Shown: one piece after another, positions 1 to 64,000 of the stretch | Numbering within the stretch: position 1 is the stretch's first letter | How the letters are laid out: each line of letters begins with the position of its first letter | Translations under genes and position numbers: made by a program | The notes under the pieces: generated by a model | What the model was told of the DNA's origin: nothing | The model's database searches: none | The model's input: only the letters and a program-made list of their open reading frames with translations | Source: Collinsella tanakaei | Lineage (GTDB): Bacteria > Actinomycetota > Coriobacteriia > Coriobacteriales > Coriobacteriaceae | Direction: 5' to 3' | Assembly (NCBI RefSeq): GCF_021531055.1 | Contig: NZ_JADYTL010000002.1 | Span: forward strand, 186,001 to 250,000 | Length of the DNA stretch: 64,000 bases

Positions 1-1529
1 CCGGCGGGCTCGGCATCGGCGGAACCTTCCACCTCGATGCGCTCGCGCGAGACGACGCACAGTCCGTCAAGCACGCGGCACGCGACCGCCTGGCCCACAC
101 GCAGGGCGTGCGCGTCGTCGGCGACCACCTGCAGGGCGCGCTCGGCCATGGCACGTTCGACGGCGATGCGGCACGGGCCGTCACGCGACCCGAACGCCTG
201 CGCAGGCAGCTTCTCGATCGCGGCGCAGATGGTCTTGAACGCCGATACCGGACGGTCCTGCCAGAGGAACTGAACGACGTCGGAGCAGATGGCCGGAACC
301 GAGGCGAAGGGATGGTCGGCGGGAAGCTTGCGGCGGGCGGCGGCGACGCGCGACTGCACGCTTTGCAGCTCGCGTAGCACGCCCTCGACGCCCAGTGCCC
401 GCGAGGAGCGGATCTTCTTGTCGAATCGTCGGGCGGTCGGGATGTCGATGCCCGACAGGGGCGAGTAGAGCCAATCGGAGAGCTCCGGGGCGGGCCACCA
501 CTCGGCCGCGCTGCCGGAACCGTCGAGATCGGCCTTCATGCGCCCGACCAGGTCCCGCAGCGCCGTGAACTGTCGGCCCACCGCCGTTCTCTCGAACCGC
601 ACGAACCGTGTGACCTCGGAGGCGATGCCCCGGGATGCGAGCCATGGCGCGAGCCGGTCGGCGAGTTCGGCGGGGCGCGCGGACACGACGACCGCGTGGC
701 GACCCGGGGTGCCGACAAGGCGCGTGAGTTCCTCGGCGTAGGCGCGATCGCGGGCATGCGGCCCCGCGACCTCCAAAAAGCCGATCTCGGGTACACGGGC
801 GATGCGCTCGGGCGCATCCTCACAGACGACCTCGCAGCCGGCGGAACCGAAGGCGCGGGCGAGCGAGGCCGCCCACACGCCCTGCTCGCCGCGCAGCAGC
901 ACGGAAACCTCGCCGATACGCGCCACGACGGATAGCAGGCGGGCCAGATAGGCGGGCACCTCGGTCACATCCCGCAGCACCACGCAGCCGGCCGCGGCGA
1001 TCGGCGTGCGGTCGAGCGCGGATGCGAGACGGACCGCGGCGTCGGAGGCCTCGATCAACGCGCGGGACGCGAGCGCATCCCGATAGCGGGCAAGCAGGTC
1101 GAGCACCACGGCCTCGGCGGGACCGCCGGCGCCACCTTCCGCCGACGCGTCGGCGAAGGGCAGCAGGTCGCGCGCGATCGTGGCGAGCAGACGCACGGTG
1201 CCGGGGTTCGCGCGCAGTGGGGCGAGTTCGGACTCCACACGGGCATACAGGATGTCGGCCATGAGCAGCTGGCGTTGGATGCCCGTACACGGATGCTCGC
1301 CGCCTCCGAGCAGCTCCCACAGGTTCCCGATCCAGTCGCGCACCGTCGTGACGTCGACGCCCAGGCCGCAACCGGCCTCGGCGAGCGCGGTACGGACCAC
1401 ATCGCGCTCGCCGATGGACGGCACGAGCAGCGTGCACCGCCCGTACCGGGCGACAGCCTGGGCGATGAGCTCTACCTCCGCATCGTCGGGCCGCGTACCG
1501 GCCTGCGTGCCTATGATCCGTACTGCCAT
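1..1529 (-). CDS. AddB-like PD-(D/E)XK nuclease/helicase subunit, partial (C-terminus beyond left edge)
   Basis: An open frame of 509 codons runs from an ATG at 1529 off the left edge without a stop. The start follows a good RBS (GGGAGG, four bases upstream). The N-terminus (LLVPSIGERDVVRTALAEAG, then a 'VTTVRDWIGNLWELLGGG' stretch) resembles the degenerate helicase half of AddB-type subunits of AddAB/RecBCD-like double-strand-break repair enzymes. In that family the N-terminal half lacks a working Walker motif and a PD-(D/E)XK nuclease with an iron-sulfur cluster lies at the C-terminus. That region is outside the window, so nuclease activity cannot be verified. AddA would be expected beyond the left edge. 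The family assignment is by overall pattern only. The frame has no stops and codon use like its neighbours, so coding status is near certain; the function is moderately supported. Confidence 0.6.
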   Translation of the reverse strand, partial: MAVRIIGTQAGTRPDDAEVELIAQAVARYGRCTLLVPSIGERDVVRTALAEAGCGLGVDVTTVRDWIGNLWELLGGGEHPCTGIQRQLLMADILYARVESELAPLRANPGTVRLLATIARDLLPFADASAEGGAGGPAEAVVLDLLARYRDALASRALIEASDAAVRLASALDRTPIAAAGCVVLRDVTEVPAYLARLLSVVARIGEVSVLLRGEQGVWAASLARAFGSAGCEVVCEDAPERIARVPEIGFLEVAGPHARDRAYAEELTRLVGTPGRHAVVVSARPAELADRLAPWLASRGIASEVTRFVRFERTAVGRQFTALRDLVGRMKADLDGSGSAAEWWPAPELSDWLYSPLSGIDIPTARRFDKKIRSSRALGVEGVLRELQSVQSRVAAARRKLPADHPFASVPAICSDVVQFLWQDRPVSAFKTICAAIEKLPAQAFGSRDGPCRIAVERAMAERALQVVADDAHALRVGQAVACRVLDGLCVVSRERIEVEGSADAEPA

Positions 1530-1685
1530 GGTCCTCCCGCGCTTTCCGTCGGCGGCGTTGTGCTGACACTATCCTACACGCCCGCATGGACATGATGACG
1601 AGACGGCACCGGGCCCATCGGCATCGGGCGCGACCCCTCGCATCCGACGGGGATGGATCCGGCGCCACCCGTTACCTCGACATCG

Positions 1686-1726
1686 CAAAAAACGTCCCCG
1701 ACCCGCAGGCATGCGGACCGGGGACG
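1686..1726 (-). terminator. Rho-independent terminator after the YerC-type gene
   Basis: CGTCCCCG (1693-1700) pairs with CGGGGACG (1719-1726), and the inner bases add to the stem. Read on the minus strand, the hairpin is followed by a T-run (TTTTTTG, complement of 1686-1692). It sits 24 bp past the stop of the minus-strand gene at 1750. Confidence 0.75.
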
Positions 1727-1749
1727 GACGGGTACATCGATGCGGGCCA

Positions 1750-2061
1750 TCAGGCGCGGCCGCGCTCCTGGTCCTCGAGCTTGATCAGGACGCGACGGTA
1801 ACCGCCGTGCTCCCCGTTGAGCGCCTTGGATACACGACTCACCGTCGTCGACGATGCACCGGTGCGCGCCTGGACCTCGACGTACGGCTCGCCCTCGTCC
1901 AGGTACCGGGCGACCTGCAGGCGCTGCCCGAAATCGCAGACCTCACGCGGCGTGCACAGGTCGGTGAGGAACGAACGGACATCGTCTTCGGTCTCGAGCA
2001 GCAGCACAGCTCGGACGAGCTGCTGCACGTCCGGACGCTCGAACATCTTCTCGATATTCAT
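1750..2061 (-). CDS. YerC/YecD-type TrpR-like transcriptional regulator
   Basis: A 103-residue protein, the usual length for the YerC/YecD family, which shares the TrpR/DnaA-type helix-turn-helix fold. Residues 33-50 (LTDLCTPREVCDFGQRLQ) form the family's first conserved helices. The recognition helix region is TGASSTTVSRVSKAL near residues 68-82, a classic HTH pattern in which SSTTVSRV contacts DNA. The start follows GGCGGTG about six bases upstream. It is monocistronic, with its own terminator at 1686-1726. In Firmicutes yerC lies beside purine or ligase genes; here the neighbours (ApbE, AddB-like) give no functional clue. The effector is unknown: TrpR-like proteins bind small molecules, but tryptophan itself is not implied. 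Confidence 0.85.
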   Translation of the reverse strand: MNIEKMFERPDVQQLVRAVLLLETEDDVRSFLTDLCTPREVCDFGQRLQVARYLDEGEPYVEVQARTGASSTTVSRVSKALNGEHGGYRRVLIKLEDQERGRA

Positions 2062-2262
2062 AAGACACCGCCAAATCTACCTATAACAAGCCGAATTGAT
2101 ACCAAGAATGAGATTCAAATGCGGATAATATTCAACACCCTCGAATGAACACCCACGTGATGCAGTGTAACACACCACTTTGCTAAAGTGCCGATGCACC
2201 CGGCCAACGGATGCAACGTCCATCGAACGTACCCACCTCGCCTGCGAGCCGTCGGCCTCGCC

Positions 2263-3345
2263 TCAGCGCCCGATCACCCGGATACGGCCGTCGAGCCCCG
2301 ACGTCCACGCCACCCGATCCGCATCGTCGACGATGACGGCATCGACGCCGTCGAGCGCCTCCACGAACGCCAGGGCCCCCGCCGCCCCCAGCATCACCGC
2401 CGTCGTCGAGTATCCGTCGCAATCCAGCGAGCGTGCCGCCACGATCGTCGCGCTCACCACGTCGGTCGCGGCGGGCATGCCGGTCGTCGGATCGAGGATA
2501 TGGTGATAGGTCGTACCTCCGCGGATAAAGCACCGTTCGTGCAGCCCGCTCGTGACGACCGACCCGTCGACCACGTCGACGACCGCGCGATGCCGTGCGC
2601 GACCGAACGGGTCGCGGATGCCCACACGCCACGGCGAGCCGGTTGGCGGAACCGGCCCTGCAGCCGCCTGCGCGACGCTTTTCGCAGCACAGGCGGAATC
2701 CGGGCGCCCGCCGCGGACGAGCACGTTGCCGCCCAGGTTCAAGGCGAAGCGCCCGATACCGTGCGCCGTCATGATCTTCGCCAGGTCGTCGGCGATATAG
2801 CCCTTGGCGATGCCGCCGACGTCGAGGATGGTCGCCGGATCGGCTATGGCGAGCGTCGGCGCCCCGTGCGCATCGTATCCCAGCTGCACAAGACGGTAGT
2901 CCACATGGCAAAGCGCCTGGGCCAGAGCGCGCGACGACGGGATGCGACCGGCATGGAAGTCCCAAAGCGACGTCACGGTACCCATCGTGATGTCGAAGCG
3001 CCCGTCGCTGCGCTCGCAGTACCCGAAAGCCAGCTCGAGCAGCTCCGCCGTCTCGAGTGCGACCGCGATCGGCTCGGGCGATGCCGCGTGCGCACGTGCG
3101 ATGTCGGAATCCGGCCTGGTTCGCGAGAGCCTGCGCTCGAACCACACGCAGCGCTCCCAGCACGCCTCGAGGGCGGTATCCAGGCGCATCCGGACCGATG
3201 GCGAGGTCGCCGCCTCGCCGTCGTCGGGGTAGGCATGCAGGCGCACCTCGGTATCGAACGCCGCGAACGTCACGGCACGCCCGCCGCCCTCATCGAGAAA
3301 CGCCGCGCGCGTTCTGGGTTTTCCGTGTTCGCGACCGCTTCGCAC
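2263..3345 (-). CDS. apbE: FAD:protein FMN transferase (ApbE family)
   Basis: ApbE enzymes transfer FMN from FAD to a threonine or serine of a target flavoprotein (for example RnfG/RnfD, NqrB/C or secreted flavin-binding domains) and require Mg2+. Family signatures are present: the SRTRPDSDIAR region near residue 75, FDITMGTVTSLWDFH, LDVGGIAKGYIAD, FALNLGGNVLVRGG and TTYHHILDPTTGMPA. The last contains the conserved HHI-DP metal and FAD site. No signal peptide or lipobox is seen, so the protein is probably cytoplasmic. The frame stays open upstream to a TTG at 3369, but the GTG at 3345 is preferred because AGGGAAGGG lies seven bases before it; a further GTG at 3273 is possible. With the GTG at 3345 the protein is 360 residues. 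It is divergent from the small membrane protein gene at 3429, so the two share a short promoter region. No target flavoprotein is encoded in the window. Confidence 0.88.
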   Translation of the reverse strand: MRSGREHGKPRTRAAFLDEGGGRAVTFAAFDTEVRLHAYPDDGEAATSPSVRMRLDTALEACWERCVWFERRLSRTRPDSDIARAHAASPEPIAVALETAELLELAFGYCERSDGRFDITMGTVTSLWDFHAGRIPSSRALAQALCHVDYRLVQLGYDAHGAPTLAIADPATILDVGGIAKGYIADDLAKIMTAHGIGRFALNLGGNVLVRGGRPDSACAAKSVAQAAAGPVPPTGSPWRVGIRDPFGRARHRAVVDVVDGSVVTSGLHERCFIRGGTTYHHILDPTTGMPAATDVVSATIVAARSLDCDGYSTTAVMLGAAGALAFVEALDGVDAVIVDDADRVAWTSGLDGRIRVIGR

Positions 3346-3428
3346 AAAACGCCCTTCCCTATGGCACAATCATCACACCCATGATAGCGTCGATCCATCC
3401 GACGCCCACCCGACGAAAGGCGGCGCAC

Positions 3429-3800
3429 ATGCGCTTCATCCTCAACTGGCTGCTCATCTCGATCGCCATCTCCGTGGCGGCCTATATCGTGCCCGGCATC
3501 GAGCCGTACGGACCCGCCGACCCATGGCTGTGCTTCGCGTTCGTCGGGCTGTTCCTGGGCTTGGTGAACTCCCTCGTCAAGCCGGTGATCACCGTCATCT
3601 CGCTGCCGGTGACGATCCTCACGCTCGGTATCTTCCAGCTCGTCGTCAACAGCCTCATGCTCGAGCTCGCCAGCTGGTTCTCGCTGAACCTGCTCGGCGC
3701 GGGCATCGTCATCAACGGGTTCGGGGCTGCGTTTTTCGGCGCCATCGTCATCAGCATCGTGAGCGCCATCTTGAACGTCGCCACGGCCGACGCCCGATAG
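3429..3800 (+). CDS. Small four-helix membrane protein, phage holin 4_2/YvlD family
   Basis: A 123-residue hydrophobic protein with about four predicted membrane segments (roughly residues 3-22, 31-50, 54-80 and 92-117). The sequence (RFILNWLLISIAISVAAYIV, then a GLVNSLVKPVITVISLPVTI stretch) matches the PF04020/YvlD family. That family is called holin-like, but it is a widespread chromosomal membrane family, linked in Bacillus to envelope-stress genes, and is not evidence of a prophage. The start follows GAAAGG; the frame is open further upstream, but only this ATG gives the conserved N-terminus. The stop is TAG. It stands alone and its function is unknown. Confidence 0.8.
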   Translation: MRFILNWLLISIAISVAAYIVPGIEPYGPADPWLCFAFVGLFLGLVNSLVKPVITVISLPVTILTLGIFQLVVNSLMLELASWFSLNLLGAGIVINGFGAAFFGAIVISIVSAILNVATADAR

Positions 3801-3865
3801 CGCGAACCGCCGCGAAGGGCCACGGACGCACCGTCCCGCGCGGACGCGGTTGCGCTACGGCTGCG

Positions 3866-4291
3866 TTAGAGGCAGTCGATGCCGCGCGGCGACGCCGCGA
3901 GGTCGGCGATGGAGATCCCGTCGAGATACGCCGCGATCATACGGTCGAGCTCCGACCACATGTGGATCGTCGGGCAGTCCCGAGCGCGCTCGCATCCCGT
4001 CTTGCCGCCTTCGAGGCACGAGACCGGTGCCAAACCGCCCTCCGTCAGGCGCAGGATCTCGCCGACGGTATAGCGCTCGGCGGGACGCGTGAGCCGGTAG
4101 CCGCCACCCTTGCCGCGCATGCCCGACAGCATGCCGTTGCGCACGAGCGCCGACAGGATGTTCTCGAGGTACTTCTCGGAGACCCCTTGGCGGGCGGCGA
4201 TCTCCTTCAGGGGCACGCGGCCATCCTCCTGATGTTCCGCCAAATCGACCATCACGCGAAGCGCGTATCGTCCCTTCGTCGAAACCAGCAT
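3866..4291 (-). CDS. Rrf2-family transcriptional regulator (IscR/CymR-like)
   Basis: A 141-residue winged-helix regulator. The N-terminus MLVSTKGRYALRVMVDLAEH and the recognition helix QGVSEKYLENILSALVRNG are diagnostic for Rrf2 proteins. Three cysteines (C92, C100, C106) and H110 sit where IscR/NsrR ligate an iron-sulfur cluster. The spacing C-x7-C-x5-C is slightly wider than in E. coli IscR, but the pattern suggests a cluster-sensing regulator rather than a cysteine-free CymR type. The start is the internal ATG at 4291 because GGGAGGGGGAG precedes it; the longer frame to 4345 has no RBS. It is divergent from cysK-mnmA, which consume cysteine sulfur, so control of that operon by sulfur or Fe-S status is the simplest reading. 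Confidence 0.88.
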   Translation of the reverse strand: MLVSTKGRYALRVMVDLAEHQEDGRVPLKEIAARQGVSEKYLENILSALVRNGMLSGMRGKGGGYRLTRPAERYTVGEILRLTEGGLAPVSCLEGGKTGCERARDCPTIHMWSELDRMIAAYLDGISIADLAASPRGIDCL

Positions 4292-4440
4292 GGCTCTCCC
4301 CCTCCCAAACGTCCGTACAGCAGCAGGATACCAAAGAGTTGACATAAAGCCGACGTCGGAATAGCGAGGAACCGAGGGGTCGTTTTATTTACAGAACCCT
4401 CCCGAACGGACCATCCCCGCCCGAGCGCCCGATACGGGGT

Positions 4441-4457
4441 ATACCGATATACTGGAA
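4441..4457 (+). promoter_or_regulatory. Possible operator and -10 region ahead of cysK
   Basis: About 40 bases upstream of cysK the sequence GTATACCGATATAC is an imperfect palindrome (GTAT-N6-ATAC) that contains a TATACT hexamer usable as a -10. No convincing -35 is present, although a TTGACA lies about 100 bases further upstream at 4339-4344. A palindrome over a -10 next to a divergent Rrf2 gene is a candidate repressor site; this is inference. Confidence 0.3.
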
Positions 4458-4490
4458 CCAACGATACGTCCGTCCGGATAAGGAGCGTCC

Positions 4491-5429
4491 ATGGAGCGCA
4501 TTCGCACATCCGTCGACCAGCTGATCGGCCACACCCCCCTGCTCGAGCTCACCGGCATCGAGCGCGACCTTGGCCTCGGCGCCCGCGTCGTCGCTAAACT
4601 CGAGTACTTCAACCCAGCGGGCTCCGCCAAAGATCGCGTCGCCCGGCGCATCCTCGACGACGCCGAAGCGGCGGGTACCATCCGTCCGCATGCGGGGTGC
4701 ACGATCATCGAGCCCACAAGCGGCAACACCGGCATCGGGCTCGCCGCCCTGGCCGCCGCCCGCGGCTACCGCCTCATCATCACCATGCCGGATTCCATGA
4801 GCCCCGAGCGCCGCAAGCTCATGGAGGGCTACGGCGCCGAGGTCATCCTCACGCCCGGTGCGCAGGGCATGGCGGGCGCCATCCGTCGCGCCGAGGAGCT
4901 CTCGCGCGAGATCGACGGCAGCATCATCGCCGGCCAGTTCACCAATCCCGCGAACCCCGCCGCCCACGAGGCGACGACCGGCCCGGAGATCTGGGAGGAC
5001 ACCGACGGGGGCGTCGACGTCTTCGTCGCGGGCGCCGGCACGGGCGGCACGATCACCGGCGTCGGGCATTACCTGCGCTCCAAGCGCCCCGACGTGCGTA
5101 TCGTCGCCGTCGAGCCCGCCGGCTCGCCGGTGCTGTCGGGCGGTGAGGCCGGACCGCACGGCCTGCAGGGTATCGGCGCCGGTTTCATCCCCGAGGTGCT
5201 CGACACCGACGTGTACGACGAGGTCGTCCCCGTGACGGACGAGGACGCGCTCGCCTGCGCCCGCCTGATCGCCCGCACCGAGGGCGTGCTGGTGGGCATC
5301 TCGTCGGGCGCCGCCGCATGGGCCGCGATCGAGCTTGCCAAGGACCCGGCATACGCCGGCAAGACGATCGTCGTGCTGCTGCCCGATACCGGCGAGCGCT
5401 ACCTGTCGAGCGCTCTGTTCGCCGAGTAG
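4491..5429 (+). CDS. cysK: Cysteine synthase A (O-acetylserine sulfhydrylase)
   Basis: A PLP-dependent enzyme of 312 residues that makes cysteine from O-acetylserine and sulfide in the cytoplasm. The PLP lysine is K47 in FNPAGSAKDRVA. The substrate loop is PTSGNTGIGLA, the phosphate-binding loop AGTGGTITGVG lies near residue 183, and ISSGAAAWAAIELAK lies near the C-terminus, all as in CysK/CysM. It has no CBS or other regulatory domain. The start follows AAGGAG. The stop is TAG, seven bases before the GTG of mnmA, so the two genes form an operon that links cysteine synthesis to use of cysteine sulfur in tRNA thiolation. The divergent Rrf2 gene is the likely regulator. Confidence 0.93.
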   Translation: MERIRTSVDQLIGHTPLLELTGIERDLGLGARVVAKLEYFNPAGSAKDRVARRILDDAEAAGTIRPHAGCTIIEPTSGNTGIGLAALAAARGYRLIITMPDSMSPERRKLMEGYGAEVILTPGAQGMAGAIRRAEELSREIDGSIIAGQFTNPANPAAHEATTGPEIWEDTDGGVDVFVAGAGTGGTITGVGHYLRSKRPDVRIVAVEPAGSPVLSGGEAGPHGLQGIGAGFIPEVLDTDVYDEVVPVTDEDALACARLIARTEGVLVGISSGAAAWAAIELAKDPAYAGKTIVVLLPDTGERYLSSALFAE

Positions 5430-5436
5430 GCGCGAC

Positions 5437-6573
5437 GTGACGACGGCAAAGCGGGCGCTCGTCGCCATGAGCGGCGGCGTCGATTCGAGCGTGACGGCCT
5501 ATCTGCTCAAGCAGCAGGGCTACGACTGCATCGGCGCCACGATGCTGCTGCACGACGGCCCGGCGGGAACGGACGGTGCCGGCGCCTGCGGCTCGTCGCG
5601 CGACGCCGACGACGCCGCGAGCGTGGCGCGTGCGCTCGGGTTCCCCCACCACGTCCTCGACCTGCGCGAGACGTTCGCGCGCTGCGTGGTGGATAAGTTC
5701 GTGCGCACCTACGAGGCGGGCCGCACTCCCAACCCCTGCTGCGACTGCAACCGCTACCTCAAGTTCGGCGCGCTGCTCGACCACGCCCGGGAACTCGGGT
5801 GCGACGTCGTGGCGACCGGCCACTACGCGCAGGTCGCGCCTCCCGCGCAACCGGACGGGGCATGGCGGCTCACCAAGGGGATCGACGCCGCCAAGGAGCA
5901 AAGCTACGTGCTCTACGCGCTCACCCAGCGGCAGCTGGCGCATGTGGTGCTGCCGCTCGGCGCCCTCACCAAAGATCGTGACGTGCGCCGCATCGCGCGT
6001 GAGCAGGGCTTCGTCAGCGCCGAGAAGCCCGACAGCCAGGGGATCTGCTTCGTGCCGGACAACGACTTCGCCTCGTTCATCGAGGGCCGCCGCGGAAGCG
6101 CCCTGCCGGAAGGCGACATCCTCGACACGCACGGCGCCGTGCTCGGACGTCACCGGGGTGCGCTGCGCTACACCATCGGCCAGCGCAAGGGCCTGGGCGT
6201 CGCCGCCGCGCACCCGCTCTACGTATGCGGCATCGACGTCGAACGCAACACGGTGACCTTGGGTGATGTCGACGACCTGATGGCGGGCGAGCTTATGGCC
6301 GACGATTGGATCTGGAGCGCTCCGGCGCCCGCGATGGAGCGGCGCCTGCGCGATGCCGGGAAGACCGGGATCGCCGTCGCGGCCAAGATCCGCTACCACC
6401 AGCCCGACCAGGCCGCGCGCATGGCGCTCGTCGATCCCGATGCGGGGACCAGCGGCGGCATACGCGTGCGCTTCGAGACGCCCCAGCGCGGCATCGCCCC
6501 CGGCCAGGCCGTCGTCGTCTACGACGGCGACACGGTCCTCGGCGGCGGCACCGTCCGCAACGCACGGATGTAA
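5437..6573 (+). CDS. mnmA: tRNA-specific 2-thiouridylase MnmA
   Basis: Catalyses 2-thiolation of U34 in tRNA(Lys/Glu/Gln) using ATP and a persulfide relay. It starts at a GTG (5437) seven bases after the cysK stop and is 378 residues, the usual size. The PP-loop SGGVDSS is at residues 12-18. The nucleophile cysteine is C104 (TPNPCCDCNRYLKFG) and the partner cysteine is C204 in DSQGICFVPD; both catalytic cysteines are kept. The C-terminal beta-barrel includes GQRKGLGV and VRFETPQRGIAPGQ. An IscS-type desulfurase normally supplies sulfur, and none is encoded in the window. The stop TAA lies inside the first of two tandem palindromes that separate it from the convergent fucO gene. Confidence 0.95.
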   Translation: MTTAKRALVAMSGGVDSSVTAYLLKQQGYDCIGATMLLHDGPAGTDGAGACGSSRDADDAASVARALGFPHHVLDLRETFARCVVDKFVRTYEAGRTPNPCCDCNRYLKFGALLDHARELGCDVVATGHYAQVAPPAQPDGAWRLTKGIDAAKEQSYVLYALTQRQLAHVVLPLGALTKDRDVRRIAREQGFVSAEKPDSQGICFVPDNDFASFIEGRRGSALPEGDILDTHGAVLGRHRGALRYTIGQRKGLGVAAAHPLYVCGIDVERNTVTLGDVDDLMAGELMADDWIWSAPAPAMERRLRDAGKTGIAVAAKIRYHQPDQAARMALVDPDAGTSGGIRVRFETPQRGIAPGQAVVVYDGDTVLGGGTVRNARM

Positions 6574-6638
6574 CAAAACCCCTGGGGTTTTCTTACATCG
6601 CCCCACTCGTGTAACAAAACCCCTGGGGTTTTATTACA
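6568..6638. repeat. Two tandem AAAACCCC-T-GGGGTTTT palindromes between mnmA and fucO
   Basis: Unit 1 (6568-6598) reads ATGTAAC-AAAACCCC-T-GGGGTTTT-C-TTACAT, a 31-bp palindrome with one mismatch that includes the last codon and stop of mnmA. Unit 2 (6610-6638) repeats TGTAAC-AAAACCCC-T-GGGGTTTT-A-TTACA. They lie between convergent genes and end in T-runs on both strands, so they can act as bidirectional terminators. The same core recurs twice at 10125-10178 in a divergent gap, where a terminator is not expected. Confidence 0.8.
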
Positions 6639-6710
6639 TCCAGCATGAACGAAAAGGGCGACCCGCCCGATCGGCAGGTCGCCCCATGCAACGGAACCGC
6701 TGAGGTCACG

Positions 6711-7871
6711 CTACTTCATGATCTTGCGGAACAGCTCCACGACGGTGGCGTGATCGGCGTCGCGCGGGTTGCCCGGGTAGCAGGCGTCGGCCAGCGCGTC
6801 GTCGGCGATCTGGTCGAGCTCGTCGGCGGTGATGGCCTCGCACACCGTGGGGATGTCCACGTCGACGGACAGCTGACGCACCGCGGCGATGGCGGCGTCG
6901 GCGGCCTCATCGGTCGTCATACCGGTGGTGTCCACGCCCATGGCGACGGCAACGTCGGCCAGGCGCTCGGCCACGACGGGCTTGTTGAACTCCATGGCGA
7001 TCGGCAGCAGCATGGCGCAGGCCACACCGTGCGGGGTGTCGTAGTGGGCGGACAGGGTGTGCGCCATGGCGTGGTCGATGCCCAGACCGACGTTGGAGAA
7101 GCCCATGCCGGCGATGTACTGGGCGAGTGCCATGCCCTCGCGGCCGCTTCCGGGCTGACCGCTCTTGGCCTCGGCGACGGCGTCGCGCAGGTTCTTGGCG
7201 ATGAGCTCGATGGCCTTGAGGTGGAACATGTCGGTGAGCTCCCAGGCGCCGCGGGTGGTGTAGCCCTCGATGGCGTGGGTCAGCGCGTCCATACCGGTCG
7301 ACGCGGTGAGGCCGGCGGGCATGGTACCCATCATCTCGGGGTCGACGACGGCGACCTCGGGGGCGTCGTTGGTGTCGACGCACACGAACTTACGGACCTT
7401 CTCGACGTCGGTGATGACGTAGTTGATGGTGACCTCGGCCGCGGTGCCGGCGGTGGTGGGCACGGCGATGGTGAACACGGCGTGGTTCTTGGTGGGAGCG
7501 ACGCCCTCGAGCGAGCGAACGTCGGCGAACTCGGGGTTGTTGATGATGATGCCGATGGCCTTGGCGGTGTCCATGGCCGAGCCGCCACCGATGGTCACGA
7601 TGGAATCGGCCTCCGCGGCCTTGAATGCCTCGACGCCGTCCTGGACGTTCTTGATCGTGGGGTTGGGCTTGATCTCGGAGTACATGCTCCACGCGATGCC
7701 GGCCTCGTCGAGCAGATCGGTGACCTTGGCGGCGACACCGAACTTGACCAGGTCGGGGTCGGTGCAGACGAAGACCTTCTTGTAGCCGCGACGGGTGATC
7801 TCGCCGGGGATCTCCTTGATGGCGCCGGCGCCATGATAGGAGATGGTGTTGAGAACGATTCGATTGGCCAT
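6711..7871 (-). CDS. fucO: Lactaldehyde reductase / propanediol oxidoreductase (iron-containing ADH)
   Basis: Group III iron-dependent alcohol dehydrogenase of 386 residues. In fucose/rhamnose catabolism FucO reduces L-lactaldehyde to 1,2-propanediol with NADH and so regenerates NAD+ in anaerobes. It resembles E. coli FucO closely: GGGSAMDTAKAIGIIINNP, FADVRSLEG, PTTAGTAAEVTINYVITD, DALTHAIEGY and GMGFSNVGLGIDHAMAH. The metal ligands are D and H residues in those motifs. The start is the ATG at 7871 with AGGAGG eight bases upstream; the longer frame to 7925 has no RBS. A mutarotase of the rhamnose/fucose type lies upstream on the same strand, which supports deoxysugar metabolism. The isomerase, kinase and aldolase are not in the window. 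Confidence 0.9.
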   Translation of the reverse strand: MANRIVLNTISYHGAGAIKEIPGEITRRGYKKVFVCTDPDLVKFGVAAKVTDLLDEAGIAWSMYSEIKPNPTIKNVQDGVEAFKAAEADSIVTIGGGSAMDTAKAIGIIINNPEFADVRSLEGVAPTKNHAVFTIAVPTTAGTAAEVTINYVITDVEKVRKFVCVDTNDAPEVAVVDPEMMGTMPAGLTASTGMDALTHAIEGYTTRGAWELTDMFHLKAIELIAKNLRDAVAEAKSGQPGSGREGMALAQYIAGMGFSNVGLGIDHAMAHTLSAHYDTPHGVACAMLLPIAMEFNKPVVAERLADVAVAMGVDTTGMTTDEAADAAIAAVRQLSVDVDIPTVCEAITADELDQIADDALADACYPGNPRDADHATVVELFRKIMK

Positions 7872-7953
7872 AGCCGCCTCCTTTTCTGAGCGGGACCGTG
7901 CGCCCCGCGCATATCGACGCGCCACGCGGGCGCATCGTATCTAACCGAATTGC

Positions 7954-7983
7954 ATTATATGGATTTGACACCCGCCACCCGAA
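7954..7983 (-). promoter_or_regulatory. Candidate promoter of fucO
   Basis: On the minus strand a perfect TATAAT (7959-7954) lies 83 bases before the fucO start. A weak TTCGGG (about 7978-7983) sits 18 bases upstream of it. The poor -35 suggests help from an activator. Confidence 0.4.
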
Positions 7984-8054
7984 AGGCATCGACGAGCCGG
8001 GTTCAATCCTGCAAAAACGTTTTATCGAATCCGCGAACGGTCGAAATATGGTTA

Positions 8055-8067
8055 CGAACGTGGTTCG
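8055..8067. promoter_or_regulatory. Candidate operator palindrome upstream of fucO
   Basis: CGAAC-GTG-GTTCG is a perfect 13-bp palindrome in the 297-base gap between fucO and the mutarotase gene. Further ACGAAC copies lie nearby (around 8035 and 8073). It lies about 95 bases upstream of the candidate -10. A regulator site is inferred; no regulator gene is adjacent. The remainder of the gap shows nothing coding. Confidence 0.35.
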
Positions 8068-8168
8068 CATATACGAACATATGGATATACGCCGCCTTCG
8101 CGGAGCCGGGGCGGCACCTGCCGGCTCGGTACTCCGTTAGTCGTCGGGCGCCACTTTGCGACACAAGC

Positions 8169-8495
8169 CTACTCGAGATGGTAGAGCTCCTCCATGAACT
8201 CCCAGTCGCCGTGCTCGCCGAAGGGCTTCATGTTCGGGCCGACCGCCGCCCACCACTCCTGCGTGCGGGGATCCGCCGCCATCTTGGCCATGTCGGCCTC
8301 GTAGTCGTCGCCGGTGTACTCGTAGTACGAGAACAGCAGACCGTCGTAGTAGTAAATCGAGTAATTCTGCAGGTTACAGGCCTTGATCATCTCGTTGACA
8401 CCCTCGAAGGGCGCTGCGTGGTAGGCCTTGTACCGCTCGTAGCCCTCCTCACCGTTCGTACGCGAGATGGAACCGAAGCGTTGGATCTTGCCCAT
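8169..8495 (-). CDS. L-rhamnose mutarotase-type (RhaM/FucM) epimerase
   Basis: A 108-residue protein of the ferredoxin-like RhaM/DUF718 family, which interconverts alpha and beta anomers of L-rhamnose or L-fucose. Family features are an N-terminal YERYKAYHA segment carrying the active-site histidine, IYYYDGLLFSYYEYTG in the centre, and the C-terminal MAADPRTQEWWAAVGPNMKP (the conserved WW and P residues). The start is the ATG at 8495 with AGGAGG upstream; the longer frame up to 8744 is not supported. It is on the same strand as fucO, 297 bases away. Whether it prefers rhamnose or fucose cannot be read from sequence, though fucO makes either reasonable. Confidence 0.82.
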   Translation of the reverse strand: MGKIQRFGSISRTNGEEGYERYKAYHAAPFEGVNEMIKACNLQNYSIYYYDGLLFSYYEYTGDDYEADMAKMAADPRTQEWWAAVGPNMKPFGEHGDWEFMEELYHLE

Positions 8496-8647
8496 AGTGA
8501 CCTCCTCGTCGACATACCTCGACTCTACCCCAGATGGCTTTCCGCAAACGTCGACGCATCGCCGAAGGCGCCCGATACGGCGACGCGCGGAATGCGACGC
8601 CGTGCGTTTCGCGCGTCGCCGGGCACGGCTTCGCCCGCACGGGCCTT

Positions 8648-10045
8648 CTAAGAGCAGTACCGCCAGTCCGGGTCGGTGAGCGCGCGGGCGAGCCCCAAAC
8701 CCATCGGGAGGAACAGGATGATCATCACGGCGCGGATGATCCACTCCATGGCGTCGAGCGTCTGGAACACGCCCATGTAGTACACGGCGCGATACATGTA
8801 GAGGCCGGGCACCATGATCACGATAGAGGGCACCGTGATGGAGATGCGCGGGAACGACATCCTGCTCGCCACCACCGACGCCAGAAGACCGGCGCTCGTC
8901 GCGCCCACGAACGCCGCCGCCTCGGGAGGCATAGCCGCGAAATCGACCAGCGTCAGGCGCAGCGTGTTGGCGATAGCACCCACGACACCCGCCGTCGCCG
9001 CCATCTCGAGCGTCGAGTTGAACATCATGGAAAAGCCAAAGACGCCCACGAAGCTCGCGACGAGGCGCAACGCGAGCACGACCGCATCGGAAAGCCCCTG
9101 GTCGGTGAACTCATCGGGCGAAAGCTCGACCATCATCGCCACGAGCCATGCCACGAGCGTCGCCACGATGATCACGGCCACCGCGTACGCGAGACGCTCG
9201 AGGCCGGAGCGGAAGTCGAGCTTCGCGATGTCGAGCCCACTGGTGATGAGCGGGAAGCCGGGGATCACGAACAGCATGGCGCCGATGTAGCCCGCCTCAT
9301 GCTCGAGCGCCCCGGGTATCGCAAGCGACAGCAGCGACAGACAGCCGAGATAGGCCAAGCAGGCGACCGCGACGGCGACCCCGATGCACACGAAGTGTGT
9401 GAGCCTGCGGTCGAGCATGATGCGGCGCACGAAGTTGCCGAGACCCGCCCCCACGAAGGCGCAGCCCATCTCGATGGGACCGCCGCCGAGCAAAAACACG
9501 AAGGCCGCGCACGCCGCGGCGGACGCCAAGCCGACCGCCCAAGGCGCGTAGTTGCCCGGCGTGTGCTCGATCTTGTCCATGCGGTCGTGGAACTCGCGCA
9601 CGGTGAAGGTGTCGCCACGCGCCTGCACCTCGCGGGTGAACTGCTCCATGAGGCGAATGCGCTCGGTGTTGACGCCGGTGGTGTGCAGGGAGATCACCTC
9701 GGAGAAGCTCGTGTGCCCGTCGATGCAGGTGCACTCGATCGTGGTCAGGCTCACCGCCGCCGAGATGGTCACGCCCAGCACGTCGGCTATCTTGTTCATG
9801 CAATCGCGCACGCGCCAGCTGCCCGTACCGCCCGCGAGCAGCAACAGGCCCGCGCGGCAGATGATGGACGACTTGTCGTCGAGGTCGGCGTCGACGGCGA
9901 GCATGTCGTCGCAATCGGTCACCTCGTGCCAGGGCACCGCCATGTGGTTGCGATGCCGCACGCGGGCGCGATGCCCGTGCGGCACGTACGAATGGGAGAG
10001 CGCCTCCCGAATCCCCGAAACGACGTGGTTGTCATCAAGCGCCAT
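8648..10045 (-). CDS. ThrE-type threonine/serine exporter, fused two-domain form
   Basis: A 465-residue membrane protein. Residues about 50-190 form the soluble ThrE N-terminal domain (RAGLLLLAGGTGSWRVRDCM, then VLGVTISAAVSLTTIECTC); about ten membrane helices follow. It joins the PF06738 and PF12821 halves that are separate genes (YjjP/YjjB) in E. coli. ThrE of Corynebacterium exports threonine and serine, while YjjPB exports succinate, so the substrate is uncertain. The start follows GGGAGGGG. The 257-base gap before the divergent ygiQ gene carries two palindromic repeats. Confidence 0.85.
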   Translation of the reverse strand: MALDDNHVVSGIREALSHSYVPHGHRARVRHRNHMAVPWHEVTDCDDMLAVDADLDDKSSIICRAGLLLLAGGTGSWRVRDCMNKIADVLGVTISAAVSLTTIECTCIDGHTSFSEVISLHTTGVNTERIRLMEQFTREVQARGDTFTVREFHDRMDKIEHTPGNYAPWAVGLASAAACAAFVFLLGGGPIEMGCAFVGAGLGNFVRRIMLDRRLTHFVCIGVAVAVACLAYLGCLSLLSLAIPGALEHEAGYIGAMLFVIPGFPLITSGLDIAKLDFRSGLERLAYAVAVIIVATLVAWLVAMMVELSPDEFTDQGLSDAVVLALRLVASFVGVFGFSMMFNSTLEMAATAGVVGAIANTLRLTLVDFAAMPPEAAAFVGATSAGLLASVVASRMSFPRISITVPSIVIMVPGLYMYRAVYYMGVFQTLDAMEWIIRAVMIILFLPMGLGLARALTDPDWRYCS

Positions 10046-10124
10046 GGGCAGAACCCCTCCCTGTCTCGCGCGTCCATCACCATATTACCTGACATGCGAA
10101 AACGCGAGGGTCGGTAACATGTCG

Positions 10125-10178
10125 AATAACCCCAGGGGTTTTTCTACACGTAAAATAACCCCAGGGGTTTTCTACATG
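10125..10178. repeat. Two tandem AACCCC-A-GGGGTT palindromes in the ThrE/ygiQ divergent gap
   Basis: Unit 3 (AATAACCCC-A-GGGGTTTTT, about 10125-10148) and unit 4 (AAATAACCCC-A-GGGGTTTTCTACA, about 10153-10178) have the same core as the pair at 6568-6638 but in opposite orientation, and the central base is complementary. Centres are 29 bp apart here and 41 bp apart there. They sit between divergently transcribed genes, upstream of both starts. Confidence 0.75.
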
Positions 10179-10302
10179 CTTCCACATGCGCGTCCGTGTC
10201 GACGTGACGGAGGTACAGCCCGATTCGGTATACAGGCACCCGGGTGCGCGGCATCCGCGTATACTTGCACCGAAAGCACGACGACCCGCACAAGGAGACC
10301 CC

Positions 10303-12333
10303 ATGGCAGACCGCTCGCAGTTCCTACCCGTCTCACGCGCCGATATGGATGCGCGCAGCTGGGATGCCTGCGATTTCGTCTACGTGTGCGGCGATGCCTA
10401 CGTGGACCACCCCTCGTTCGGCATGGCGATCATCACCCGCGTGCTCGAGGCGCACGGCTATCGCGTGGGCGTCATCTGCCAGCCCGACTGGCGCGACCCG
10501 GCGAGCATCGCCGCGCTGGGCGAGCCGCGCCTGGGCTTCCTCGTGTCCGCGGGCAACATGGACTCCATGGTTAACCACTACTCCGTGACCAAGCACCGGC
10601 GTCGCACCGACGCCTACACCCCCGGCGGACGCGCGGGTGCACGCCCCAACCACGCGGCGGCGGTCTACGGCAATCTCATCCGCCGCACGTACAAGCACAC
10701 CCCGATCATCCTCGGCGGCATCGAGGCGAGCCTTCGCCGCCTTGCGCATTACGACTACTGGTCCGACGGCCTCAAGCGCTCGATTCTGCTCGACAGCGGA
10801 GCCGACCTGCTCATCTACGGCATGGGAGAGCACGCGATCGTCGAAGTCGCCGACGCGCTCGACGGCGGCCTTCCCATCGATCAGATCACCTATGTGGCGG
10901 GCACCGCCTACCGCATGCGGGGCGGTGAGGAGGCGCTTGCCGAGGTATACGACTACGAGCTGCTGCCCTCGTGGGACGAACTCGTCGCCGACCGGCTCGC
11001 CTACGCCCGTAGCTTCGCCGTGCAGTACCGCAACATGGACCCCATCACGGGTGGCAGGCTCGTGGAGCCCTACCCACACGGCGTCTACGTGGTGCAAAAC
11101 CCGCCGGCAGCCCCCTTGACGACCGAGAAGATGGACGCGGTCTACGAGCTCCCCTACGCGCGTGCGTGGCACCCCGATTACGACCAAGCGGGCGGCGTCC
11201 CGGCGTTTTCCGAGGTGAAGTTCTCCATCTCGTCCAACCGCGGCTGCTTCGGCGAGTGCTCGTTTTGCGCGCTGACGTTCCATCAGGGCCGCATGCTGCA
11301 GGTGCGCAGCCGCGAGAGTATCGTGCGCGAGGCCGAGGCGCTCACGCATGACCCCGACTTCAAGGGATATATCAACGACGTGGGCGGGCCCACGGCGAAT
11401 TTCTTCCGCCCCGCCTGCGACAAGCAGCGCGAGCACGGCGTGTGCCAAAACCGCCGTTGCCTGTGGCCGACCGTATGCAAGAACATGGTGGTCGACGAGG
11501 ACGGCTACGCCGACCTGCTGCGCGAACTTCGCGAGCTGCCCGGCGTCAAGAAGGTCTTCGTCCGCAGCGGCATCCGATTCGACTACGCGATGGCCGACCG
11601 CTCCGACAGGTTCCTGGAGGAGCTGGTGCGCCATCACGTGAGCGGACAGCTTCGTCTGGCGCCCGAGCACGTGAGCGACAAGGTGCTTGCCATCATGGGC
11701 AAGCCGAGCCGCGCGGTGTACGACGCGTTCTGCACGCGGTTCCGCGAGATCTCCGAGCGCTGCGGCCTCGAACAATACGTGGTGCCCTACCTGATCAGCA
11801 GCCATCCCGGCTCCACCCTCACCGAGGCGGTGGAGCTCGCCGAGGCCGTTCGCGACATGGGTTACATGCCCGAGCAGGTGCAGGATTTCTACCCCACCCC
11901 GTCGACGATGTCGACCTGCATGTACTACACCGGTGTGGACCCGCGCACCATGGAGCCCATCTACGTGGCGCGCGACCCGCACGAGAAGGCCATGCAGCGC
12001 GCGCTCATCCAGTACCGCAAACCCGAGAACTACAAACTCGTGCGCGAGGCGCTCGAACGCGCGGGCCGGCGCGACCTGATCGGCTACGACCGGCACTGCC
12101 TGATCCGTCCCGTCCCTCCGCGCAACGGCGCCGGCGACGGCAGACGCGGCAAGGGCGGCAAAGCTGCCGGCGGACGCGATGCGAAAGGGGCACCGGCGGA
12201 AAAGGGCGGCAAGGGCAAAGGCAAGGGCAAGGGCAAGGGGTCGACGGGCCGCGGCTCGCACGGCTCCGCGCCGCACGCGCGCAACCGCGCCGCACAGGGC
12301 CGCGAAGGCGCCCGGGGCGGACGCCGCCGCTAG
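10303..12333 (+). CDS. ygiQ: YgiQ family radical SAM protein
   Basis: A 676-residue member of the UPF0313/YgiQ family. An N-terminal cobalamin-binding-like domain (HPSFGMAIITRVLEAHGYRV) precedes a radical SAM core whose cluster motif is GCFGECSFCALTFHQGR, that is C-x3-C-x2-C. The C-terminal DUF3362 region includes HPGSTLTEAVELAE and QVQDFYPTPSTMSTCMYYTG. A tail of about 60 residues rich in Gly, Lys and Arg follows, suggesting nucleic-acid contact. The reaction is unknown for the family. The start is the ATG at 10303 after AAGGAG. The stop is TAG and is followed by inverted-repeat element A. Confidence 0.9.
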   Translation: MADRSQFLPVSRADMDARSWDACDFVYVCGDAYVDHPSFGMAIITRVLEAHGYRVGVICQPDWRDPASIAALGEPRLGFLVSAGNMDSMVNHYSVTKHRRRTDAYTPGGRAGARPNHAAAVYGNLIRRTYKHTPIILGGIEASLRRLAHYDYWSDGLKRSILLDSGADLLIYGMGEHAIVEVADALDGGLPIDQITYVAGTAYRMRGGEEALAEVYDYELLPSWDELVADRLAYARSFAVQYRNMDPITGGRLVEPYPHGVYVVQNPPAAPLTTEKMDAVYELPYARAWHPDYDQAGGVPAFSEVKFSISSNRGCFGECSFCALTFHQGRMLQVRSRESIVREAEALTHDPDFKGYINDVGGPTANFFRPACDKQREHGVCQNRRCLWPTVCKNMVVDEDGYADLLRELRELPGVKKVFVRSGIRFDYAMADRSDRFLEELVRHHVSGQLRLAPEHVSDKVLAIMGKPSRAVYDAFCTRFREISERCGLEQYVVPYLISSHPGSTLTEAVELAEAVRDMGYMPEQVQDFYPTPSTMSTCMYYTGVDPRTMEPIYVARDPHEKAMQRALIQYRKPENYKLVREALERAGRRDLIGYDRHCLIRPVPPRNGAGDGRRGKGGKAAGGRDAKGAPAEKGGKGKGKGKGKGSTGRGSHGSAPHARNRAAQGREGARGGRRR

Positions 12334-12364
12334 CATATGGAGTTATGTCTGGGCTCTCTCACAT

Positions 12365-12490
12365 GGTTTACGGTTCGGTTTTACCGGGATCCGGCGAGTA
12401 GCACGTAAAACAGCAAGCCCCGTACCTGCTGATTCTTTCGCCGAACGTCGCTCCTACTCGAAAGACGCCACTAAAACCGAACCGTAAACC
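12365..12490. repeat. Inverted-repeat element A (126 bp, MITE/structured-RNA-like)
   Basis: It is bounded by a perfect 19-bp inverted repeat, GGTTTACGGTTCGGTTTTA at the left and its complement at the right. The interior carries further pairing (GAGTAG with CTACTC; CAGCA with TGCTG). It lies between the convergent ygiQ and CPBP genes. Copies B (48129-48253) and C (55436-55560) share size, ends and position between convergent genes. No ORF or clear target-site duplication is seen. Confidence 0.8.
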
Positions 12491-12521
12491 CACCTTCGCC
12501 GCTTCGCCGCCGCATGAGAGG

Positions 12522-13685
12522 CTACATCTGACATTTTGCCACATCCGGGTGCGAGGCGAGCTGGAACAGCTGGATCCCGATGACGACCATCGAGACGGAC
12601 GCCAGCACGGCAAAGGCGACGCCTCCCACCTCGAGCAGCGTCGACAACTCGTAGACGAAGTACGAGGAGAAGTTCACCGCCAGGTGCAGGCCGATGGAGT
12701 ACACGAGCGCGCCCGTTCGCCACGCGATCCAACCCAGCACGACACCGAGCGCGAAGGCGTACAGTCCTTGAACGATGTTGAGGTGCAGGATGCCGAACAG
12801 CGCCGCCTGGATCAGGTTGGCGGCCCAAAAGCCCCGCGATGCCAACGGCGGCATCTTCGGCATCGGCGTGCCGGTGTACGCGCGCCAAGACCGGTCGCGC
12901 CAACGCGCCGCCCATTCGGGACACATCGCGCGAAGCGCGAATTCGAAGACCACGCCGCGGCAGGCGAGCTCCTCGGTCACCGGGGCGCCTACCGCCAAGA
13001 TCAAAACCGACAGCATCGAGAACTCATTCGTGACCCCGTCGTTCATGATCTCGGAGTACTCGCTCTGCAGATCGGGGACAAGCGGCAGCAGGTACGACAG
13101 CGCATACCCGATCACCAGCTGAAAACCGATTCCCAGCAGCGCGATCGCCACCACGCGCAGCGCGACCGCCCGAGGCCCCCTCACCATGGTACCGCAGCGC
13201 TCCCTGATGAAGGAAACAGGCCGCAGGTGGAGCCACCAGGGCAAAAACACCGCAAGGCAGCCGAGCTGGGACGCGAGCATCGTCGGGCCGATGATGCCGC
13301 TGGCGATCGCATCCGCATCGCCGGACGGATCGAGGATGACGGCGAACACCGCCAGGACGACCGCCCCGACGATGGAGAACACACCCTGCGCGACGATGAC
13401 GGCGGCAAAGGCCCCAAGCGCCGCCAATAGGTACCGAAACGCCTGGGCACCGACCGAGACCGGCTGGTCCGAGGGCCGCGGAGGCAGCGGCACCGGCGCG
13501 GGCACGGACGGCAGGGGCTCCGCAGCGGACAGCGGCGCCCCCGCGGACTGGGTCGGCTCAGGCTCGAGCGCGGGCTGCCGCACGGCGGCGCGTTGCGGCT
13601 CTCCGCATCCGGTGCAAGAAGCTTTCATATCCCCATCTGAAGGATGCCGACCTGTATCCATCGGCTCCCGATCGAATCCGCTCAT
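12522..13685 (-). CDS. CPBP-family intramembrane metalloprotease
   Basis: A 387-residue membrane protein. The N-terminus is about 75 residues of Pro/Ala/Glu-rich linker with a half zinc-ribbon (CTGCGEP). About eight membrane helices follow, carrying the CPBP (Abi) active-site motifs: EELACR (motif 1, EExxxR), FGILHLN (motif 2, FxxxH) and HLAVN (motif 3, HxxxN). Family members include CAAX proteases and bacteriocin self-immunity proteins. The ATG at 13685 overlaps the TGA of the upstream antitoxin-like gene (ATGA), so translation is probably coupled. The substrate is unknown. Confidence 0.87.
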   Translation of the reverse strand: MSGFDREPMDTGRHPSDGDMKASCTGCGEPQRAAVRQPALEPEPTQSAGAPLSAAEPLPSVPAPVPLPPRPSDQPVSVGAQAFRYLLAALGAFAAVIVAQGVFSIVGAVVLAVFAVILDPSGDADAIASGIIGPTMLASQLGCLAVFLPWWLHLRPVSFIRERCGTMVRGPRAVALRVVAIALLGIGFQLVIGYALSYLLPLVPDLQSEYSEIMNDGVTNEFSMLSVLILAVGAPVTEELACRGVVFEFALRAMCPEWAARWRDRSWRAYTGTPMPKMPPLASRGFWAANLIQAALFGILHLNIVQGLYAFALGVVLGWIAWRTGALVYSIGLHLAVNFSSYFVYELSTLLEVGGVAFAVLASVSMVVIGIQLFQLASHPDVAKCQM

Positions 13686-13900
13686 GACATCACCTCGGAG
13701 GAAGTATCCCCCGAGACCGGCTCCCCAAACACACCTCGAGCGGAGATGTCGAACGGAAACGTCCCGCATCGGTTGAATGCGGCGATGAACATGCGGATGG
13801 CGTTGGAGGGCGTCGTGCCCACCTGTCGGGTCGCCGCCGCGAAGGCTGCCTTCTCCTCGGGCAGGACCTTCGCGACGACCGGGGTCATACGCTCTGCCAT
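13682..13900 (-). CDS. RelB/DinJ-type antitoxin-like ribbon-helix-helix protein (orphan)
   Basis: A 72-residue protein. Residues 3-50 fit the RelB/DinJ ribbon-helix-helix fold: RMTPVVAKVLPEEKAAFAAA forms the strand and first helix, and TTPSNAIRMFIAAFNRCG the second helix, followed by the typical GTFPFD end. The start follows AAGGA. No RelE/YafQ toxin gene lies on either side; instead the stop overlaps the start of a CPBP protease by four bases. It may be a leftover antitoxin, or an autorepressor of the protease operon. The C-terminal 20 residues are not conserved in the family. Confidence 0.75.
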   Translation of the reverse strand: MAERMTPVVAKVLPEEKAAFAAATRQVGTTPSNAIRMFIAAFNRCGTFPFDISARGVFGEPVSGDTSSEVMS

Positions 13901-14053
13901 GACGTTAGGTCCTTACTGGTCGGTTGCTACTGCGTGTACCGCACGCGCGGTGCAGCATGGTGCGATGGTGCTTCGGTGGTATTACTTGGTATTCCGATAT
14001 TATACCCCGCACCAAACTATAGCAAAGGCGCCCTCCCTATCGGGCGCTTCAAC

Positions 14054-14080
14054 GAAAAATGGGGGCCGAAGCCCCCATTC
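14054..14080 (-). terminator. Terminator of the DEAD-box helicase gene
   Basis: On the minus strand GAATGGGGGC-TTCG-GCCCCCATT is followed by TTTTCG. The stem is 9-10 bp with a stable TTCG tetraloop. A second weaker hairpin (GCGCCC/GGGCGC) lies just beyond at about 14028-14047. Confidence 0.85.
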
Positions 14081-14135
14081 GTCACCGTGAACGGCTCATG
14101 GCCGCACGCGACATCTGCCGCGTGCCGGATGTCGC

Positions 14136-16001
<1,866 letters not shown>

Positions 16002-16243
16002 AAATGCACAGTCCATTCCATACGGCGCATCGCGATGGCACGCCGCGTTCGAAGCATCGATCGGGTTGCAAAGGGGCGGTTCGCGCAGGATCTACGGTAT
16101 TCACACGCGATGGAGCAGGTTCCGCCGCGGACCAGTATACGGACGCAACCGATAAACCCTATGGGAATGGCGTGGACACACCCGAACACCACGAAATCGC
16201 GGGCATCCCGGCGCTACGGGGTGAGATCGGACGACTGGTTTGC

Positions 16244-16331
16244 GACAAGTTTGAACCCGGCCCCTTCTTGTCACCCGACAAGTTGGCCCCTTCTTGTCAC
16301 CCGACAAGTTTGTACCTGGCACCATCTTGTC
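16244..16331. repeat. Three GACAAG...CTTGTC palindromic units (copies 1-3)
   Basis: Copies at 16244-16272, 16277-16298 and 16303-16331 each begin GACAAGTT and end CTTGTC. Copy 3 has the core GTACCTGGCAC and runs into the stop codon of the zinc-ribbon gene at 16330. Copies 1 and 2 are diverged or shortened. The rest of the 328-base gap from 16002 shows no gene; it presumably holds the helicase promoter. Confidence 0.8.
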
Positions 16332-16587
16332 AGGAGACGCGCTCCACGAGCTTGGGGCTGGCGAACCAGTCCACGTGCCCGCACGTCGCGCAGATGAGCG
16401 TCACCGCCGAGTCGCCCGCCCACTCGAGGCCTATGAACGAGCCCGCACGCCCGTCGAGCAGTGCGGAACTCTCGAAGAAGCGATGACTGCCGCAGTGCGG
16501 GCATGTCACCGCATGACCGGCGACCGCGTAGCGCTCTCCGGACTCGTCGCCGTTCAGCGCCTTGGAGAATTCGGAGAAGAACCCCAT
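16330..16587 (-). CDS. Small zinc-ribbon protein of unknown function
   Basis: An 85-residue protein. CPHC (residues 29-32) and CATC (66-69) form a treble-clef or zinc-ribbon four-cysteine site. The N-terminus MGFFSEFSKALNG looks amphipathic. The start follows GGAAGGAAGG. It has palindromic repeats on both sides (copies 1-3 overlap its 3' end; copies 4-5 lie 55 bases upstream), and the divergent copper operon begins beyond them. I do not recognise a specific family; nucleic-acid or protein binding through the zinc site is likely. Confidence 0.75.
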   Translation of the reverse strand: MGFFSEFSKALNGDESGERYAVAGHAVTCPHCGSHRFFESSALLDGRAGSFIGLEWAGDSAVTLICATCGHVDWFASPKLVERVS

Positions 16588-16641
16588 GGGCCACCTTCCT
16601 TCCGTCGCGCGAGCAGTTGTCCCGCTTATACCCGATGCCGC

Positions 16642-16701
16642 GACAAGATGGTGCCAGGTACAAACTTGTCGCGACAAGTTTGTACCTGGCACCATCTTGT
16701 C
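16642..16701. repeat. Head-to-head copies 4 and 5 forming a palindrome of over 60 bp
   Basis: Copy 4 (16642-16670) is the exact reverse complement of copy 3, and copy 5 (16673-16701) is identical to copy 3. The two are separated by GC only, so with flanking CGC/GCG they make a near-perfect palindrome. It lies 12 bp upstream of the copA -35 hexamer. Confidence 0.85.
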
Positions 16702-16712
16702 GCGTTCGTTAC

Positions 16713-16741
16713 TTGACACCCCCTGGGGGTGGGGGTACTCT
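16713..16741 (+). promoter_or_regulatory. copA promoter with CsoR-type operator in the spacer
   Basis: TTGACA (16713-16718), a 17-bp spacer and TACTCT (16736-16741). The spacer contains the perfect 15-bp palindrome CACCCCC-T-GGGGGTG (16717-16731). CsoR repressors bind such GC-rich palindromes and release DNA when Cu(I) binds. The csoR gene is the third gene of the operon, so the circuit is probably autoregulated. Confidence 0.85.
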
Positions 16742-16770
16742 GCAAGCAGCAACGAAGGAAAGGAGCCACC

Positions 16771-19101
16771 ATGGCTCATGAAAAGTTCGATGTCGGCGGC
16801 ATGACCTGCGCCGCATGCCAAGCGCATGTGGACAAGGCCGTCTGCAGCCTCCCCGGCGTGACGGACGTCTCGGTGAACCTGCTCTCCGGGTCCATGACGG
16901 TGGACTACGACGAGACTCGGCTGAGCGCCGATGACATCTGCGCCGCCGTGGACCGCGCCGGCTATTCGGCCGCCCCGGTCGCCGAGGCCTCCAGCGGCGG
17001 TGCCGTGCAGGCGGGCCCGGGTGCCGCTCACCACGAGTCCCCCACCAAGAAGCTCGAGGCGGCTGCCGACGCCATGAAGACGCGCCTGGTCGTCTCGATC
17101 GTCTTTCTCATCCCCCTGTTCTACATCGGCATGGGCCACATGCTGGGCTGGCCGCTGCCGAGCGTCTTCACCGACCATATCCACGCCATGACGCTCGCGC
17201 TCACCATGTTCATGCTCCTGCTGCCCATCCTGTACATGAACCGCGCGTACTTCATCAACGGCTTCAAATCGCTCGTCCACCGGGCGCCCACCATGGACGC
17301 CCTCATCGCCATCGGCGCCGCGGCGAGCGTGGCGTGGTCGGTCTACGCCATGTTCGTCATGGCCGACCAGCTCGCCTACGGCGATGTGCACGGCGCGGCG
17401 GCCACGGCCATGGACAACCTGTACCTGGAGAGCGCCGGCACCATCCTCACCCTCGTGACCGTGGGCAAGTACCTGGAGACCCGTTCCAAATCCAAGACGG
17501 GATCGGCCATCGAGGCGCTCATCGACCTCGCGCCCAAGACGGCGACCGTCGTCGCGGCGGACGGCAGCGAGCAGACGGTGGATGTGGACGCCATCCAGGT
17601 CGGGCAGACCGTGCGGGTGCGCCCCGGCGAGTCGATACCGGTCGACGGCATCGTACTCGACGGCACCTCCGCCATCGACGAGAGCGCGCTCACCGGCGAG
17701 TCGATCCCGCAGGAGAAGAACCCCGGCGACACCGTGCACGCCGCGACCATCAACCGCACCGGCTCGTTCACCTTCCGCGCCACGCGCGTGGGCGCCGACA
17801 CGAGCCTCGCCAAGATCATCCAGCTCGTGGAGGACGCCAACGCGACCAAGGCGCCCATCTCGCGCCTGGCGGACAAGGTCGCCGGCATCTTCGTCCCCGT
17901 CGTGCTGCTCATCGCGCTCGTCACGTTCATCGTCTGGATGGTCGTGGCCGCCGACGTCAACGAGGCGCTCACCGCCGGCGTCGCCGTCGTGGTCATCAGC
18001 TGCCCGTGCGCGCTCGGACTTGCCACGCCGGTCGCCATCATGGTGGGCACCGGCAAGGGCGCCGAGATGGGCGTGCTGTTCAAGAGCGCCGAGGCGCTCG
18101 AGACCCTGCACGGCGTCGACACCGTCGTGCTCGACAAGACGGGCACGGTCACGCAGGGACGCCCCGCCGTGACCGACATCCTGCCCGCGACGCGCGCCGA
18201 CGGCCGCACCCTGAGCGAGAAGCAGCTGCTCAAGCTCGCCGCGGCGCTCGAGAAGTCGAGCGAGCACCCCCTTGCCGAGGCCATCATGACCGCCGCCGAC
18301 GAGCGTGGCATCGTCGCGCGCCCCGTCGCCGACTTCGCCGCCATCCCCGGGCGCGGCGTGACCGCGCGCGAGGGCGACAACCCCATCGCCGCCGGCAACG
18401 CGCAACTCATGGCGGAGCTCGGCATCGATATCGATCGCGTACAGCTCGAGGCGTTCGCCCGCGACGGCAAGACGCCGCTGTTCTTTGCCAAAAACGGCGA
18501 GCTCGTCGGCACGATCGCCGTCGCCGACGAGGTCAAGCCGACGAGCAAGGCCGCCATCGAGGCGCTCGGACGCCTCGGCGTGCGCGCCGTCATGCTCACC
18601 GGCGACAACCGCACGACCGCAGACGCCATCGCACGGCGCGTGGGACTTGCGGACGTCATCGCCGACGTGATGCCCGCCGATAAGGAGCGCCACGTCCGCG
18701 AGCTGCAGGATTCCGGCCATACGGTCGCCATGGTCGGCGACGGCATCAACGACTCCCCCGCGCTGGCACGCGCCGACGTCGGGCTGGCGATCGGCGCCGG
18801 CGCCGACGTGGCCAAGGAGGGCGCCGACGTCGTGCTCATGCACAGCGACCTGCTCGACGTCGCCCGTGCGATCGAGCTGTCGCGCGCGGTGATCCGCAAT
18901 ATCAAGCAAGACCTGTTCTGGGCCCTATTCTACAACAGCCTGGGCATCCCCCTTGCCGCCGGCGTGCTGTACCCGGTGCTCGGCTGGCAGCTCTCGCCCA
19001 TGTTCGGCGCGGCCGCCATGAGCCTGTCGAGCGTGTGCGTGGTGAGCAACGCCCTGCGCCTGCGGGGGTTTCTCCCCAAGATCGCGGATATGGGACAATA
19101 G
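16771..19101 (+). CDS. copA: Copper-exporting P1B-type ATPase
   Basis: A 776-residue P-type ATPase that pumps Cu(I) out of the cytoplasm. One N-terminal HMA domain carries GMTCAAC (C13, C16). About eight membrane helices follow, with the ion site CPC at 411-413 ([12 protein letters not shown]), the phosphorylated D455 in DKTGTVTQG, the HP motif [15 protein letters not shown] and [10 protein letters not shown]. The start at 16771 follows AAGGAAAGGAG. The stop is TAG. copZ and csoR follow on the same strand, and the copper-responsive promoter lies just upstream. Confidence 0.95.
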
Positions 19102-19195
19102 GGCAGGCGCGGTTTCGCACGATTTAGCCGAAACAGCCTGATCCCGCACACCATACGATGGGCGTCATAGACGCCATCGAGGAAGGAGACCGACC

Positions 19196-19417
19196 ATGAA
19201 CTACACGATCAAGACCGAGGGCCTGCACTGCGGCCACTGCGACGCCGCCGTGGAAAGCGCGCTGCTCAGCGTCGCCGGCGTGACCGACGCCGACGCCGAT
19301 CACGAGGTGAACGTCGTGACCGTCGAGTGCGACGACACCGTGACCGAGCAGCAGCTCACCGACGCCGTCGAGGGCGCCGGCGACAGCTTCAAGGTCATCG
19401 AGATCAAGGCGGCGTAA
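19196..19417 (+). CDS. copZ: CopZ-like copper chaperone (HMA domain)
   Basis: A 73-residue single heavy-metal-associated domain with the metal site GLHCGHC (C12, C15) and the beta-alpha-beta-beta-alpha-beta length of Atx1/CopZ proteins. It carries Cu(I) to CopA or CsoR in the cytoplasm. The histidine between the cysteines (C-G-H-C) differs from the usual C-x-A-C. A strong RBS (GGAAGGAG) lies 95 bases after copA, and csoR follows five bases after its stop. Confidence 0.88.
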   Translation: MNYTIKTEGLHCGHCDAAVESALLSVAGVTDADADHEVNVVTVECDDTVTEQQLTDAVEGAGDSFKVIEIKAA

Positions 19418-19422
19418 CCGCC

Positions 19423-19695
19423 ATGATGGCCGACCACGACCGCATCACGCGCCTGCTCAAGACGGCGCGCGGGCAGATCGACGGCATCTTGCGCATGGTG
19501 GACGAGGACCGCTACTGCATCGACATCTCCACGCAGCTCATGGCCACCGAATCGCTCCTCGCGCGCATCAACGCCGACGTGCTCAAGGCGCATGTCGAGG
19601 GCTGCGTGCGCACGGCGATGGAGACGGGCGACGAGGCGGAGAAGGACGCCAAGCTCGCCGAAGTCGAGATGATCATCGAAAAGCTCGCGAAGTGA
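19423..19695 (+). CDS. csoR: Copper-sensing transcriptional repressor CsoR
   Basis: A 90-residue all-alpha repressor of the CsoR/RcnR/FrmR (DUF156) family. The Cu(I) ligands C32, H57 and C61 have the CsoR spacing (24 residues, then three), in YCIDISTQL and HVEGC. This separates it from RcnR (HCHH) and FrmR types. It starts at the first of two adjacent ATGs (19423 or 19426) after AAGGCGG. The operon has a palindromic operator in the copA promoter, the presumed target. Confidence 0.93.
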   Translation: MMADHDRITRLLKTARGQIDGILRMVDEDRYCIDISTQLMATESLLARINADVLKAHVEGCVRTAMETGDEAEKDAKLAEVEMIIEKLAK

Positions 19696-19755
19696 CGCTC
19701 CGCTCGGGGATGCCCCGCGCTTAGCCCGACCGCACAGCCCCTACCGCATGACAAC

Positions 19756-19824
19756 AGCCGCCCCGCGCACGCCCGATCACGGCGTGCGCGGGGCGGCTGC
19801 CCGCGGTTCGGGTTGAACCTTTTT
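19756..19824 (+). terminator. Double-hairpin terminator of the copper operon
   Basis: A perfect 18-bp stem (19756-19773 with 19781-19798; 7-nt loop) is followed by a second hairpin, GGTTC-GGGTT-GAACC (19805-19819), and TTTTT. The second hairpin with its T-run is a standard intrinsic terminator. Confidence 0.85.
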
Positions 19825-19925
19825 CTGAGATTGTATGCTTCATGCGCCCCTCCACGCGAAACGGCGCCGAAAACGAGTAAAATGCTGCCTGTTCGACCGA
19901 CTGTCACGAAACGAGGCCTTTGCCC

Positions 19926-20381
19926 ATGAACGATTTCATGAACGGACGCCGCGGCGTCGACGAGCTCACCACCACGCTGGGTGGCGCGAGCATGATCCTC
20001 GCCCTCATCGGGTCCATCTTCTCCATCTCCTGGCTCGGCTGGATCGCGCTGATCCTCGTGGTCATCGCGCTGCTTCGCGCGTTCTCCTCCAATATCGAGG
20101 CCCGTGAGCGCGAAAACGAGATGTTCCGCGATCTGCTCGCCAAGACGCCGTTCGGTAACGGCATGCCCGGCACCTCGCACGCCCAGGGCCCTGCCGGCAA
20201 CCCCGGTGCCGGCGATTTCGACCGCAAGAAGCGCACGGCGCAGACCATGTGGGAGAACCGCAAGACCACGATGTACTTCAAGTGCAAGAACTGCGGCCAG
20301 CTCCTGTCGGTGCCCCGCGGCAAGGGTCGCATCCGCGTCACCTGCCCCAAGTGCGGTACCAAGGTCGAGAAGCGCTCCTAA
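19926..20381 (+). CDS. Membrane protein with C-terminal zinc ribbon, unknown function
   Basis: A 151-residue protein. Residues about 20-55 form two membrane segments (GGASMILALIGSIFSISWLG and WIALILVVIALLRAF). A charged linker leads to a C-terminal zinc ribbon with CKNCGQ and CPKCG. The topology suggests a membrane anchor with a cytoplasmic zinc ribbon, common in actinobacterial small membrane proteins. The start at 19926 follows GAGG at modest spacing. It is monocistronic with its own terminator. Confidence 0.85.
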   Translation: MNDFMNGRRGVDELTTTLGGASMILALIGSIFSISWLGWIALILVVIALLRAFSSNIEARERENEMFRDLLAKTPFGNGMPGTSHAQGPAGNPGAGDFDRKKRTAQTMWENRKTTMYFKCKNCGQLLSVPRGKGRIRVTCPKCGTKVEKRS

Positions 20382-20415
20382 CGCGCTCCTTGCAGCCACT
20401 CAAACGACCGTTTTG

Positions 20416-20442
20416 GCGGGCACCTTCGGGTGCCCGCTTTTT
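20416..20442 (+). terminator. Intrinsic terminator
   Basis: GCGGGCACC-TTCG-GGTGCCCGC followed by TTTTT; a textbook hairpin 35 bases after the zinc-ribbon membrane protein gene. Confidence 0.92.
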
Positions 20443-20520
20443 ATTCATGAGCTCGCTGATAATATGCATGTTTTCGGCATCGAAACGAGCGGTCGATTGT
20501 TCGTCCGTCCGGAGTGCGCC

Positions 20521-20715
20521 AAAAACGAAGTGTTACTAGTTAAAATCCATGCAGCGCGGAGGGCGACTCGCCCTTTCGAGATTTCTCACAAGCACCGAAA
20601 GGGGCAATGAGACCGAAATCCGCGGTCTCAAAACGACACTTCCAGACATATGGGCCATAACTGACATGCATAAATCAAAAGCGCGCCGTATTTCAACTAG
20701 TAACTGCTCGATTTT
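20521..20715. repeat. Lower-GC inverted-repeat element (about 195 bp)
   Basis: Imperfect arms of about 35 bp (20521-20558 and 20681-20715) share the perfect core GTTACTAGTT (20532-20541) / AACTAGTAAC (20695-20704). The interior is visibly richer in A/T than the genes around it and contains a smaller hairpin, GAGACCG...GCGGTCTC. It lies in the 419-base gap between the convergent 19926 and 20801 genes; the rest of the gap is the terminator above and unassigned sequence. Confidence 0.6.
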
Positions 20716-20800
20716 GTAACCGCACCGAAACCCCAAGCGCTTGGCGGCCCCAAGGCGCATAGGCAAAAGCCCGATAGCACCCGTTATGACGGAAAATCGC

Positions 20801-21640
20801 CTAGACGATCGGCATGGCCTCCCACGACCCGTCGGAGCGGGGCACCTCCACGCTGCGATAACCCACGCGCGCGGCGTGATCGTACGCTTGGGCGATCCCA
20901 TCGCACATATCCTGCGGCGCATGGGCATCGGAACCAACGGTGATGGGCACCCCCGCACGGAAGAAGCGCTCGAGCAGACCTTGGGCCGGGTAGTAGTCCC
21001 CCACCCCCTTGCGCCATCCTGCGGTCGAGAGCTCGACCCGCTTGCCGGTATCGTGCGCGCACGCGGCCATCTCGTCCCACAGCGGACGCAGGTCGATCGT
21101 CGGCGCGAAGCCCTCGTTGGCAAAGCGCATCGCCAGGTCGGGATGGGCCATGGTGTCGAACAGGTCGCACGCGCAGGCGCGACACCACGTGGCGGCGTAG
21201 CGACACCACACCTCGTCGGGCCCGAGCTCCCGCCAGATGCGCCGGTCGCTCGCGTCGTCGATCCACGCGCCGCCATCGACCGGACCCAACCAGTGCACGC
21301 TACCCAAACGGACCTGCGCGCCCGCGCTCCAGCGCCGGATGTTCTCCTCGCAGCCCTCGTACCAGTCGCATTCGAACCCGTAGATGTACTCGAGCTCGGG
21401 ATGCGCGGAGGCCGCCTCGTCGAAGGCGGCGCGGTGCGCAGCGAGCTCGTCCTCGACCACCTGCACCTCACCGGCAGGATCCATGATGTGCGGCAATGTG
21501 AGATGGTCCGTGGCGACCATCACCGCGCACCCCGCCGCCACGGCAGCGGCGGCGTTCTCCGCAAACGTGCCGACGCCGTCGGAAAACCGCGTATGCGTAT
21601 GGGTGTCGACGATGGAACGGGCAGGTAGCGAGCGCATCAT
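20801..21640 (-). CDS. PHP-domain phosphoesterase (HisJ-like)
   Basis: A 279-residue TIM-barrel-like metallo-phosphoesterase. Metal-binding motifs are VDTHTHTRFSDG near residue 11, ATDHLTLP, GFECDWYEG, SVHWLG, MAHPDLA and GSDAHAPQ. Length and motifs fit histidinol-phosphatase HisJ, but it is the last gene of an ABC-transporter operon and not of a his cluster, so another phosphate ester is likely. The start follows GAGG. It lies 106 bases after a second PHP gene. Confidence 0.82.
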   Translation of the reverse strand: MMRSLPARSIVDTHTHTRFSDGVGTFAENAAAAVAAGCAVMVATDHLTLPHIMDPAGEVQVVEDELAAHRAAFDEAASAHPELEYIYGFECDWYEGCEENIRRWSAGAQVRLGSVHWLGPVDGGAWIDDASDRRIWRELGPDEVWCRYAATWCRACACDLFDTMAHPDLAMRFANEGFAPTIDLRPLWDEMAACAHDTGKRVELSTAGWRKGVGDYYPAQGLLERFFRAGVPITVGSDAHAPQDMCDGIAQAYDHAARVGYRSVEVPRSDGSWEAMPIV

Positions 21641-21746
21641 GGAAACCTCGATTCAGCAAAGCGTGCGCGCCGCGACGGGACGCCGGGCCACGGCGCCCCG
21701 TCCCTGCGCGCGATATCGCATCCCAACGATTGTACCGTGCAGCGAG

Positions 21747-22730
21747 CTACCGAAGCGCACAGGTCCAGGCGGTCTTACCGGACGCATCGGTACACTCAAG
21801 CCGGACGTAGGTCTCGTGGCCCGACAGCCTGAACTCGACGTGCTCGAGCGCATCCCCGTCCGGTGCGATCACGGTGCGGTTCCCGCCGATGGGACCGCCC
21901 GCCACCATGGTCACCCGCTCGCACGGACTGCAATCGACCCACAAGGTACCCTTACGGATGCCGAACCCCTGGATCTCAGGCCCGCTGGACGAATAGTACT
22001 CCCCCGCCATCAAAGCGCGCACGACCGCATCGCGCGTGAGCGACTCCGCACACACGACGACCCAGCCCCCGAACACGTCGTCGAACGCGGTGACGTGATG
22101 ACTGTCATCGGAGGCGACGCCGCCCACCGCGACGCCGCGACGCAACAGCAGGTCCCAGTACACGGTATCCGCTCCGTCACCGCCCTCGTTCACGGTGTCG
22201 TAATTGAACACCTCGATACCGAAGATGCCGTCGAGACCCAAGATGTCCTCGGGTTCGATCCGGCTCCAGATGGGGTGGTTGTACATCACGGCACAGCCGC
22301 GACGCGCCAGCTCGTCACGCAGTGTGCGCGCGACGGACAGCCCGTCCCAGCTGCCATGGTAGACAAGGGGCTCCAAGCGCTCCATATGCTCGAAGCGCGC
22401 CGGTGCGGTGGCGACCATCTCATCGGTTCCCAGGATACCGTGCATGTGATGGCAACGCATCCGGGCGTGCCGGTCACAGGAATCATCGGCGAACAGATAC
22501 GCGGACGCCTCGATGCCGGGCAGCAGGATGAAATCCTCGTCATCGAATTCGCTCGAAAGATCGGTGAACACATCGTGCTCGGACAGACACAGGAACTGGT
22601 AGCCATGTGTCCGGAAATCGGCGACCACCTCGGCGGGCGTCAGGCGTCCGTCCGAGATGGTGGAGTGGGCATGCAGGTTGCCCCGGTAGCGGCCGGTACC
22701 CGCGGGCAGGCCGACCTGATCGCTGATCAT
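21747..22730 (-). CDS. PHP-domain protein, second copy in the transporter operon
   Basis: A 327-residue protein with an N-terminal PHP domain (NLHAHSTISDGRLTP, LSEHDVFTD, LPGIEASA, NHPIWSR, SDDSHH) and a C-terminal beta-rich region of about 90 residues (VTMVAGGPIGGNRTVIAPDG) that may bind substrate. It is related to PHP proteins linked to phosphonate or glycerol-phosphate ester uptake. The start follows AAGGAG. A strong hairpin lies between it and the ATPase gene. Confidence 0.75.
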   Translation of the reverse strand: MISDQVGLPAGTGRYRGNLHAHSTISDGRLTPAEVVADFRTHGYQFLCLSEHDVFTDLSSEFDDEDFILLPGIEASAYLFADDSCDRHARMRCHHMHGILGTDEMVATAPARFEHMERLEPLVYHGSWDGLSVARTLRDELARRGCAVMYNHPIWSRIEPEDILGLDGIFGIEVFNYDTVNEGGDGADTVYWDLLLRRGVAVGGVASDDSHHVTAFDDVFGGWVVVCAESLTRDAVVRALMAGEYYSSSGPEIQGFGIRKGTLWVDCSPCERVTMVAGGPIGGNRTVIAPDGDALEHVEFRLSGHETYVRLECTDASGKTAWTCALR

Positions 22731-22749
22731 AATCGCTCCTTGTCGGTGA

Positions 22750-22783
22750 GCGCCCGCCGGGACGCAACCGTCCCGGCGGGCGC
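22750..22783 (-). terminator. Intercistronic hairpin between ABC ATPase and PHP genes
   Basis: A perfect 15-bp stem (GCGCCCGCCGGGACG / CGTCCCGGCGGGCGC) with a 4-nt loop and no T-run. It probably stabilises the upstream message or reduces downstream expression rather than ending transcription fully. Confidence 0.6.
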
Positions 22784-22805
22784 GGAGGATACGGACACCC
22801 GACGG

Positions 22806-23849
22806 CTACGCGGCCGTCCGCGCGAACGCCGCCTCCACGGGAATGTGCAGGCAATCGTGCTTGGGAATCGCGACGAAGACGCGCTCGCCATCGTCGAACA
22901 GATGGAAGCTGCGGAACAGCGTGTCGACACGGAACTCCACACCCGACGCCTCGAGCGTGTAGCGCAAGACGTTGCCGCGCGGCACGTTGCGCACCACGGT
23001 CGCCTCGACGACATAGGCCGCGTCGTCGGCCAACGGATCGGCGGAGACACCGATCGTCTCGGGACGGATCGCCACGACGTGCCCGTCATCGGCCGCCTCG
23101 CCCGTAAGCGCGCGGAACTCATCTGCGCGAAGGATGTTGTAGCTGCCGATGAAGCTCGCCGCGAACTCCGACACCGGATTCGTGTAGACCTGCACCGGAC
23201 TGCCCGCCTGCTCGATGCGACCGGCGTGGAACAGCTGGATCACGTCGGACATGACCATGGCCTCGTCCTGGTCGTGGGTGACGAAGATCGTCGTGAGCCC
23301 CAGCTCCTGCTGGATCTCGCGGATGCGGCTCTGCAGGGCGCGGCGCAGCTTGGCGTCGATGGCCGACAGCGGCTCGTCGAGCAGCAGGACATCGGGCTCG
23401 GTCACGATCGAGCGTGCGAGCGCGGCTCGCTGCTGCTGGCCGCCGGACAGGCTCGCCGGGTAGGAGCGCTCCTTGCCGGTGAGCTCGACCATCGCGATGG
23501 CCTCGGCGACCTTCTTCTCAATGACGTCGGGCGCCACTTTCTGCATCTTGAGGCCGAAGGCGATATTCTGCTCCACCGTCATGTTGGGGAACAGGCTGTA
23601 CTGCTGGAAGACCATGCCGATGTTGCGCTTGGACGCCGGCACGTCGGTGATGTCGCGTCCGTTGAGGATGATCTGACCCTCGCTGACCTGCTCCAGACCG
23701 GACAGGCAGCGCAGCAGCGTGGACTTACCGCAGCCGGACGGGCCGAGCAGCGTCACCAGATCGCCCTTCTCGATACCGAAATCGATATGGTCGAGGACGG
23801 TGTTGTCGCCGAAGCGCTTCACCACGTTCTTGAACTCGATGTAGGACAT
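22806..23849 (-). CDS. ABC transporter ATP-binding protein (PotA/FbpC/PhnT type)
   Basis: A 347-residue ATPase. Walker A is GPSGCGKST (36-44), the Q-loop FQQYSLFP, the signature LSGGQQQ (134-140) and Walker B LLLDEPLSAID, with the switch histidine in VTHDQDEAM. A C-terminal TOBE domain (from about 240) is typical of spermidine, iron(III) and 2-aminoethylphosphonate importers. The start follows GAAGGAG, overlapping the stop of the permease gene. It energises the two permeases next to it. Confidence 0.92.
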   Translation of the reverse strand: MSYIEFKNVVKRFGDNTVLDHIDFGIEKGDLVTLLGPSGCGKSTLLRCLSGLEQVSEGQIILNGRDITDVPASKRNIGMVFQQYSLFPNMTVEQNIAFGLKMQKVAPDVIEKKVAEAIAMVELTGKERSYPASLSGGQQQRAALARSIVTEPDVLLLDEPLSAIDAKLRRALQSRIREIQQELGLTTIFVTHDQDEAMVMSDVIQLFHAGRIEQAGSPVQVYTNPVSEFAASFIGSYNILRADEFRALTGEAADDGHVVAIRPETIGVSADPLADDAAYVVEATVVRNVPRGNVLRYTLEASGVEFRVDTLFRSFHLFDDGERVFVAIPKHDCLHIPVEAAFARTAA

Positions 23850-23853
23850 CGCA

Positions 23854-24678
23854 TTACTCCTTCTCGGTTTTCCGTGCGCTGCTCTGCAGCTTGAGGACCA
23901 AGGCGGTCACCGCGCCCACCACCAGGAAGATGACGACGACGATGGCGCTCGAAAGGCCGCTCGATTTATCCATGTTGGCCTGCAGGAACACCTGGATGTT
24001 CTGGTAGTTGGTGCCCGCGATGTTGTTGGCGAGCACGAAGTCGCCGAAGACGATGCTTTCGGCCAGCAGGCTCGACACGAGGATGCCCGAAACGATGTTG
24101 GGCAGGACCACCTGCACGTAGGCGCGAAAGCGTCCGCAGCCGAGCATCTCGGCCGCCTGGATGAGCATCTCCGCGTCGATGGCGTTGAGCGCGTTGCGGA
24201 TGCCCTGGTAGATATAGGGCAGCACGAGGATGGTGTAGGCGCCGAACAGCATCACCATGCGGTTGGACAGGATCGTGCCCGTACCCGTGTACAGCGAGAT
24301 GATACCGATCGACAAGATCACGCCTTGCAGCGCGTAGGGGATCATGCACACGAACTGCATGACGCTGCCGAGCTTGCGGTTGATCGCGACGACCGCGTAC
24401 ATCGCGAGCAACAGCAGCACGATCGTGATGATGACGCTCACCAGGCACAGCACGAGCGTGCGGCCGATGGAGGCCCAGAAGGTCGCGTTGCTGAACAGCT
24501 CGATGTAGTTGCGCAGCGTGAACCCGGAGGGCAGGATGTCGGTCCATTCCACGAACAGCGAGTAGATGAACGTGATGGCAAACGGGAGCAGCAGGTACAG
24601 GCCTACGACGGCAAGGAAGATCTTGGCGCCGAGCGAGGTCTTCCCACCGCGCGGCGCGCTTTTGGCATGGGCACTCAT
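23854..24678 (-). CDS. ABC transporter permease (PotC-like)
   Basis: A 274-residue permease with six predicted helices. The EAA loop is near residues 175-195 (AEMLIQAAEMLGCGRFRAYV, then PNIVSGIL). The ATG at 24678 overlaps the TGA of the upstream permease, so the pair is translationally coupled. It resembles PotC and the second permease of phosphonate/iron importers. Confidence 0.9.
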   Translation of the reverse strand: MSAHAKSAPRGGKTSLGAKIFLAVVGLYLLLPFAITFIYSLFVEWTDILPSGFTLRNYIELFSNATFWASIGRTLVLCLVSVIITIVLLLLAMYAVVAINRKLGSVMQFVCMIPYALQGVILSIGIISLYTGTGTILSNRMVMLFGAYTILVLPYIYQGIRNALNAIDAEMLIQAAEMLGCGRFRAYVQVVLPNIVSGILVSSLLAESIVFGDFVLANNIAGTNYQNIQVFLQANMDKSSGLSSAIVVVIFLVVGAVTALVLKLQSSARKTEKE

Positions 24679-25565
24679 ACGATCTCACGACCTTTCGCGG
24701 CACGCTTGGTGAAGTGGTTGTTGACGAGGGTGCACGCGACCATGAGCAAGATGAGCACGACGGCAAGAGCGCTACCCGTCGCGGCGTCCACCTGGACGTC
24801 GCCTTTGAACTTCGAGGTGATCTGCAAGGGCAGCAGGGCGAAGTTGTTCATGACGAGCGCGTAGGCGGTCGCATAGGCCGCCAGCGCGTTGGAGAACAGC
24901 ACTGACAGCGTGCCCAGGATGGACGGCATGAGGTTCGGGATGACGATCTTGAACCAGTAATCGACCGAGCTCGCCTTGAGTATGGTCGCCGCCTCGCGCC
25001 ACTCCTTGCGGATACCGGAAAACGCGGGCAGAAGCAGCAGGGTCGCCAGCGGGATCTGGAAATAGATGTACAGGATCACGAGACCCTGGCTGCCGTACAG
25101 ATCGAAGTCGGCCAAAAACGGAATGCCCCAGGTGCGCCCCATGATGGTGAGCACACCGGAATTGCCCATGAGCACCATGAAGGCGAAGGCGAGCGGCACG
25201 CCGGAGAAGTTCGACATCATGTTGAGGATGAGGGTGAAGACGCCCCGCACGCGCTCGCTCGACTCGTAGGCGAAGCGCGCGGCGAGAAACGCCACCACGA
25301 TGCCGACGATAGCCGACAGCAAGCTGATCCAGACACTGTTCCAGATGGATTGCTGGTACAGCGGCGTCGTGAAGATCTTGATGAAGTTCTCGAAGCCGAG
25401 TGCGCCGGATTCCTTACCGATCAGGCTGTCGATCAAGATCTGTGCCAAGGGTAGCAGCTCGTAGGCGATGACCACGAGCGCGAACGGGATGAGTGCGGCG
25501 TATCCGAGCCACGTGCGGCGCATCGGCGCCTTGGCCAGGGAGCCCGCGGAGGAAGGTGTCGCCAT
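24675..25565 (-). CDS. ABC transporter permease (PotB-like)
   Basis: A 296-residue inner-membrane protein with about six helices and the EAA-type loop EWREAATILKASSVDYWFK followed by PNLMPSILGTL. It forms the channel with the PotC-like partner. The start is the ATG at 25565 with AGGAGG seven bases upstream (an ATG at 25583 lacks this). It follows the binding-protein gene after a hairpin. Confidence 0.9.
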   Translation of the reverse strand: MATPSSAGSLAKAPMRRTWLGYAALIPFALVVIAYELLPLAQILIDSLIGKESGALGFENFIKIFTTPLYQQSIWNSVWISLLSAIVGIVVAFLAARFAYESSERVRGVFTLILNMMSNFSGVPLAFAFMVLMGNSGVLTIMGRTWGIPFLADFDLYGSQGLVILYIYFQIPLATLLLLPAFSGIRKEWREAATILKASSVDYWFKIVIPNLMPSILGTLSVLFSNALAAYATAYALVMNNFALLPLQITSKFKGDVQVDAATGSALAVVLILLMVACTLVNNHFTKRAAKGREIV

Positions 25566-25591
25566 ATTCGACCTCCTTTGCAAACAAGACG

Positions 25592-25632
25592 CCGTGACGC
25601 GGGGCAGCTGGCGCAGCCGCTCCGCGTCACGG
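25592..25632 (-). terminator. Intercistronic attenuator-like hairpin after the binding-protein gene
   Basis: A perfect 11-bp stem, CCGTGACGCGG with CCGCGTCACGG, and a 19-nt loop without a T-run. Such hairpins let binding proteins be made in excess over permeases. Confidence 0.6.
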
Positions 25633-25653
25633 ATCAGAAGGGGTTTCGGGTGA

Positions 25654-26811
25654 TTAGCCGATCATCGGGATGATGTTCTCCTGGTACCAGGTGATGAGCT
25701 CCTCGCACACGCCGGTCCACTTGTCGTTGTCGACATCTACGACGTTGTCGCCGTAGGCGCTATCGTCAAGATGGAGCGCCTTGACGTCCTCGGGCAGCTC
25801 GACGTCGCGAATCGGGGTCGCGAAACCGCGGGCGAGGTTGATCTGGCCCTCGTCGGACAGGATGTACTCGCGAGCCAGGCACGCGGCGGCCGGATGCGGC
25901 GCGTACTTGTTGATGATGGTGCAGTAACCCGAGCGCACGCTGGCATCCTGCGGAATGGTCACCGTAAAGGAGGCGTCCGGATTGTTCTCGAGGATCTGGG
26001 CGCGATAGTTCATGGTGTTGTAGTCCCAGTGCAGGGCGACCGCGATCTCGCCGCTCTCGAGGCGCGCGATGGAAGGGTCGCCGGTGTCGAGACGGCCGGC
26101 CTCGGCGAGCTGGGTCAGGAAGTCATAGGCGGGCTGCATGTCGTCGATGCCACCGCCCAGCGCATACGCGGCGGCGAGCACGGCATACTGCGAAGAGGCG
26201 CCGGCGACGACATCGCCGATGGTCACCTTGTAGTCGCCGTCGAGGATGTCCTGGTAGCTCGTAGGCGCGCTGGGAACCTGCTCGTCGTTGGCGATGAAGG
26301 ACATGGTGCCGTAGTACCCGACCACCCAGTCGCCGTCATCGTCCTTGGCCCAGTCGGGAATCTCATCCCAGTAGCTGGTCTTGTACTTGAGGGTGACGCC
26401 CTCCTCCTCGGCGGTCGGACCCCACTGCTGACCCACGTCGCCGATGTCCTTGGTGCCGTCGGTGCCCTCCTGCTTGAACATGGCGATCTCCTCGGCGGAG
26501 GACATGTCCTGATCGGTGTGGGCGATACCGTACTCGGCCTCGAGATCCTCCCAGGTCTCGATCCAGTTGGCCCAGGTGTCGGGCATGCCGACGGAGTTGA
26601 CCTCGCCCTCCTCCTGAGCCTGCGCGATGATCTCGTCGAGCGACATGCTGTTGTAGTCGACTTCCTCCACGGCCTCGCCGCCCTCGCTGCAGCCCGTCAG
26701 GCCGATGCTCGCCGTGGCGGCCAGCCCGGCGGCACCCGCCAGCATCGCAAAGAACTGCCTACGCGACATACCGCGCTCGATCGCCGCGCGAACAACCATG
26801 TTCCTATCCAT
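25654..26811 (-). CDS. ABC transporter substrate-binding lipoprotein with Tat signal
   Basis: A 385-residue extracellular binding protein. The N-terminus contains a twin-arginine motif, SRRQFF, and a lipobox LTGC with the acylated cysteine at residue 41, so it is probably a Tat-exported lipoprotein. The mature part (NSVGMPDTWANWIETWEDLE, later YTIINKYAPHP-like clamp regions) fits the PotD/AfuA/PhnS fold class. The ligand cannot be read from sequence; the two PHP phosphoesterases downstream make a phosphorylated or phosphonate compound an attractive guess. It is the first gene of a six-gene operon behind two LacI-type operators. Confidence 0.87.
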   Translation of the reverse strand: MDRNMVVRAAIERGMSRRQFFAMLAGAAGLAATASIGLTGCSEGGEAVEEVDYNSMSLDEIIAQAQEEGEVNSVGMPDTWANWIETWEDLEAEYGIAHTDQDMSSAEEIAMFKQEGTDGTKDIGDVGQQWGPTAEEEGVTLKYKTSYWDEIPDWAKDDDGDWVVGYYGTMSFIANDEQVPSAPTSYQDILDGDYKVTIGDVVAGASSQYAVLAAAYALGGGIDDMQPAYDFLTQLAEAGRLDTGDPSIARLESGEIAVALHWDYNTMNYRAQILENNPDASFTVTIPQDASVRSGYCTIINKYAPHPAAACLAREYILSDEGQINLARGFATPIRDVELPEDVKALHLDDSAYGDNVVDVDNDKWTGVCEELITWYQENIIPMIG

Positions 26812-26934
26812 GGATGCTCTCCAATCTCCTCTTCGTGGAAAACCGTTTGCGCGGCGGGAAAACCCCTTCGACTCGATGGGGTGCCCGAGCTAGACGTCGT
26901 ACTCGGAAAACACGCCGCGCGCAAAACCTCGGCC

Positions 26935-26963
26935 ACTATACCGAGCCGATTGGGCGCCCAGGC
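26935..26963 (-). promoter_or_regulatory. Candidate promoter of the ABC/PHP operon
   Basis: TATAGT on the minus strand (26940-26935), 124 bases upstream of the binding-protein start. The 17-bp-spaced -35 (GCCTGG) is poor, so an activator may be needed. Confidence 0.4.
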
Positions 26964-27002
26964 GCGGCGGCCCTCATCCCTTGCAGGCGCTTGACGGATT
27001 TT

Positions 27003-27060
27003 GCGAAAGCGCTTACATCCCGTCCGCGCCTCTTGATGTATCCGATACGAAGCGCTTACG
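27003..27060. promoter_or_regulatory. Two LacI/CcpA-type operators, 43 bp apart
   Basis: GCGAAAGCGCTTAC (27003-27016) and TACGAAGCGCTTACG (about 27046-27060) share the palindromic core AAGCGCTT. Centres are 43 bp apart, about four helical turns, which suits DNA looping by a tetramer. They lie upstream of the candidate -10. A third partial GGCGCTTG is at 26987-26994. The remainder of the 363-base gap holds the terminator below and nothing else recognisable. Confidence 0.6.
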
Positions 27061-27092
27061 AACGCGGCTTGGGAGCGTTGCGTGCCGCCATG

Positions 27093-27125
27093 AAAAAGGC
27101 CCTCGCATCACCCGGATGCAAGGGC
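27093..27125 (-). terminator. Terminator of the BI-1 family gene
   Basis: On the minus strand GCCCTTGCATC pairs with GATGCGAGGGC (one mismatch) and is followed by CTTTTTC. Confidence 0.85.
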
Positions 27126-27174
27126 ATTCGCACGTCCGCGCGCAAGCGCGGGCGGATCTTCGTGATATGGGAGC

Positions 27175-27864
27175 CTAGCGGTTGTCGCTCACGATGTTCA
27201 GCAGGCGGATGAACACGTTCACGATGTCCAAGAACAGGTTGCACGCCATGAACACCGCATTGGGTACCGTGGGTGCCACTGTCGTCGCCACATACATGTC
27301 ATAGCCGATGAAACCGCAGAACACCACGATCACCGCGATGTCCAGCCATGTCTGGTCCACGCCCAAGAACATCATGACGAACTGCACGACGATGAGCGCG
27401 AGCAGGCTGATGCTGAGCACGCCCGCGATGCGCTGGAACACCTGCGGGAACGCCAGGCCGAGCGCACCGAACACGGCGGTGATGCCCGCCGTGGCGATAA
27501 ACGCCGTGTTGATGGTCGGCAGGCTGTAGTTCATGAGGACCATGGACAGCATAAGCCCGAACGTGCAGATGAACAGCGCGAAGCCAATGAGCGAGCGCAC
27601 GACGGACTGGCGCTTGACCGCGCTGCTCATGAGCACGATGCCGGCGATGGTGCCGACGATCGAGCCGAGCATGTACAGCAAGACGTTATGCGACATCCAC
27701 ATGAGGAACGCCGGTGTCGAGACGATGTTGACACCCAGGCTCATCACGCAGAAGCCCAGAAAGATCAGGCCGGCGATGATAAGGTTATACAGACGCGGGC
27801 TGATGGGACGCGCGGCGTGCTCCTCCGCCCTGATCGGGGAGATGTCCCGTTGGATCTCGTTCAT
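27175..27864 (-). CDS. Bax inhibitor-1/YccA family membrane protein
   Basis: A 229-residue, seven-helix membrane protein of the BI-1/YbhL/YccA family (calcium-leak or FtsH-modulating proteins). The last helices keep the family pattern GFIGYDMYVATTVAP and the C-terminal NLFLDIVNVFIRLLNIV. The tyrosine-aspartate pair in GYDMY is a family hallmark. The start is the ATG at 27864 with AAAGGGA upstream; the frame open to 28032 has no RBS. Single gene with its own terminator. Substrate unknown. Confidence 0.9.
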   Translation of the reverse strand: MNEIQRDISPIRAEEHAARPISPRLYNLIIAGLIFLGFCVMSLGVNIVSTPAFLMWMSHNVLLYMLGSIVGTIAGIVLMSSAVKRQSVVRSLIGFALFICTFGLMLSMVLMNYSLPTINTAFIATAGITAVFGALGLAFPQVFQRIAGVLSISLLALIVVQFVMMFLGVDQTWLDIAVIVVFCGFIGYDMYVATTVAPTVPNAVFMACNLFLDIVNVFIRLLNIVSDNR

Positions 27865-27983
27865 ATCGATCCCTTTCACTCGAAGGTTTCCATATTGTAC
27901 CCATGCGCAAGGACCCCGCAGGCACGAGCCGGATCTTTTTACCGCCTCGGCATCATATATGGATGGAGCGCCGACCCTTACGG

Positions 27984-28023
27984 CGAGCGGGCCTCGCGCG
28001 CGATTGCGCGCGAGGCCCGCTCG
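27984..28023 (-). terminator. Strong hairpin after the rubredoxin gene
   Basis: A perfect 18-bp stem (27984-28001 with 28006-28023) with loop GATT, 31 bases past the rubredoxin stop. No T-run follows on either strand, so it may protect the 3' end or pause polymerase rather than terminate alone. Confidence 0.65.
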
Positions 28024-28053
28024 GATAGACATGATCGGCTCAGTCGGAGTCGG

Positions 28054-28194
28054 CTACTCCTCGACGAGCTCAAACTGGTCGGGACCGACGCCGCAAACAG
28101 GGCAGACGTAATCCTCGGGTAGCTCGGGCGTGTCGACCTCGACCTCGTAGCCGCACACGACGCACACGAACTTATACTTCTTCTCGTCAGCCAT
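28054..28194 (-). CDS. Rubredoxin
   Basis: A 46-residue protein. Two CxxCG knuckles, CVVCGYE (C11, C14) and CPVCGVG (C31, C34), make the iron-tetracysteine site, and Y7, D28 and the FELV C-terminus are typical. It is slightly shorter than the common 52-54 residues. It carries single electrons in the cytoplasm, often to rubrerythrin, desulfoferrodoxin or flavodiiron proteins in anaerobes. The flavin reductase gene just upstream on the same strand may be its reductase or partner. The start ATG at 28194 has GAAAGGA eight bases upstream. The stop is TAG. Confidence 0.93.
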
Positions 28195-28332
28195 GATGAC
28201 ATCCTTTCGTAGGCGATGAACGTATGGCTAGTATATCCGGTTCGCGTGAAATCTAACCGACGATTCCGTCAACGATGATTCTTCGCAATCAGGACATATT
28301 CTCAATATAAAGAGAAACCGTCCTTTTGGACG

Positions 28333-28836
28333 CTACCCCTGATAGCTGGATGCCTTGGGCGGGGTCTTTCCCTTGAGCGTCGAGTGGTAATAGCCGTAGG
28401 TGAGCGGCTCTTCGTCCGAGAGCCGCCGGGCATCGACCACATCGCCGATGAACAACAGATGTGTGCCCACGTCCACCGTCTCCACCACGCGGCATGCGAA
28501 CAGCGCGCAGACATGCTCCGGCGAATACGGGCTTCCCACCGCCGAGGTCTCGCAGCCGTACTTGTCGAACTTGTCGAAATTCGCGCTCGTGCGAAACCCG
28601 AAGTTGCCGATATAGGGCATATCCGCCGTCTTGTCGATCGCCGTCACCGTGAACGCACCGGCGCGCGCGATCACGCCCGTCGTGACGTTGTCCTTGTGCA
28701 CGGCGACCATAAGCCGCGGCGGCTCCGCGGTCACCTGCGTGGCGGTGTTGATGACGCAACCCGCACGCTGGCCGTCCGCCTCGGCGGAGACGACATACAG
28801 CCCGTAGCTCATCGAGAAGAACGCGGTCATATCCAT
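28333..28836 (-). CDS. Flavin reductase family protein (flavoredoxin-like)
   Basis: A 167-residue FMN-binding split-barrel protein. The core has SMSYGLYVVSAEADGQRAGC, then TATQVTAEPPRLMVAVHKDN, which is the conserved flavin-phosphate binding region, and SANFDKFDKYGCE. Such proteins reduce free flavin or pass electrons to rubredoxin; the rubredoxin gene follows 138 bases later. The start is the ATG at 28836 after GGAAGGGA; the open frame to 28923 has no RBS. A small hairpin, CGTCC-AAAA-GGACG with TTTCTCTTT (28319-28332), abuts its stop. Confidence 0.87.
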   Translation of the reverse strand: MDMTAFFSMSYGLYVVSAEADGQRAGCVINTATQVTAEPPRLMVAVHKDNVTTGVIARAGAFTVTAIDKTADMPYIGNFGFRTSANFDKFDKYGCETSAVGSPYSPEHVCALFACRVVETVDVGTHLLFIGDVVDARRLSDEEPLTYGYYHSTLKGKTPPKASSYQG

Positions 28837-28929
28837 GGGAGTCCCTTCCTCAAAATGAATACTGATGCCCTTATACCCGCTCACCGCAGGCAACGCGGGG
28901 CGCGCAGGGTCGCAATCCCCCACCGAGCT

Positions 28930-29829
28930 TTAGGATGCGAGCTTGACTCGATACGTCGAGATCGCCTCAAGGGCTTCATTCTCAGGAAGGCCGGTCAGCT
29001 GCAGGTCGGCGACGTACGCCTCGAAGATCGACAGCGCCGTGTCCTCCTCCACGCTCGCAACGCCCGGATCCGCTCCCCACGCAAGCAGCTGGTCGATAGC
29101 GTCCTCCGTCTGCTCGAGACAGGCCGCCTCGTCCCCGTCGTAGGCATCCCAATAGCCCTCGAACGCGCCGGCGCACGCCCACATGAGGGGCGTCCAGCCG
29201 GTGTCCTCATCCTGAACGTTGATGTCCGCACCGCGCTCGACCAGCGCCTGCACGGTCTCGAGTTCGGCGTTGCCCTCCTCGCACACCCATAGCAGCGGAT
29301 ACTGGGTGCGGTAGGCATCGCCCGAGATATCGGTGCGGGAGAGCGGCGCGTTCACGTCGATGGGATACCCGAGCTTATCGAGCTCGTCGAGCAGCGGCCC
29401 CACGCATCGCGCGGAGCGGTACTCGAAGGCGAGCGCGAGCAGGTTCTCGGGCGTGTCGCCCTGCGCATCGTCGAAGGCGAACGTGGTCGCCTCCAAACAG
29501 CGTGCGAGCTCGTCGGGATTATCGTGCCGCACCGCCTCGCATGCGTCGTTGTAGCTGGCCGTGGTGTACTCCACCGCAAACGGCACGATGACCTGCGTGA
29601 GCGAGATGGCGAGCACGGGGATGCTGATGGCGTACAGCACGATGGGGATGGCGATGAGCGCACCGAGCTTCTTGCCAGCAGCGCGCCTGCGGGGCGTGCG
29701 CACGGCGAAGACGATCGTCAGGATGACCGCCACGAGGAACAGTCCGAGAGCGCCCAGAAAGGCGATGAGAAACGCAGCGCCCATCGCGAGCAGCGCTCCC
29801 AGCAAGACGAGAACCGAGCAACCTCCCAT
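28930..29829 (-). CDS. Membrane-anchored ankyrin-repeat protein
   Basis: A 299-residue protein with two or three N-terminal membrane segments (residues 4-45 and 62-85) and an extracytoplasmic or cytoplasmic ankyrin-like domain. Recognisable repeat pieces are PLLWVCEEGNAELETVQALV and INVQDEDTGWTPLMWACAGA; others are degenerate. The start at 29829 has only a weak RBS (GTGGGG) and lies 23 bases past the smpB stop, so it probably shares the smpB transcript. Likely a protein-binding scaffold; the partner is unknown. Confidence 0.8.
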   Translation of the reverse strand: MGGCSVLVLLGALLAMGAAFLIAFLGALGLFLVAVILTIVFAVRTPRRRAAGKKLGALIAIPIVLYAISIPVLAISLTQVIVPFAVEYTTASYNDACEAVRHDNPDELARCLEATTFAFDDAQGDTPENLLALAFEYRSARCVGPLLDELDKLGYPIDVNAPLSRTDISGDAYRTQYPLLWVCEEGNAELETVQALVERGADINVQDEDTGWTPLMWACAGAFEGYWDAYDGDEAACLEQTEDAIDQLLAWGADPGVASVEEDTALSIFEAYVADLQLTGLPENEALEAISTYRVKLAS

Positions 29830-29851
29830 GGGTCCCCACGCCCATCGGTGC

Positions 29852-30322
29852 CTATCGGCCGCGCTGCTTGAGGGCGCGGTCGATCTCGCGCTGCACGTCG
29901 CGTTTGGCCATGTCCTCACGCTTATCGTAGAGCTTCTTGCCGCGGCCGAGACCCAAGGTGAGCTTCACGCGGCCGTTGTCGTCGAAGTACAGCTCGAGCG
30001 GCACGAGCGCGTAACCGCGGTTGCGCAGCTTGGCATCGAGGTAATCGATCTGCTTGCGATGGAGCAGCAGCTTGCGCCGACGGTCCGGATCGCGGTTGAA
30101 GATCGAACCATGGCTGTAGGGATGGATGTGCACGCCCACCAGCCAGCACTCGCCGCCGCGGATGAGCGCGAAGGTGTCGGTGATCTGACAGGCGCGCTCA
30201 CGCAGGCTGCGGACCTCGGTGCCGGCGAGCACCACGCCGCACTCGAAGGTCTCCTCGATGAAGTACTCGTGGTGCGCCGAGCGGTTCTTGGCGATGGTCT
30301 TGCGCTCCTTGCGGCTAGGCAT
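29852..30322 (-). CDS. smpB: SsrA-binding protein SmpB
   Basis: A 156-residue OB-fold protein that brings tmRNA to stalled ribosomes in trans-translation. Conserved blocks are NRSAHHEYFIEETFECGVVL, GTEVRSLRE, WLVGVHIHPY, RKLLLHRKQI and the C-terminal tail GRGKKLYDKREDMAKRD, which folds in the decoding centre. The start is the ATG at 30322 after GGGGGAGG. It overlaps the end of the upstream TPR gene by eight bases. ssrA is not seen in the window. Confidence 0.96.
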   Translation of the reverse strand: MPSRKERKTIAKNRSAHHEYFIEETFECGVVLAGTEVRSLRERACQITDTFALIRGGECWLVGVHIHPYSHGSIFNRDPDRRRKLLLHRKQIDYLDAKLRNRGYALVPLELYFDDNGRVKLTLGLGRGKKLYDKREDMAKRDVQREIDRALKQRGR

Positions 30323-31211
30323 GGTCGACCTCCCCCGCTTCGGGCGCAGCACCGGCATCGTCGGCGCGCTCGGCCGCGAGCTCTGCATCGGATTCGCGGA
30401 TGAGCTTGACGAGCGCCCGGCACGCCTCGTCGCCGATCAGACCGCGCGCGCGGACCGTCAGCTGCGTCGCCTCGTTGCGGTCCCCCGCCGCGGCGGCATC
30501 CGAGGCGCACATGAGCAGGCAGATCGCGATCTCGGCCGACGGATTGGCGTCGACGCCCTGCGTCGCGAGCTCGGCGAGGGCCTCCTCGTCGGTGGCCTCG
30601 GCCGCCTCGGCGCGCTCGGCCACCATGCGCTCGACGAGGGCCTCCACGCGCGCATCCTGCGGCGCCAGACGCTGCGCCACACGAGCACAGCCGGACGCGG
30701 CGAGGGCGTTGTGCGCGTCGAGGAAGAATTCGCCCAGGTTCGCATAGGCGCGCGCCGCCGAGCGCGCATCGCTCGCGCGCTCGATGACCGAATGGCTGAG
30801 CGCGGCCCACTCCTGCGTGTCGTCCAGCGCGCGGAACAGCTCCGCCAAATCCAGGCGATAGGCGCAGTTCATGGGGTTCCAGCGCACGGCCTGCGAGAGC
30901 GCGTTGCGCGCGCTCACGTAATCCTGCTGGCAGATATAGGCGAAGGCGAGCGCGGCATACAGGCGGTCGAACGGAGCGTCGAGCTGCACGAGCGTGCGCG
31001 GGTCGCGCTCGATACGGCGATAGGCCAGACGCTCGAACGCGTCGGCAAAGCTGAAGTACTGCACCTCATCGGTGGTCTTGCACTCCGCGTCGATATATTC
31101 CTCGGCAAGCTCCACGAGGCGCTCCAGCAGCGGTGTCGCCTGAGCGAGGTCGCCAGCCGCCAGATACGCCTCGGCCTGCGCGATATCCATCTCTGAAACA
31201 GGTAGGTCCAC
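30315..31211 (-). CDS. TPR-like repeat protein between rnr and smpB
   Basis: A 298-residue soluble, helical, Ala-rich protein. Repeated helix pairs such as ALAFAYICQQDYVSARNALS and AAFARAYANLGEFFLDAHNA-like segments indicate tetratricopeptide repeats. It starts at a GTG (31211) with GGGAGGA four bases upstream; the ATG at 31190 lacks an RBS. Its end overlaps smpB, and rnr ends 28 bases before it, so the order rnr-TPR-smpB is probably one operon. A role with RNase R and SmpB in ribosome rescue or RNA decay is possible but only inferred from position. Confidence 0.78.
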   Translation of the reverse strand: MDLPVSEMDIAQAEAYLAAGDLAQATPLLERLVELAEEYIDAECKTTDEVQYFSFADAFERLAYRRIERDPRTLVQLDAPFDRLYAALAFAYICQQDYVSARNALSQAVRWNPMNCAYRLDLAELFRALDDTQEWAALSHSVIERASDARSAARAYANLGEFFLDAHNALAASGCARVAQRLAPQDARVEALVERMVAERAEAAEATDEEALAELATQGVDANPSAEIAICLLMCASDAAAAGDRNEATQLTVRARGLIGDEACRALVKLIRESDAELAAERADDAGAAPEAGEVDHA

Positions 31212-31239
31212 GGTTCCTCCCAAACGTTCGTCAGGACCA

Positions 31240-33348
31240 TCAGTGTAGCGCACGGCGCACGTGGATGAGCTCGAAATCGACGTGCCCGCGAATCGGATTG
31301 GCGCCCACGACCTCGACGATGACGCGCGTCCCCAGCGTGAGCGCGCGCCCCGACGACGTCCCGGTCAGCTGGAAGCGCTCCTCATCGAGGTCCCACCACT
31401 CGTCGCCGCCGAGCGCGGACAGGCGGATCAACCCCTCCGCGCCGGTGTCGTCCAGGCGCACGAACGCCCCCATCGCGTCGATCCACGACACGCTTCCGCT
31501 CAAGCGCTCGCCGATGCGCGACGCATAGTACTGGGCGACCTTCACCTTCTGCGAGGCATGCGCCGCCGCATCGGCCGTCCGCTCAGCCGCGCTCGACTGC
31601 CGACACAGCTGGGGAAGCACGCGCACGAGCGCCTGATCCCCGTTGCCCACGAGCTCGGAGGCGCGGTCCCGCGACGCCGCCGCACCCAACCGGTCGCGCG
31701 CAAGCTGCCACTTGAGCACACGGTGCACGAGCAGGTCGGGGTAACGTCGGATGGGGCTGGTAAAGTGGCAGTACGCCGGCGCGCCCAGGGCATAGTGCCC
31801 CAGGTTGTGCGGACGGTAGACCGCCCGTTGCATCGCGCGCAGCAGCACCGCGTTCACCAACGGGGCAAAGCCCGTCTCGCGGCTGGATGCGACCGCGCGC
31901 TCGATCGCCGCAGGATCGCCGGCGCGAATACCGGCTGCCGTCTCGCGGTCGATCGCACCGATGCCGGCGAGCGTCTTGGCGGCATCGGAGAGCTCATCGG
32001 CAGATGGCGCCTCGTGCACGCGGTACGCCGCCTCGAGGCCGCGATCGGACAGCCAGCCGGCGACGCACTCGTTCGCGAGGAGCATGGCCTCCTCCACGAG
32101 CGACGTCGCCCGCGTACGCTCACGCTTGACGATACGGCACGGCATGCCATCCTCGTCGAGCAGGGCATGGATCTCGACGGTCTCGAAATCGATCGCCCCG
32201 CGCGCATGACGGATCTCGCGCCGTCTGCCTGCGAGCTCGTCGGCATCGCGCAGAAACGCCGCGAGGTCGACCCCGCACCGCGCGGCATCCGCGCACATAC
32301 CGCGTGCCCGTTCGAGCGCCGCGGCACGGTCCGGCGACAGCACGTCCGTCGTGCCGTCGGCCCCGTCGAGCAAGGCATCTGCCGCCTCGTAATCCATGCG
32401 CACACGGGACCTGATCACACTCGGATACGGCGTGAAGCCGCGGACCCTACCGCGTCGGTCGAGCTCGATGTCCACCGTGAACGCCAAGCGTTCCTCGCCG
32501 GGTACGAGCGAGCACAGATCGCACGACAGCTCCTCGGGCAGCATGGGCAGCACGCGATCGGCCAGGTAGACCGAGGTGGCACGCCGCCGCGCCTCGAGGT
32601 CCACATGCGACTCCCACGGCACGTACGCGGACACGTCGGCGATATGCACGCCGAGCTTCCATCCACCCTGCGCCGTGCGCTCGACCGAGATCGCATCATC
32701 GAAATCGCGCGCGTCGATCGGATCGATCGTCAGCAGAAAACGGTCGCGGATGTCGCGCCGCAGCGGATCGGCAAGCGCCGCATCCACGTCCAGCGTGCGG
32801 GCGCGCGCCTCGTCGACGGCCGCCTGCGGATAGCCGTCCGCCAGGTCGTAGCGCGCCATCACGCACTGGATGCCCAGATCGGGCGCATCGGCACCGCCGA
32901 TGCGGCGCTCGATCGTCACGACACCCGACTCGTAGCGCGTAGGATAGCTCACGATGCGCGCACTCACCACGTCACCGGGCTCGACGCCGTGATCGGCCGC
33001 CGACCGGTCTCGCGGCAAGACGAAGAAATCCTGGCGGATGCGGGTATCGAGTGGACGGATGACGCCCAACGGGCCGGCGATATCGTAGGTTCCGACCAAC
33101 ACGTCGGTCACGCGCACCTCGGTGCTCTCGACGACGGCGCGCATCTGGCCGCCGGGCCCGCGATGCAAACTGACCGTCACGGTATCGCCGTTCATCGCCT
33201 CGCGCACGCCGCGCTGCGTGAGACGGAACATACCCTCGGCGGTCTCGACGTAGGCGCCGGCATCCGTGATGCGCACGGTCCCGGTAAGGCGCCCCGTATG
33301 CCGGGAGCGCGTCGGACGGCGCGAGGCGCCTTTCCGCTTACGTCCCAT
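31240..33348 (-). CDS. rnr: Ribonuclease R (RNB/S1 3'-5' exoribonuclease)
   Basis: A 702-residue exoribonuclease that degrades structured RNA and takes part in tmRNA-linked decay. After a basic N-terminus (RKRKGASRRPTRSRHTG) come the cold-shock domains, then the RNB catalytic core with TIDPIDARDFDDAISVE (metal-binding aspartates), VHIADVSAYV and HFTSPIRRYPDLLVHR. A C-terminal S1 domain starts near residue 610 (GSVSWIDAMGAFVRLDD). The start ATG at 33348 follows GAGGGGAG; the frame is open further upstream without an RBS. smpB lies downstream in the same operon, a common linkage. Confidence 0.94.
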   Translation of the reverse strand: MGRKRKGASRRPTRSRHTGRLTGTVRITDAGAYVETAEGMFRLTQRGVREAMNGDTVTVSLHRGPGGQMRAVVESTEVRVTDVLVGTYDIAGPLGVIRPLDTRIRQDFFVLPRDRSAADHGVEPGDVVSARIVSYPTRYESGVVTIERRIGGADAPDLGIQCVMARYDLADGYPQAAVDEARARTLDVDAALADPLRRDIRDRFLLTIDPIDARDFDDAISVERTAQGGWKLGVHIADVSAYVPWESHVDLEARRRATSVYLADRVLPMLPEELSCDLCSLVPGEERLAFTVDIELDRRGRVRGFTPYPSVIRSRVRMDYEAADALLDGADGTTDVLSPDRAAALERARGMCADAARCGVDLAAFLRDADELAGRRREIRHARGAIDFETVEIHALLDEDGMPCRIVKRERTRATSLVEEAMLLANECVAGWLSDRGLEAAYRVHEAPSADELSDAAKTLAGIGAIDRETAAGIRAGDPAAIERAVASSRETGFAPLVNAVLLRAMQRAVYRPHNLGHYALGAPAYCHFTSPIRRYPDLLVHRVLKWQLARDRLGAAASRDRASELVGNGDQALVRVLPQLCRQSSAAERTADAAAHASQKVKVAQYYASRIGERLSGSVSWIDAMGAFVRLDDTGAEGLIRLSALGGDEWWDLDEERFQLTGTSSGRALTLGTRVIVEVVGANPIRGHVDFELIHVRRALH

Positions 33349-33563
33349 GTCGTCTCCCCTCTTCATGTCTGTGTACGTATACCCACTGCAGGCTAGCCGC
33401 ACGCCGGAATGCCCGCTCGCCCAGCTGCCGAGGGCTGTCGGATCTGCAAAACCCCTGCCCGTCGGCACATCGTTGACGCGAATCCGAAGCAAAGCGAACT
33501 CCTGCGGCTGCCGTGCGGGCGAACGCGTCGGCTGCACGTCGGTGAACGTCCCATGCGTACCGC

Positions 33564-33718
33564 CAACTTGCTAAATTTGCACTTTTCGGGGGTTTCGATC
33601 GCCGGTGTAGTTCGACGATATGTTTTGCTTTGCGTTCTAGACTTTCTATTTCGTCAGATTTCCAGCATGTCGCCAAAGCAGTCGCGAAACCCCCGAAAAG
33701 TGCAAATTGAGCAAGTTG
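33564..33718. repeat. 155-bp element with 34-bp terminal inverted repeats upstream of rnr
   Basis: The left arm (33564-33597) begins CAACTTGCTAAATTTGCACT; the right arm (33685-33718) is its complement with one mismatch in 34. The 87-bp interior is AT-rich compared with its surroundings and has a second nested pairing (TGCTTTGCG with CGCCAAAGCA). It lies in the 513-base gap between rnr and ftsX. The other parts of that gap show no gene; the stretch 33349-33563 presumably carries the rnr promoter. Confidence 0.75.
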
Positions 33719-33798
33719 CCCGACGCCACGGCGCTCAGACAAGGGTGGGACCGGCGCCCCGACGTCGCATTCCGTAGCGATACCCGACCGATCCCGAC

Positions 33799-33836
33799 AA
33801 AAAAGCGCCGAGCCGCCCGCGAGGACGACCCGGCGC
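33799..33836 (-). terminator. Terminator of ftsEX
   Basis: On the minus strand GCGCCG...CGGCGC with inner pairing is followed by TTTTTTGTC, 26 bases past the ftsX stop. Confidence 0.8.
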
Positions 33837-33861
33837 ATCGAATCGCGTTACGCGAACGGCG

Positions 33862-34809
33862 TTAGACCTTGAGGTAGCGACCCATGGCGATCGCGGAGCC
33901 GAACAGGCCGATCACGATGCCGACGAGCACGAGCGCGCCGTAGGTGATGAGGTACATCTCGATCGGCAGGTTGAACGAGATGAACGACACGGCGTTCTGC
34001 AGCGCGGGGATGCCGAAGTTGCGGATCAGCTCCAGCACGCCGATGGCGAGCAGGGCGCCGAGCAGCGACTGGATGACGCCCTCGGTGATGAACGGCCCAC
34101 GGATGAAGCTGTTCGAGGCGCCCACGAGACGCATGATGCCGATCTCGCGACGACGCGCGGTGATGGACAGACGGATCGTGTTGTTGATGAAGATGAACGC
34201 GATGAAGGTGAGCAGGCCCACGAGCACCACGGCGGCGATGCGGATGTAGGTGGTCACCTGGAACAGGCGGCCGACCTCCTCCCGGCCGTACAGGACGCTC
34301 GCGTTCACGTCGGCGTCGACGTTGTCCTCATCGGGATCCTCGTCGTCGACGATCTGACGGAAGTCCGCATCCTCCTTGATGCGCTCGGCGGTCGACTGGA
34401 CCTGCGAGGGATCCTCCATCTCGATCACGAAGGAACGAGGCAGCGGGTTCTCGCCGTCGAGGGCGGCCAGCGTAGCATCGGCGTTGTTGGAGATGTTGCC
34501 GGTGTAGTCGGCGAGCGCGTCCTCCTTGGTCTTGAAGTCGACGCTCTTGACGTTCTCCCAGCTCTCGAGCTTGGTGCGGAACGCCTCGACCTGCTCGTCG
34601 GTGGCATCGTCGGAGATGAAGGCGTTGATCGTCACCTGCTGCTCCACCGTGCCGATCACGGAGTTCACGAACGCGGAACCCATGATGAACAGGCCGATGA
34701 TGAACAGGGACAGAAAGATCGTGATGACCGCGCCGAGCGAGGTGCCCAGGTTGCGGACGAAATGGCTGCCCGCCTCGCGCAGCGAATATCCAAAGTTACT
34801 AGGCGCCAT
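33862..34809 (-). CDS. ftsX: Cell division protein FtsX
   Basis: A 315-residue ABC-type membrane component of FtsEX, which activates peptidoglycan hydrolases at the septum. Membrane helix 1 is near residues 22-50 (TSLGAVITIFLSLFIIGLFI); a large extracellular domain (about 50-200) is rich in acidic residues, including a DDEDPDEDNVDADV stretch; three helices follow in the C-terminal half, with the RRREIGIMRLVGASNSFIRG coupling region. The ATG at 34809 overlaps the end of ftsE by 11 bases, with AGGGGAGG inside ftsE. Confidence 0.94.
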   Translation of the reverse strand: MAPSNFGYSLREAGSHFVRNLGTSLGAVITIFLSLFIIGLFIMGSAFVNSVIGTVEQQVTINAFISDDATDEQVEAFRTKLESWENVKSVDFKTKEDALADYTGNISNNADATLAALDGENPLPRSFVIEMEDPSQVQSTAERIKEDADFRQIVDDEDPDEDNVDADVNASVLYGREEVGRLFQVTTYIRIAAVVLVGLLTFIAFIFINNTIRLSITARRREIGIMRLVGASNSFIRGPFITEGVIQSLLGALLAIGVLELIRNFGIPALQNAVSFISFNLPIEMYLITYGALVLVGIVIGLFGSAIAMGRYLKV

Positions 34810-35956
34810 AGCTGCCGTAACCTCCCCTCTCCTGGTCGCGAACGACATGGCCGGCCTCGAGCGCGATGACGCGGCGATGCATGGAGTCGACCATCTCGCG
34901 ATCGTGCGTGGCGACGACGACCGTCGTACCGGTGCGGTTGATGCGCTCGAGCAGCTTCATGATGCCCAGCGAGATCGCCGGGTCGAGGTTGCCCGTGGGC
35001 TCGTCGCAGATGAGCAGCGGCGGACGGTTGACCATCGCGCGCGCCACGGCGACGCGCTGCTGCTCGCCGCCGGAGAGCTGATCGGGATAGGAATCCATCT
35101 GATCGGCCAGACCGACCAGACGGAGCACCTCGGGAACCTGGCTGCGGATGACCGCGCGGGGCTTGCCGATGCACTCGAGCGCGAAGGCGACGTTCTCATA
35201 CGCCGTCTTGTTGGGCAGCAGCTTGAAATCCTGGAACACGGTACCGATCTGACGACGCAGGAACGGGACCTTGCGGTTCTTGATGCGCATGAGGTCCTGA
35301 CCGGCGACCAGCACACGGCCGGACGTGGGCTTGACGTCGCGCACCATCGTCGACAGCAGCGTGGTCTTACCGGAGCCGGAGTGACCGACCAGGAAGACGA
35401 ACTCACCGGGATAGATCTCGATGTTCACGTCGTCGAGGGCGGGCTTGTTCGGCTGCGCCGCGTAGATCTTGGTGAGGTGCTCCATGAGGATGACGGGCTC
35501 CACGCCCGCCTCGCGCGCCATCTTCTTGCGCGACTCACCGACCGGCGCGAACACCGACGTGAAGTCGGGGCTCTGCAGCGCGGTGTCGACATCGGCGATC
35601 TGGCGCTGCTCGGACAGATCGGTCGAGGCGACCGCCGGGCCGGCCTGCGTCATGAACACACCCGTCGAGACGGGCGCCGGAGGCTGATCGGGCGAGGGGA
35701 TGTTCGCCAAGGGCATACCGCCCGCCGGTGCGGGGGCGGGTGCCGCCAGCGGATCGGCCGTCTGGGACGCCGCCATCTGCTCGGGTGCCGGATTGTAGGC
35801 GAAAGGATCCGCTACGGGCTGCGCCGTGGGCGCTGATGCCTGCGAGAACAGGTCTTCGCCATCGGTTGAAGCGACGTGGCCGGGAACGTACTGCCCGCCC
35901 GTCGTCGCCTGAGGCGTCGCCTGCTCGTCACCGGGCTTACGGAAGTGGTTACCCAC
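34799..35956 (-). CDS. ftsE: Cell division ATP-binding protein FtsE with long N-terminal extension
   Basis: The FtsE ATPase core starts near residue 155 (VILMEHLTKIYAAQPNKPAL) with Walker A GHSGSGKTT (191-199), signature LSGGEQQR, Walker B LLICDEPTGNLD and VVATHDREMV. FtsE proteins are normally about 225-230 residues; this one is 385 because of about 150 upstream residues rich in Pro, Ala, Gln and Asp. The GTG at 35956 has AAGGAG eight bases upstream and there is no stop before the core, so the extension is probably real. An internal ATG (M146) has only a weak RBS. It pairs with FtsX. Confidence 0.92.
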   Translation of the reverse strand: MGNHFRKPGDEQATPQATTGGQYVPGHVASTDGEDLFSQASAPTAQPVADPFAYNPAPEQMAASQTADPLAAPAPAPAGGMPLANIPSPDQPPAPVSTGVFMTQAGPAVASTDLSEQRQIADVDTALQSPDFTSVFAPVGESRKKMAREAGVEPVILMEHLTKIYAAQPNKPALDDVNIEIYPGEFVFLVGHSGSGKTTLLSTMVRDVKPTSGRVLVAGQDLMRIKNRKVPFLRRQIGTVFQDFKLLPNKTAYENVAFALECIGKPRAVIRSQVPEVLRLVGLADQMDSYPDQLSGGEQQRVAVARAMVNRPPLLICDEPTGNLDPAISLGIMKLLERINRTGTTVVVATHDREMVDSMHRRVIALEAGHVVRDQERGGYGSYGA

Positions 35957-36001
35957 TATAAGCTCCTTCGTGTCGTGCGTTTGAACTACATATACGTCGC
36001 T

Positions 36002-36010
36002 ATTCTATCA
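36002..36010 (-). promoter_or_regulatory. Candidate extended -10 of ftsEX
   Basis: TGATAGAAT on the minus strand (TGn plus TAGAAT) lies 46 bases upstream of the ftsE GTG. No clear -35 is present, as usual for extended -10 promoters. Confidence 0.4.
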
Positions 36011-36179
36011 GGGAATCGTTCCATGCACAGAGTTTGCATGCATATCCACGATTTCGAACACCCTATACATAGAGCCGCGACACGGGACGCGGCGCGGCGG
36101 CCACCGGGCCGTCGCGCCGCGCGCATGCGATATCGGGTGGATACGCGACCGCACGGATCGCGGTATCGTGGATACGGAG

Positions 36180-36431
36180 CTAGTCCTCTTCCCCGGGAAG
36201 CGAGCCGAACGCCTCGACGTACTCGTCGTCATCCATCCAGTCGATGATGTCGCCGGGCTTGCAGTGCAACGCCTCGCACATGGCGGTCAGCGTGGAAAAA
36301 CGGATGCCCTTCAGGCGACCGGTCTTGATTCGGGAAACGTTGACGGGCGAGATGCCGATCTTCTCGGCAAGCTCGAGGGAGGACATCTTACGGTCGGCCA
36401 TCATACGGTCGAGTCTCATGACAATCGGCAT
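36180..36431 (-). CDS. XRE-family helix-turn-helix regulator (YozG-like)
   Basis: An 83-residue Cro/C1-type regulator. The HTH is residues about 15-70: MSSLELAEKIGISPVNVSRI, then KGIRFSTLTAMCEALHCKPG, ending in an acidic tail. The start is the ATG at 36431 after AAGGTGG. This small XRE type is regularly encoded beside DUF2975 membrane proteins, as here (12 bases downstream of one). It is the last gene of the radical SAM locus on this strand. Confidence 0.87.
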   Translation of the reverse strand: MPIVMRLDRMMADRKMSSLELAEKIGISPVNVSRIKTGRLKGIRFSTLTAMCEALHCKPGDIIDWMDDDEYVEAFGSLPGEED

Positions 36432-36442
36432 TGCAACCACCT

Positions 36443-36970
36443 TCACACGATGCTGCTGGAATCTTGCTTCAACATTCTACCGTACTCGAAAACTCCCGCA
36501 AGCGCGAAAAACATCGCAGAAAACATTAAGAGTCGTAAATCGAGCTCCGGGCGGACGTCAGCGGGCTGGAACCAGGCGAACATGCTGGTAGGCGGCGCGT
36601 ACTCGATATGCAGCAAACCGAACACGACCAGAAACGCATGAAGGTACCCCAGCACGATCAGCCGCTCGCTTTGGCGCCTGGAGAAGATCTCGGATCTGAT
36701 CGCGATCGACCAGATGAACAGATCGAAATTCCAGGCGATCGCGACGTTGGCGACGATCTCGACGGCGCAGAGCAGCAGATAGGCGATCTCGCCATGCGAG
36801 ATGCCGGATTGTGCGAGCGCCGGAAGCATCGTCAGCATACCCAACGTCACCAAGCCGGTACCCACGGCTATCACGACGCAGATGAGCTTGATCGCCAAAA
36901 CGACGAGGAGCTTTTGGCGCGGCCTGGGCGCCACCGCATCCTCATGGACGGCTTCACGCAGCGTGGTCAC
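36443..36970 (-). CDS. DUF2975-family four-helix membrane protein
   Basis: A 175-residue membrane protein with four helices (about 22-50, 62-82, 103-122 and 146-165). It starts at a GTG (36970) with GGGGAGGAGG upstream. DUF2975 proteins pair with small XRE regulators, perhaps modulating them from the membrane. Its position directly after the 25-residue peptide ORF makes it part of the radical SAM locus; a role in sensing, export or immunity is speculation. Confidence 0.78.
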   Translation of the reverse strand: MTTLREAVHEDAVAPRPRQKLLVVLAIKLICVVIAVGTGLVTLGMLTMLPALAQSGISHGEIAYLLLCAVEIVANVAIAWNFDLFIWSIAIRSEIFSRRQSERLIVLGYLHAFLVVFGLLHIEYAPPTSMFAWFQPADVRPELDLRLLMFSAMFFALAGVFEYGRMLKQDSSSIV

Positions 36971-36997
36971 GGTTCCGTATCCTCCTCCCCGATCCGA

Positions 36998-37075
36998 TTA
37001 CAGTCCGACCAGCAGCCCGAAGATCTCGACGCACAGGGAACGGGAATCGGTATTGGCATCGATCGCGAACAACAT
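36998..37075 (-). CDS. 25-residue peptide, candidate RiPP precursor or signal peptide
   Basis: An ATG one base after the stop of the radical SAM gene opens a 25-codon ORF ending in TAA. The RBS GGAAAGGAAG lies in the 3' end of the enzyme gene at good spacing. The peptide has a polar N-terminal half with I5-D6-A7-N8-T9-D10 and S11-R12-S13, one cysteine (C15), and a hydrophobic C-terminal end E17-I18-F19-G20-L21-L22-V23-G24-L25. There is no double-glycine leader. Precursors for SPASM maturases are often this short, and the hydrophobic end also recalls short hydrophobic signalling peptides. It is too short for family assignment; coding status is supported by RBS, position and absence of another explanation for the gap. 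Confidence 0.55.
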   Translation of the reverse strand: MLFAIDANTDSRSLCVEIFGLLVGL

Positions 37076-37076
37076 G

Positions 37077-38312
37077 TCAATCTTCCTTTCCGGTTGGGCA
37101 CGTCGACGCCACCGCGTCGACGGCGATGTCCAGGGCCCGGTCGTAGTAGGCGCAGTACGGATCCATACCGTCCACCCGACCGGCGGCGAGGTAAGCGCGC
37201 GCCCGACAACCACCTCCACACAGATAGCGCTTACCGCAGGCAGAACAGGTCCCCAACGCGTCGACCGCCGGCAGATCGAACGCGGAAAGGGCGCAGGAGA
37301 TATCGTCGATGGGGTCGTGGAATATGTCGGCGAGCCTGAAGGGAGGCATGTGGAGCATGTGGCACGGATACAGCGATCCATCCGCCGCCACGCTCACGCC
37401 CGTCCTGCCCGCGCCGCACGACCGACAGGCCGCCAGCGCGCGGCGCGCCGAAGGCTCCGCGTCGGCGTCGTGTGCGGACAGCCCCGCCGAAGCCAGGACC
37501 TCCGCCAACCCGGTCAGACACGTCCGGTCGGGCATAAGGTCGCCGAGCACCTCGGGAGATCCGCTGAGCAGGCTGAAGCCCACGCTCGCACCCAGTTCGC
37601 GCCCAAGCCGGAGATAGTCCGGGATATCGCCGACGTTGCGCGCGTGCACCGTCGGCAGGATGCGGGCGGCGATACCGGCGTCGCGAACGGTCGCGACCGC
37701 CTTCACGAGCGCATCGAAGCGCTGGTCGCCGCGAAGATGCGCACGGGCGGCGCGTCCGGTCCCGTCGAACGAGACGGCGACCGTGTCCACGAGCCCGGCA
37801 AGCGGCTCCACGCGATCGGGCGTGCACAGGGTCCCATTGGTGAGCACGCTCACCGAATCCATACCCGCCCTGCAGGCCGCGCGGGCGATATCGGCGAGGT
37901 CGTCGCGCAGGAAGGGCTCACCGCCCGAGACCACCAGCCGGGTGACGCCGAGCCGCGCCAACACGTCGAGTGCGCGTTCGAGCGAGGCGAGGGCGGGATC
38001 GGCGTCGCGGTTGCGCCCCGCGTCGTTCGAATAACAGCCGATACAGGACAGGTTGCACCTGTTCGTGACATGCACGTACGCCGACGCGAGACGGGGCTGC
38101 CGCGGTTCGTCGAAAAAGCCCCGGCCATCCAGATACGCCACGAGCTCGGCACAGGAGTCCGAAACCTCCTCGCGAGACACGTCGCGCACCGCCAGCGCGT
38201 CCGCGAGCGCTGCACCCTCCGCCGTCAGGCCCACGATCGTCCCGGTGCCGGTGTCGGCCGCAACCGGGATGCCGCCCATATCGAAGCGCACGATATCCCT
38301 GTTGAACCGCAT
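37077..38312 (-). CDS. Radical SAM/SPASM peptide maturase-like protein
   Basis: A 411-residue enzyme. Residues 1-70 resemble a PqqD-like peptide-recognition domain (TIVGLTAEGAALADALAVRD). The radical SAM core has C86-x3-C90-x2-C93 in NRCNLSCIGCYS, then VVSGGEPFLRDDL, VLTNGTL and VSFDG. The C-terminal SPASM region carries C299, C317, C356, C359, C365, C369 and C387, enough for two auxiliary clusters. Such enzymes install thioether, C-C or C-O crosslinks in ribosomal peptides, or modify protein side chains. A 25-residue ORF follows one base after the stop. No transporter or protease is adjacent. The start follows AGGGG. Confidence 0.88.
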   Translation of the reverse strand: MRFNRDIVRFDMGGIPVAADTGTGTIVGLTAEGAALADALAVRDVSREEVSDSCAELVAYLDGRGFFDEPRQPRLASAYVHVTNRCNLSCIGCYSNDAGRNRDADPALASLERALDVLARLGVTRLVVSGGEPFLRDDLADIARAACRAGMDSVSVLTNGTLCTPDRVEPLAGLVDTVAVSFDGTGRAARAHLRGDQRFDALVKAVATVRDAGIAARILPTVHARNVGDIPDYLRLGRELGASVGFSLLSGSPEVLGDLMPDRTCLTGLAEVLASAGLSAHDADAEPSARRALAACRSCGAGRTGVSVAADGSLYPCHMLHMPPFRLADIFHDPIDDISCALSAFDLPAVDALGTCSACGKRYLCGGGCRARAYLAAGRVDGMDPYCAYYDRALDIAVDAVASTCPTGKED

Positions 38313-38501
38313 GGTGCATCACCCCTCGTCGTTCCCGCTTCGCGTGGGCCCATTATCCGACGCCCTCAGGACAGGGGTGACCGATACAGTTTACGTTTGA
38401 AGAAAAACTTGCGATATTTCGTAGAGGCCGGATTGCGTTAATCCATGCTCGAGGATGGGCATGGCACGGAAATCCGGGGCCATCCGCGCGATGGCACTCG
38501 A

Positions 38502-39860
38502 TCAGGCGTCCGCACGGACCAGCGTACCCGAGATCTGCATCGTCTCGTCGCTGGAGGGCCCGAACAAAAACGGCGGCTCGGTGTAGTCGACCGACATCGA
38601 GACCACGAGGCTGCCGTCCAACCCGAGCGCGCCCTCGATGGAGGCGGACCCCGTGCCACCCGAGCTCGTCCCCGTGCCGCTGAACGTGTACGCCAGACCG
38701 TCCACCTGCCGATACGCCGCCGTCGCATCGGTCGGCTCCGCCGCCGTGAGCGTGCACTGCAACGTACCGCTCACCGGTGAGCTGCCGAAACCCGGCGTCG
38801 ATGCGCGGTACTCGATGGCAAACGAGCCGCTCGTCGCATCGAAGCCGAGCACGCGGAACGATGTGATCTGCGAAAGGCCGCTATCCTGCGCCTCATAGAC
38901 CCCCTGGAAGCGATCCGCATCGTAGGAGGTGGCGAGCTCGGCGTCCCCTTCGGAGCGCGTCCACGCCGTGCCGTCGAACGCGTACGTGTACGACGTGCTC
39001 ACCGTGGTCACGCCGAACCACAGGTCGTAGGCCCGCTCGGCGGTATAGGTACACCGCTGGTCGGCGGCGTCGAAGCTCGGATCGAAACCCTGCGGGAAAT
39101 CCGGGTCCTCGGTCACGCCCGCGATGGCACGCGTGGTGGCAGAGGACGCGATGATCGCCCCGGACCAGCCGGAATCCGTCGCAGGGGCGTTTTCCAGCTC
39201 GGAATAGCGCGTCTTGTCCGCGGAACGGGCGACCTTGAGGGTCGCCTTCGCCTCGCTGGAAAAGCTCTCGTTCTCGAGATGCGCGGTGACGTCGACCAGC
39301 GTCGAGCCGTCATCGTCTGCCTGCGAGGAGACGATCTGCACGTCGGACAGACGATACGGGGCGGCCTCGACGTAGTCGTCGGAGGCGAAGCCCGCCATGA
39401 ACTCCGCATCGGCCTCGAGGATCTGCTGGACGGCCGTATCACTTACCTGCGACAGGTGCGCGATGCCCCACCACGCCGCGATGGCGATGAGCACGACCGC
39501 CGCGAGCCCGGCCGCGACGGCGACGGCGCGGCGACGGCGCGAGGGGGCGGGAGAAGCGACGGCATCGTCGCCGGCTCGCTGCCCGTCGGCTGTCGAGGCA
39601 TCGGCCTGCTGCACGGCGGCGCGGATCGCGGCGGGAAGCTCCTGCGTGCCGCCGGAACGCGTCGCCTCGGTGAGCATGGCGGTCGTCGCCGCGGGGATGA
39701 GCAGCGTCTCCATCGCCTGGTCGCGCTCGTGCATATCCTGGGTGGCGACGGCCGCCGCCTCGCAGGCGTCCGCGAACTCCGGCGTCCCCGTCGACGGGAG
39801 CACCCGCGTCGGCGCGCTGTCGGGCGTATCGAATCCGTTGTCGTGCTGCGTATCGCTCAT
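38502..39860 (-). CDS. Single-pass membrane protein with large extracytoplasmic domain, unknown function
   Basis: A 452-residue protein. Residues 1-108 are a cytoplasmic, acidic then Arg-ending region (SPAPSRRRRAVAVAAGLAAV); one membrane helix spans about 112-134; the remaining 315 residues are a Ser/Thr/Asp-rich, beta-strand-rich exterior domain with two similar halves (VDVTAHLENESFSSEAKATL-like and SGTLQCTLTAAEPTDA-like sections). I do not recognise the family. The stop is TGA. It is upstream of, and separated from, the radical SAM gene by 189 bases. It may be a surface sensor or adhesin-like protein. Confidence 0.82.
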   Translation of the reverse strand: MSDTQHDNGFDTPDSAPTRVLPSTGTPEFADACEAAAVATQDMHERDQAMETLLIPAATTAMLTEATRSGGTQELPAAIRAAVQQADASTADGQRAGDDAVASPAPSRRRRAVAVAAGLAAVVLIAIAAWWGIAHLSQVSDTAVQQILEADAEFMAGFASDDYVEAAPYRLSDVQIVSSQADDDGSTLVDVTAHLENESFSSEAKATLKVARSADKTRYSELENAPATDSGWSGAIIASSATTRAIAGVTEDPDFPQGFDPSFDAADQRCTYTAERAYDLWFGVTTVSTSYTYAFDGTAWTRSEGDAELATSYDADRFQGVYEAQDSGLSQITSFRVLGFDATSGSFAIEYRASTPGFGSSPVSGTLQCTLTAAEPTDATAAYRQVDGLAYTFSGTGTSSGGTGSASIEGALGLDGSLVVSMSVDYTEPPFLFGPSSDETMQISGTLVRADA

Positions 39861-40052
39861 CTACGATCTCCACTCGGCCGTGACGCCATGCGCGGTGGAC
39901 GCGGCGTCATCCGTGAAAAGTGTACCCTAACCCGGGCAGGGCCGATCGGACGCGCGGCAGGTCCAACGGATAGGCGCGCCGCGATGGCCCGCGCCGCCGA
40001 CACCGGGCTTCGCCGCGGCGCTCGCAAGGAATCCCCGTATCGTATCGATAGG

Positions 40053-40087
40053 AAAAGCCGGGCACCGCGATGCGCGCGACGCCCGGC
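40053..40087 (-). terminator. Terminator of the transketolase operon
   Basis: On the minus strand GCCGGGC...GCCCGGC encloses a GC-rich loop and is followed by TTTTCC, about 35 bases past the stop. Confidence 0.8.
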
Positions 40088-40120
40088 TTCGAAGCCTTCC
40101 GGCATGGCCGTGGTGAAACC

Positions 40121-41062
40121 CTAGGCCATGAACGCCTCGACGGCGGCCACGATGCCCTCGGCATCCAGACCGTACTTGTGCAGCAGGTCGACAGCTGGAC
40201 CGGACTCACCGAACACGTCGTTCACGCCGACCTTCTTGACGGGGACGGGATGCTTCTCGGCAAGCGCGGCGCAGACGGCGTCGCCCAGACCGCCGATCAC
40301 CGAGTGCTCCTCGCAGGTGACGACGCGGCCGGTCTTGGTCGCGCTCTCGACGATGACGTCCTCGTCGAGCGGCTTGATGGTGTGGATATTGATGACCTCG
40401 GCGTCGATACCCTTGGTGGCCAGCGTTTCGGCGGCCTCGAGCGCGGCCTGGACCATGAGGCCGCAGGCGACGATGGTGACGTCTTTACCCTCGCGCAGCT
40501 TGATGCCGCGGCCGATCTCGAACTCGTAGCCGTCGTGGTCGTTGATCACCGGCACGGCCAGGCGGCCGAAGCGCATGTAGACCGGACCGTCGAACTCGTA
40601 GGCGGCACGCACGGCGGCCTTGGCCTCGACGTCGTCGGAGGGTACGATCACCGTCATGCCGGGGATGGTGCGCATGAGCGCGATATCCTCGCAGCACTGG
40701 TGCGTGGCGCCGTCCTCGCCCACCGAGATGCCGGCGTGCGTCGCGCCGATCTTGACGTTCAGGTGCGGGTAACCGATGGAGTTGCGCACCTGCTCGAACG
40801 CGCGGCCGGCAGCGAACATCGCGAACGTGCTCGCGAACGCGACGCGACCGGTCGTGGCGATACCGGCGGCGAGACCCATCAGGTTGGACTCGGCGATGCC
40901 CGCATCGAAGAAGCGGTCGGGATAGGCGGCCTTGAACTTGCCGGTCTGGGTCGCCGCCGCGAGGTCGGCGTCCAGGACCACGAAATCGTCATGCTCGGCG
41001 CCGAGCTCGACGAGTGCCTCGCCGTAGCTCGCACGCGTGGCGACCTTCTTCACGTCAGCCAT
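40121..41062 (-). CDS. Transketolase, C-terminal subunit
   Basis: A 313-residue protein with the pyrimidine-binding and C-terminal domains of transketolase (ASYGEALVELGAEHDDFVVL, DAGIAESNLMGLAAGIA, VGEDGATHQCCEDIALMRTI). It works with the N-terminal subunit four bases upstream to move two-carbon units in the non-oxidative pentose phosphate pathway. The split form is common in archaea and Gram-positive anaerobes. The glutamate of AESNL activates the cofactor. Confidence 0.93.
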   Translation of the reverse strand: MADVKKVATRASYGEALVELGAEHDDFVVLDADLAAATQTGKFKAAYPDRFFDAGIAESNLMGLAAGIATTGRVAFASTFAMFAAGRAFEQVRNSIGYPHLNVKIGATHAGISVGEDGATHQCCEDIALMRTIPGMTVIVPSDDVEAKAAVRAAYEFDGPVYMRFGRLAVPVINDHDGYEFEIGRGIKLREGKDVTIVACGLMVQAALEAAETLATKGIDAEVINIHTIKPLDEDVIVESATKTGRVVTCEEHSVIGGLGDAVCAALAEKHPVPVKKVGVNDVFGESGPAVDLLHKYGLDAEGIVAAVEAFMA

Positions 41063-41066
41063 GTCT

Positions 41067-41888
41067 TTAAGCCTCCTTCGCGAGCTCGGCCATGGCCTGC
41101 TCGAACTGCTCGTCGTTGGGTGCCTTGCCGTGCCAACCGACGTTGTTCTCCATAAAGGACACGCCCTTGCCCTTGACGGTCTCGCACACGATGCACGTGG
41201 GCGCGCCCTCGGTGGCGCGGGCCTCGGCGAAGGCGGCGCGGATCTGGGCCATGTCGTTGCCGTCGGCGACCTCGATCACATGGAACTTGAAGGCGCGGAA
41301 CTTGTCGGCGATGGGCATCGCGGAGTTGACCTCCTCGATGGTGCCGTCGATCTGCAGACCGTTGTGGTCCACGATCAGGCAGAGGTTATCGAGTGCGTGG
41401 TTGCCGGCGAACATCGCGGCCTCCCAGACCTGACCCTCCTCGATCTCGCCGTCGCCGAGCAGGCAGTAGGTGCGATACGCATCGCCCCAGTGCTTGGCGG
41501 CGAGCGCCATGCCCACCGCGGCGGAGATGCCCTGGCCGAGCGAGCCGGTGGACATGTCCACGCCGGGCGTGTCGTTCATGTTGGGGTGGCCCTGCAGATG
41601 GCTGCCGATATGGCGCAGGGTCTCGAGGTCCTCCTTGGGGAAGTAGCCGCGCTCGGCGAGCACGGAATACAGCGCGGGCGCGCAGTGGCCCTTGGAGAGG
41701 ACGAAACGGTCGCGATCGGCCTTATGCGGATCGGCAGGGTCGATGTTCATCTCCTCGAAGTACAGGTAGGTGATGATATCGGCCGCGCCGAGCGATCCGC
41801 CGGGATGGCCGGACTTGGCGGCGTGGACGGCCGTCACGATGCCGCGACGGACCTCGTTGGCAACCTTTTTGAGCTCGTCGTCGCTCAT
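41067..41888 (-). CDS. Transketolase, N-terminal (thiamine diphosphate) subunit
   Basis: A 273-residue subunit with the cofactor pyrophosphate and Mg2+ motif GDGEIEEGQVWEAAMFAG, preceded by HPGGSLGAADIITYLYFE, RFVLSKGHCAPALYSVLA and DMSTGSLGQGISAAVGMA. The start is the ATG at 41888 after AAAGGAGG; the open frame to 42023 is unsupported. It forms a two-gene operon with the C-terminal subunit, and the pair is as long as one single-chain transketolase. Confidence 0.94.
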   Translation of the reverse strand: MSDDELKKVANEVRRGIVTAVHAAKSGHPGGSLGAADIITYLYFEEMNIDPADPHKADRDRFVLSKGHCAPALYSVLAERGYFPKEDLETLRHIGSHLQGHPNMNDTPGVDMSTGSLGQGISAAVGMALAAKHWGDAYRTYCLLGDGEIEEGQVWEAAMFAGNHALDNLCLIVDHNGLQIDGTIEEVNSAMPIADKFRAFKFHVIEVADGNDMAQIRAAFAEARATEGAPTCIVCETVKGKGVSFMENNVGWHGKAPNDEQFEQAMAELAKEA

Positions 41889-42089
41889 TGGTGCCTCCTT
41901 TCGTGGGCGTGCACGGGGACATGCCCTTCCCCGCGTCACATAGACCATGCAACGGCACCGTTCGGGTGCCGACCTCGACCGTTCGGAGCGCGTCGGCGCT
42001 CCGCCCGCAGGCACCTTCACCATACCACACGCCGCTGTTCACCTCGTGCGCTTTCGCGTAACGGAGTCAAAGCGGCCACGAGCGTGCGT

Positions 42090-42177
42090 CCATCGGTCGC
42101 GCGAGGGTAGGGCCCTTCGCTGGTCCTCGGCCTTCGGCCTGCGGAATCGCTCAGGGCCCTGTCCGCGCGACCGGTGG
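42090..42177. repeat. Variable-arm hairpin, copy 1 (38-nt conserved loop)
   Basis: The loop (42116-42153) begins TTCGCTGGTCCTCGG and is identical over all 38 bases to that at 47332-47369. The arms (42090-42115 and 42154-42177) pair with a few mismatches, but beyond the GGGCCC at the loop edge they differ in sequence from copy 2. It lies in the 393-base gap between the transketolase genes and the YitT gene. The stretch 41889-42089 has no recognisable feature apart from the expected transketolase promoter. Confidence 0.75.
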
Positions 42178-42200
42178 GGACGTTCCACCCAAAACGACCA

Positions 42201-42247
42201 CGGGGGCGCGCCGCCCTGCCATGATGCGGCAAGGCGGCGCGCCCCCG
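42201..42247 (-). terminator. Hairpin terminator after the YitT gene
   Basis: A perfect 15-bp stem CGGGGGCGCGCCGCC with its complement and a 17-nt loop. The minus strand continues TGGTCGTTTTGG, a weak T-run. Confidence 0.65.
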
Positions 42248-42281
42248 TTCGTCACGTGCACATCGGCCTGTCGTCGTCCGA

Positions 42282-43172
42282 TCAGTCGCCGAGCTCCTTG
42301 AAGCCCTCGCCGATCGCCTCGGTCACGTCCGTGAAGAACATGATGGCCTCGGGATCGCGCTGGGCGACGATCGTCTTCAGGATCGACACCTCGCGCCGGT
42401 CGAGGATGATCATCAGCATGGGGCGGTTCTTGCCGCTCCACACGCCGCGCGCGGCGAGCTCGGTCACGCCGCGGCCCATCTCGTACATCACGTCGTCGGC
42501 GATGGCGGCGTGCGACTCCGAGATCACGAAGGCGGCGCGGCGGCGGTCGGTGCCGTCGACGACGCGGTCGATCACGATGCCCATGAGGACCATCGCCAAG
42601 GCCGCGTACAGGGCGTTCTCGACGGAAAAGACCGGCGCGCTGCCCACGCACACCGCCACGTCGATCGCCATGACGGTCGAGCCGACCGGCAGCGAGGTCT
42701 TGCGCGAGATGATCTGGGCGATGGTGTCCGAGCCGCCCGTGTTGACGCCGCAGCGGAACACCAGCCCGTAGCCGAGACCCGAGATGATACCGCCCCACAG
42801 GGCGCACAGCATGAGGTCGCCCTTATCGAACGGCACGACGAAGGGGGCGAACAGATCGGTGAAGAAGCCGAGCAGCACGAAGCCGGTGATCGTCTGCACG
42901 GCGTAGCGCGCGCCGCCCGTGCGGACCACGAACAGCAACAGCACCGCGTTCATGACGATGGTCTGGATACCGACGGGCAGGTTGACGCCCGCACGGCGCC
43001 CGAGCTCGGCGATGATGGTCGCCAGACCCGTCAGGCCGCCGGCGGCCAGGCCCTGGGGGACCATGAACATATCGACGGCGAAGGCCGCGATGGCGCAGCC
43101 CACCACCACAAAAGGAAGGTCGCGGACGAACCGCGACCGTATGATGCTCTGGATATCGATTCGCTTCGGCAT
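42282..43172 (-). CDS. YitT/DUF2179 family membrane protein
   Basis: A 296-residue protein with five or six helices in the first 190 residues (FVVVGCAIAAFAVDMFMVPQ, GGLTGLATIIAELG, GFVLLGFFTDLFAPF). A C-terminal soluble DUF2179 domain includes RPMLMIILDRREVSILKTIV and AIMFFTDVTEAIGEGF. These proteins are widespread and functionally undefined. The start follows GAGGAGGG. Single gene. Confidence 0.9.
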   Translation of the reverse strand: MPKRIDIQSIIRSRFVRDLPFVVVGCAIAAFAVDMFMVPQGLAAGGLTGLATIIAELGRRAGVNLPVGIQTIVMNAVLLLFVVRTGGARYAVQTITGFVLLGFFTDLFAPFVVPFDKGDLMLCALWGGIISGLGYGLVFRCGVNTGGSDTIAQIISRKTSLPVGSTVMAIDVAVCVGSAPVFSVENALYAALAMVLMGIVIDRVVDGTDRRRAAFVISESHAAIADDVMYEMGRGVTELAARGVWSGKNRPMLMIILDRREVSILKTIVAQRDPEAIMFFTDVTEAIGEGFKELGD

Positions 43173-43248
43173 AGCCCTCCTCGCACCGATCGGCTCACGC
43201 TATTGTGCCACAACGGCGCGGCACGGCAATCGGCGGCGGGCGCGGCGC

Positions 43249-44363
43249 CTACTCGTTGCCGGTCGCCCAGCGGTGGTACCCCACGACGAAGCGGTCCAGA
43301 TCGCCGTCCTCGAGGACGGCGTCCACATCGCCGGTTTCCACGCCGGTACGCAGATCCTTCACCATCTGATAGGGATACAGCACGTAGCTGCGGATCTGGT
43401 TGCCGAAGCCGATGTCGGTCTTGGGACCGCGGATCTCGTCGAGCGCCTCGGCGCGCTTCTGGAGCTCCAGCTCGTACAGGCGCGCCTTCAGGATCTGCAT
43501 GCACGCCGCCTTGTTCTGGATCTGGCTGCGCTCGTTTTGGCAGGTCACGACGATGCCCGTCGGCAGGTGCGTCACGCGCACGGCGGAGTCGGTGGTGTTC
43601 ACGCCCTGGCCGCCCGGACCGCTCGCATGGTAGACGTCCACGCGGATGTCGTCGGGCGCGACCTCGATCTCGATGTCGTCGGGCAGCACGGGGATGACCT
43701 CGACGCCGGCGAACGTCGTCTGGCGGCGCTTCTTGGCATCGGTGGGGCTGATGCGCACCAGACGGTGCACGCCCGCCTCGGCGCGCAGCATGCCGAAGGC
43801 GTTCTTGCCCTCGACGGTGAACGTGGCGCGGTCGATTCCGATCACCTCGGCGGCCGGGCAATCGTTGATCGTGACCTTCCATCCGCGGCGCTCGCAGTAC
43901 TTCATGTACATCTTGAACAGCATGAAGGTCCAGTCCTGGGCCTCAAGACCGCCCTGGCCGGGCTTGATGGTCACGATGGCGTCGCCATGGTCGAACTCGC
44001 CGGTGAACCACGACGACAGCTCGAGCTCGTCGATCTTGTCGCGCAGGGACGCGGCGGTCTGGGTCGCCTCGGACAGGAGCTCCTCGTCCCCGTCCATCTC
44101 GGCGGCGAGCTCGAGCGCGGCACGCGCATCCTCGAGACCCTCGCGTGCGCGGTCGACCGCCTGCACGTCGTCGCGGACGCTCGCGAGCTCGGCCATGGTG
44201 GTCCGGGCCGCCTCGGCGTCGTCCCAGAATCCCGGGGCGGCGCTGGCGCGCTCGAGCTCCGCGACCCGCTCGCGTTTCTCATCGACATGGAGGTAGGAGG
44301 ACACCTCGTCCAAGCGCTCCGAAAGCGCGTCGAAGTCCTCGGCGGAGACGAACTCGCGCTCCA

Positions 44364-44364
<1 letters not shown>
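43249..44364 (-). CDS. prfB: Peptide chain release factor 2, with SPT in place of SPF
   Basis: A 371-residue class I release factor. The peptidyl-tRNA hydrolysis motif GGQ is at 251-253 (SGPGGQGVNTTDSAVRVTHL). The stop-codon tripeptide, SPF in characterised RF2 proteins, is S206-P207-T208 here (RLVRISPTDAKKRRQTTFAG). No programmed frameshift is needed: the frame is open from the ATG at 44364 and no in-frame TGA is present. The ATG shares a base with the secA stop (TAATG), so translation is coupled. The RF2 type is judged by overall similarity (RRQTTFAGVEVIPV, the N-terminal domain, and linkage to secA, a common prfB neighbour). Confidence 0.93.
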
Positions 44365-47174
<2,810 letters not shown>

Positions 47175-47310
47175 ACGGTGTTCCTTCTCGTATCTCGTGC
47201 GCACGGAATGTGCGCAGACACAGCCGAGGATTACTCTAGCCAAACGACGTGTCCGATATGCGCAGGTTGCGTGCAGACACAGGGAAACCACGGCGGTGAT
47301 CGCGCCCGCC

Positions 47311-47390
47311 GGTCGTGGGCGGGCAGGGCCCTTCGCTGGTCCTCGGCCTTCGGCCTGCGGAATCGCTCAGGGCCCTGCCCGCCCACGACC
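47311..47390. repeat. Variable-arm hairpin, copy 2 (38-nt conserved loop)
   Basis: A perfect 21-bp stem (47311-47331 with 47370-47390) around the same 38-nt loop as copy 1 (42090-42177), in the same orientation. It lies between the divergent secA and PPOX genes, about 140 bases upstream of secA. Confidence 0.8.
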
Positions 47391-47443
47391 TTCGACCCCC
47401 GTCGATGAGTTTTGGCGGTAATCGGGGTTGGAGCTCGTCCACC

Positions 47444-47532
47444 GCAGTGACGCGGGGCCGTTGACGGCGACCGGACGGATGCTCGCTGCGCTCGCCCCCG
47501 TCCGGTCGCCGTCAACGGCCCCGCGTCACTGC
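47444..47532. repeat. Perfect 35-bp inverted repeat with 19-nt loop
   Basis: The left arm 47444-47478 begins GCAGTGACGCGGGGCCGTTG and the right arm 47498-47532 is its exact complement. The loop is ATGCTCGCTGCGCTCGCCC. It is 54 bases from the 47311 hairpin and 64 bases upstream of the PPOX gene start. No mismatch in 35 pairs implies recent origin or selection. The rest of this 421-base gap shows no gene. Confidence 0.85.
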
Positions 47533-47595
47533 GGACACTGTTTCTCGAAATGATTGGGTACCATGGTCGTAGGCGCTACGGACAGGAGAGGTTTT

Positions 47596-48093
47596 ATGCG
47601 ACAGATGAGATTGCGCAAACGCGCGGTGACCGACGTTGGCGAGATCCGACGGATCATCGAGGGATGCCAGGTGCTTCGAATCGGCTTGACCGACGAGGAG
47701 GGCATGTTCATCGTGCCGGTCAACTTCGGATATGCGTGGGATGAGGCGGCAGGAATCCCCCGCTTCTATGTGCATTCGGCAAGGCAGGGGCGCAAGGCGG
47801 AGGCGATTGCCGGCGGCGGTGCCGAGGGGGTGGTCGTCGCGTTCGAGCTCGATCGGGATGGCGGGAATATCGTGGGTGATTATTCGTGTGCGTACTCGCG
47901 TTCCTACGAGAGCGTCATGGGATGCGGGCGTATGCGCGAGGTTGTGGATGACGCGGAGCGCGAGATGGGGTTGCGCCTGCTCATGGCGCATGCGGCGCCC
48001 GGGGCGCCGGCATCGTTCACGCATGAGGGCATGGGGCGCGTCGCGATCTTCCGGCTCGACGTCGAGCAGCTGAGCGCCAAGCGACGGTCCTGA
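47596..48093 (+). CDS. Pyridoxamine 5'-phosphate oxidase family flavoprotein (NimA-like)
   Basis: A 165-residue split-barrel protein. MRLRKRAVTDVGEIRRIIEG and the strand GMFIVPVNFGYAWDE, then RFYVHSARQGRKAEAIAG, are typical of the NimA/PPOX family, in which some members reduce nitroimidazoles and many bind FMN or heme. The start is the ATG at 47596 after AGGAGAGG. It is a single gene followed by repeat element B. Confidence 0.83.
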   Translation: MRQMRLRKRAVTDVGEIRRIIEGCQVLRIGLTDEEGMFIVPVNFGYAWDEAAGIPRFYVHSARQGRKAEAIAGGGAEGVVVAFELDRDGGNIVGDYSCAYSRSYESVMGCGRMREVVDDAEREMGLRLLMAHAAPGAPASFTHEGMGRVAIFRLDVEQLSAKRRS

Positions 48094-48128
48094 TGAACTG
48101 GCGACCAGCGCCAATCGGGCGAAGATGC

Positions 48129-48253
48129 GTTTACGGTTCGGTTTTTGGAGGTACAGCGAAGTAGACGCGTGAGACGCACCTCCTCTACCTGCTGCTTCTC
48201 ATCCCGAAAACGCGCTTGTACTCGGAAGGGGCTCGAAAAACCGAACCGTAAAC
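48129..48253. repeat. Inverted-repeat element B (125 bp)
   Basis: An 18-bp perfect terminal inverted repeat, GTTTACGGTTCGGTTTTT at the left (48129-48146) and its complement at 48236-48253. The interior shares CTACCTGCTG and TACTCG blocks with element A. It lies between the convergent PPOX and rpmE genes. Confidence 0.8.
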
Positions 48254-48320
48254 CACATTGAGGCTCGAGCTCCCTATTCGGCGGCACATGTAATAAGCCT
48301 CCAGGATGTTTTCACGCAAG

Positions 48321-48353
48321 AAAACGGGGCCCCGCGATGGCGGAGCCCCGTTT
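48321..48353 (-). terminator. Terminator of rpmE
   Basis: On the minus strand AAACGGGGC...GCCCCGTTTT with inner pairing, then a T-run; 27 bases after the rpmE stop. Confidence 0.85.
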
Positions 48354-48379
48354 CGATCCCGATGGGATATGTGCGCGAG

Positions 48380-48808
48380 TTACTCGGCAGCGGCCTCGGT
48401 GACCTCGGCCTCGGCGGCAGGAGCCTCGACGGCCTCCTCCGCAGGAGCCTTCGCGGCCTCAGCGGCGGCCTTCTTCTCGAACTCAGCGGCACGCTTGGCC
48501 TTGGCAGCAGCCTTGGCCTCACGCTCGGCGGCACGCTTGGCGGCCTCCTCCTCGGCCTTCTTGGCGCGCTCGGCCTTCTTGGCGGCCTCGCGCTCGAGAG
48601 CGGCCTGGGCGGCACCGCCGAACTTGTCGGCGAAGCGCTGGACGCGTCCGCCGGTGTCGACGAACTTCTGCTGGCCGGTGTAGAACGGGTGGCACTCGTT
48701 GCACAGCTCGACCTGCATCTCGGGCTTGGTGGCGCGGGTGACGAAGGTGTTGCCGCAGCTGCAGCGCACCGTGCACTCGACGTACTCGGGATGGATTCCG
48801 GACTTCAT
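48380..48808 (-). CDS. rpmE: Ribosomal protein L31 with long Ala/Lys/Glu tail
   Basis: Residues 1-66 are a zinc-type (C+) L31: [20 protein letters not shown] with C16, C18, C36 and C39 ([12 protein letters not shown]) for zinc, then [17 protein letters not shown]31 is normally about 70 residues; here about 75 more follow, a charged coiled-coil stretch ([20 protein letters not shown]) and an acidic Ala-rich end. It makes ribosomal bridge B1b. The start follows GAGGAG. A two-hairpin leader precedes it. Confidence 0.95.
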
Positions 48809-48890
48809 GGCAGGGCTCCTCTTCTATCTGGCCCTGGTTGCCGACCAGGGCGCAAAGGGTGTCTTGGTTTCCGACCAAGACATAAACAGC
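48809..48890 (-). ncRNA. rpmE leader with twin hairpins (L31 leader)
   Basis: On the minus strand two 8-bp stems follow each other: GTCTTGGT-CGGAA-ACCAAGAC (complement of 48861-48881), then GCCCTGGT-CGGCA-ACCAGGGC (complement of 48831-48851). The near-identical pentaloops CGGAA/CGGCA and the TGGTCGG context recur, with compensatory stem changes. L31-binding leader RNAs, including a type described for Coriobacteria, autoregulate rpmE, and this fits that role. The second hairpin ends 22 bases before the ATG. Confidence 0.75.
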
Positions 48891-48896
48891 CTGCCT

Positions 48897-48925
48897 AGAA
48901 TAGCACAGCTCGCACGCACCCACAA
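48897..48925 (-). promoter_or_regulatory. rpmE promoter
   Basis: On the minus strand TTGTGG (48925-48920), a 17-bp spacer and TATTCT (48902-48897), preceded by TGC as an extended -10. It places the transcript start just before the first leader hairpin. Confidence 0.7.
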
Positions 48926-48929
48926 AATG

Positions 48930-48977
48930 TCCCGAAATGCTCCTGTCCCCTTTTTGGACGCGGTCCCCTTTCGGGAC
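48930..48977. repeat. Nested hairpin upstream of the ACT-domain gene
   Basis: TGTCCCGAAA pairs with TTTCGGGACA across about 28 bases that themselves contain GTCC...GGAC pairings. It separates the divergent rpmE and ACT genes; a further GGGATAC...GTATCCC inverted repeat lies over a TACAAT hexamer at 48984-49007. Confidence 0.5.
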
Positions 48978-49030
48978 ATCTCGGGATACAATGATGCGGG
49001 TATCCCGTCACGACCGTAAAGGGGGCCTCC

Positions 49031-49318
49031 ATGGCCGAAACCGCATCCAACCGCATCGTCGTCACCGTGCTCGGCAAGAACCGCCCCGGCATCGTCGCCG
49101 GCGTCACCCGCGTGCTCGGCGAGGCCGGCGTCGATATCCGCGACATCACGCAGAGCATCATCGAGGACATCTTCACCATGACCATGCTCGCCGACATCTC
49201 GGAGAGCAGCCTCGACTTCCACGAGCTGCAGGAGGCGCTCGCGCACGCCGGCGAGCTCGCGGGCGTCACGGTCACCGTCCAGCGCGAGGACGTATTCAAC
49301 TTCATGTACCGCCTGTAG
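49031..49318 (+). CDS. ACT-domain protein (UPF0237)
   Basis: A 95-residue protein with one ACT domain (RIVVTVLGKNRPGIVAGVTR, then DIRDITQSIIEDIFTMTMLA). ACT domains bind amino acids or other small ligands; UPF0237 proteins are free-standing and often precede a DUF711/PFL-like gene. Here the next gene is a HAD phosphatase 24 bases later. The start follows AAGGGGG. The stop is TAG. Confidence 0.9.
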   Translation: MAETASNRIVVTVLGKNRPGIVAGVTRVLGEAGVDIRDITQSIIEDIFTMTMLADISESSLDFHELQEALAHAGELAGVTVTVQREDVFNFMYRL

Positions 49319-49342
49319 CGCACAGCGGCGGAAAGGACAGCC

Positions 49343-50185
49343 ATGATCGTATTCTCCGACATGGACGGCACGTTCCTCACCACCGACAAGCGCGTGAGCG
49401 AGGGATCCATGCAGGCGCTCGACAAGCTGGCCGAGCATGGTATCGAGTTCGTCCCCTGCACGGGCCGTGCCCTCGTGGGCATCCCGCAGGAGGTCCTCGC
49501 GCACCCGAGCGTGCACTACGCCGTGAGCTCCAACGGTGCGGTCGTGAGCCGCATCGCATGCGACGCCGAGGGCGCCGTCTCGTCCGAGACGCTGCGCCGC
49601 GTGCCGCTGTCGCGCGCGAAGGCCCTCGAGGTGCTGCAGATCGCACGCGCCCACGACGTGACCTTCGACATCTTCGCCGACGGGCACAGCTACCTGCGTC
49701 GCGACCTGTACGACCGCCTGGCCGAGTTCGTCCCCGACGACCCCGGCACGCTCGATTCGATCCGCTGGAACCGCGCGCCGGTCGACGAGGAGCCCGAGCA
49801 GACCCTCGCGCGCGTCGACGCGCTCGAGCGCCTCGCCATGTACTGGTACGACCCGAGCGACCGCGACGCCATCGTCGAGGCGCTCCGCCATGTCGACAAC
49901 ATCACCGTGACCCGCTCCTACCCCATGAACATCGAGGTCATGGACAAGGACGCGTCCAAGGCGGCGTCGATGGCGTGGCTGTGCGAGCAGCTGGGCATGA
50001 GCGCTGCCGATGCCGTCGCGTTCGGCGACAACTTCAACGACATGAGCATGATCGAGCTTGCGGGTCTCGGCGTGGCCGTCGCGAACGCCGAGACCGAGGT
50101 GCGCGAGGCGGCGGACATGTGCTGCGCGAGCAACGACGAGGACGGCGTGGCCAGCGTCATCCTCGAACGCCTCGGCCTCAGCTAG
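49343..50185 (+). CDS. Cof-type HAD-IIB hydrolase
   Basis: A 280-residue phosphatase of the Cof/IIB subfamily. Motif I is FSDMDGTFLTTDKR (nucleophile aspartate), motif II VSSNGAVV, motif III lysine in MDKDASKAASM, and motif IV FGDNFNDMSMI. The IIB cap is in the middle. It acts on sugar phosphates or cofactors such as pyridoxal phosphate or flavin nucleotides. The start follows GGAAAGGA. The stop is TAG. It is co-directional with the ACT gene. Confidence 0.9.
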   Translation: MIVFSDMDGTFLTTDKRVSEGSMQALDKLAEHGIEFVPCTGRALVGIPQEVLAHPSVHYAVSSNGAVVSRIACDAEGAVSSETLRRVPLSRAKALEVLQIARAHDVTFDIFADGHSYLRRDLYDRLAEFVPDDPGTLDSIRWNRAPVDEEPEQTLARVDALERLAMYWYDPSDRDAIVEALRHVDNITVTRSYPMNIEVMDKDASKAASMAWLCEQLGMSAADAVAFGDNFNDMSMIELAGLGVAVANAETEVREAADMCCASNDEDGVASVILERLGLS

Positions 50186-50223
50186 GGAGACGCCGATCGA
50201 TTGCTTTCGCGCAGGCGCCCGGC

Positions 50224-50291
50224 ACGGGGCCGACTGACGCGAAGTGAGCCGGTCGGCATGGGACCGACCGGCGCGAAATGAGCCGATCGGC
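50224..50291. repeat. Tandem 34-bp direct repeat between two HAD genes
   Basis: Units 50224-50257 and 50258-50291 match at 28 of 34 positions. Each contains an internal CCGAC...GTCGG or CCGATCGG palindrome and the phrase GCGAA(G/A)TGAGCC. The second ends before CGCTTTTCTAG, which includes the stop of the convergent gene, so it may also serve as a terminator. Confidence 0.65.
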
Positions 50292-50297
50292 GCTTTT

Positions 50298-51092
50298 CTA
50301 GTCCAGCTCCTCCAGCACGCGGCGCAGCTCCGCCTGCACGGCATGGTCGCGGTTGCAGCCGACCACGCGATCCGCCACGGCGCGCAGGGCGGGGCGGCCG
50401 TTCGCCATCGCGCAGCCGCATCCGACGAGACGGATGATCTCGTAGTCGTTCATGGAGTCGCCAAAGGCCATGACCTCCTCGGGCGCGATGCCGTAATGGT
50501 CCATGAGCTGCGCGATGCCGGTCGCCTTCGACACGCCCGCCTGCATGGCGTCGATCCACGCATTGCCCGAAGGCGCGAACACGAACTCGTCGCCCAGCTC
50601 GCGCGACAGCACGTACGCGTAATCCATCACCGCGCCGTCGTCGCAAAACACGCTCGCCTTGATGATGTTGACCTCGGCGCTCGGCAGCTCCCAGATTCGC
50701 TCGACGTTCGGAAGGTCCTTGTCGACCTCGCGCACGAACTTGCCCTCGTCGTCGAGCAGGTAGGACTTCGTGCGGTCGAACAGCGCCAGGTGCAGGTTGT
50801 CGAACATGCCGACGGTGCGCGCCAGCCTTTTTATGGCCAGGTGCGAATAGACCTCGCGGTCGACGAGCTCGCCTTCCGCATACACCTGCGCGCCGTTGGA
50901 CGCGACGAAATCCATCAGGTCGACCACGGGCTCGAAGAACTCGCACAGACGGTCGTAGCGACGGCCCGAGGAGGCAGCGAAGCGCACGCCCTTCTCGCGC
51001 AGCGCGCGGATGAGGTCATAGGTCTCGGGCGGCACCTGGCTGCGCTCGTCGAGCAGCGTTCCGTCCATATCGGATGCGATGAGTTTGATCAT
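50298..51092 (-). CDS. Cof-type HAD-IIB hydrolase, second copy
   Basis: A 264-residue phosphatase with motif I IASDMDGTLLDERSQ, motif II AASSGRRYD, the cap, and motif IV AFGDSMNDYEIIRLVG. It is convergent with, and only distantly similar to, the HAD gene at 49343. The start at 51092 has AAGGGAA upstream. The stop is TAG. The substrate cannot be inferred. Confidence 0.9.
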   Translation of the reverse strand: MIKLIASDMDGTLLDERSQVPPETYDLIRALREKGVRFAASSGRRYDRLCEFFEPVVDLMDFVASNGAQVYAEGELVDREVYSHLAIKRLARTVGMFDNLHLALFDRTKSYLLDDEGKFVREVDKDLPNVERIWELPSAEVNIIKASVFCDDGAVMDYAYVLSRELGDEFVFAPSGNAWIDAMQAGVSKATGIAQLMDHYGIAPEEVMAFGDSMNDYEIIRLVGCGCAMANGRPALRAVADRVVGCNRDHAVQAELRRVLEELD

Positions 51093-51145
51093 AGGGGCAT
51101 TCCCTTCATTTCCTATCTTTTTGCACACTGTGGGGCTTCCTACCC

Positions 51146-51180
51146 AAAAACAGCCCGGACCTAACAGGGATCCGGGCTGT
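51146..51180 (-). terminator. Terminator of the aldolase/dehydrogenase operon
   Basis: On the minus strand CAGCCCGGA...TCCGGGCTG (9-bp stem) followed by TTTTTGGG, about 90 bases after the last stop of the operon. Confidence 0.85.
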
Positions 51181-51269
51181 CTGACCATACCTTTACGTCT
51201 CCATGACACGCGCGTGGCACACAGCGGCGCCAGACCGGCTGCGCTCGCGCCGGACGACGCCACGGGCGC

Positions 51270-52424
51270 CTATGCGCTGATAAGGCAATCGTAGATGGCC
51301 TTGAGGTCTGCCGCGCAAAGCGGCTTGATGGTGTTGGAGGGACTGCCGCTCGCCATGGCGTCGGCCGCCATCTTGGGAATCTGCGCCCGAAACGCGGCTT
51401 CATCGATGCCGTGCTCGCGCAGCGTCGGGATCCGCAGCTCCTCGAGCAGGCCCTGCAGCGCGTCGAGCAGCTCCAGAGCGGCCGTCCGATCGTCCTCGGC
51501 GCGGCTCACGCCGGCATCGCGCGCGACGGCGGCGAACTGCGGATAGGCCCCGTCGACCACGAAGCGCAGGCACTCGAGCACGATCATCGCGTTCGACAGG
51601 CCGTGCGGCACATGGAACAGCGCGCCGATGGGCCGGCTCATGCCGTGCACGATCGTGACGCTGGCGTTCGAGAAGGCGATTCCCGCCTCCGTCGCGGCGA
51701 TGGCCATCTGCTCGCGCGCCCCCACGTTCGCCCCATCGCGCCAGCACGCCGGCAGGTTCGCGAAGATGAGCCTGATGGCGGAGACCGAGAAGGTGTAGCT
51801 CATCGGCTGCATCTTCTTGGACGTCGCCGCCTCGAGCGCGTGGCACAGCGCGTCCACGCCCGCGTTGGCCGTCACGACCGGCGGCGCGGTGAGCGTGAAG
51901 CGCGGGTCCACGATCGCCACGTCCGGCATGACCGAGGGGCCGGCGAGCAGCATCTTCACGTCGTCGCGCGTATTGGAGATGATGGTGAAGCGCGTGACCT
52001 CCGAGCCCGTGCCCGCTGTGGTGGGGATCGCCACGAGCGGCGGGCGTTCGCAGGCGATGGTGGCGCCCATCTGGTCGTCGATGTCCGCATCGAGGGCGAC
52101 CATGCAGGCGATGGCCTTCATGGCGTCGATGGGACTGCCGCCGCCGAGGCCGATGTACATGTCGCAGGGCCGCTCGCGCGCGAGCTCGACGCCGTGCGCG
52201 ATCATCGTGTCGGTCGGCTCGCCGGTGATGTCGCTGTAGACCGTGACGGCGATGCCGACCGAGTCGAGCGCGGCGGTCAGCGTGTCCAGGTTTCCGAGCG
52301 CGACCATGAGCGGGTCGCACACCACGAACGCGCGTGTCCCGAACCCGCGCAGGATATCGAGCGCATCCTCGAGCGCGCCGGCGCCCGTCACGATGTTACC
52401 GGGGATGGAGAACCGATACGCCAT
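51270..52424 (-). CDS. Iron-containing alcohol dehydrogenase
   Basis: A 384-residue group III dehydrogenase: GLGGGSPIDAMKAIACMVAL (nucleotide binding), AIPTTAGTGSEVTRFTIISN, metal ligands in DALCHALEAAT and VHGMSRPIGALFHVPHG. It is distinct from fucO and closer to 1,3-propanediol or sugar-alcohol types. The start follows AAGGAG and lies four bases after the zinc dehydrogenase stop. It is the last gene of a three-gene catabolic operon. Confidence 0.9.
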   Translation of the reverse strand: MAYRFSIPGNIVTGAGALEDALDILRGFGTRAFVVCDPLMVALGNLDTLTAALDSVGIAVTVYSDITGEPTDTMIAHGVELARERPCDMYIGLGGGSPIDAMKAIACMVALDADIDDQMGATIACERPPLVAIPTTAGTGSEVTRFTIISNTRDDVKMLLAGPSVMPDVAIVDPRFTLTAPPVVTANAGVDALCHALEAATSKKMQPMSYTFSVSAIRLIFANLPACWRDGANVGAREQMAIAATEAGIAFSNASVTIVHGMSRPIGALFHVPHGLSNAMIVLECLRFVVDGAYPQFAAVARDAGVSRAEDDRTAALELLDALQGLLEELRIPTLREHGIDEAAFRAQIPKMAADAMASGSPSNTIKPLCAADLKAIYDCLISA

Positions 52425-52428
52425 CGTA

Positions 52429-53493
52429 CTACTCCTTCCCCATGATGACGGCGGTGCGGTAACCGCCGGGCTGCACGGCATGCTCGAAGGCCGCCGTGAT
52501 GTCGTCGAACGCGAAGCGGGCGGAGACGAGCGGCGAGACGTCGATGATCTTCTCGCCCAGCAGGCGGCACGACTCCTTGAAGTCGACGTAGTCGGCCATG
52601 AGCGTGCCATAGAGCTCCATCTTGCCGTAGTGGATCTTGTTCACGTCCACGCCGACCTCCGGCGCCGGATAGCCCGCCGCGAAGAAGAGCACCTTGCCGT
52701 GGAACTTCTTGAGCATGCCGAACGCCTGCTGGTTGGCGACCGTGAGGCCCACGGCGACCACGACGCTGTCCGCCCCGCGCCCGTCGGTGCGATGACGCAC
52801 CTCCTCGACCACATCGCAGGTCGAGCCGTCGACGACCTCGAGGCCGAGCTGCTCGGCGACGCGGACCTTGTCCGGCATGACCTCCGTGACGATGACGCGG
52901 GCACCGCTGCGCGCCGCCACGAGCGCGTTCAGCACGCCCATGGTGCCCGCACCGATGACGACGATGGTCTCGCCCTCGTGCGGATCGATCTTGCGCAGAC
53001 CGTTCACGACCGTGGCGAGCGGCTCCAGAAAGCCCGCCTCGGGCGCCGGGATGCGCTGCGCGAACTTGTAGATGGACTCCTGCGACTGCACGACGTACTC
53101 GGCGCACCCCTCGTAGCGGCCGTAATAGCCGTCGGCCCACTGCGTGTCGTAGGACTTCACGCCGGGCGCCTCCGAGGTGCGCCCGTCGCGCGCCTCGTCG
53201 GAGTACGGGTCGTACTCGTGGCTGCCGCCCACGAAATCGCCGGGCTCAAGGCCGCGTACGGCCTCGCCCACCTGCAGGACCTCGCCCGCCCACTCATGAC
53301 CGAAGGTCATGGGCAACGGACGGTTCGTGCGCGCGCCGCTCCATAGGCCGAACTCCGACGTGCACAGGTTGCACGACATGATCTTGACGAGCGCGTCGTG
53401 GGGGGCCAGGTCGCGCAGGCGCCTCTTGACGATCCACGCATCATGGGGTCCTGCGATGATGGCCGCACGGGTTTCGGAGACGATAGGCTTCAT
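52429..53493 (-). CDS. Zinc-dependent medium-chain alcohol/polyol dehydrogenase
   Basis: A 354-residue MDR protein. The catalytic zinc site comes from C41 (MSCNLCTSEFG), the GHEWAG histidine and a glutamate; the structural four-cysteine zinc loop is missing, as in some polyol dehydrogenases. The Rossmann motif is VVIGAGTMGVLNALVA. It resembles threonine/sorbitol dehydrogenases. The start follows AGGGGAG. It lies between the aldolase and the iron dehydrogenase genes, so it probably oxidises a sugar alcohol or acid that feeds the aldolase. Confidence 0.88.
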   Translation of the reverse strand: MKPIVSETRAAIIAGPHDAWIVKRRLRDLAPHDALVKIMSCNLCTSEFGLWSGARTNRPLPMTFGHEWAGEVLQVGEAVRGLEPGDFVGGSHEYDPYSDEARDGRTSEAPGVKSYDTQWADGYYGRYEGCAEYVVQSQESIYKFAQRIPAPEAGFLEPLATVVNGLRKIDPHEGETIVVIGAGTMGVLNALVAARSGARVIVTEVMPDKVRVAEQLGLEVVDGSTCDVVEEVRHRTDGRGADSVVVAVGLTVANQQAFGMLKKFHGKVLFFAAGYPAPEVGVDVNKIHYGKMELYGTLMADYVDFKESCRLLGEKIIDVSPLVSARFAFDDITAAFEHAVQPGGYRTAVIMGKE

Positions 53494-53559
53494 GGTTACT
53501 CCCCTTCCGCTGCCGCGCCGAGGTGCCCGACAGCTTGACGTAGACAGACGATGGCGAAA

Positions 53560-54444
53560 CTAGATCCTGCCAGCGGAATCGAACAGCTCGATATAGTGCA
53601 TGAGCTTTTTCTGATAGCCGTCGCGGCAGCTGTCCTCCATGAGCTGCGCGGGCTTCTTCTTGACGTTGGTGAACTCGTCGGCGCTCGCGACCTCCGCGGT
53701 GCCGGCGCGCACCGCGAACTCGTGCTCGAGCGCCTCGAACCATGCCTCGCCGAGCTCCGTGTACAGATTCACCTTCTGGATACCGGTCTTCACCGCACGG
53801 TGGAGGTTGTCGTCGCCCGTGCCCGAACCGCCGTGCAGGACGAGCGGGATCTCGAGCATGCCCGAAAGCGTCTCGAGCAGATCGAATTCGAGGTGCGGTG
53901 TGCCCTTGTAGGCGCCGTGCGACGTTCCGACCGCAACCGCGAGGCAGTCGACACCGGTACGCTCGACGAACGCCTCCGCCTCCTCGGGGTGCGTCAGGCC
54001 GGCGTCGCGGGTCTTCTCGTACTCCACGCCCTGGCCCACGTGACCGAGTTCCGCCTCGACCGTCACGCCGACGGCATGGGCGATGCGCACGATCTCGGCC
54101 GTCTGGACGGCGTTATCCTCGAAGGGCAGCTGGGAGCGGTCGACCATCACCGAGCTGTACCCGGCGCGGATCGCACGGATGATGTGCTCGAAGGGACCAC
54201 CGTGATCGAGGTTGAGCGCCCACGGGATACGCGGGTGCCGTGCGCCGACGAAACGGGCGATCTCGCCGGTCTCCTCGATGCCCATCGCGTAGCCGACATC
54301 GAGGATGATGGGCGCACCGAGTTCCTCGGCGGCATTGAACGCCGCTTTGACGCTCTCCTTGTTCCACACGTTGGGCGCCGCGACGGCATAGCCGCCCCGC
54401 TTCGCCTCGATAAGCAGATCCCTCATAGGCTCGAGCATGATCAT
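53560..54444 (-). CDS. Class II fructose/tagatose-bisphosphate-type aldolase
   Basis: A 294-residue zinc aldolase. Conserved pieces are ALNLDHGGPFEHIIRAI (catalytic Asp and zinc His), DRSQLPFEDNAVQTAEIV, VEAELGHVGQG, VGTSHGAYKG, LVLHGGSGTG and QKVNLYTELG, all as in the FbaA/KbaY/GatY class. The exact ketose phosphate is unknown. No kinase or PTS gene is adjacent. The start follows AGGGGA. It is the first gene of the operon and is divergent from a DeoR regulator. Confidence 0.92.
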   Translation of the reverse strand: MIMLEPMRDLLIEAKRGGYAVAAPNVWNKESVKAAFNAAEELGAPIILDVGYAMGIEETGEIARFVGARHPRIPWALNLDHGGPFEHIIRAIRAGYSSVMVDRSQLPFEDNAVQTAEIVRIAHAVGVTVEAELGHVGQGVEYEKTRDAGLTHPEEAEAFVERTGVDCLAVAVGTSHGAYKGTPHLEFDLLETLSGMLEIPLVLHGGSGTGDDNLHRAVKTGIQKVNLYTELGEAWFEALEHEFAVRAGTAEVASADEFTNVKKKPAQLMEDSCRDGYQKKLMHYIELFDSAGRI

Positions 54445-54477
54445 CAGTCCCCTCGTCTCATCTGAGCCTGTCTGGCA

Positions 54478-54620
54478 CTTTAGAAATTACAACTCATTGT
54501 TTGAGAATTCAATACTCATTTCGCAAGTTTCTCAAAATTCTTTTGTAGTTTCTAAAGTTTCAAGGGAAGTAGTTCGCCTTTCGGGCAGCCATCTTTTAGA
54601 ATCTTTTGTAGAAACGAAAG
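54478..54620. promoter_or_regulatory. AT-rich control region with three related DeoR-type sites
   Basis: Three similar words occur: CTTTAGAAATTACAA (54478-54492), CTTTTGTAGTTTCTAAAG (54540-54557; its complement begins CTTTAGAAACTACAAAAG) and CTTTTGTAGAAACGAAAG (54603-54620). The first two are inverted relative to each other, and another TTTGAGAA...TTCTCAAA pair lies between them. This is the most AT-rich stretch of the window. Control of both the aldolase operon and deoR itself is likely. Confidence 0.6.
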
Positions 54621-54630
54621 GACCCCACCC

Positions 54631-55386
54631 ATGATGAACGAACGCCGCGAGGCCATCGTGCGCCTGGTCGACAGCCAGGGCAGCGCCACCATCGCCCAGC
54701 TGAAGGACGCCTTCCCCGAGGTGTCGGAGATGACGATCCGCAACGATATCAAGGCCCTCGACGCCGACCATCGGCTCGTGCGCATTTACGGCGGCGTGCG
54801 CTCCATCGAGACCGCCGTGGGCGCGGACGGCCTCATCGACCTGCGCCGCAACAAGAACGTCGCCGCCAAGAACGCCATCGCGCGCAAAGCGGCGGAGCTC
54901 ATCACCGCCGGCACGAGCGTCTACCTCGACTCGGGCAGCACGGTAGCGGCCCTCGCCGCCGCCCTGCCCGACGTGCAGCTGCAGGCGTTCACCTGCGGCA
55001 TCTACAACATCCTCGAGCTCGGTCGCTACAGCTATATCAAGACCATCGTCCCCGGAGGATCGCTCAACCGCTACAACATGTGCCTACACGGGAGCCGTGC
55101 GGTGCGCGAGGTCGCGCGCATGCATTTCGACCAGGTGTTCATCGGCGCGTCCGGCTATTCCGCCTCATGTGGATTCACCTGCGGCTCCGACGAGGAGGCC
55201 GAGCTCAAGCGGACGGCCATCGAGCGCGCCGACACGCGGATCATGCTGTTCGACTCGAGCAAGATCGACCACGCCTCGACGTTCACGTTCTGCGACATCG
55301 ACGACATCGACATCATCGTGACCGAAGACGGACTGCCCGACGAGCTGCAGGCGCGCTGCCAGGCCGCAGGCGTCCGCATCCTGTAG
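54631..55386 (+). CDS. DeoR/GlpR-family transcriptional regulator
   Basis: A 251-residue regulator. N-terminal winged HTH: RREAIVRLVDSQGSATIAQL, then VSEMTIRNDIKALDADHRLV. The C-terminal DeoR sensor domain (IARKAAELITAGTSVYLDSG, then KRTAIERADTRIMLFDSSKI) binds sugar phosphates. The first of two adjacent ATGs (54631) follows GAAAGGA. The stop is TAG. It is divergent from the aldolase operon, its probable target. Confidence 0.92.
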   Translation: MMNERREAIVRLVDSQGSATIAQLKDAFPEVSEMTIRNDIKALDADHRLVRIYGGVRSIETAVGADGLIDLRRNKNVAAKNAIARKAAELITAGTSVYLDSGSTVAALAAALPDVQLQAFTCGIYNILELGRYSYIKTIVPGGSLNRYNMCLHGSRAVREVARMHFDQVFIGASGYSASCGFTCGSDEEAELKRTAIERADTRIMLFDSSKIDHASTFTFCDIDDIDIIVTEDGLPDELQARCQAAGVRIL

Positions 55387-55435
55387 ACTTCCCGCGGTTT
55401 TCGTCCGCCGGAGCACGCTCAAAACCGATACCCCA

Positions 55436-55560
55436 GTTTAGGGTTCGGTTTTGGGAGGCCCCCTTCGGTATACAGCGCTCTCGCCATCACGAAAGGCCAG
55501 CTCAGAGCGTCGACAAAAGAGCGTCTACTTCGAGGGCCCGCATAAAACCGAACCCTAAAC
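55436..55560. repeat. Inverted-repeat element C (125 bp)
   Basis: Ends GTTTAGGGTTCGGTTTT (55436-55452) and its exact complement (55544-55560). Compared with A and B both ends carry the paired change TACGG to TAGGG, so pairing is kept. Pairing extends outward (ATACCCC outside left, GGGGTAT outside right). The interior has CGCTCT...AGAGCG. It lies between the convergent deoR and tyrS genes. Confidence 0.8.
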
Positions 55561-55600
55561 GGGGGTATGGAAAATCGGAAGGGCAAACGGGCGTCCCAAA

Positions 55601-55644
55601 CGCGGAAGGGCCGCCGGAGCGAATGCCCCGGCGGCCCTTCCGCG
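55601..55644 (-). terminator. Terminator after tyrS
   Basis: A perfect 17-bp stem CGCGGAAGGGCCGCCGG and its complement with a 10-nt loop, 22 bases after the tyrS stop. Only TTTGGG follows on the minus strand, so the T-run is weak. Confidence 0.7.
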
Positions 55645-55665
55645 TTGCCGTATCTGTCGGATGCG

Positions 55666-56880
55666 CTACTTGAGGCGCGCGTACTTGCGCTTGCCCACCT
55701 GCAGCACCACGCCGGTGTGCAGCACGGCGGGGTCCACGTTATAGCTCTTGGGCGCCACCGGCTGCTGGTCGATCTTCACGCCGCCGCCGTCGATGAGGCG
55801 ACGCGCCTCGCCGGCCGACGGGGCGAGCCCGGCGTCCTTGAGCACGCCGGCCAGATAGATGAGACCCTGGTCGTTGGGTGTCAGGTCGACCTCGACCTCG
55901 GCGATGTCCTCGGGCAGCTGGGACTGCTTGAACACGCGGTCGAACTCGGCCTGCGCCTCGTCGCCCGCACCGGCACCGTGGTAGGTATCGCACAGGTCGC
56001 GACCGAGCGCGCGCTTGAGCTCATAGGGATCTGCCGAGCCGTCGGCGAGCGCCGCCTCGATGGCGTCGACCTCGTCGGGCGTCTTGGAGCTCGCCAGACG
56101 GTAGTACTTGCCGATCATCTCGTCGGGGATCGACATGGTCTTGCCGAACATATCGGCCGGCTCGTCGGTCAGGCCGATGTAGTTGCCGTAGCTCTTGGAC
56201 ATCTTGCGCACGCCGTCGGTGCCCTCGAGCAGCGGCATGGTGAGCGCGACCTGCGGCTCCATGCCCATCTTCTCCATGAGCTCGCGACCGGCGAGCAGGT
56301 TGAAGAGCTGGTCGGTGCCGCCCATCTCGACGTCCGCATCGATCTTGACGGAGTCGAACGCCTGCATCACGGGATAGAGGAACTCGTGCAGGGCGATCGG
56401 CGTCTGGGACTGGTAGCGCTTGGTGAAGTCGTCGCGCTCGAGGATGCGCGCGACCGTGAACTTGGAGCACAGCTCGAGCATGCCCTTGAGGTCGAGCGAC
56501 AAGATCCAGTCACCGTTGTGGACGATGGTCGTCTTCTCGGGATCGAGGATCTTCATGGCCTGGGACACGTACGTGGCCGCGTTGGCCTCCACCTGCTCCT
56601 GCGTGAGCTGCGGGCGGGTGGAGTTCTTGCCGGACGGGTCGCCGATCATGGCGGTGCCGTTTCCGATGATGAGCGTCACCTTATGGCCGAGATCCTGGAA
56701 CTGGCGCATCTTGCGCAGCGGAACGGCGTGGCCCAGGTGCAGATCGGGGCTCGTGGGGTCGACGCCCAGCTTGATGTTGAGCGGCAAGCCGCGCTCGAGC
56801 TTCTTTTTGAGGTCGGCTTCGGGCACGATCTGAGCCGCGCCCGAGGTGATGATGCGCATCTGCTCATCGACTGGCAGCAT
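55666..56880 (-). CDS. tyrS: Tyrosyl-tRNA synthetase
   Basis: A 404-residue class I synthetase. The HIGH-type motif is HLGH (48-51) in SPDLHLGHAVPL, and KMSKS is at 226-230. The C-terminal S4 RNA-binding domain (SAGEARRLIDGGGVKIDQQP) is present. The sequence layout (GNGTAMIGDPSGKN, EMGGTDQLFNLLAGRE) is of the TyrZ-like bacterial type. The start follows AGGAGG. No T-box is seen upstream. Confidence 0.96.
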   Translation of the reverse strand: MLPVDEQMRIITSGAAQIVPEADLKKKLERGLPLNIKLGVDPTSPDLHLGHAVPLRKMRQFQDLGHKVTLIIGNGTAMIGDPSGKNSTRPQLTQEQVEANAATYVSQAMKILDPEKTTIVHNGDWILSLDLKGMLELCSKFTVARILERDDFTKRYQSQTPIALHEFLYPVMQAFDSVKIDADVEMGGTDQLFNLLAGRELMEKMGMEPQVALTMPLLEGTDGVRKMSKSYGNYIGLTDEPADMFGKTMSIPDEMIGKYYRLASSKTPDEVDAIEAALADGSADPYELKRALGRDLCDTYHGAGAGDEAQAEFDRVFKQSQLPEDIAEVEVDLTPNDQGLIYLAGVLKDAGLAPSAGEARRLIDGGGVKIDQQPVAPKSYNVDPAVLHTGVVLQVGKRKYARLK

Positions 56881-57106
56881 CGGTCATCCTCCTAGAAATA
56901 GCTAGCGCCCTCGCCCATATCGACGCGGATGCGGCGCGGGCGGTGCTGATATGCAGTGAACCGGTCTATTGTACCGAAGTTGCATGCGAACGGCGTGCAC
57001 AATCGGGCGTCGGCGCGCCGTCGCCTTGCATTCCGCACGTTTCGCCGCGGCGGCGGGCACGCGGGCACGCGCTCGACGGCGCGCGTTCCGTCGCGGGCAC
57101 GCGCGC

Positions 57107-59149
57107 CTACGCCGTGAGCACGCAGACACCCGCCTCGCGCAGCGCGGGCAGGTCGTCCGCCAGGTCGCGCGGGGCCTCGCCGAAGATGCGCGCGCGCCCG
57201 AGGGCGTCCACCCGTACCGGCAGCTTCGCGCCGGACGCCTCGACCAGATAGCGCGTCTCGCGACGACGCGAACAGGCGGCGTGATCGGCGTCGCACGGAC
57301 CCTCGGCGGTGAGCAGGCAATGCTCGCACACCATGAGCTGCGGCGCACCGTGTACAAGCACGCCGACGCGCCCGGTGGGCACCGCCGCGGCGATCGCGAG
57401 CACCTCGGATACCGCGAGCTCGTCGGGTAGCCAGACGCGGCGCGCGCCCAAGCCGAGCAGCCAGCGAACCGTCGCGGCGTTCGTCGCCGAGACCGGCGCC
57501 GCCACATCGAAGGGTGCCCCCGCCTCACGGGCGATATCGACCTGTCCCAGATTGCGACAGACGACCGCCCGTGCGCGCGAACACAATGTGCGCACGCGGT
57601 CCTCGTCGGCACGTCGACAGGGCTCGTCGAGCACGACGGTGAGCGACCCCACGAGCTCCTCCCATGCCGCGTCCTCGGCCAGCCGCCACGCGAAGACAGC
57701 GACCTCCCCCTCGGGGTCGTCGCGAAGCGCGACCCGCGCACGCGCGACGTCGTCGACGAGCATGACCGATCGCGGCGGCATGGCCTGCGCGCGCGGACCC
57801 GACGTCCCCGCACTCGTATCCGGAACCGTCGTGCACCGCTGCCCGGACAAGTCCGACGGACACGGCATGTGATCCACAGGCGCGGGCGCAAGCTCCAGCG
57901 CCTCCGCGCGCATCCGCTCGACCGCATCGGACGCCTCGGCGAGTACCCGCGCGCTCGCCGTCAGGTGCACCGGGCTGCCCACGCCCACGCGCCGCTTGCA
58001 GCGAACGCGGATGGAGGCGCCCGCACACCCGTCGACCTCGCAAGGAACCAGCGGGTAGCGCACCGGCACGTCCGAGGGCGCATCCGGTGGCAGGATGGTC
58101 CGGATCTCGAGCGTGTCGCCCGCGCGCACGGGGTGCTCGAGCGCGACCGTCACCTCATGCGCGCCGCGGTCGACGACCGTGCCCACGCGGACACCCTGGT
58201 TGATGGCCCGCTCGAAGCTCATGAGCTCGCACCCGGACGTTCCGCGAAGGTACGCGTCGGTGAACCCCCGGTTAAACGACGTACCGAGTTGGAACGCGAG
58301 CTCGTCAAGGCGGGCATCGTCCAGCGCATCCCCGCCCGCCGCAAGCGCATCGAGCGCGGCGCGGTACGTGCGCACGACGTTGAACACATAATCGGGGTTC
58401 TTCATGCGGCCCTCGATCTTGAGGGCGGACACACCGGCGCGGACCAGGTCGCGAAGATGCCGGATGGACAGGTAGTCGCGCGGGCACAGCAGACGGTCCC
58501 CCGCCACGGCGGCACGCGCGCGGCCCTCATCGTCGACCAAATCGTATGCCAGACGGCACGGCTGCGTGCAGTCGCCGCGGTTGGCGGACCTGCCGCGGCG
58601 TATCGCCGAGAACGCGCACGCACCGGAATAGCAGATGCAGATCGCCCCGTGGCAGAACGCCTCGATCGGCACGTCGGTCGCACAGAGATCGGCGAGCTCG
58701 TCTACAGACAGCTCGCGGGCGCACGTGACGCGGACCGCGCCCAGCTCGCGGGCGGCAAGACGGACCGCCGCGGCCGACATCGCACCCGCCTGCGTGGAGA
58801 GGTGCACCTCCATGTCGGGCAACGCGGCGCGGACCGCCCGCGCCAAGCCGGCGTCTGCCACGATGAGCGCATCGGCGCCGGCTGCCTGCGCGCAACGCGC
58901 GAGTTCGAGTGCGGCGGGCAGCTCGCCTTCGCGCAGGTAGACGTTCTCGGTCACGTACACGCGCGCACCGCGCCCATGCGCCACCGCGCACGCGCGGCGA
59001 AAATCGGCGAGCTCGATGTCGCGAGCCGCCGCACGGGCGTTGAACGCCCCGAGCCCGGTGTACACCGCGTCGGCGCCCGCCGCGAGGGCGGCGAAGAACG
59101 CTTCGAGCGAGCCCGCGGGGGCCAGCAGCTCCACGATCCGTTTCGTCAT
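57107..59149 (-). CDS. U32 family peptidase-like protein (RlhA/TrhP type) with DUF3656
   Basis: A 680-residue U32 protein. The N-terminus [20 protein letters not shown] and the core [41 protein letters not shown] with [20 protein letters not shown] give the family's four conserved cysteines. The second half matches the DUF3656 extension of long U32 proteins. Members such as RlhA and TrhP are RNA hydroxylation factors (23S C2501 or tRNA U34) rather than proven proteases. The start is the ATG at 59149; AAGGAGG is 13 bases upstream and GAGGG nearer. Confidence 0.88.
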
Positions 59150-59366
59150 GCCCTCGACGCCCTCCTTTTTCTCGTGTCTCCCGGCATGTCGGCACCGTCC
59201 CCTTACGCCGTACCCGCAAGGTGCACACAGGTATGCAGTCAGTCTGGAATTTGCCACGGCACAGGATACCCGAGCGCACGTCGCGATGTGTTGCGGTAAT
59301 GTGTCTTTATCTATGTTCAATGGGTTTGTCGGCACGTTGGCAAACAAATCAGTTGGAGGTTCGCCC

Positions 59367-61640
59367 ATGGGTCCTCGCGAGCGCAACAAACGCCTTCGCT
59401 CCAAGACACATACACTCCCCGCGATCATCGCCTCGTTTTTCGGGTTTTTCCTGATCTTCTGCGTCGCATTCGGCATCGGTATGGTCGCCAACGTCAACCG
59501 CTGGCTGTCCGATCTGCCCGACTACACGGACGCCGATAACTACATGGTGTCCGAGCCGACGAGCATCCTGGACTCCACCGGCGACGAGATCGCGACGCTC
59601 TACATCCAGAACCGCGACATCGTCGAGTACGATCAGATCTCTCCGTACGTACTCGAGGGCATCGTCGACGTCGAGGACGAGCGCTTCTACGAGCACCCGG
59701 GCGTCGACCTCATCGGCATCGGCCGCGCCGTGGTGAGCCAGCTCACCGGCGGTTCCGAGGGTGCCTCCACCATCACCCAGCAGCTCGTGCGCAACACGAT
59801 CCTGTCCGAGGAGCAGTTCGACACCACGCTCGAGCGCAAGGTGCGCGAGGCATGGATCGCCCTGCAGATGGAAAAGATCTTCTCCAAGGAGGAGATCCTC
59901 ACCATGTACCTCAACACGATCTACTTCGGCCACGGCGCCTACGGCATCCAGACCGCGTCGCAGACCTACTTCTCCAAGGACGCCTCCGACCTGACGCTCT
60001 CCGAGGCGGCGCTGCTCGTGGGCATCCCCAACGCGCCGGACTACCTCGACCCCACCAAGAACCCCGACGCCGCCGTCGAGCGTCGCAACAAGGTCCTCGA
60101 CAACATGCTGCGCCTGGGCACCATCACCCAGGAGGAGCACGACAAGGCTCAGGCCGCCGAACTCAAGCTCGACGTGACCGAGCAGCCCGTCGACGGCACC
60201 TACTCCCAGCCCTACTTCGTCGACTACGTCAAGAACCTGCTGTCCGAGCAGTTCTCCACCGACGCCCTGTACGCCGGCGGCCTGACGATCACCACGACGA
60301 TCGATCCCGTCATCCAGAAAGCCGCCGAGGAGGCCGCCTTCTCGCGGATGGACTCCCTCGATGACGACGACCTCGAGGTCGGCATGACGGTCATCGACCC
60401 CAAGACCGGATACATCAAGGCCATGGTCGGTGGCCGCGACTACTACGGCGACGACAACCACGTCAACTACGCCACCTCGCGCCGCTCCACGGGCTCCACC
60501 TTCAAGGCCTACACGCTGGCTGCCGCCATCGAGGACGGCATGGATCCGTTCCACACCTACCTCAACTGCAACTCGCCCCAGGCAATCGGCGGCTACACGG
60601 CCCTGCAGAACTACGGCGGCTACTCCTACGGCGTGCGCACGCTCGCCTCGGCGACCGCCATCTCCTCCAACACCGGCTACGTGCAGGTGGCGCTCGCCAT
60701 CGGCAACGACAAGATCATCGACATGTGCGAACGCCTGGGTATCGACACCGAGGCCGCCGGCATGGATCCGTACGCCTCCTCGCTGACGCTCACCGGCGGC
60801 GCCTACGGCTGCTCGACACTCGAGATGGCCGAGGCGTTCTCCGCGTTCGCCAATGGCGGCGAGCACCGCGACGCCGTCGCCATCACGCAGATCACCAACC
60901 GTGAGGGCGAGATCCTCTACGAGCATGAGGACGATCCCGAGCAAGCCATGTCGAGCGCCGTCGCCGAGGCGACCACCCAGGTGCTCGAGGGTGTCATGAC
61001 CGGCGAGGGCACGGGTGCCTCCGGCTATCCGTACGCCATCAACCAGCCCGTCGCCGGCAAGACCGGTACCGCCGGTACCGCGAGCGACACGACCGACCTG
61101 TGGGTCTGCGGCTACACCCCGCAGCTCTCCGTGTCGATCTGGGTCGGCCGTCCCGGCACGAACGCCCCCATCCCCTACCTGCACACGCAGCACACCGTCC
61201 TGCCCATCTTCCAGGCGTTCATGAACGCCGTGCTGGCGGACACGCCGCGCGAGGAGTTCCCCACGAGCGACGAGCAGATCCAGTACAAGAAGCAAAGCGA
61301 CTGGGATTTCGCGGGCGGCAACTACAACAGCGCCTCTCGCGGCGACAAGGACGACGACGAGCAGTCCGATGACGAGCGCGACGGCGATTCCGACGATACG
61401 CGCGAGGATCGTCCCGACGACAACACCGATAGCAACACGGGCGGTAATACCGGTGGGAACACGGGTGGCAACACCGGTGGCAACACCGGCGGCGGCACCG
61501 TGCCGGAGCCCGAGCCGGAGCCCGAACCGGAGCCTGAACCTGAGCCTGAGCCTGAACCGGAGCCTGAACCTGAGCCCGAACCGGAGCCGGAGCCCGAGCC
61601 CACACCGGATCCCGGAACCGGTACCGAAACCCCGGCGTAA
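59367..61640 (+). CDS. Class A penicillin-binding protein with (Glu-Pro)n tail
   Basis: A 757-residue bifunctional peptidoglycan synthase. One N-terminal membrane helix (about 18-42), then the GT51 glycosyltransferase with [10 protein letters not shown] (catalytic glutamate 103) and [10 protein letters not shown]. The transpeptidase has S377-T-F-K (SxxK), SSN at 433-435 and KTG at 565-567. After about residue 650 come an acidic stretch, TGGN repeats and a run of about 18 Glu-Pro units, likely a wall-spanning or wall-binding linker. The start follows GGAGG. Confidence 0.95.
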
Positions 61641-61653
61641 CCCTTACGCATGA

Positions 61654-61696
61654 CGGACCCGAGCGCGCAAAACGCCCTCGGGTCCGTTTCGTTTTC
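61654..61696 (+). terminator. Terminator of the PBP gene
   Basis: CGGACCCGAG...CTCGGGTCCG with a 13-nt loop, followed by TTTCGTTTTCG. Confidence 0.85.
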
Positions 61697-61751
61697 GACC
61701 GCGTGATAGAACGTCGGGCGCGATTTTGCCCCGCCACCGCATCGGCATGCG

Positions 61752-61788
61752 AAAAGGGCGCGGACCCCATGCGAGATCCGCGCCCTTC
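61752..61788 (-). terminator. Terminator of argR
   Basis: On the minus strand AAGGGCGCGGA...TCCGCGCCCTT with a 12-nt loop followed by TTCGC. Also readable as a bidirectional hairpin between the convergent PBP and argR genes. Confidence 0.8.
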
Positions 61789-61823
61789 GTCGTATCGCTT
61801 CGCGGGAGAAGCAGCCGGCTTCC

Positions 61824-62261
61824 CTACTTGCGCACGCTGCGCAGCTTGGTGATCATGCGCTCGAAGCGCTCACCCTGCTCGTCGCTCTTCGCGATCACGA
61901 GGATGGTGTCGTTGCCGGCAAGCGACCCCAGCACGTCGGAGAGCTCGGCGGCATCGATCGCCGCCGCGATGCCCGATGCCGTACCGGGCTGGGCCTTGAC
62001 CAGCACGAGGTTGTTGGCGCGCGACACGTCGATGACGAGCTCGGAGACCATGCGCTGCAGATGCAGATCCTCGGCGAGCACGTAAACGCCCTCGGGCAGC
62101 TTACGCAGGCCCATGTCGGCGATATCGCGTGAGACCGTCGCCTGCGTGCAGTCGAACCCGCTCGCCTTGAGCTCCTCGACCAGCATGCGCTGCGTGCGTA
62201 CATCCTTGTTGCGAACGATCTCGCGAATCGCCTCCTGACGTCCGTTGCGCTTTTTCGCCAT
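61824..62261 (-). CDS. argR: Arginine repressor ArgR
   Basis: A 145-residue repressor. The N-terminal winged HTH (RQEAIREIVRNKDVRTQRML, then FDCTQATVSRDIADMGLRKL) and the C-terminal hexamerisation/arginine domain (LVLVKAQPGTASGIAAAIDA and SLAGNDTILVIAKSDEQ) are complete. It controls arginine synthesis or breakdown genes, none of which lie in the window. The start is the ATG at 62261 after AGGGGG; the open frame to 62342 is unsupported. Confidence 0.95.
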   Translation of the reverse strand: MAKKRNGRQEAIREIVRNKDVRTQRMLVEELKASGFDCTQATVSRDIADMGLRKLPEGVYVLAEDLHLQRMVSELVIDVSRANNLVLVKAQPGTASGIAAAIDAAELSDVLGSLAGNDTILVIAKSDEQGERFERMITKLRSVRK

Positions 62262-62467
62262 AGGCGACCAACCCCCTGTCGTATTCGAATAAGTCCGCCC
62301 TACTTTAGCGTTCTGGAGTGCGCGCGTCCAACGAGACGTCACGATTTAACAAATATGACTCAATACACCGTAAAACAGGCGATTTACTCTTGGCTGTTGC
62401 ATAGATTGCGCGATTTGCCCGAAATACCGAATACCGCGACAGCGCGTTCGCGATGCGAGATGCCCGC

Positions 62468-63529
62468 CTAGAGCAACTGCCCGAGCGGCAGATGCGAGAT
62501 GCGTGCCAGCTCGCGCAGGCGGGCGCCGAAACAACACCCCTGCGCGTTGCCCTGCGCCATGGGCTTGTACATGATGCCGAACTCGCGCGAATCGGATGCG
62601 ACCGCTGCGAGCGAATCGCGCGTATCCGCGGCGTCGAGCATGTGCTGCACGCGGGCCAGGCGCTCTTGGGACGAAGACGAACTCGTCCCGACGCTCGCGT
62701 TATCGATGCACTCGATCAGGCGGCGGACATGGCGCCGATGGATGGGGGCGGCGACTTCGGGGTCGGTATCCATCCCCCACTGCGCGACGAGCGACATCAT
62801 CTGCGCGTGCTCGTACGAGCACCGCTCGGCAAGATCGGGATCGAAAGGCTCGCGGCCGTCCGTCTCGAAGACGACGGCGTGATAGAGAGGGCCGTCGACG
62901 GTCCCCATGCGCACCGCATCGCGCAGGCACGCAAGGACGAACGCGAAGCCCTGGTCCACGGTCGACGGCACCTCGGGGCGCTGGCGGGCGAGCTCGCGCT
63001 CGACCACGACGCCCGCCGCGGTGTCGAACAGCCCGCGCTCGTAGAGGGTCCCGACCGCATGGCGGATGTCATCGTCGCTTGTCCACACATGGCGATCGAG
63101 ATCGAGCAGACGCGCGCGACAGGACTCGCGGCGACGGTCCCACACGTCTTCCGAGCGGGACGCGAAGACCATCTGCAGCTCGTCCGCCTCGGCCGAATCC
63201 ACAAGCGCGGACAGCGCGTCCGGGGCGAGCCAGTCGGCCTGGCGCATGAACATGACATAGGAGCCGCGCGCCTCATGCAGACCGCGACGGAATCCCGCCA
63301 GCACATCATCGGTATCGAGGGTCACGGATTCCACGCGGATATCGCGGTCGCGATAGCTTTCGAGCATCGAGGGGGTCCGGTCCCGCGACGCGCAATCGAC
63401 CACGACGAGCTCGACGCCGGAGCACGATTGGTTTAGCACGCTGTCGGCCGCGCGCGCAAACGTAGACGCGCCATCATGAATTGCCATGATGACGCTCACG
63501 CGCGGTCGCTTTGGTGCTCGATGGGCCAC
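62468..63529 (-). CDS. Glycosyltransferase family 2-like protein
   Basis: A 353-residue protein starting at a GTG (63529) with AGGAGG six bases upstream. The GT-A fold begins PRVSVIMAIHDGASTFARAA, with VVVDCASRDRTPSML (the nucleotide-sugar region, here CAS instead of the usual DGS) and ARGSYVMFMRQADWLAPDAL, in which the metal-binding DxD is degenerate (RQADW). The C-terminal 150 residues are unassigned. The altered motifs leave activity uncertain. Single gene between argR and truA. Confidence 0.75.
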   Translation of the reverse strand: MAHRAPKRPRVSVIMAIHDGASTFARAADSVLNQSCSGVELVVVDCASRDRTPSMLESYRDRDIRVESVTLDTDDVLAGFRRGLHEARGSYVMFMRQADWLAPDALSALVDSAEADELQMVFASRSEDVWDRRRESCRARLLDLDRHVWTSDDDIRHAVGTLYERGLFDTAAGVVVERELARQRPEVPSTVDQGFAFVLACLRDAVRMGTVDGPLYHAVVFETDGREPFDPDLAERCSYEHAQMMSLVAQWGMDTDPEVAAPIHRRHVRRLIECIDNASVGTSSSSSQERLARVQHMLDAADTRDSLAAVASDSREFGIMYKPMAQGNAQGCCFGARLRELARISHLPLGQLL

Positions 63530-63687
63530 GTCAGCCTCCTGGGGACACGGTCTATACGGCCATAGTAGCACCAGCGGACCGCACGTCCGCGCACGCGGCA
63601 TCGCGCAGGCGACGGCATCAAATGAATCACATCACGCCGCCACAGCTTCATCATCTTCGGCTGCCACGCAGCAGGCGCGCCCATGCG

Positions 63688-63713
63688 AAAAACCGAGCCG
63701 GCACCTTCCCGGC
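63688..63713 (-). terminator. Terminator after truA
   Basis: On the minus strand GCCGG-N7-CCGGC followed by TCGGTTTTTCG, 14 bases past the truA stop. Confidence 0.7.
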
Positions 63714-63726
63714 AGTGCCCGCCCGC

Positions 63727-64000
63727 TTACGGGCAAACGGTGAGCGCACCGTTGTCGTAGGCGACGTCCATGAAGCACAGGCCGCGCGCGGGTGCGGTCG
63801 GACCGGCGGCGGCGCGGTCGCAGGCCGCGAGCACCTCGTCGACCCAGACGGGATCACGACGATGGCACCCGACCTCCACGAGCGTCCCCACGATCGTGCG
63901 GACCATGGAGTGCAGGAAGGCGTTACCGCGGATCGTGAACGCAAGGCATTCCTCGCCGAGCGCCTGCTCGCGGGCGAACGTCGCCTCCATCACGCAGCGA
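63727..64000 (-). CDS. truA: tRNA pseudouridine synthase A, C-terminal part
   Basis: The frame is open to the right edge (91 codons seen). AFLHSMVRTIVGTLVEVG and the ending PARGLCFMDVAYDNGAL are typical of the C-terminal end of TruA, which makes pseudouridine at tRNA positions 38-40. The catalytic aspartate lies upstream of the seen part. The stop is TAA at 63727. Confidence 0.92.
   Translation of the reverse strand, partial: RCVMEATFAREQALGEECLAFTIRGNAFLHSMVRTIVGTLVEVGCHRRDPVWVDEVLAACDRAAAGPTAPARGLCFMDVAYDNGALTVCP

Follow-up and report, generated by a model that had tools for sequence, protein, structure and literature searches.

According to PMC4008528, the ComQXPA system of Bacillus is encoded by four adjacent genes, for a modifying enzyme, a short peptide, a membrane receptor and a regulator, and it occurs in allele groups with variable peptides. 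The locus described here, contained in a stretch of 64,000 nucleotides of Collinsella tanakaei (the window), follows a similar logic with different parts from unrelated protein families: a radical SAM enzyme replaces the ComQ isoprenyl transferase, a DUF2975-type membrane protein the ComP kinase, and an XRE regulator ComA. Since none of these is a homologous enzyme, kinase or response regulator, membership in the ComQXPA or agr quorum-sensing systems was rejected. Streptosactin (GggA/GggB, StsB) and streptococcal RaS-RiPPs also combine small cysteine-containing peptides with SPASM radical SAM enzymes. According to PMC13361665 and PMC8172795, streptosactin links cysteine to the residue at +3 (C25-S28 and C31-G34) and is regulated by Rgg/SHP, while the window-type module is C-x-x-[IV]-G and the window enzyme locus adjoins DUF2975 and XRE genes. 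On balance we consider it probable that the locus is a self-contained recognition system for a modified peptide, in which DUF2975 would be the allele-specific receptor of a ringed peptide and XRE the output. Coriobacteriia (Collinsella, Eggerthella relatives and Olsenella) are common in the gut. No comparable peptide system was found for them in the open-access literature; genome-mining atlases may hold an earlier description. On RiPPs and radical SAM enzymes in connection with Eggerthella, the open-access literature yielded a single mention of the genus, in a table of Nif11-like precursors. DUF2975 is named there in two papers.

The four genes of the preliminary description proved to be a real locus, all of them on the minus strand (Table 1). 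As had been stated, the peptide ORF begins one base past the enzyme stop and has its own ribosome site (GGAAAGGAAG); 27 bases separate it from the DUF2975-type gene, and the XRE ORF either overlaps the end of the latter by 4 bases or begins at the internal ATG, as in relatives. The four genes are kept together in three families, supporting the proposal of a single operon, and the position of the precursor behind the enzyme, taken earlier for unusual, turned out to be the usual order in the loci of relatives. None of the genes of the operon codes for an exporter or protease that could release the peptide, which counts against a recognition system.

Table 1. Features of the locus (positions in the window).
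Feature	Coordinates	Strand	Basis or remark
Radical SAM/SPASM peptide maturase, 411 aa, RRE-like N-terminus (residues 7-63)	37077..38312	-	Domains, alignment, model
Precursor peptide MLFAIDANTDSRSLCVEIFGLLVGL, beginning with MLF, with one cysteine (C15) and glycine as last residue but one	36998..37075	-	ORF and relatives
Membrane protein of DUF2975 type with four helices (175 aa), the proposed cognate receptor; C-terminal tail (159-175) conserved, body variable	36443..36970	-	
XRE regulator (HTH_26, PF13443)	36180..36446	-	Start in relatives corresponds to ATG 36431
Intergenic stretch 5' of the operon; probable promoter	38313..38501	-	

The window enzyme matched PF04055 with 76.9 bits and the SPASM model PF13186 with 24.5 bits (cut-off 21.5). 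Its C86-x3-C90-x2-C93 motif and the SPASM cysteines C299, C317, C356, C359, C365, C369 and C387, previously likened to those of RiPP maturases, were invariant in an alignment of 51 enzymes including that of the window. The N-terminus had been called PqqD-like: in the predicted model (whole-model mean pLDDT 93.3), residues 7-63 form three strands and two helices, an RRE-like shape, while residues 1-71 alone matched no solved RRE, and the two bases of the RRE assignment are the shape of the model and the full-length alignment with CteB. The nearest solved folds were CteB, SuiB and SkfB (16-21% identity in Foldseek matches), CteB and SkfB were also among the nearest solved relatives by sequence, and in both comparisons peptide maturases led, with anaerobic sulfatase-maturating enzymes behind. 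The best NCBIfam match was StsB, with 104.3 bits far under its cut-off of 625, ruling out membership in the StsB/streptosactin sactipeptides. The best heme-type score (AhbD, 100.6 bits; cut-off 500) and those of the mycofactocin maturase (99.1; 265), PqqE (88.9; 381) and PapB (69.2; 340) models also fell short, and neither a sulfatase-maturase nor the SCIFF model was among the best 25 family matches listed. Grouping with anaerobic sulfatase or heme-type SPASM enzymes, which had been named as an outcome that would overturn the proposal, was thus discarded on the missed heme-type cut-off, the lack of a sulfatase-maturase model among those 25, and the presence of a peptide partner. SCIFF/ranthipeptide membership was rejected on the PapB score and the single cysteine of the precursor; the SCIFF substrates of CteB carry six. 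With its CxxxCxxC motif, SPASM domain, N-terminal RRE and adjoining precursor, the enzyme belongs to the RRE-SPASM radical SAM peptide maturases. A sactipeptide-type link from cysteine to an alpha carbon may be its product, to which only the invariant cysteine of the peptide and the enzyme class point.

The 25-residue ORF, which the preliminary description could not place, belongs to a real and widespread family of precursor-type peptides with the pattern MLF...C-x-x-[IV]...G. Relatives were recovered by a profile scan of genome contigs (a single-protein scan gave none), and the order-wide search returned 70 enzyme matches, with a complete peptide nearby in 68, one cut by a contig end and one absent; 64 peptides were found by a fixed rule and four more by eye, against none in the antisense control. 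Absence or frameshift of the ORF where the enzyme is kept, proposed earlier as a refutation, is therefore not the pattern. In 14 aligned peptides M1, F3, C15, G20 and G24 were conserved, so that C15 was correctly predicted while D6, N8, D10 and S11-S13 were not. Purifying selection acts on the frame: nine close pairs were compared whose peptides do not differ in length (pairs of unequal length were left out), and 64.8 synonymous changes on 158.8 sites stood against 64.2 replacements on 519.2, so that synonymous changes were 3.3 times as frequent per site (p = 4e-14; odds ratio 4.9). In gut bacteria of the Collinsella and Eggerthella groups, this very small peptide is probably modified by the radical SAM enzyme of the four-gene unit. 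In a tree that comprised the enzyme of the window and 50 from the 80 named loci, one-module peptides coincided with one enzyme clade (support 98/93). Within the 80 loci, no complete MLF-type peptide was found in eight from Bacillota (L097, L105, L108, L109, L111, L113, L120 and L124), near-variants took its place in two others (L112 and L125), and Chloroflexota L122 had related peptides without MLF; in Coriobacteriia the peptide was incomplete at contig ends in L049, L073 and L094, frameshifted in the metagenome locus L096 and absent from L083.

DUF2975 and XRE genes were each present in 65 of the 70 enzyme loci. The XRE assignment of the preliminary description stood; the membrane protein of the window itself gave no match to Pfam DUF2975 (PF11188, cut-off 27) and owes its name to relatives with 30.1 and 29.3 bits. 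Two of eight homologues scanned passed (L009 and L011), two remained under the cut-off (L005 and L018) and four gave no match. With nine homologues the window protein shared 26-45% identity, with another three 18-21%. The DUF2975 model had no solved fold relative in the PDB at an E value of 0.001 or below, a point against a recognition system. The last 17 residues of DUF2975, a C-terminal tail, stay conserved. In favor of such a system, a DUF2975 gene (40.9 bits) and an HTH_26 gene adjoin the enzyme in Neobacillus as well. Several distributions count against a recognition system. In Bacillota XRE lay beside the enzyme in two of 25 loci and DUF2975 in one, which the DUF2975 profile missed, so that the profile is insensitive. 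Two loci (L168 and L083) keep enzyme and XRE but have neither peptide nor DUF2975. In the genus of the window L147 and L148 retain DUF2975-XRE without enzyme and peptide and L149 has XRE with a distant DUF2975, and in its family a close XRE occurs alone in three loci (L150-L152). Elsewhere in the genus the same two-gene pair of DUF2975 (PF11188) and HTH_26 was found; two sets of such pairs, with no enzyme or peptide nearby, served as controls and, unlike the window-type locus, did not diversify. A lactococcin-972-like identity for the small secreted proteins near Collinsella DUF2975-XRE pairs was rejected, as no Pfam or NCBIfam match appeared at the limits used.

What is new here is that, between close relatives, peptide and DUF2975 are either both kept or both replaced, while enzyme and XRE change little. 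Independent pairs were chosen greedily at an enzyme identity of at least 86%, and the rule held in all ten assessable pairs, an eleventh (L002/L022) being unassessable at a contig end; ten of the 70 loci, in which not all four parts were found by rule, were left out of the first pair comparison and restored later where possible. Four pairs kept both genes (peptide 89-100%, DUF2975 85-100%, XRE 95-100% identical). In the other six both were replaced (peptide 56-68%, DUF2975 39-58%), with XRE at 88-99% in the five that have it; in one example the enzyme was 96%, the peptide 63%, DUF2975 44% and XRE 97% identical. At the DNA level, five replaced pairs showed 93-98% identity in the last 75 bases of the enzyme gene and 32-72% across most of the stretch from peptide to DUF2975; in XRE, which four of them have, it rose again to 77-98%. 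The body of DUF2975 was 38-50% identical in four replaced pairs, in which the tail retained 15-17 of 17 residues. A partial Mantel test of peptide against DUF2975, given enzyme and XRE, yielded 0.215, reached by none of 2000 permutations (58 loci; L033 and L169 were removed as near duplicates before this test and the DUF2975 column profile), and among 17 non-independent pairs with enzymes above 80% the peptide-DUF2975 correlation was r = 0.89, against 0.40 with the enzyme and 0.14 with XRE. In the control, six Collinsella species with a peptide-less DUF2975-XRE pair, XRE was 94-100% and DUF2975 90-100% identical (about 90-96% at the DNA level in the four pairs checked). Two non-independent pairs were partly discordant, L047/L163 (peptide 93%, DUF2975 77%) and L048/L157 (79% and 55%). 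Two further points count against a recognition system: the replaced pairs come from Eggerthellaceae (five) and Atopobiaceae (one), sister families of the window's own, and none from its own family, whose nearest enzyme was 60-61% identical to that of the window; and among all 22 pairs with enzymes at least 80% identical XRE, known in 19, was only 55-72% identical in six. Peptide and candidate receptor thus co-diversify between conserved flanks in a pherotype-like manner, in the sister families only and with XRE less conserved in those six pairs. This co-variation favors cognate recognition. The earlier proposal of a peptide-modification or signalling locus is supported on the whole.

The mechanism that we propose builds on the conservation and selection described, the four-gene unit, the linked replacement with its spared tail, and the fold class of the enzyme. 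The RRE-like domain would bind the peptide by its short N-terminal segment, MLFxIE, and a 5'-deoxyadenosyl radical would link the sulphur of the cysteine with a neighboring carbon inside C-x-x-[IV]-(x)-G, giving one small thioether ring in the window and two in Eggerthellaceae. The modified peptide would act at the membrane; there DUF2975, with its four helices, may recognize its own peptide allele alone and relay its state through the conserved tail to XRE, which would control the promoter of the same operon. Besides the ring chemistry and the receptor function, we infer processing and export of the peptide, the topology of the membrane protein, and the target of XRE and its direction of action. 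More tentatively, and with our opinion leaning slightly to doubt, DUF2975 might represent a new class of peptide receptors with a variable body and an XRE-controlling tail, serving private communication or kin recognition in Coriobacteriia through the exchange of peptide-plus-receptor-body cassettes between conserved enzyme and regulator genes. If the proposed recognition system is right, DUF2975, a family without assigned function, would gain one, radical-SAM-modified peptides would join the probable allele-specific signals, and the natural receptor swaps would make the hypothesis directly testable.

Regarding XRE control, when up to one mismatch was allowed the dyad TGTAA-N8-TTACA was present in 16 of 69 upstream regions (mean 0.5 and maximum 3 in 40 shuffles), several of these loci being near relatives. 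Against such control, the upstream region of the window has no copy within two mismatches, and 46 of the 69 regions lacked it at that limit. Some Eggerthellaceae have an upstream element of which each genome contains a single copy, at this operon only (10 genomes), so no wider regulon is visible.

The single copy of this element would also suit the main rival, which we regard as rather unlikely: the product would be a narrow-spectrum, self-targeting antibiotic, DUF2975 its dedicated immunity protein and XRE merely a regulator. According to PMC13361665 and PMC12395415, streptosactin and enteropeptin act against the very strains that produce them, inhibiting these, and co-variation is also seen in toxin-immunity pairs. 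Related Bacillota loci resemble bacteriocin clusters, some with several tandem peptides, and in each of the 11 loci listed (10 from Bacillota and the Eggerthellaceae MAG L095) an ABC-type ATPase, read from sequence, comes next after the enzyme. However, an immunity protein has no need of a conserved tail beside the regulator, no exporter was seen in the Coriobacteriia operon, and the existence of peptide-less DUF2975-XRE pairs suits a sensor and its regulator. Even if the antibiotic reading were true, the locus would represent a large family of very small peptides, probably ringed, whose immunity genes can be identified.

Recombination moves neighbors jointly regardless of function, so peptide and DUF2975, being adjacent, could be just the fast-evolving part or a recombination hot spot of the operon, without direct contact, and XRE diverges too in the six less close pairs. 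We find this improbable, since identity falls where the peptide begins and rises again close to the end of DUF2975, with the tail spared, the control pair does not diversify, and peptide and DUF2975 are jointly missing from the two loci mentioned above. Still less credit is given to a redox cofactor or small molecule made from the peptide, to which DUF2975-XRE would respond: the peptide is short and single-purpose and the enzyme generally similar to PqqE and mycofactocin maturases, but its scores lie far under both cut-offs, and a precursor that should be uniform varies in its core between species with 93-97% identical enzymes. That the ORF is a chance or leader ORF coupling translation of the enzyme and DUF2975, its product irrelevant, is scarcely credible. 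Its 25 codons and its start so close to the enzyme stop would fit, and the window by itself cannot decide; against it, MLF, C and G are kept across two phyla under the purifying selection noted, and in permuted loci (L030, L031, L040, L164, L174 and L175) the peptide lies 5' of DUF2975, with the enzyme roughly 1 kb downstream of it. Anti-phage defence was also discarded, the similarity to viperin and HTH proteins being merely generic. A search for plasmid-borne relatives of the Neobacillus enzyme gave one partial match.

The four minus-strand genes of the preliminary description, coding for a radical SAM/SPASM enzyme, a 25-residue peptide, a DUF2975-type membrane protein and an XRE regulator, were found in the window sequence as described, and the peptide family is real. 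Enzyme matches were detected in 17 of 65 genomes of the window's family (one, L017, weak and partial; L-numbers denote homologous loci in other genomes), and nearly all these loci carry a peptide of 23-28 residues that starts with MLF (once MQF) and contains Cys and Gly. An order-wide profile search of 297 genomes gave 70 matches in 64 of them, and every locus was inspected using a single fixed peptide rule. The rule identified the peptide in 64 of the 70 matches and, applied to the antisense strand of the same 70 loci as a control, in none. Outside the rule, L016 has a peptide with a weaker ribosome site and L187, L188 and L191 have longer versions. It had been proposed that peptide loss in relatives keeping the enzyme would speak against a precursor; L168 was the sole locus without a peptide among the 70, L002 being cut by a contig end. 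In nine close pairs of equal-length peptides, per-site synonymous changes were 3.3 times replacement changes; the p-value is only indicative, given that these pairs have history and sites in common. In the metagenome-assembled genome of L096 (~7224-7320) the peptide ORF carries a frameshift, either a true loss or an assembly error.

The unit shared by these peptides is C-x-x-[hydrophobic]-G, usually double in Eggerthellaceae and Bacillota. It is single in most Coriobacteriaceae and in Atopobiaceae, with the end C-x-x-[IVF]-x-x-[ILVF]-x-[IV]-G-x. One-module peptides correspond to one well-supported clade of the midpoint-rooted enzyme tree (20 rows, support 98/93), two of which (L060 and L066) have additional cysteines ahead of the module. 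A second collection comprised named loci, the best 80 of 163 scan matches; among its 25 Bacillota loci, 15 had MLF peptides, two near variants, and in eight no peptide was found. Peptides of Neobacillus, Bacillus and Paenibacillus read MLF....K.NCVS.G..VCVS.G.. or near it, frequently in tandem. Two to four tandem MLF-type peptides follow the enzyme in Bacillota L114, L116, L119, L107 and L080 and in the Eggerthellaceae MAG L095, all except L080 being listed with an ABC transporter. By eye, genes resembling an Agr-type sensor and regulator lie near L103, L104 and L126.

DUF2975 adjoins the enzyme in 65 of the 70 loci, as does XRE. Among the five loci without DUF2975, L002, L042 and L191 stop shortly past the enzyme, and L168 and L185 are true absences by the DUF2975 profile used. 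The gene order is peptide-DUF2975-XRE-enzyme in six loci (L030, L031, L040, L164, L174 and L175), and in Neobacillus DUF2975 (40.9 bits) and HTH_26 adjoin the enzyme. Peptide and DUF2975 are both missing from L168 and L083, where enzyme and XRE are present; these loci are possibly receivers or decaying copies. L168 retains the upstream element (upstream of 2000).

Independent locus pairs were chosen greedily at an enzyme identity of at least 86%, giving 11 pairs, of which 10 were assessable (L002/L022 could not be judged). Peptide and DUF2975 were concordant in all 10: both retained in four (L032/L033, L162/L169, L176/L177 and L030/L031) and both replaced in six, from Eggerthellaceae and Atopobiaceae.

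Locus pairs in which peptide and DUF2975 are both replaced (identity, %)
Pair	Taxa	Enzyme	Peptide	DUF2975	XRE
L161/L163		96.9	67	58	98
L046/L048	Gordonibacter	95.9	63	44	97
L178/L180	Adlercreutzia/Enterorhabdus	93.9	56	39	past contig end
L157/L158		92.8	68	51	90
L159/L165	Olsenella/Thermophilibacter	86.4	68	48	99
L047/L172		86.3	56	46	88

In the five replaced pairs profiled (all except L047/L172), DNA identity falls at the peptide start and returns near the DUF2975 end where the contig goes on. Peptide distance also tracks DUF2975 distance once enzyme and XRE distances are removed. Counting against the pattern, XRE is just 55-72% identical in six of the 19 pairs with XRE known (from all 22 pairs at enzyme identity of at least 80%), and two pairs are partly discordant (L047/L163, peptide 93 and DUF2975 77; L048/L157, 79 and 55). 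Enzyme-less DUF2975-XRE pairs of the window's genus served as control. A first set of 12 species (DUF2975 96-100%) was uninformative, since its DNA was 97.4-100% identical in the pairs checked; in a second set of six species, where the DNA of the main aligned stretch is about 90-96% identical, DUF2975 was 90-100% and XRE 94-100% identical.

Joint replacement would suit either a peptide signal with DUF2975 as its cognate receptor or a bacteriocin with DUF2975 as immunity protein. In four replaced pairs the DUF2975 body was 38-50% identical and the last 17 residues 88-100%, with loop 91-104 intermediate (7-11 of 14 residues kept); across 58 loci this tail is the most conserved part (mean pairwise identity 0.51 vs 0.16 for helices 1 and 2). 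A peptide-linked variable membrane body with a conserved tail adjoining the regulator is the pattern expected of a receptor whose input and output are separate. Signalling was ranked above immunity because the variable body changes with the peptide while the regulator-adjacent tail is conserved. For the window's own species, signalling would follow by homology with Eggerthellaceae and Atopobiaceae.

The window enzyme contains PF04055 and SPASM domains, its ten cluster cysteines are invariant in 51 aligned sequences, and a confident model of it (pLDDT 93.3) predicts an N-terminal region with three strands and two helices of RRE-like shape. The closest solved structures are CteB (123 bits), PqqE and SkfB by sequence, and CteB, SuiB and SkfB by fold; the nearest named enzymes are those of Collinsella and Enorma, and the window is Collinsella-like. 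A thioether link in the peptide is inferred from the invariance of its cysteine and the class of the enzyme. On the plus strand, an open frame of 546 codons (36801-38441) runs antisense to the enzyme gene; it is probably not a gene, such frames being expected where DNA is G+C-rich.

In the searches made, which covered open-access papers, no earlier description of an enzyme-peptide-DUF2975-XRE system was found. ComQXPA has the same logic (modifier, peptide, receptor and regulator; PMC4008528) but its parts are unrelated. The characterised products nearest in kind are streptosactin and enteropeptin; the streptosactin ring spacing is unlike the peptide module, and the window enzyme fell below the cut-off of every NCBIfam model among the 25 best listed, including the top one, StsB (104 vs 625).

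Some Eggerthellaceae carry an element, AATTTATCATAAAACNTTAAA, in front of the operon; it occurs in 10 of 297 genomes, as a single copy each, always directly upstream of the enzyme's coordinates. Of 69 upstream regions, 16, Collinsella relatives included, carry the dyad TGTAA-N8-TTACA when up to one mismatch is allowed (mean 0.5 in shuffles), and 23 when two are (7.8 in shuffles); several dyad-bearing loci are near relatives. A good copy is absent from the window.

The human formyl-peptide receptor has fMLF as its classic ligand. Met-Leu-Phe is the conserved N-terminus of the window peptide (36998-37075) and most homologues, whose hosts are gut bacteria; if released still formylated, this N-terminus would be fMLF, possibly by coincidence.

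Two loci of the window's genus, L147 and L148, have DUF2975-XRE beside an ftsE-type gene, without enzyme and peptide. The enzyme-less loci L149-L152 also contain close XRE copies. In Coriobacteriaceae L151 (2075-4707), L149 (2265-3928), L153 (1533-5386) and L057 (8195-10995), DUF2975-XRE or XRE genes adjoin ABC-transporter genes and/or genes for small proteins that look secreted and belong to no known family; these may be further export or bacteriocin loci with a regulator of the same kind. A minus-strand gene at 38502-39860 of the window codes for a protein of 452 aa that has a single apparent membrane helix and matches no family above cut-off; by eye, other Collinsella (L054 and L147) have similar genes at this site.
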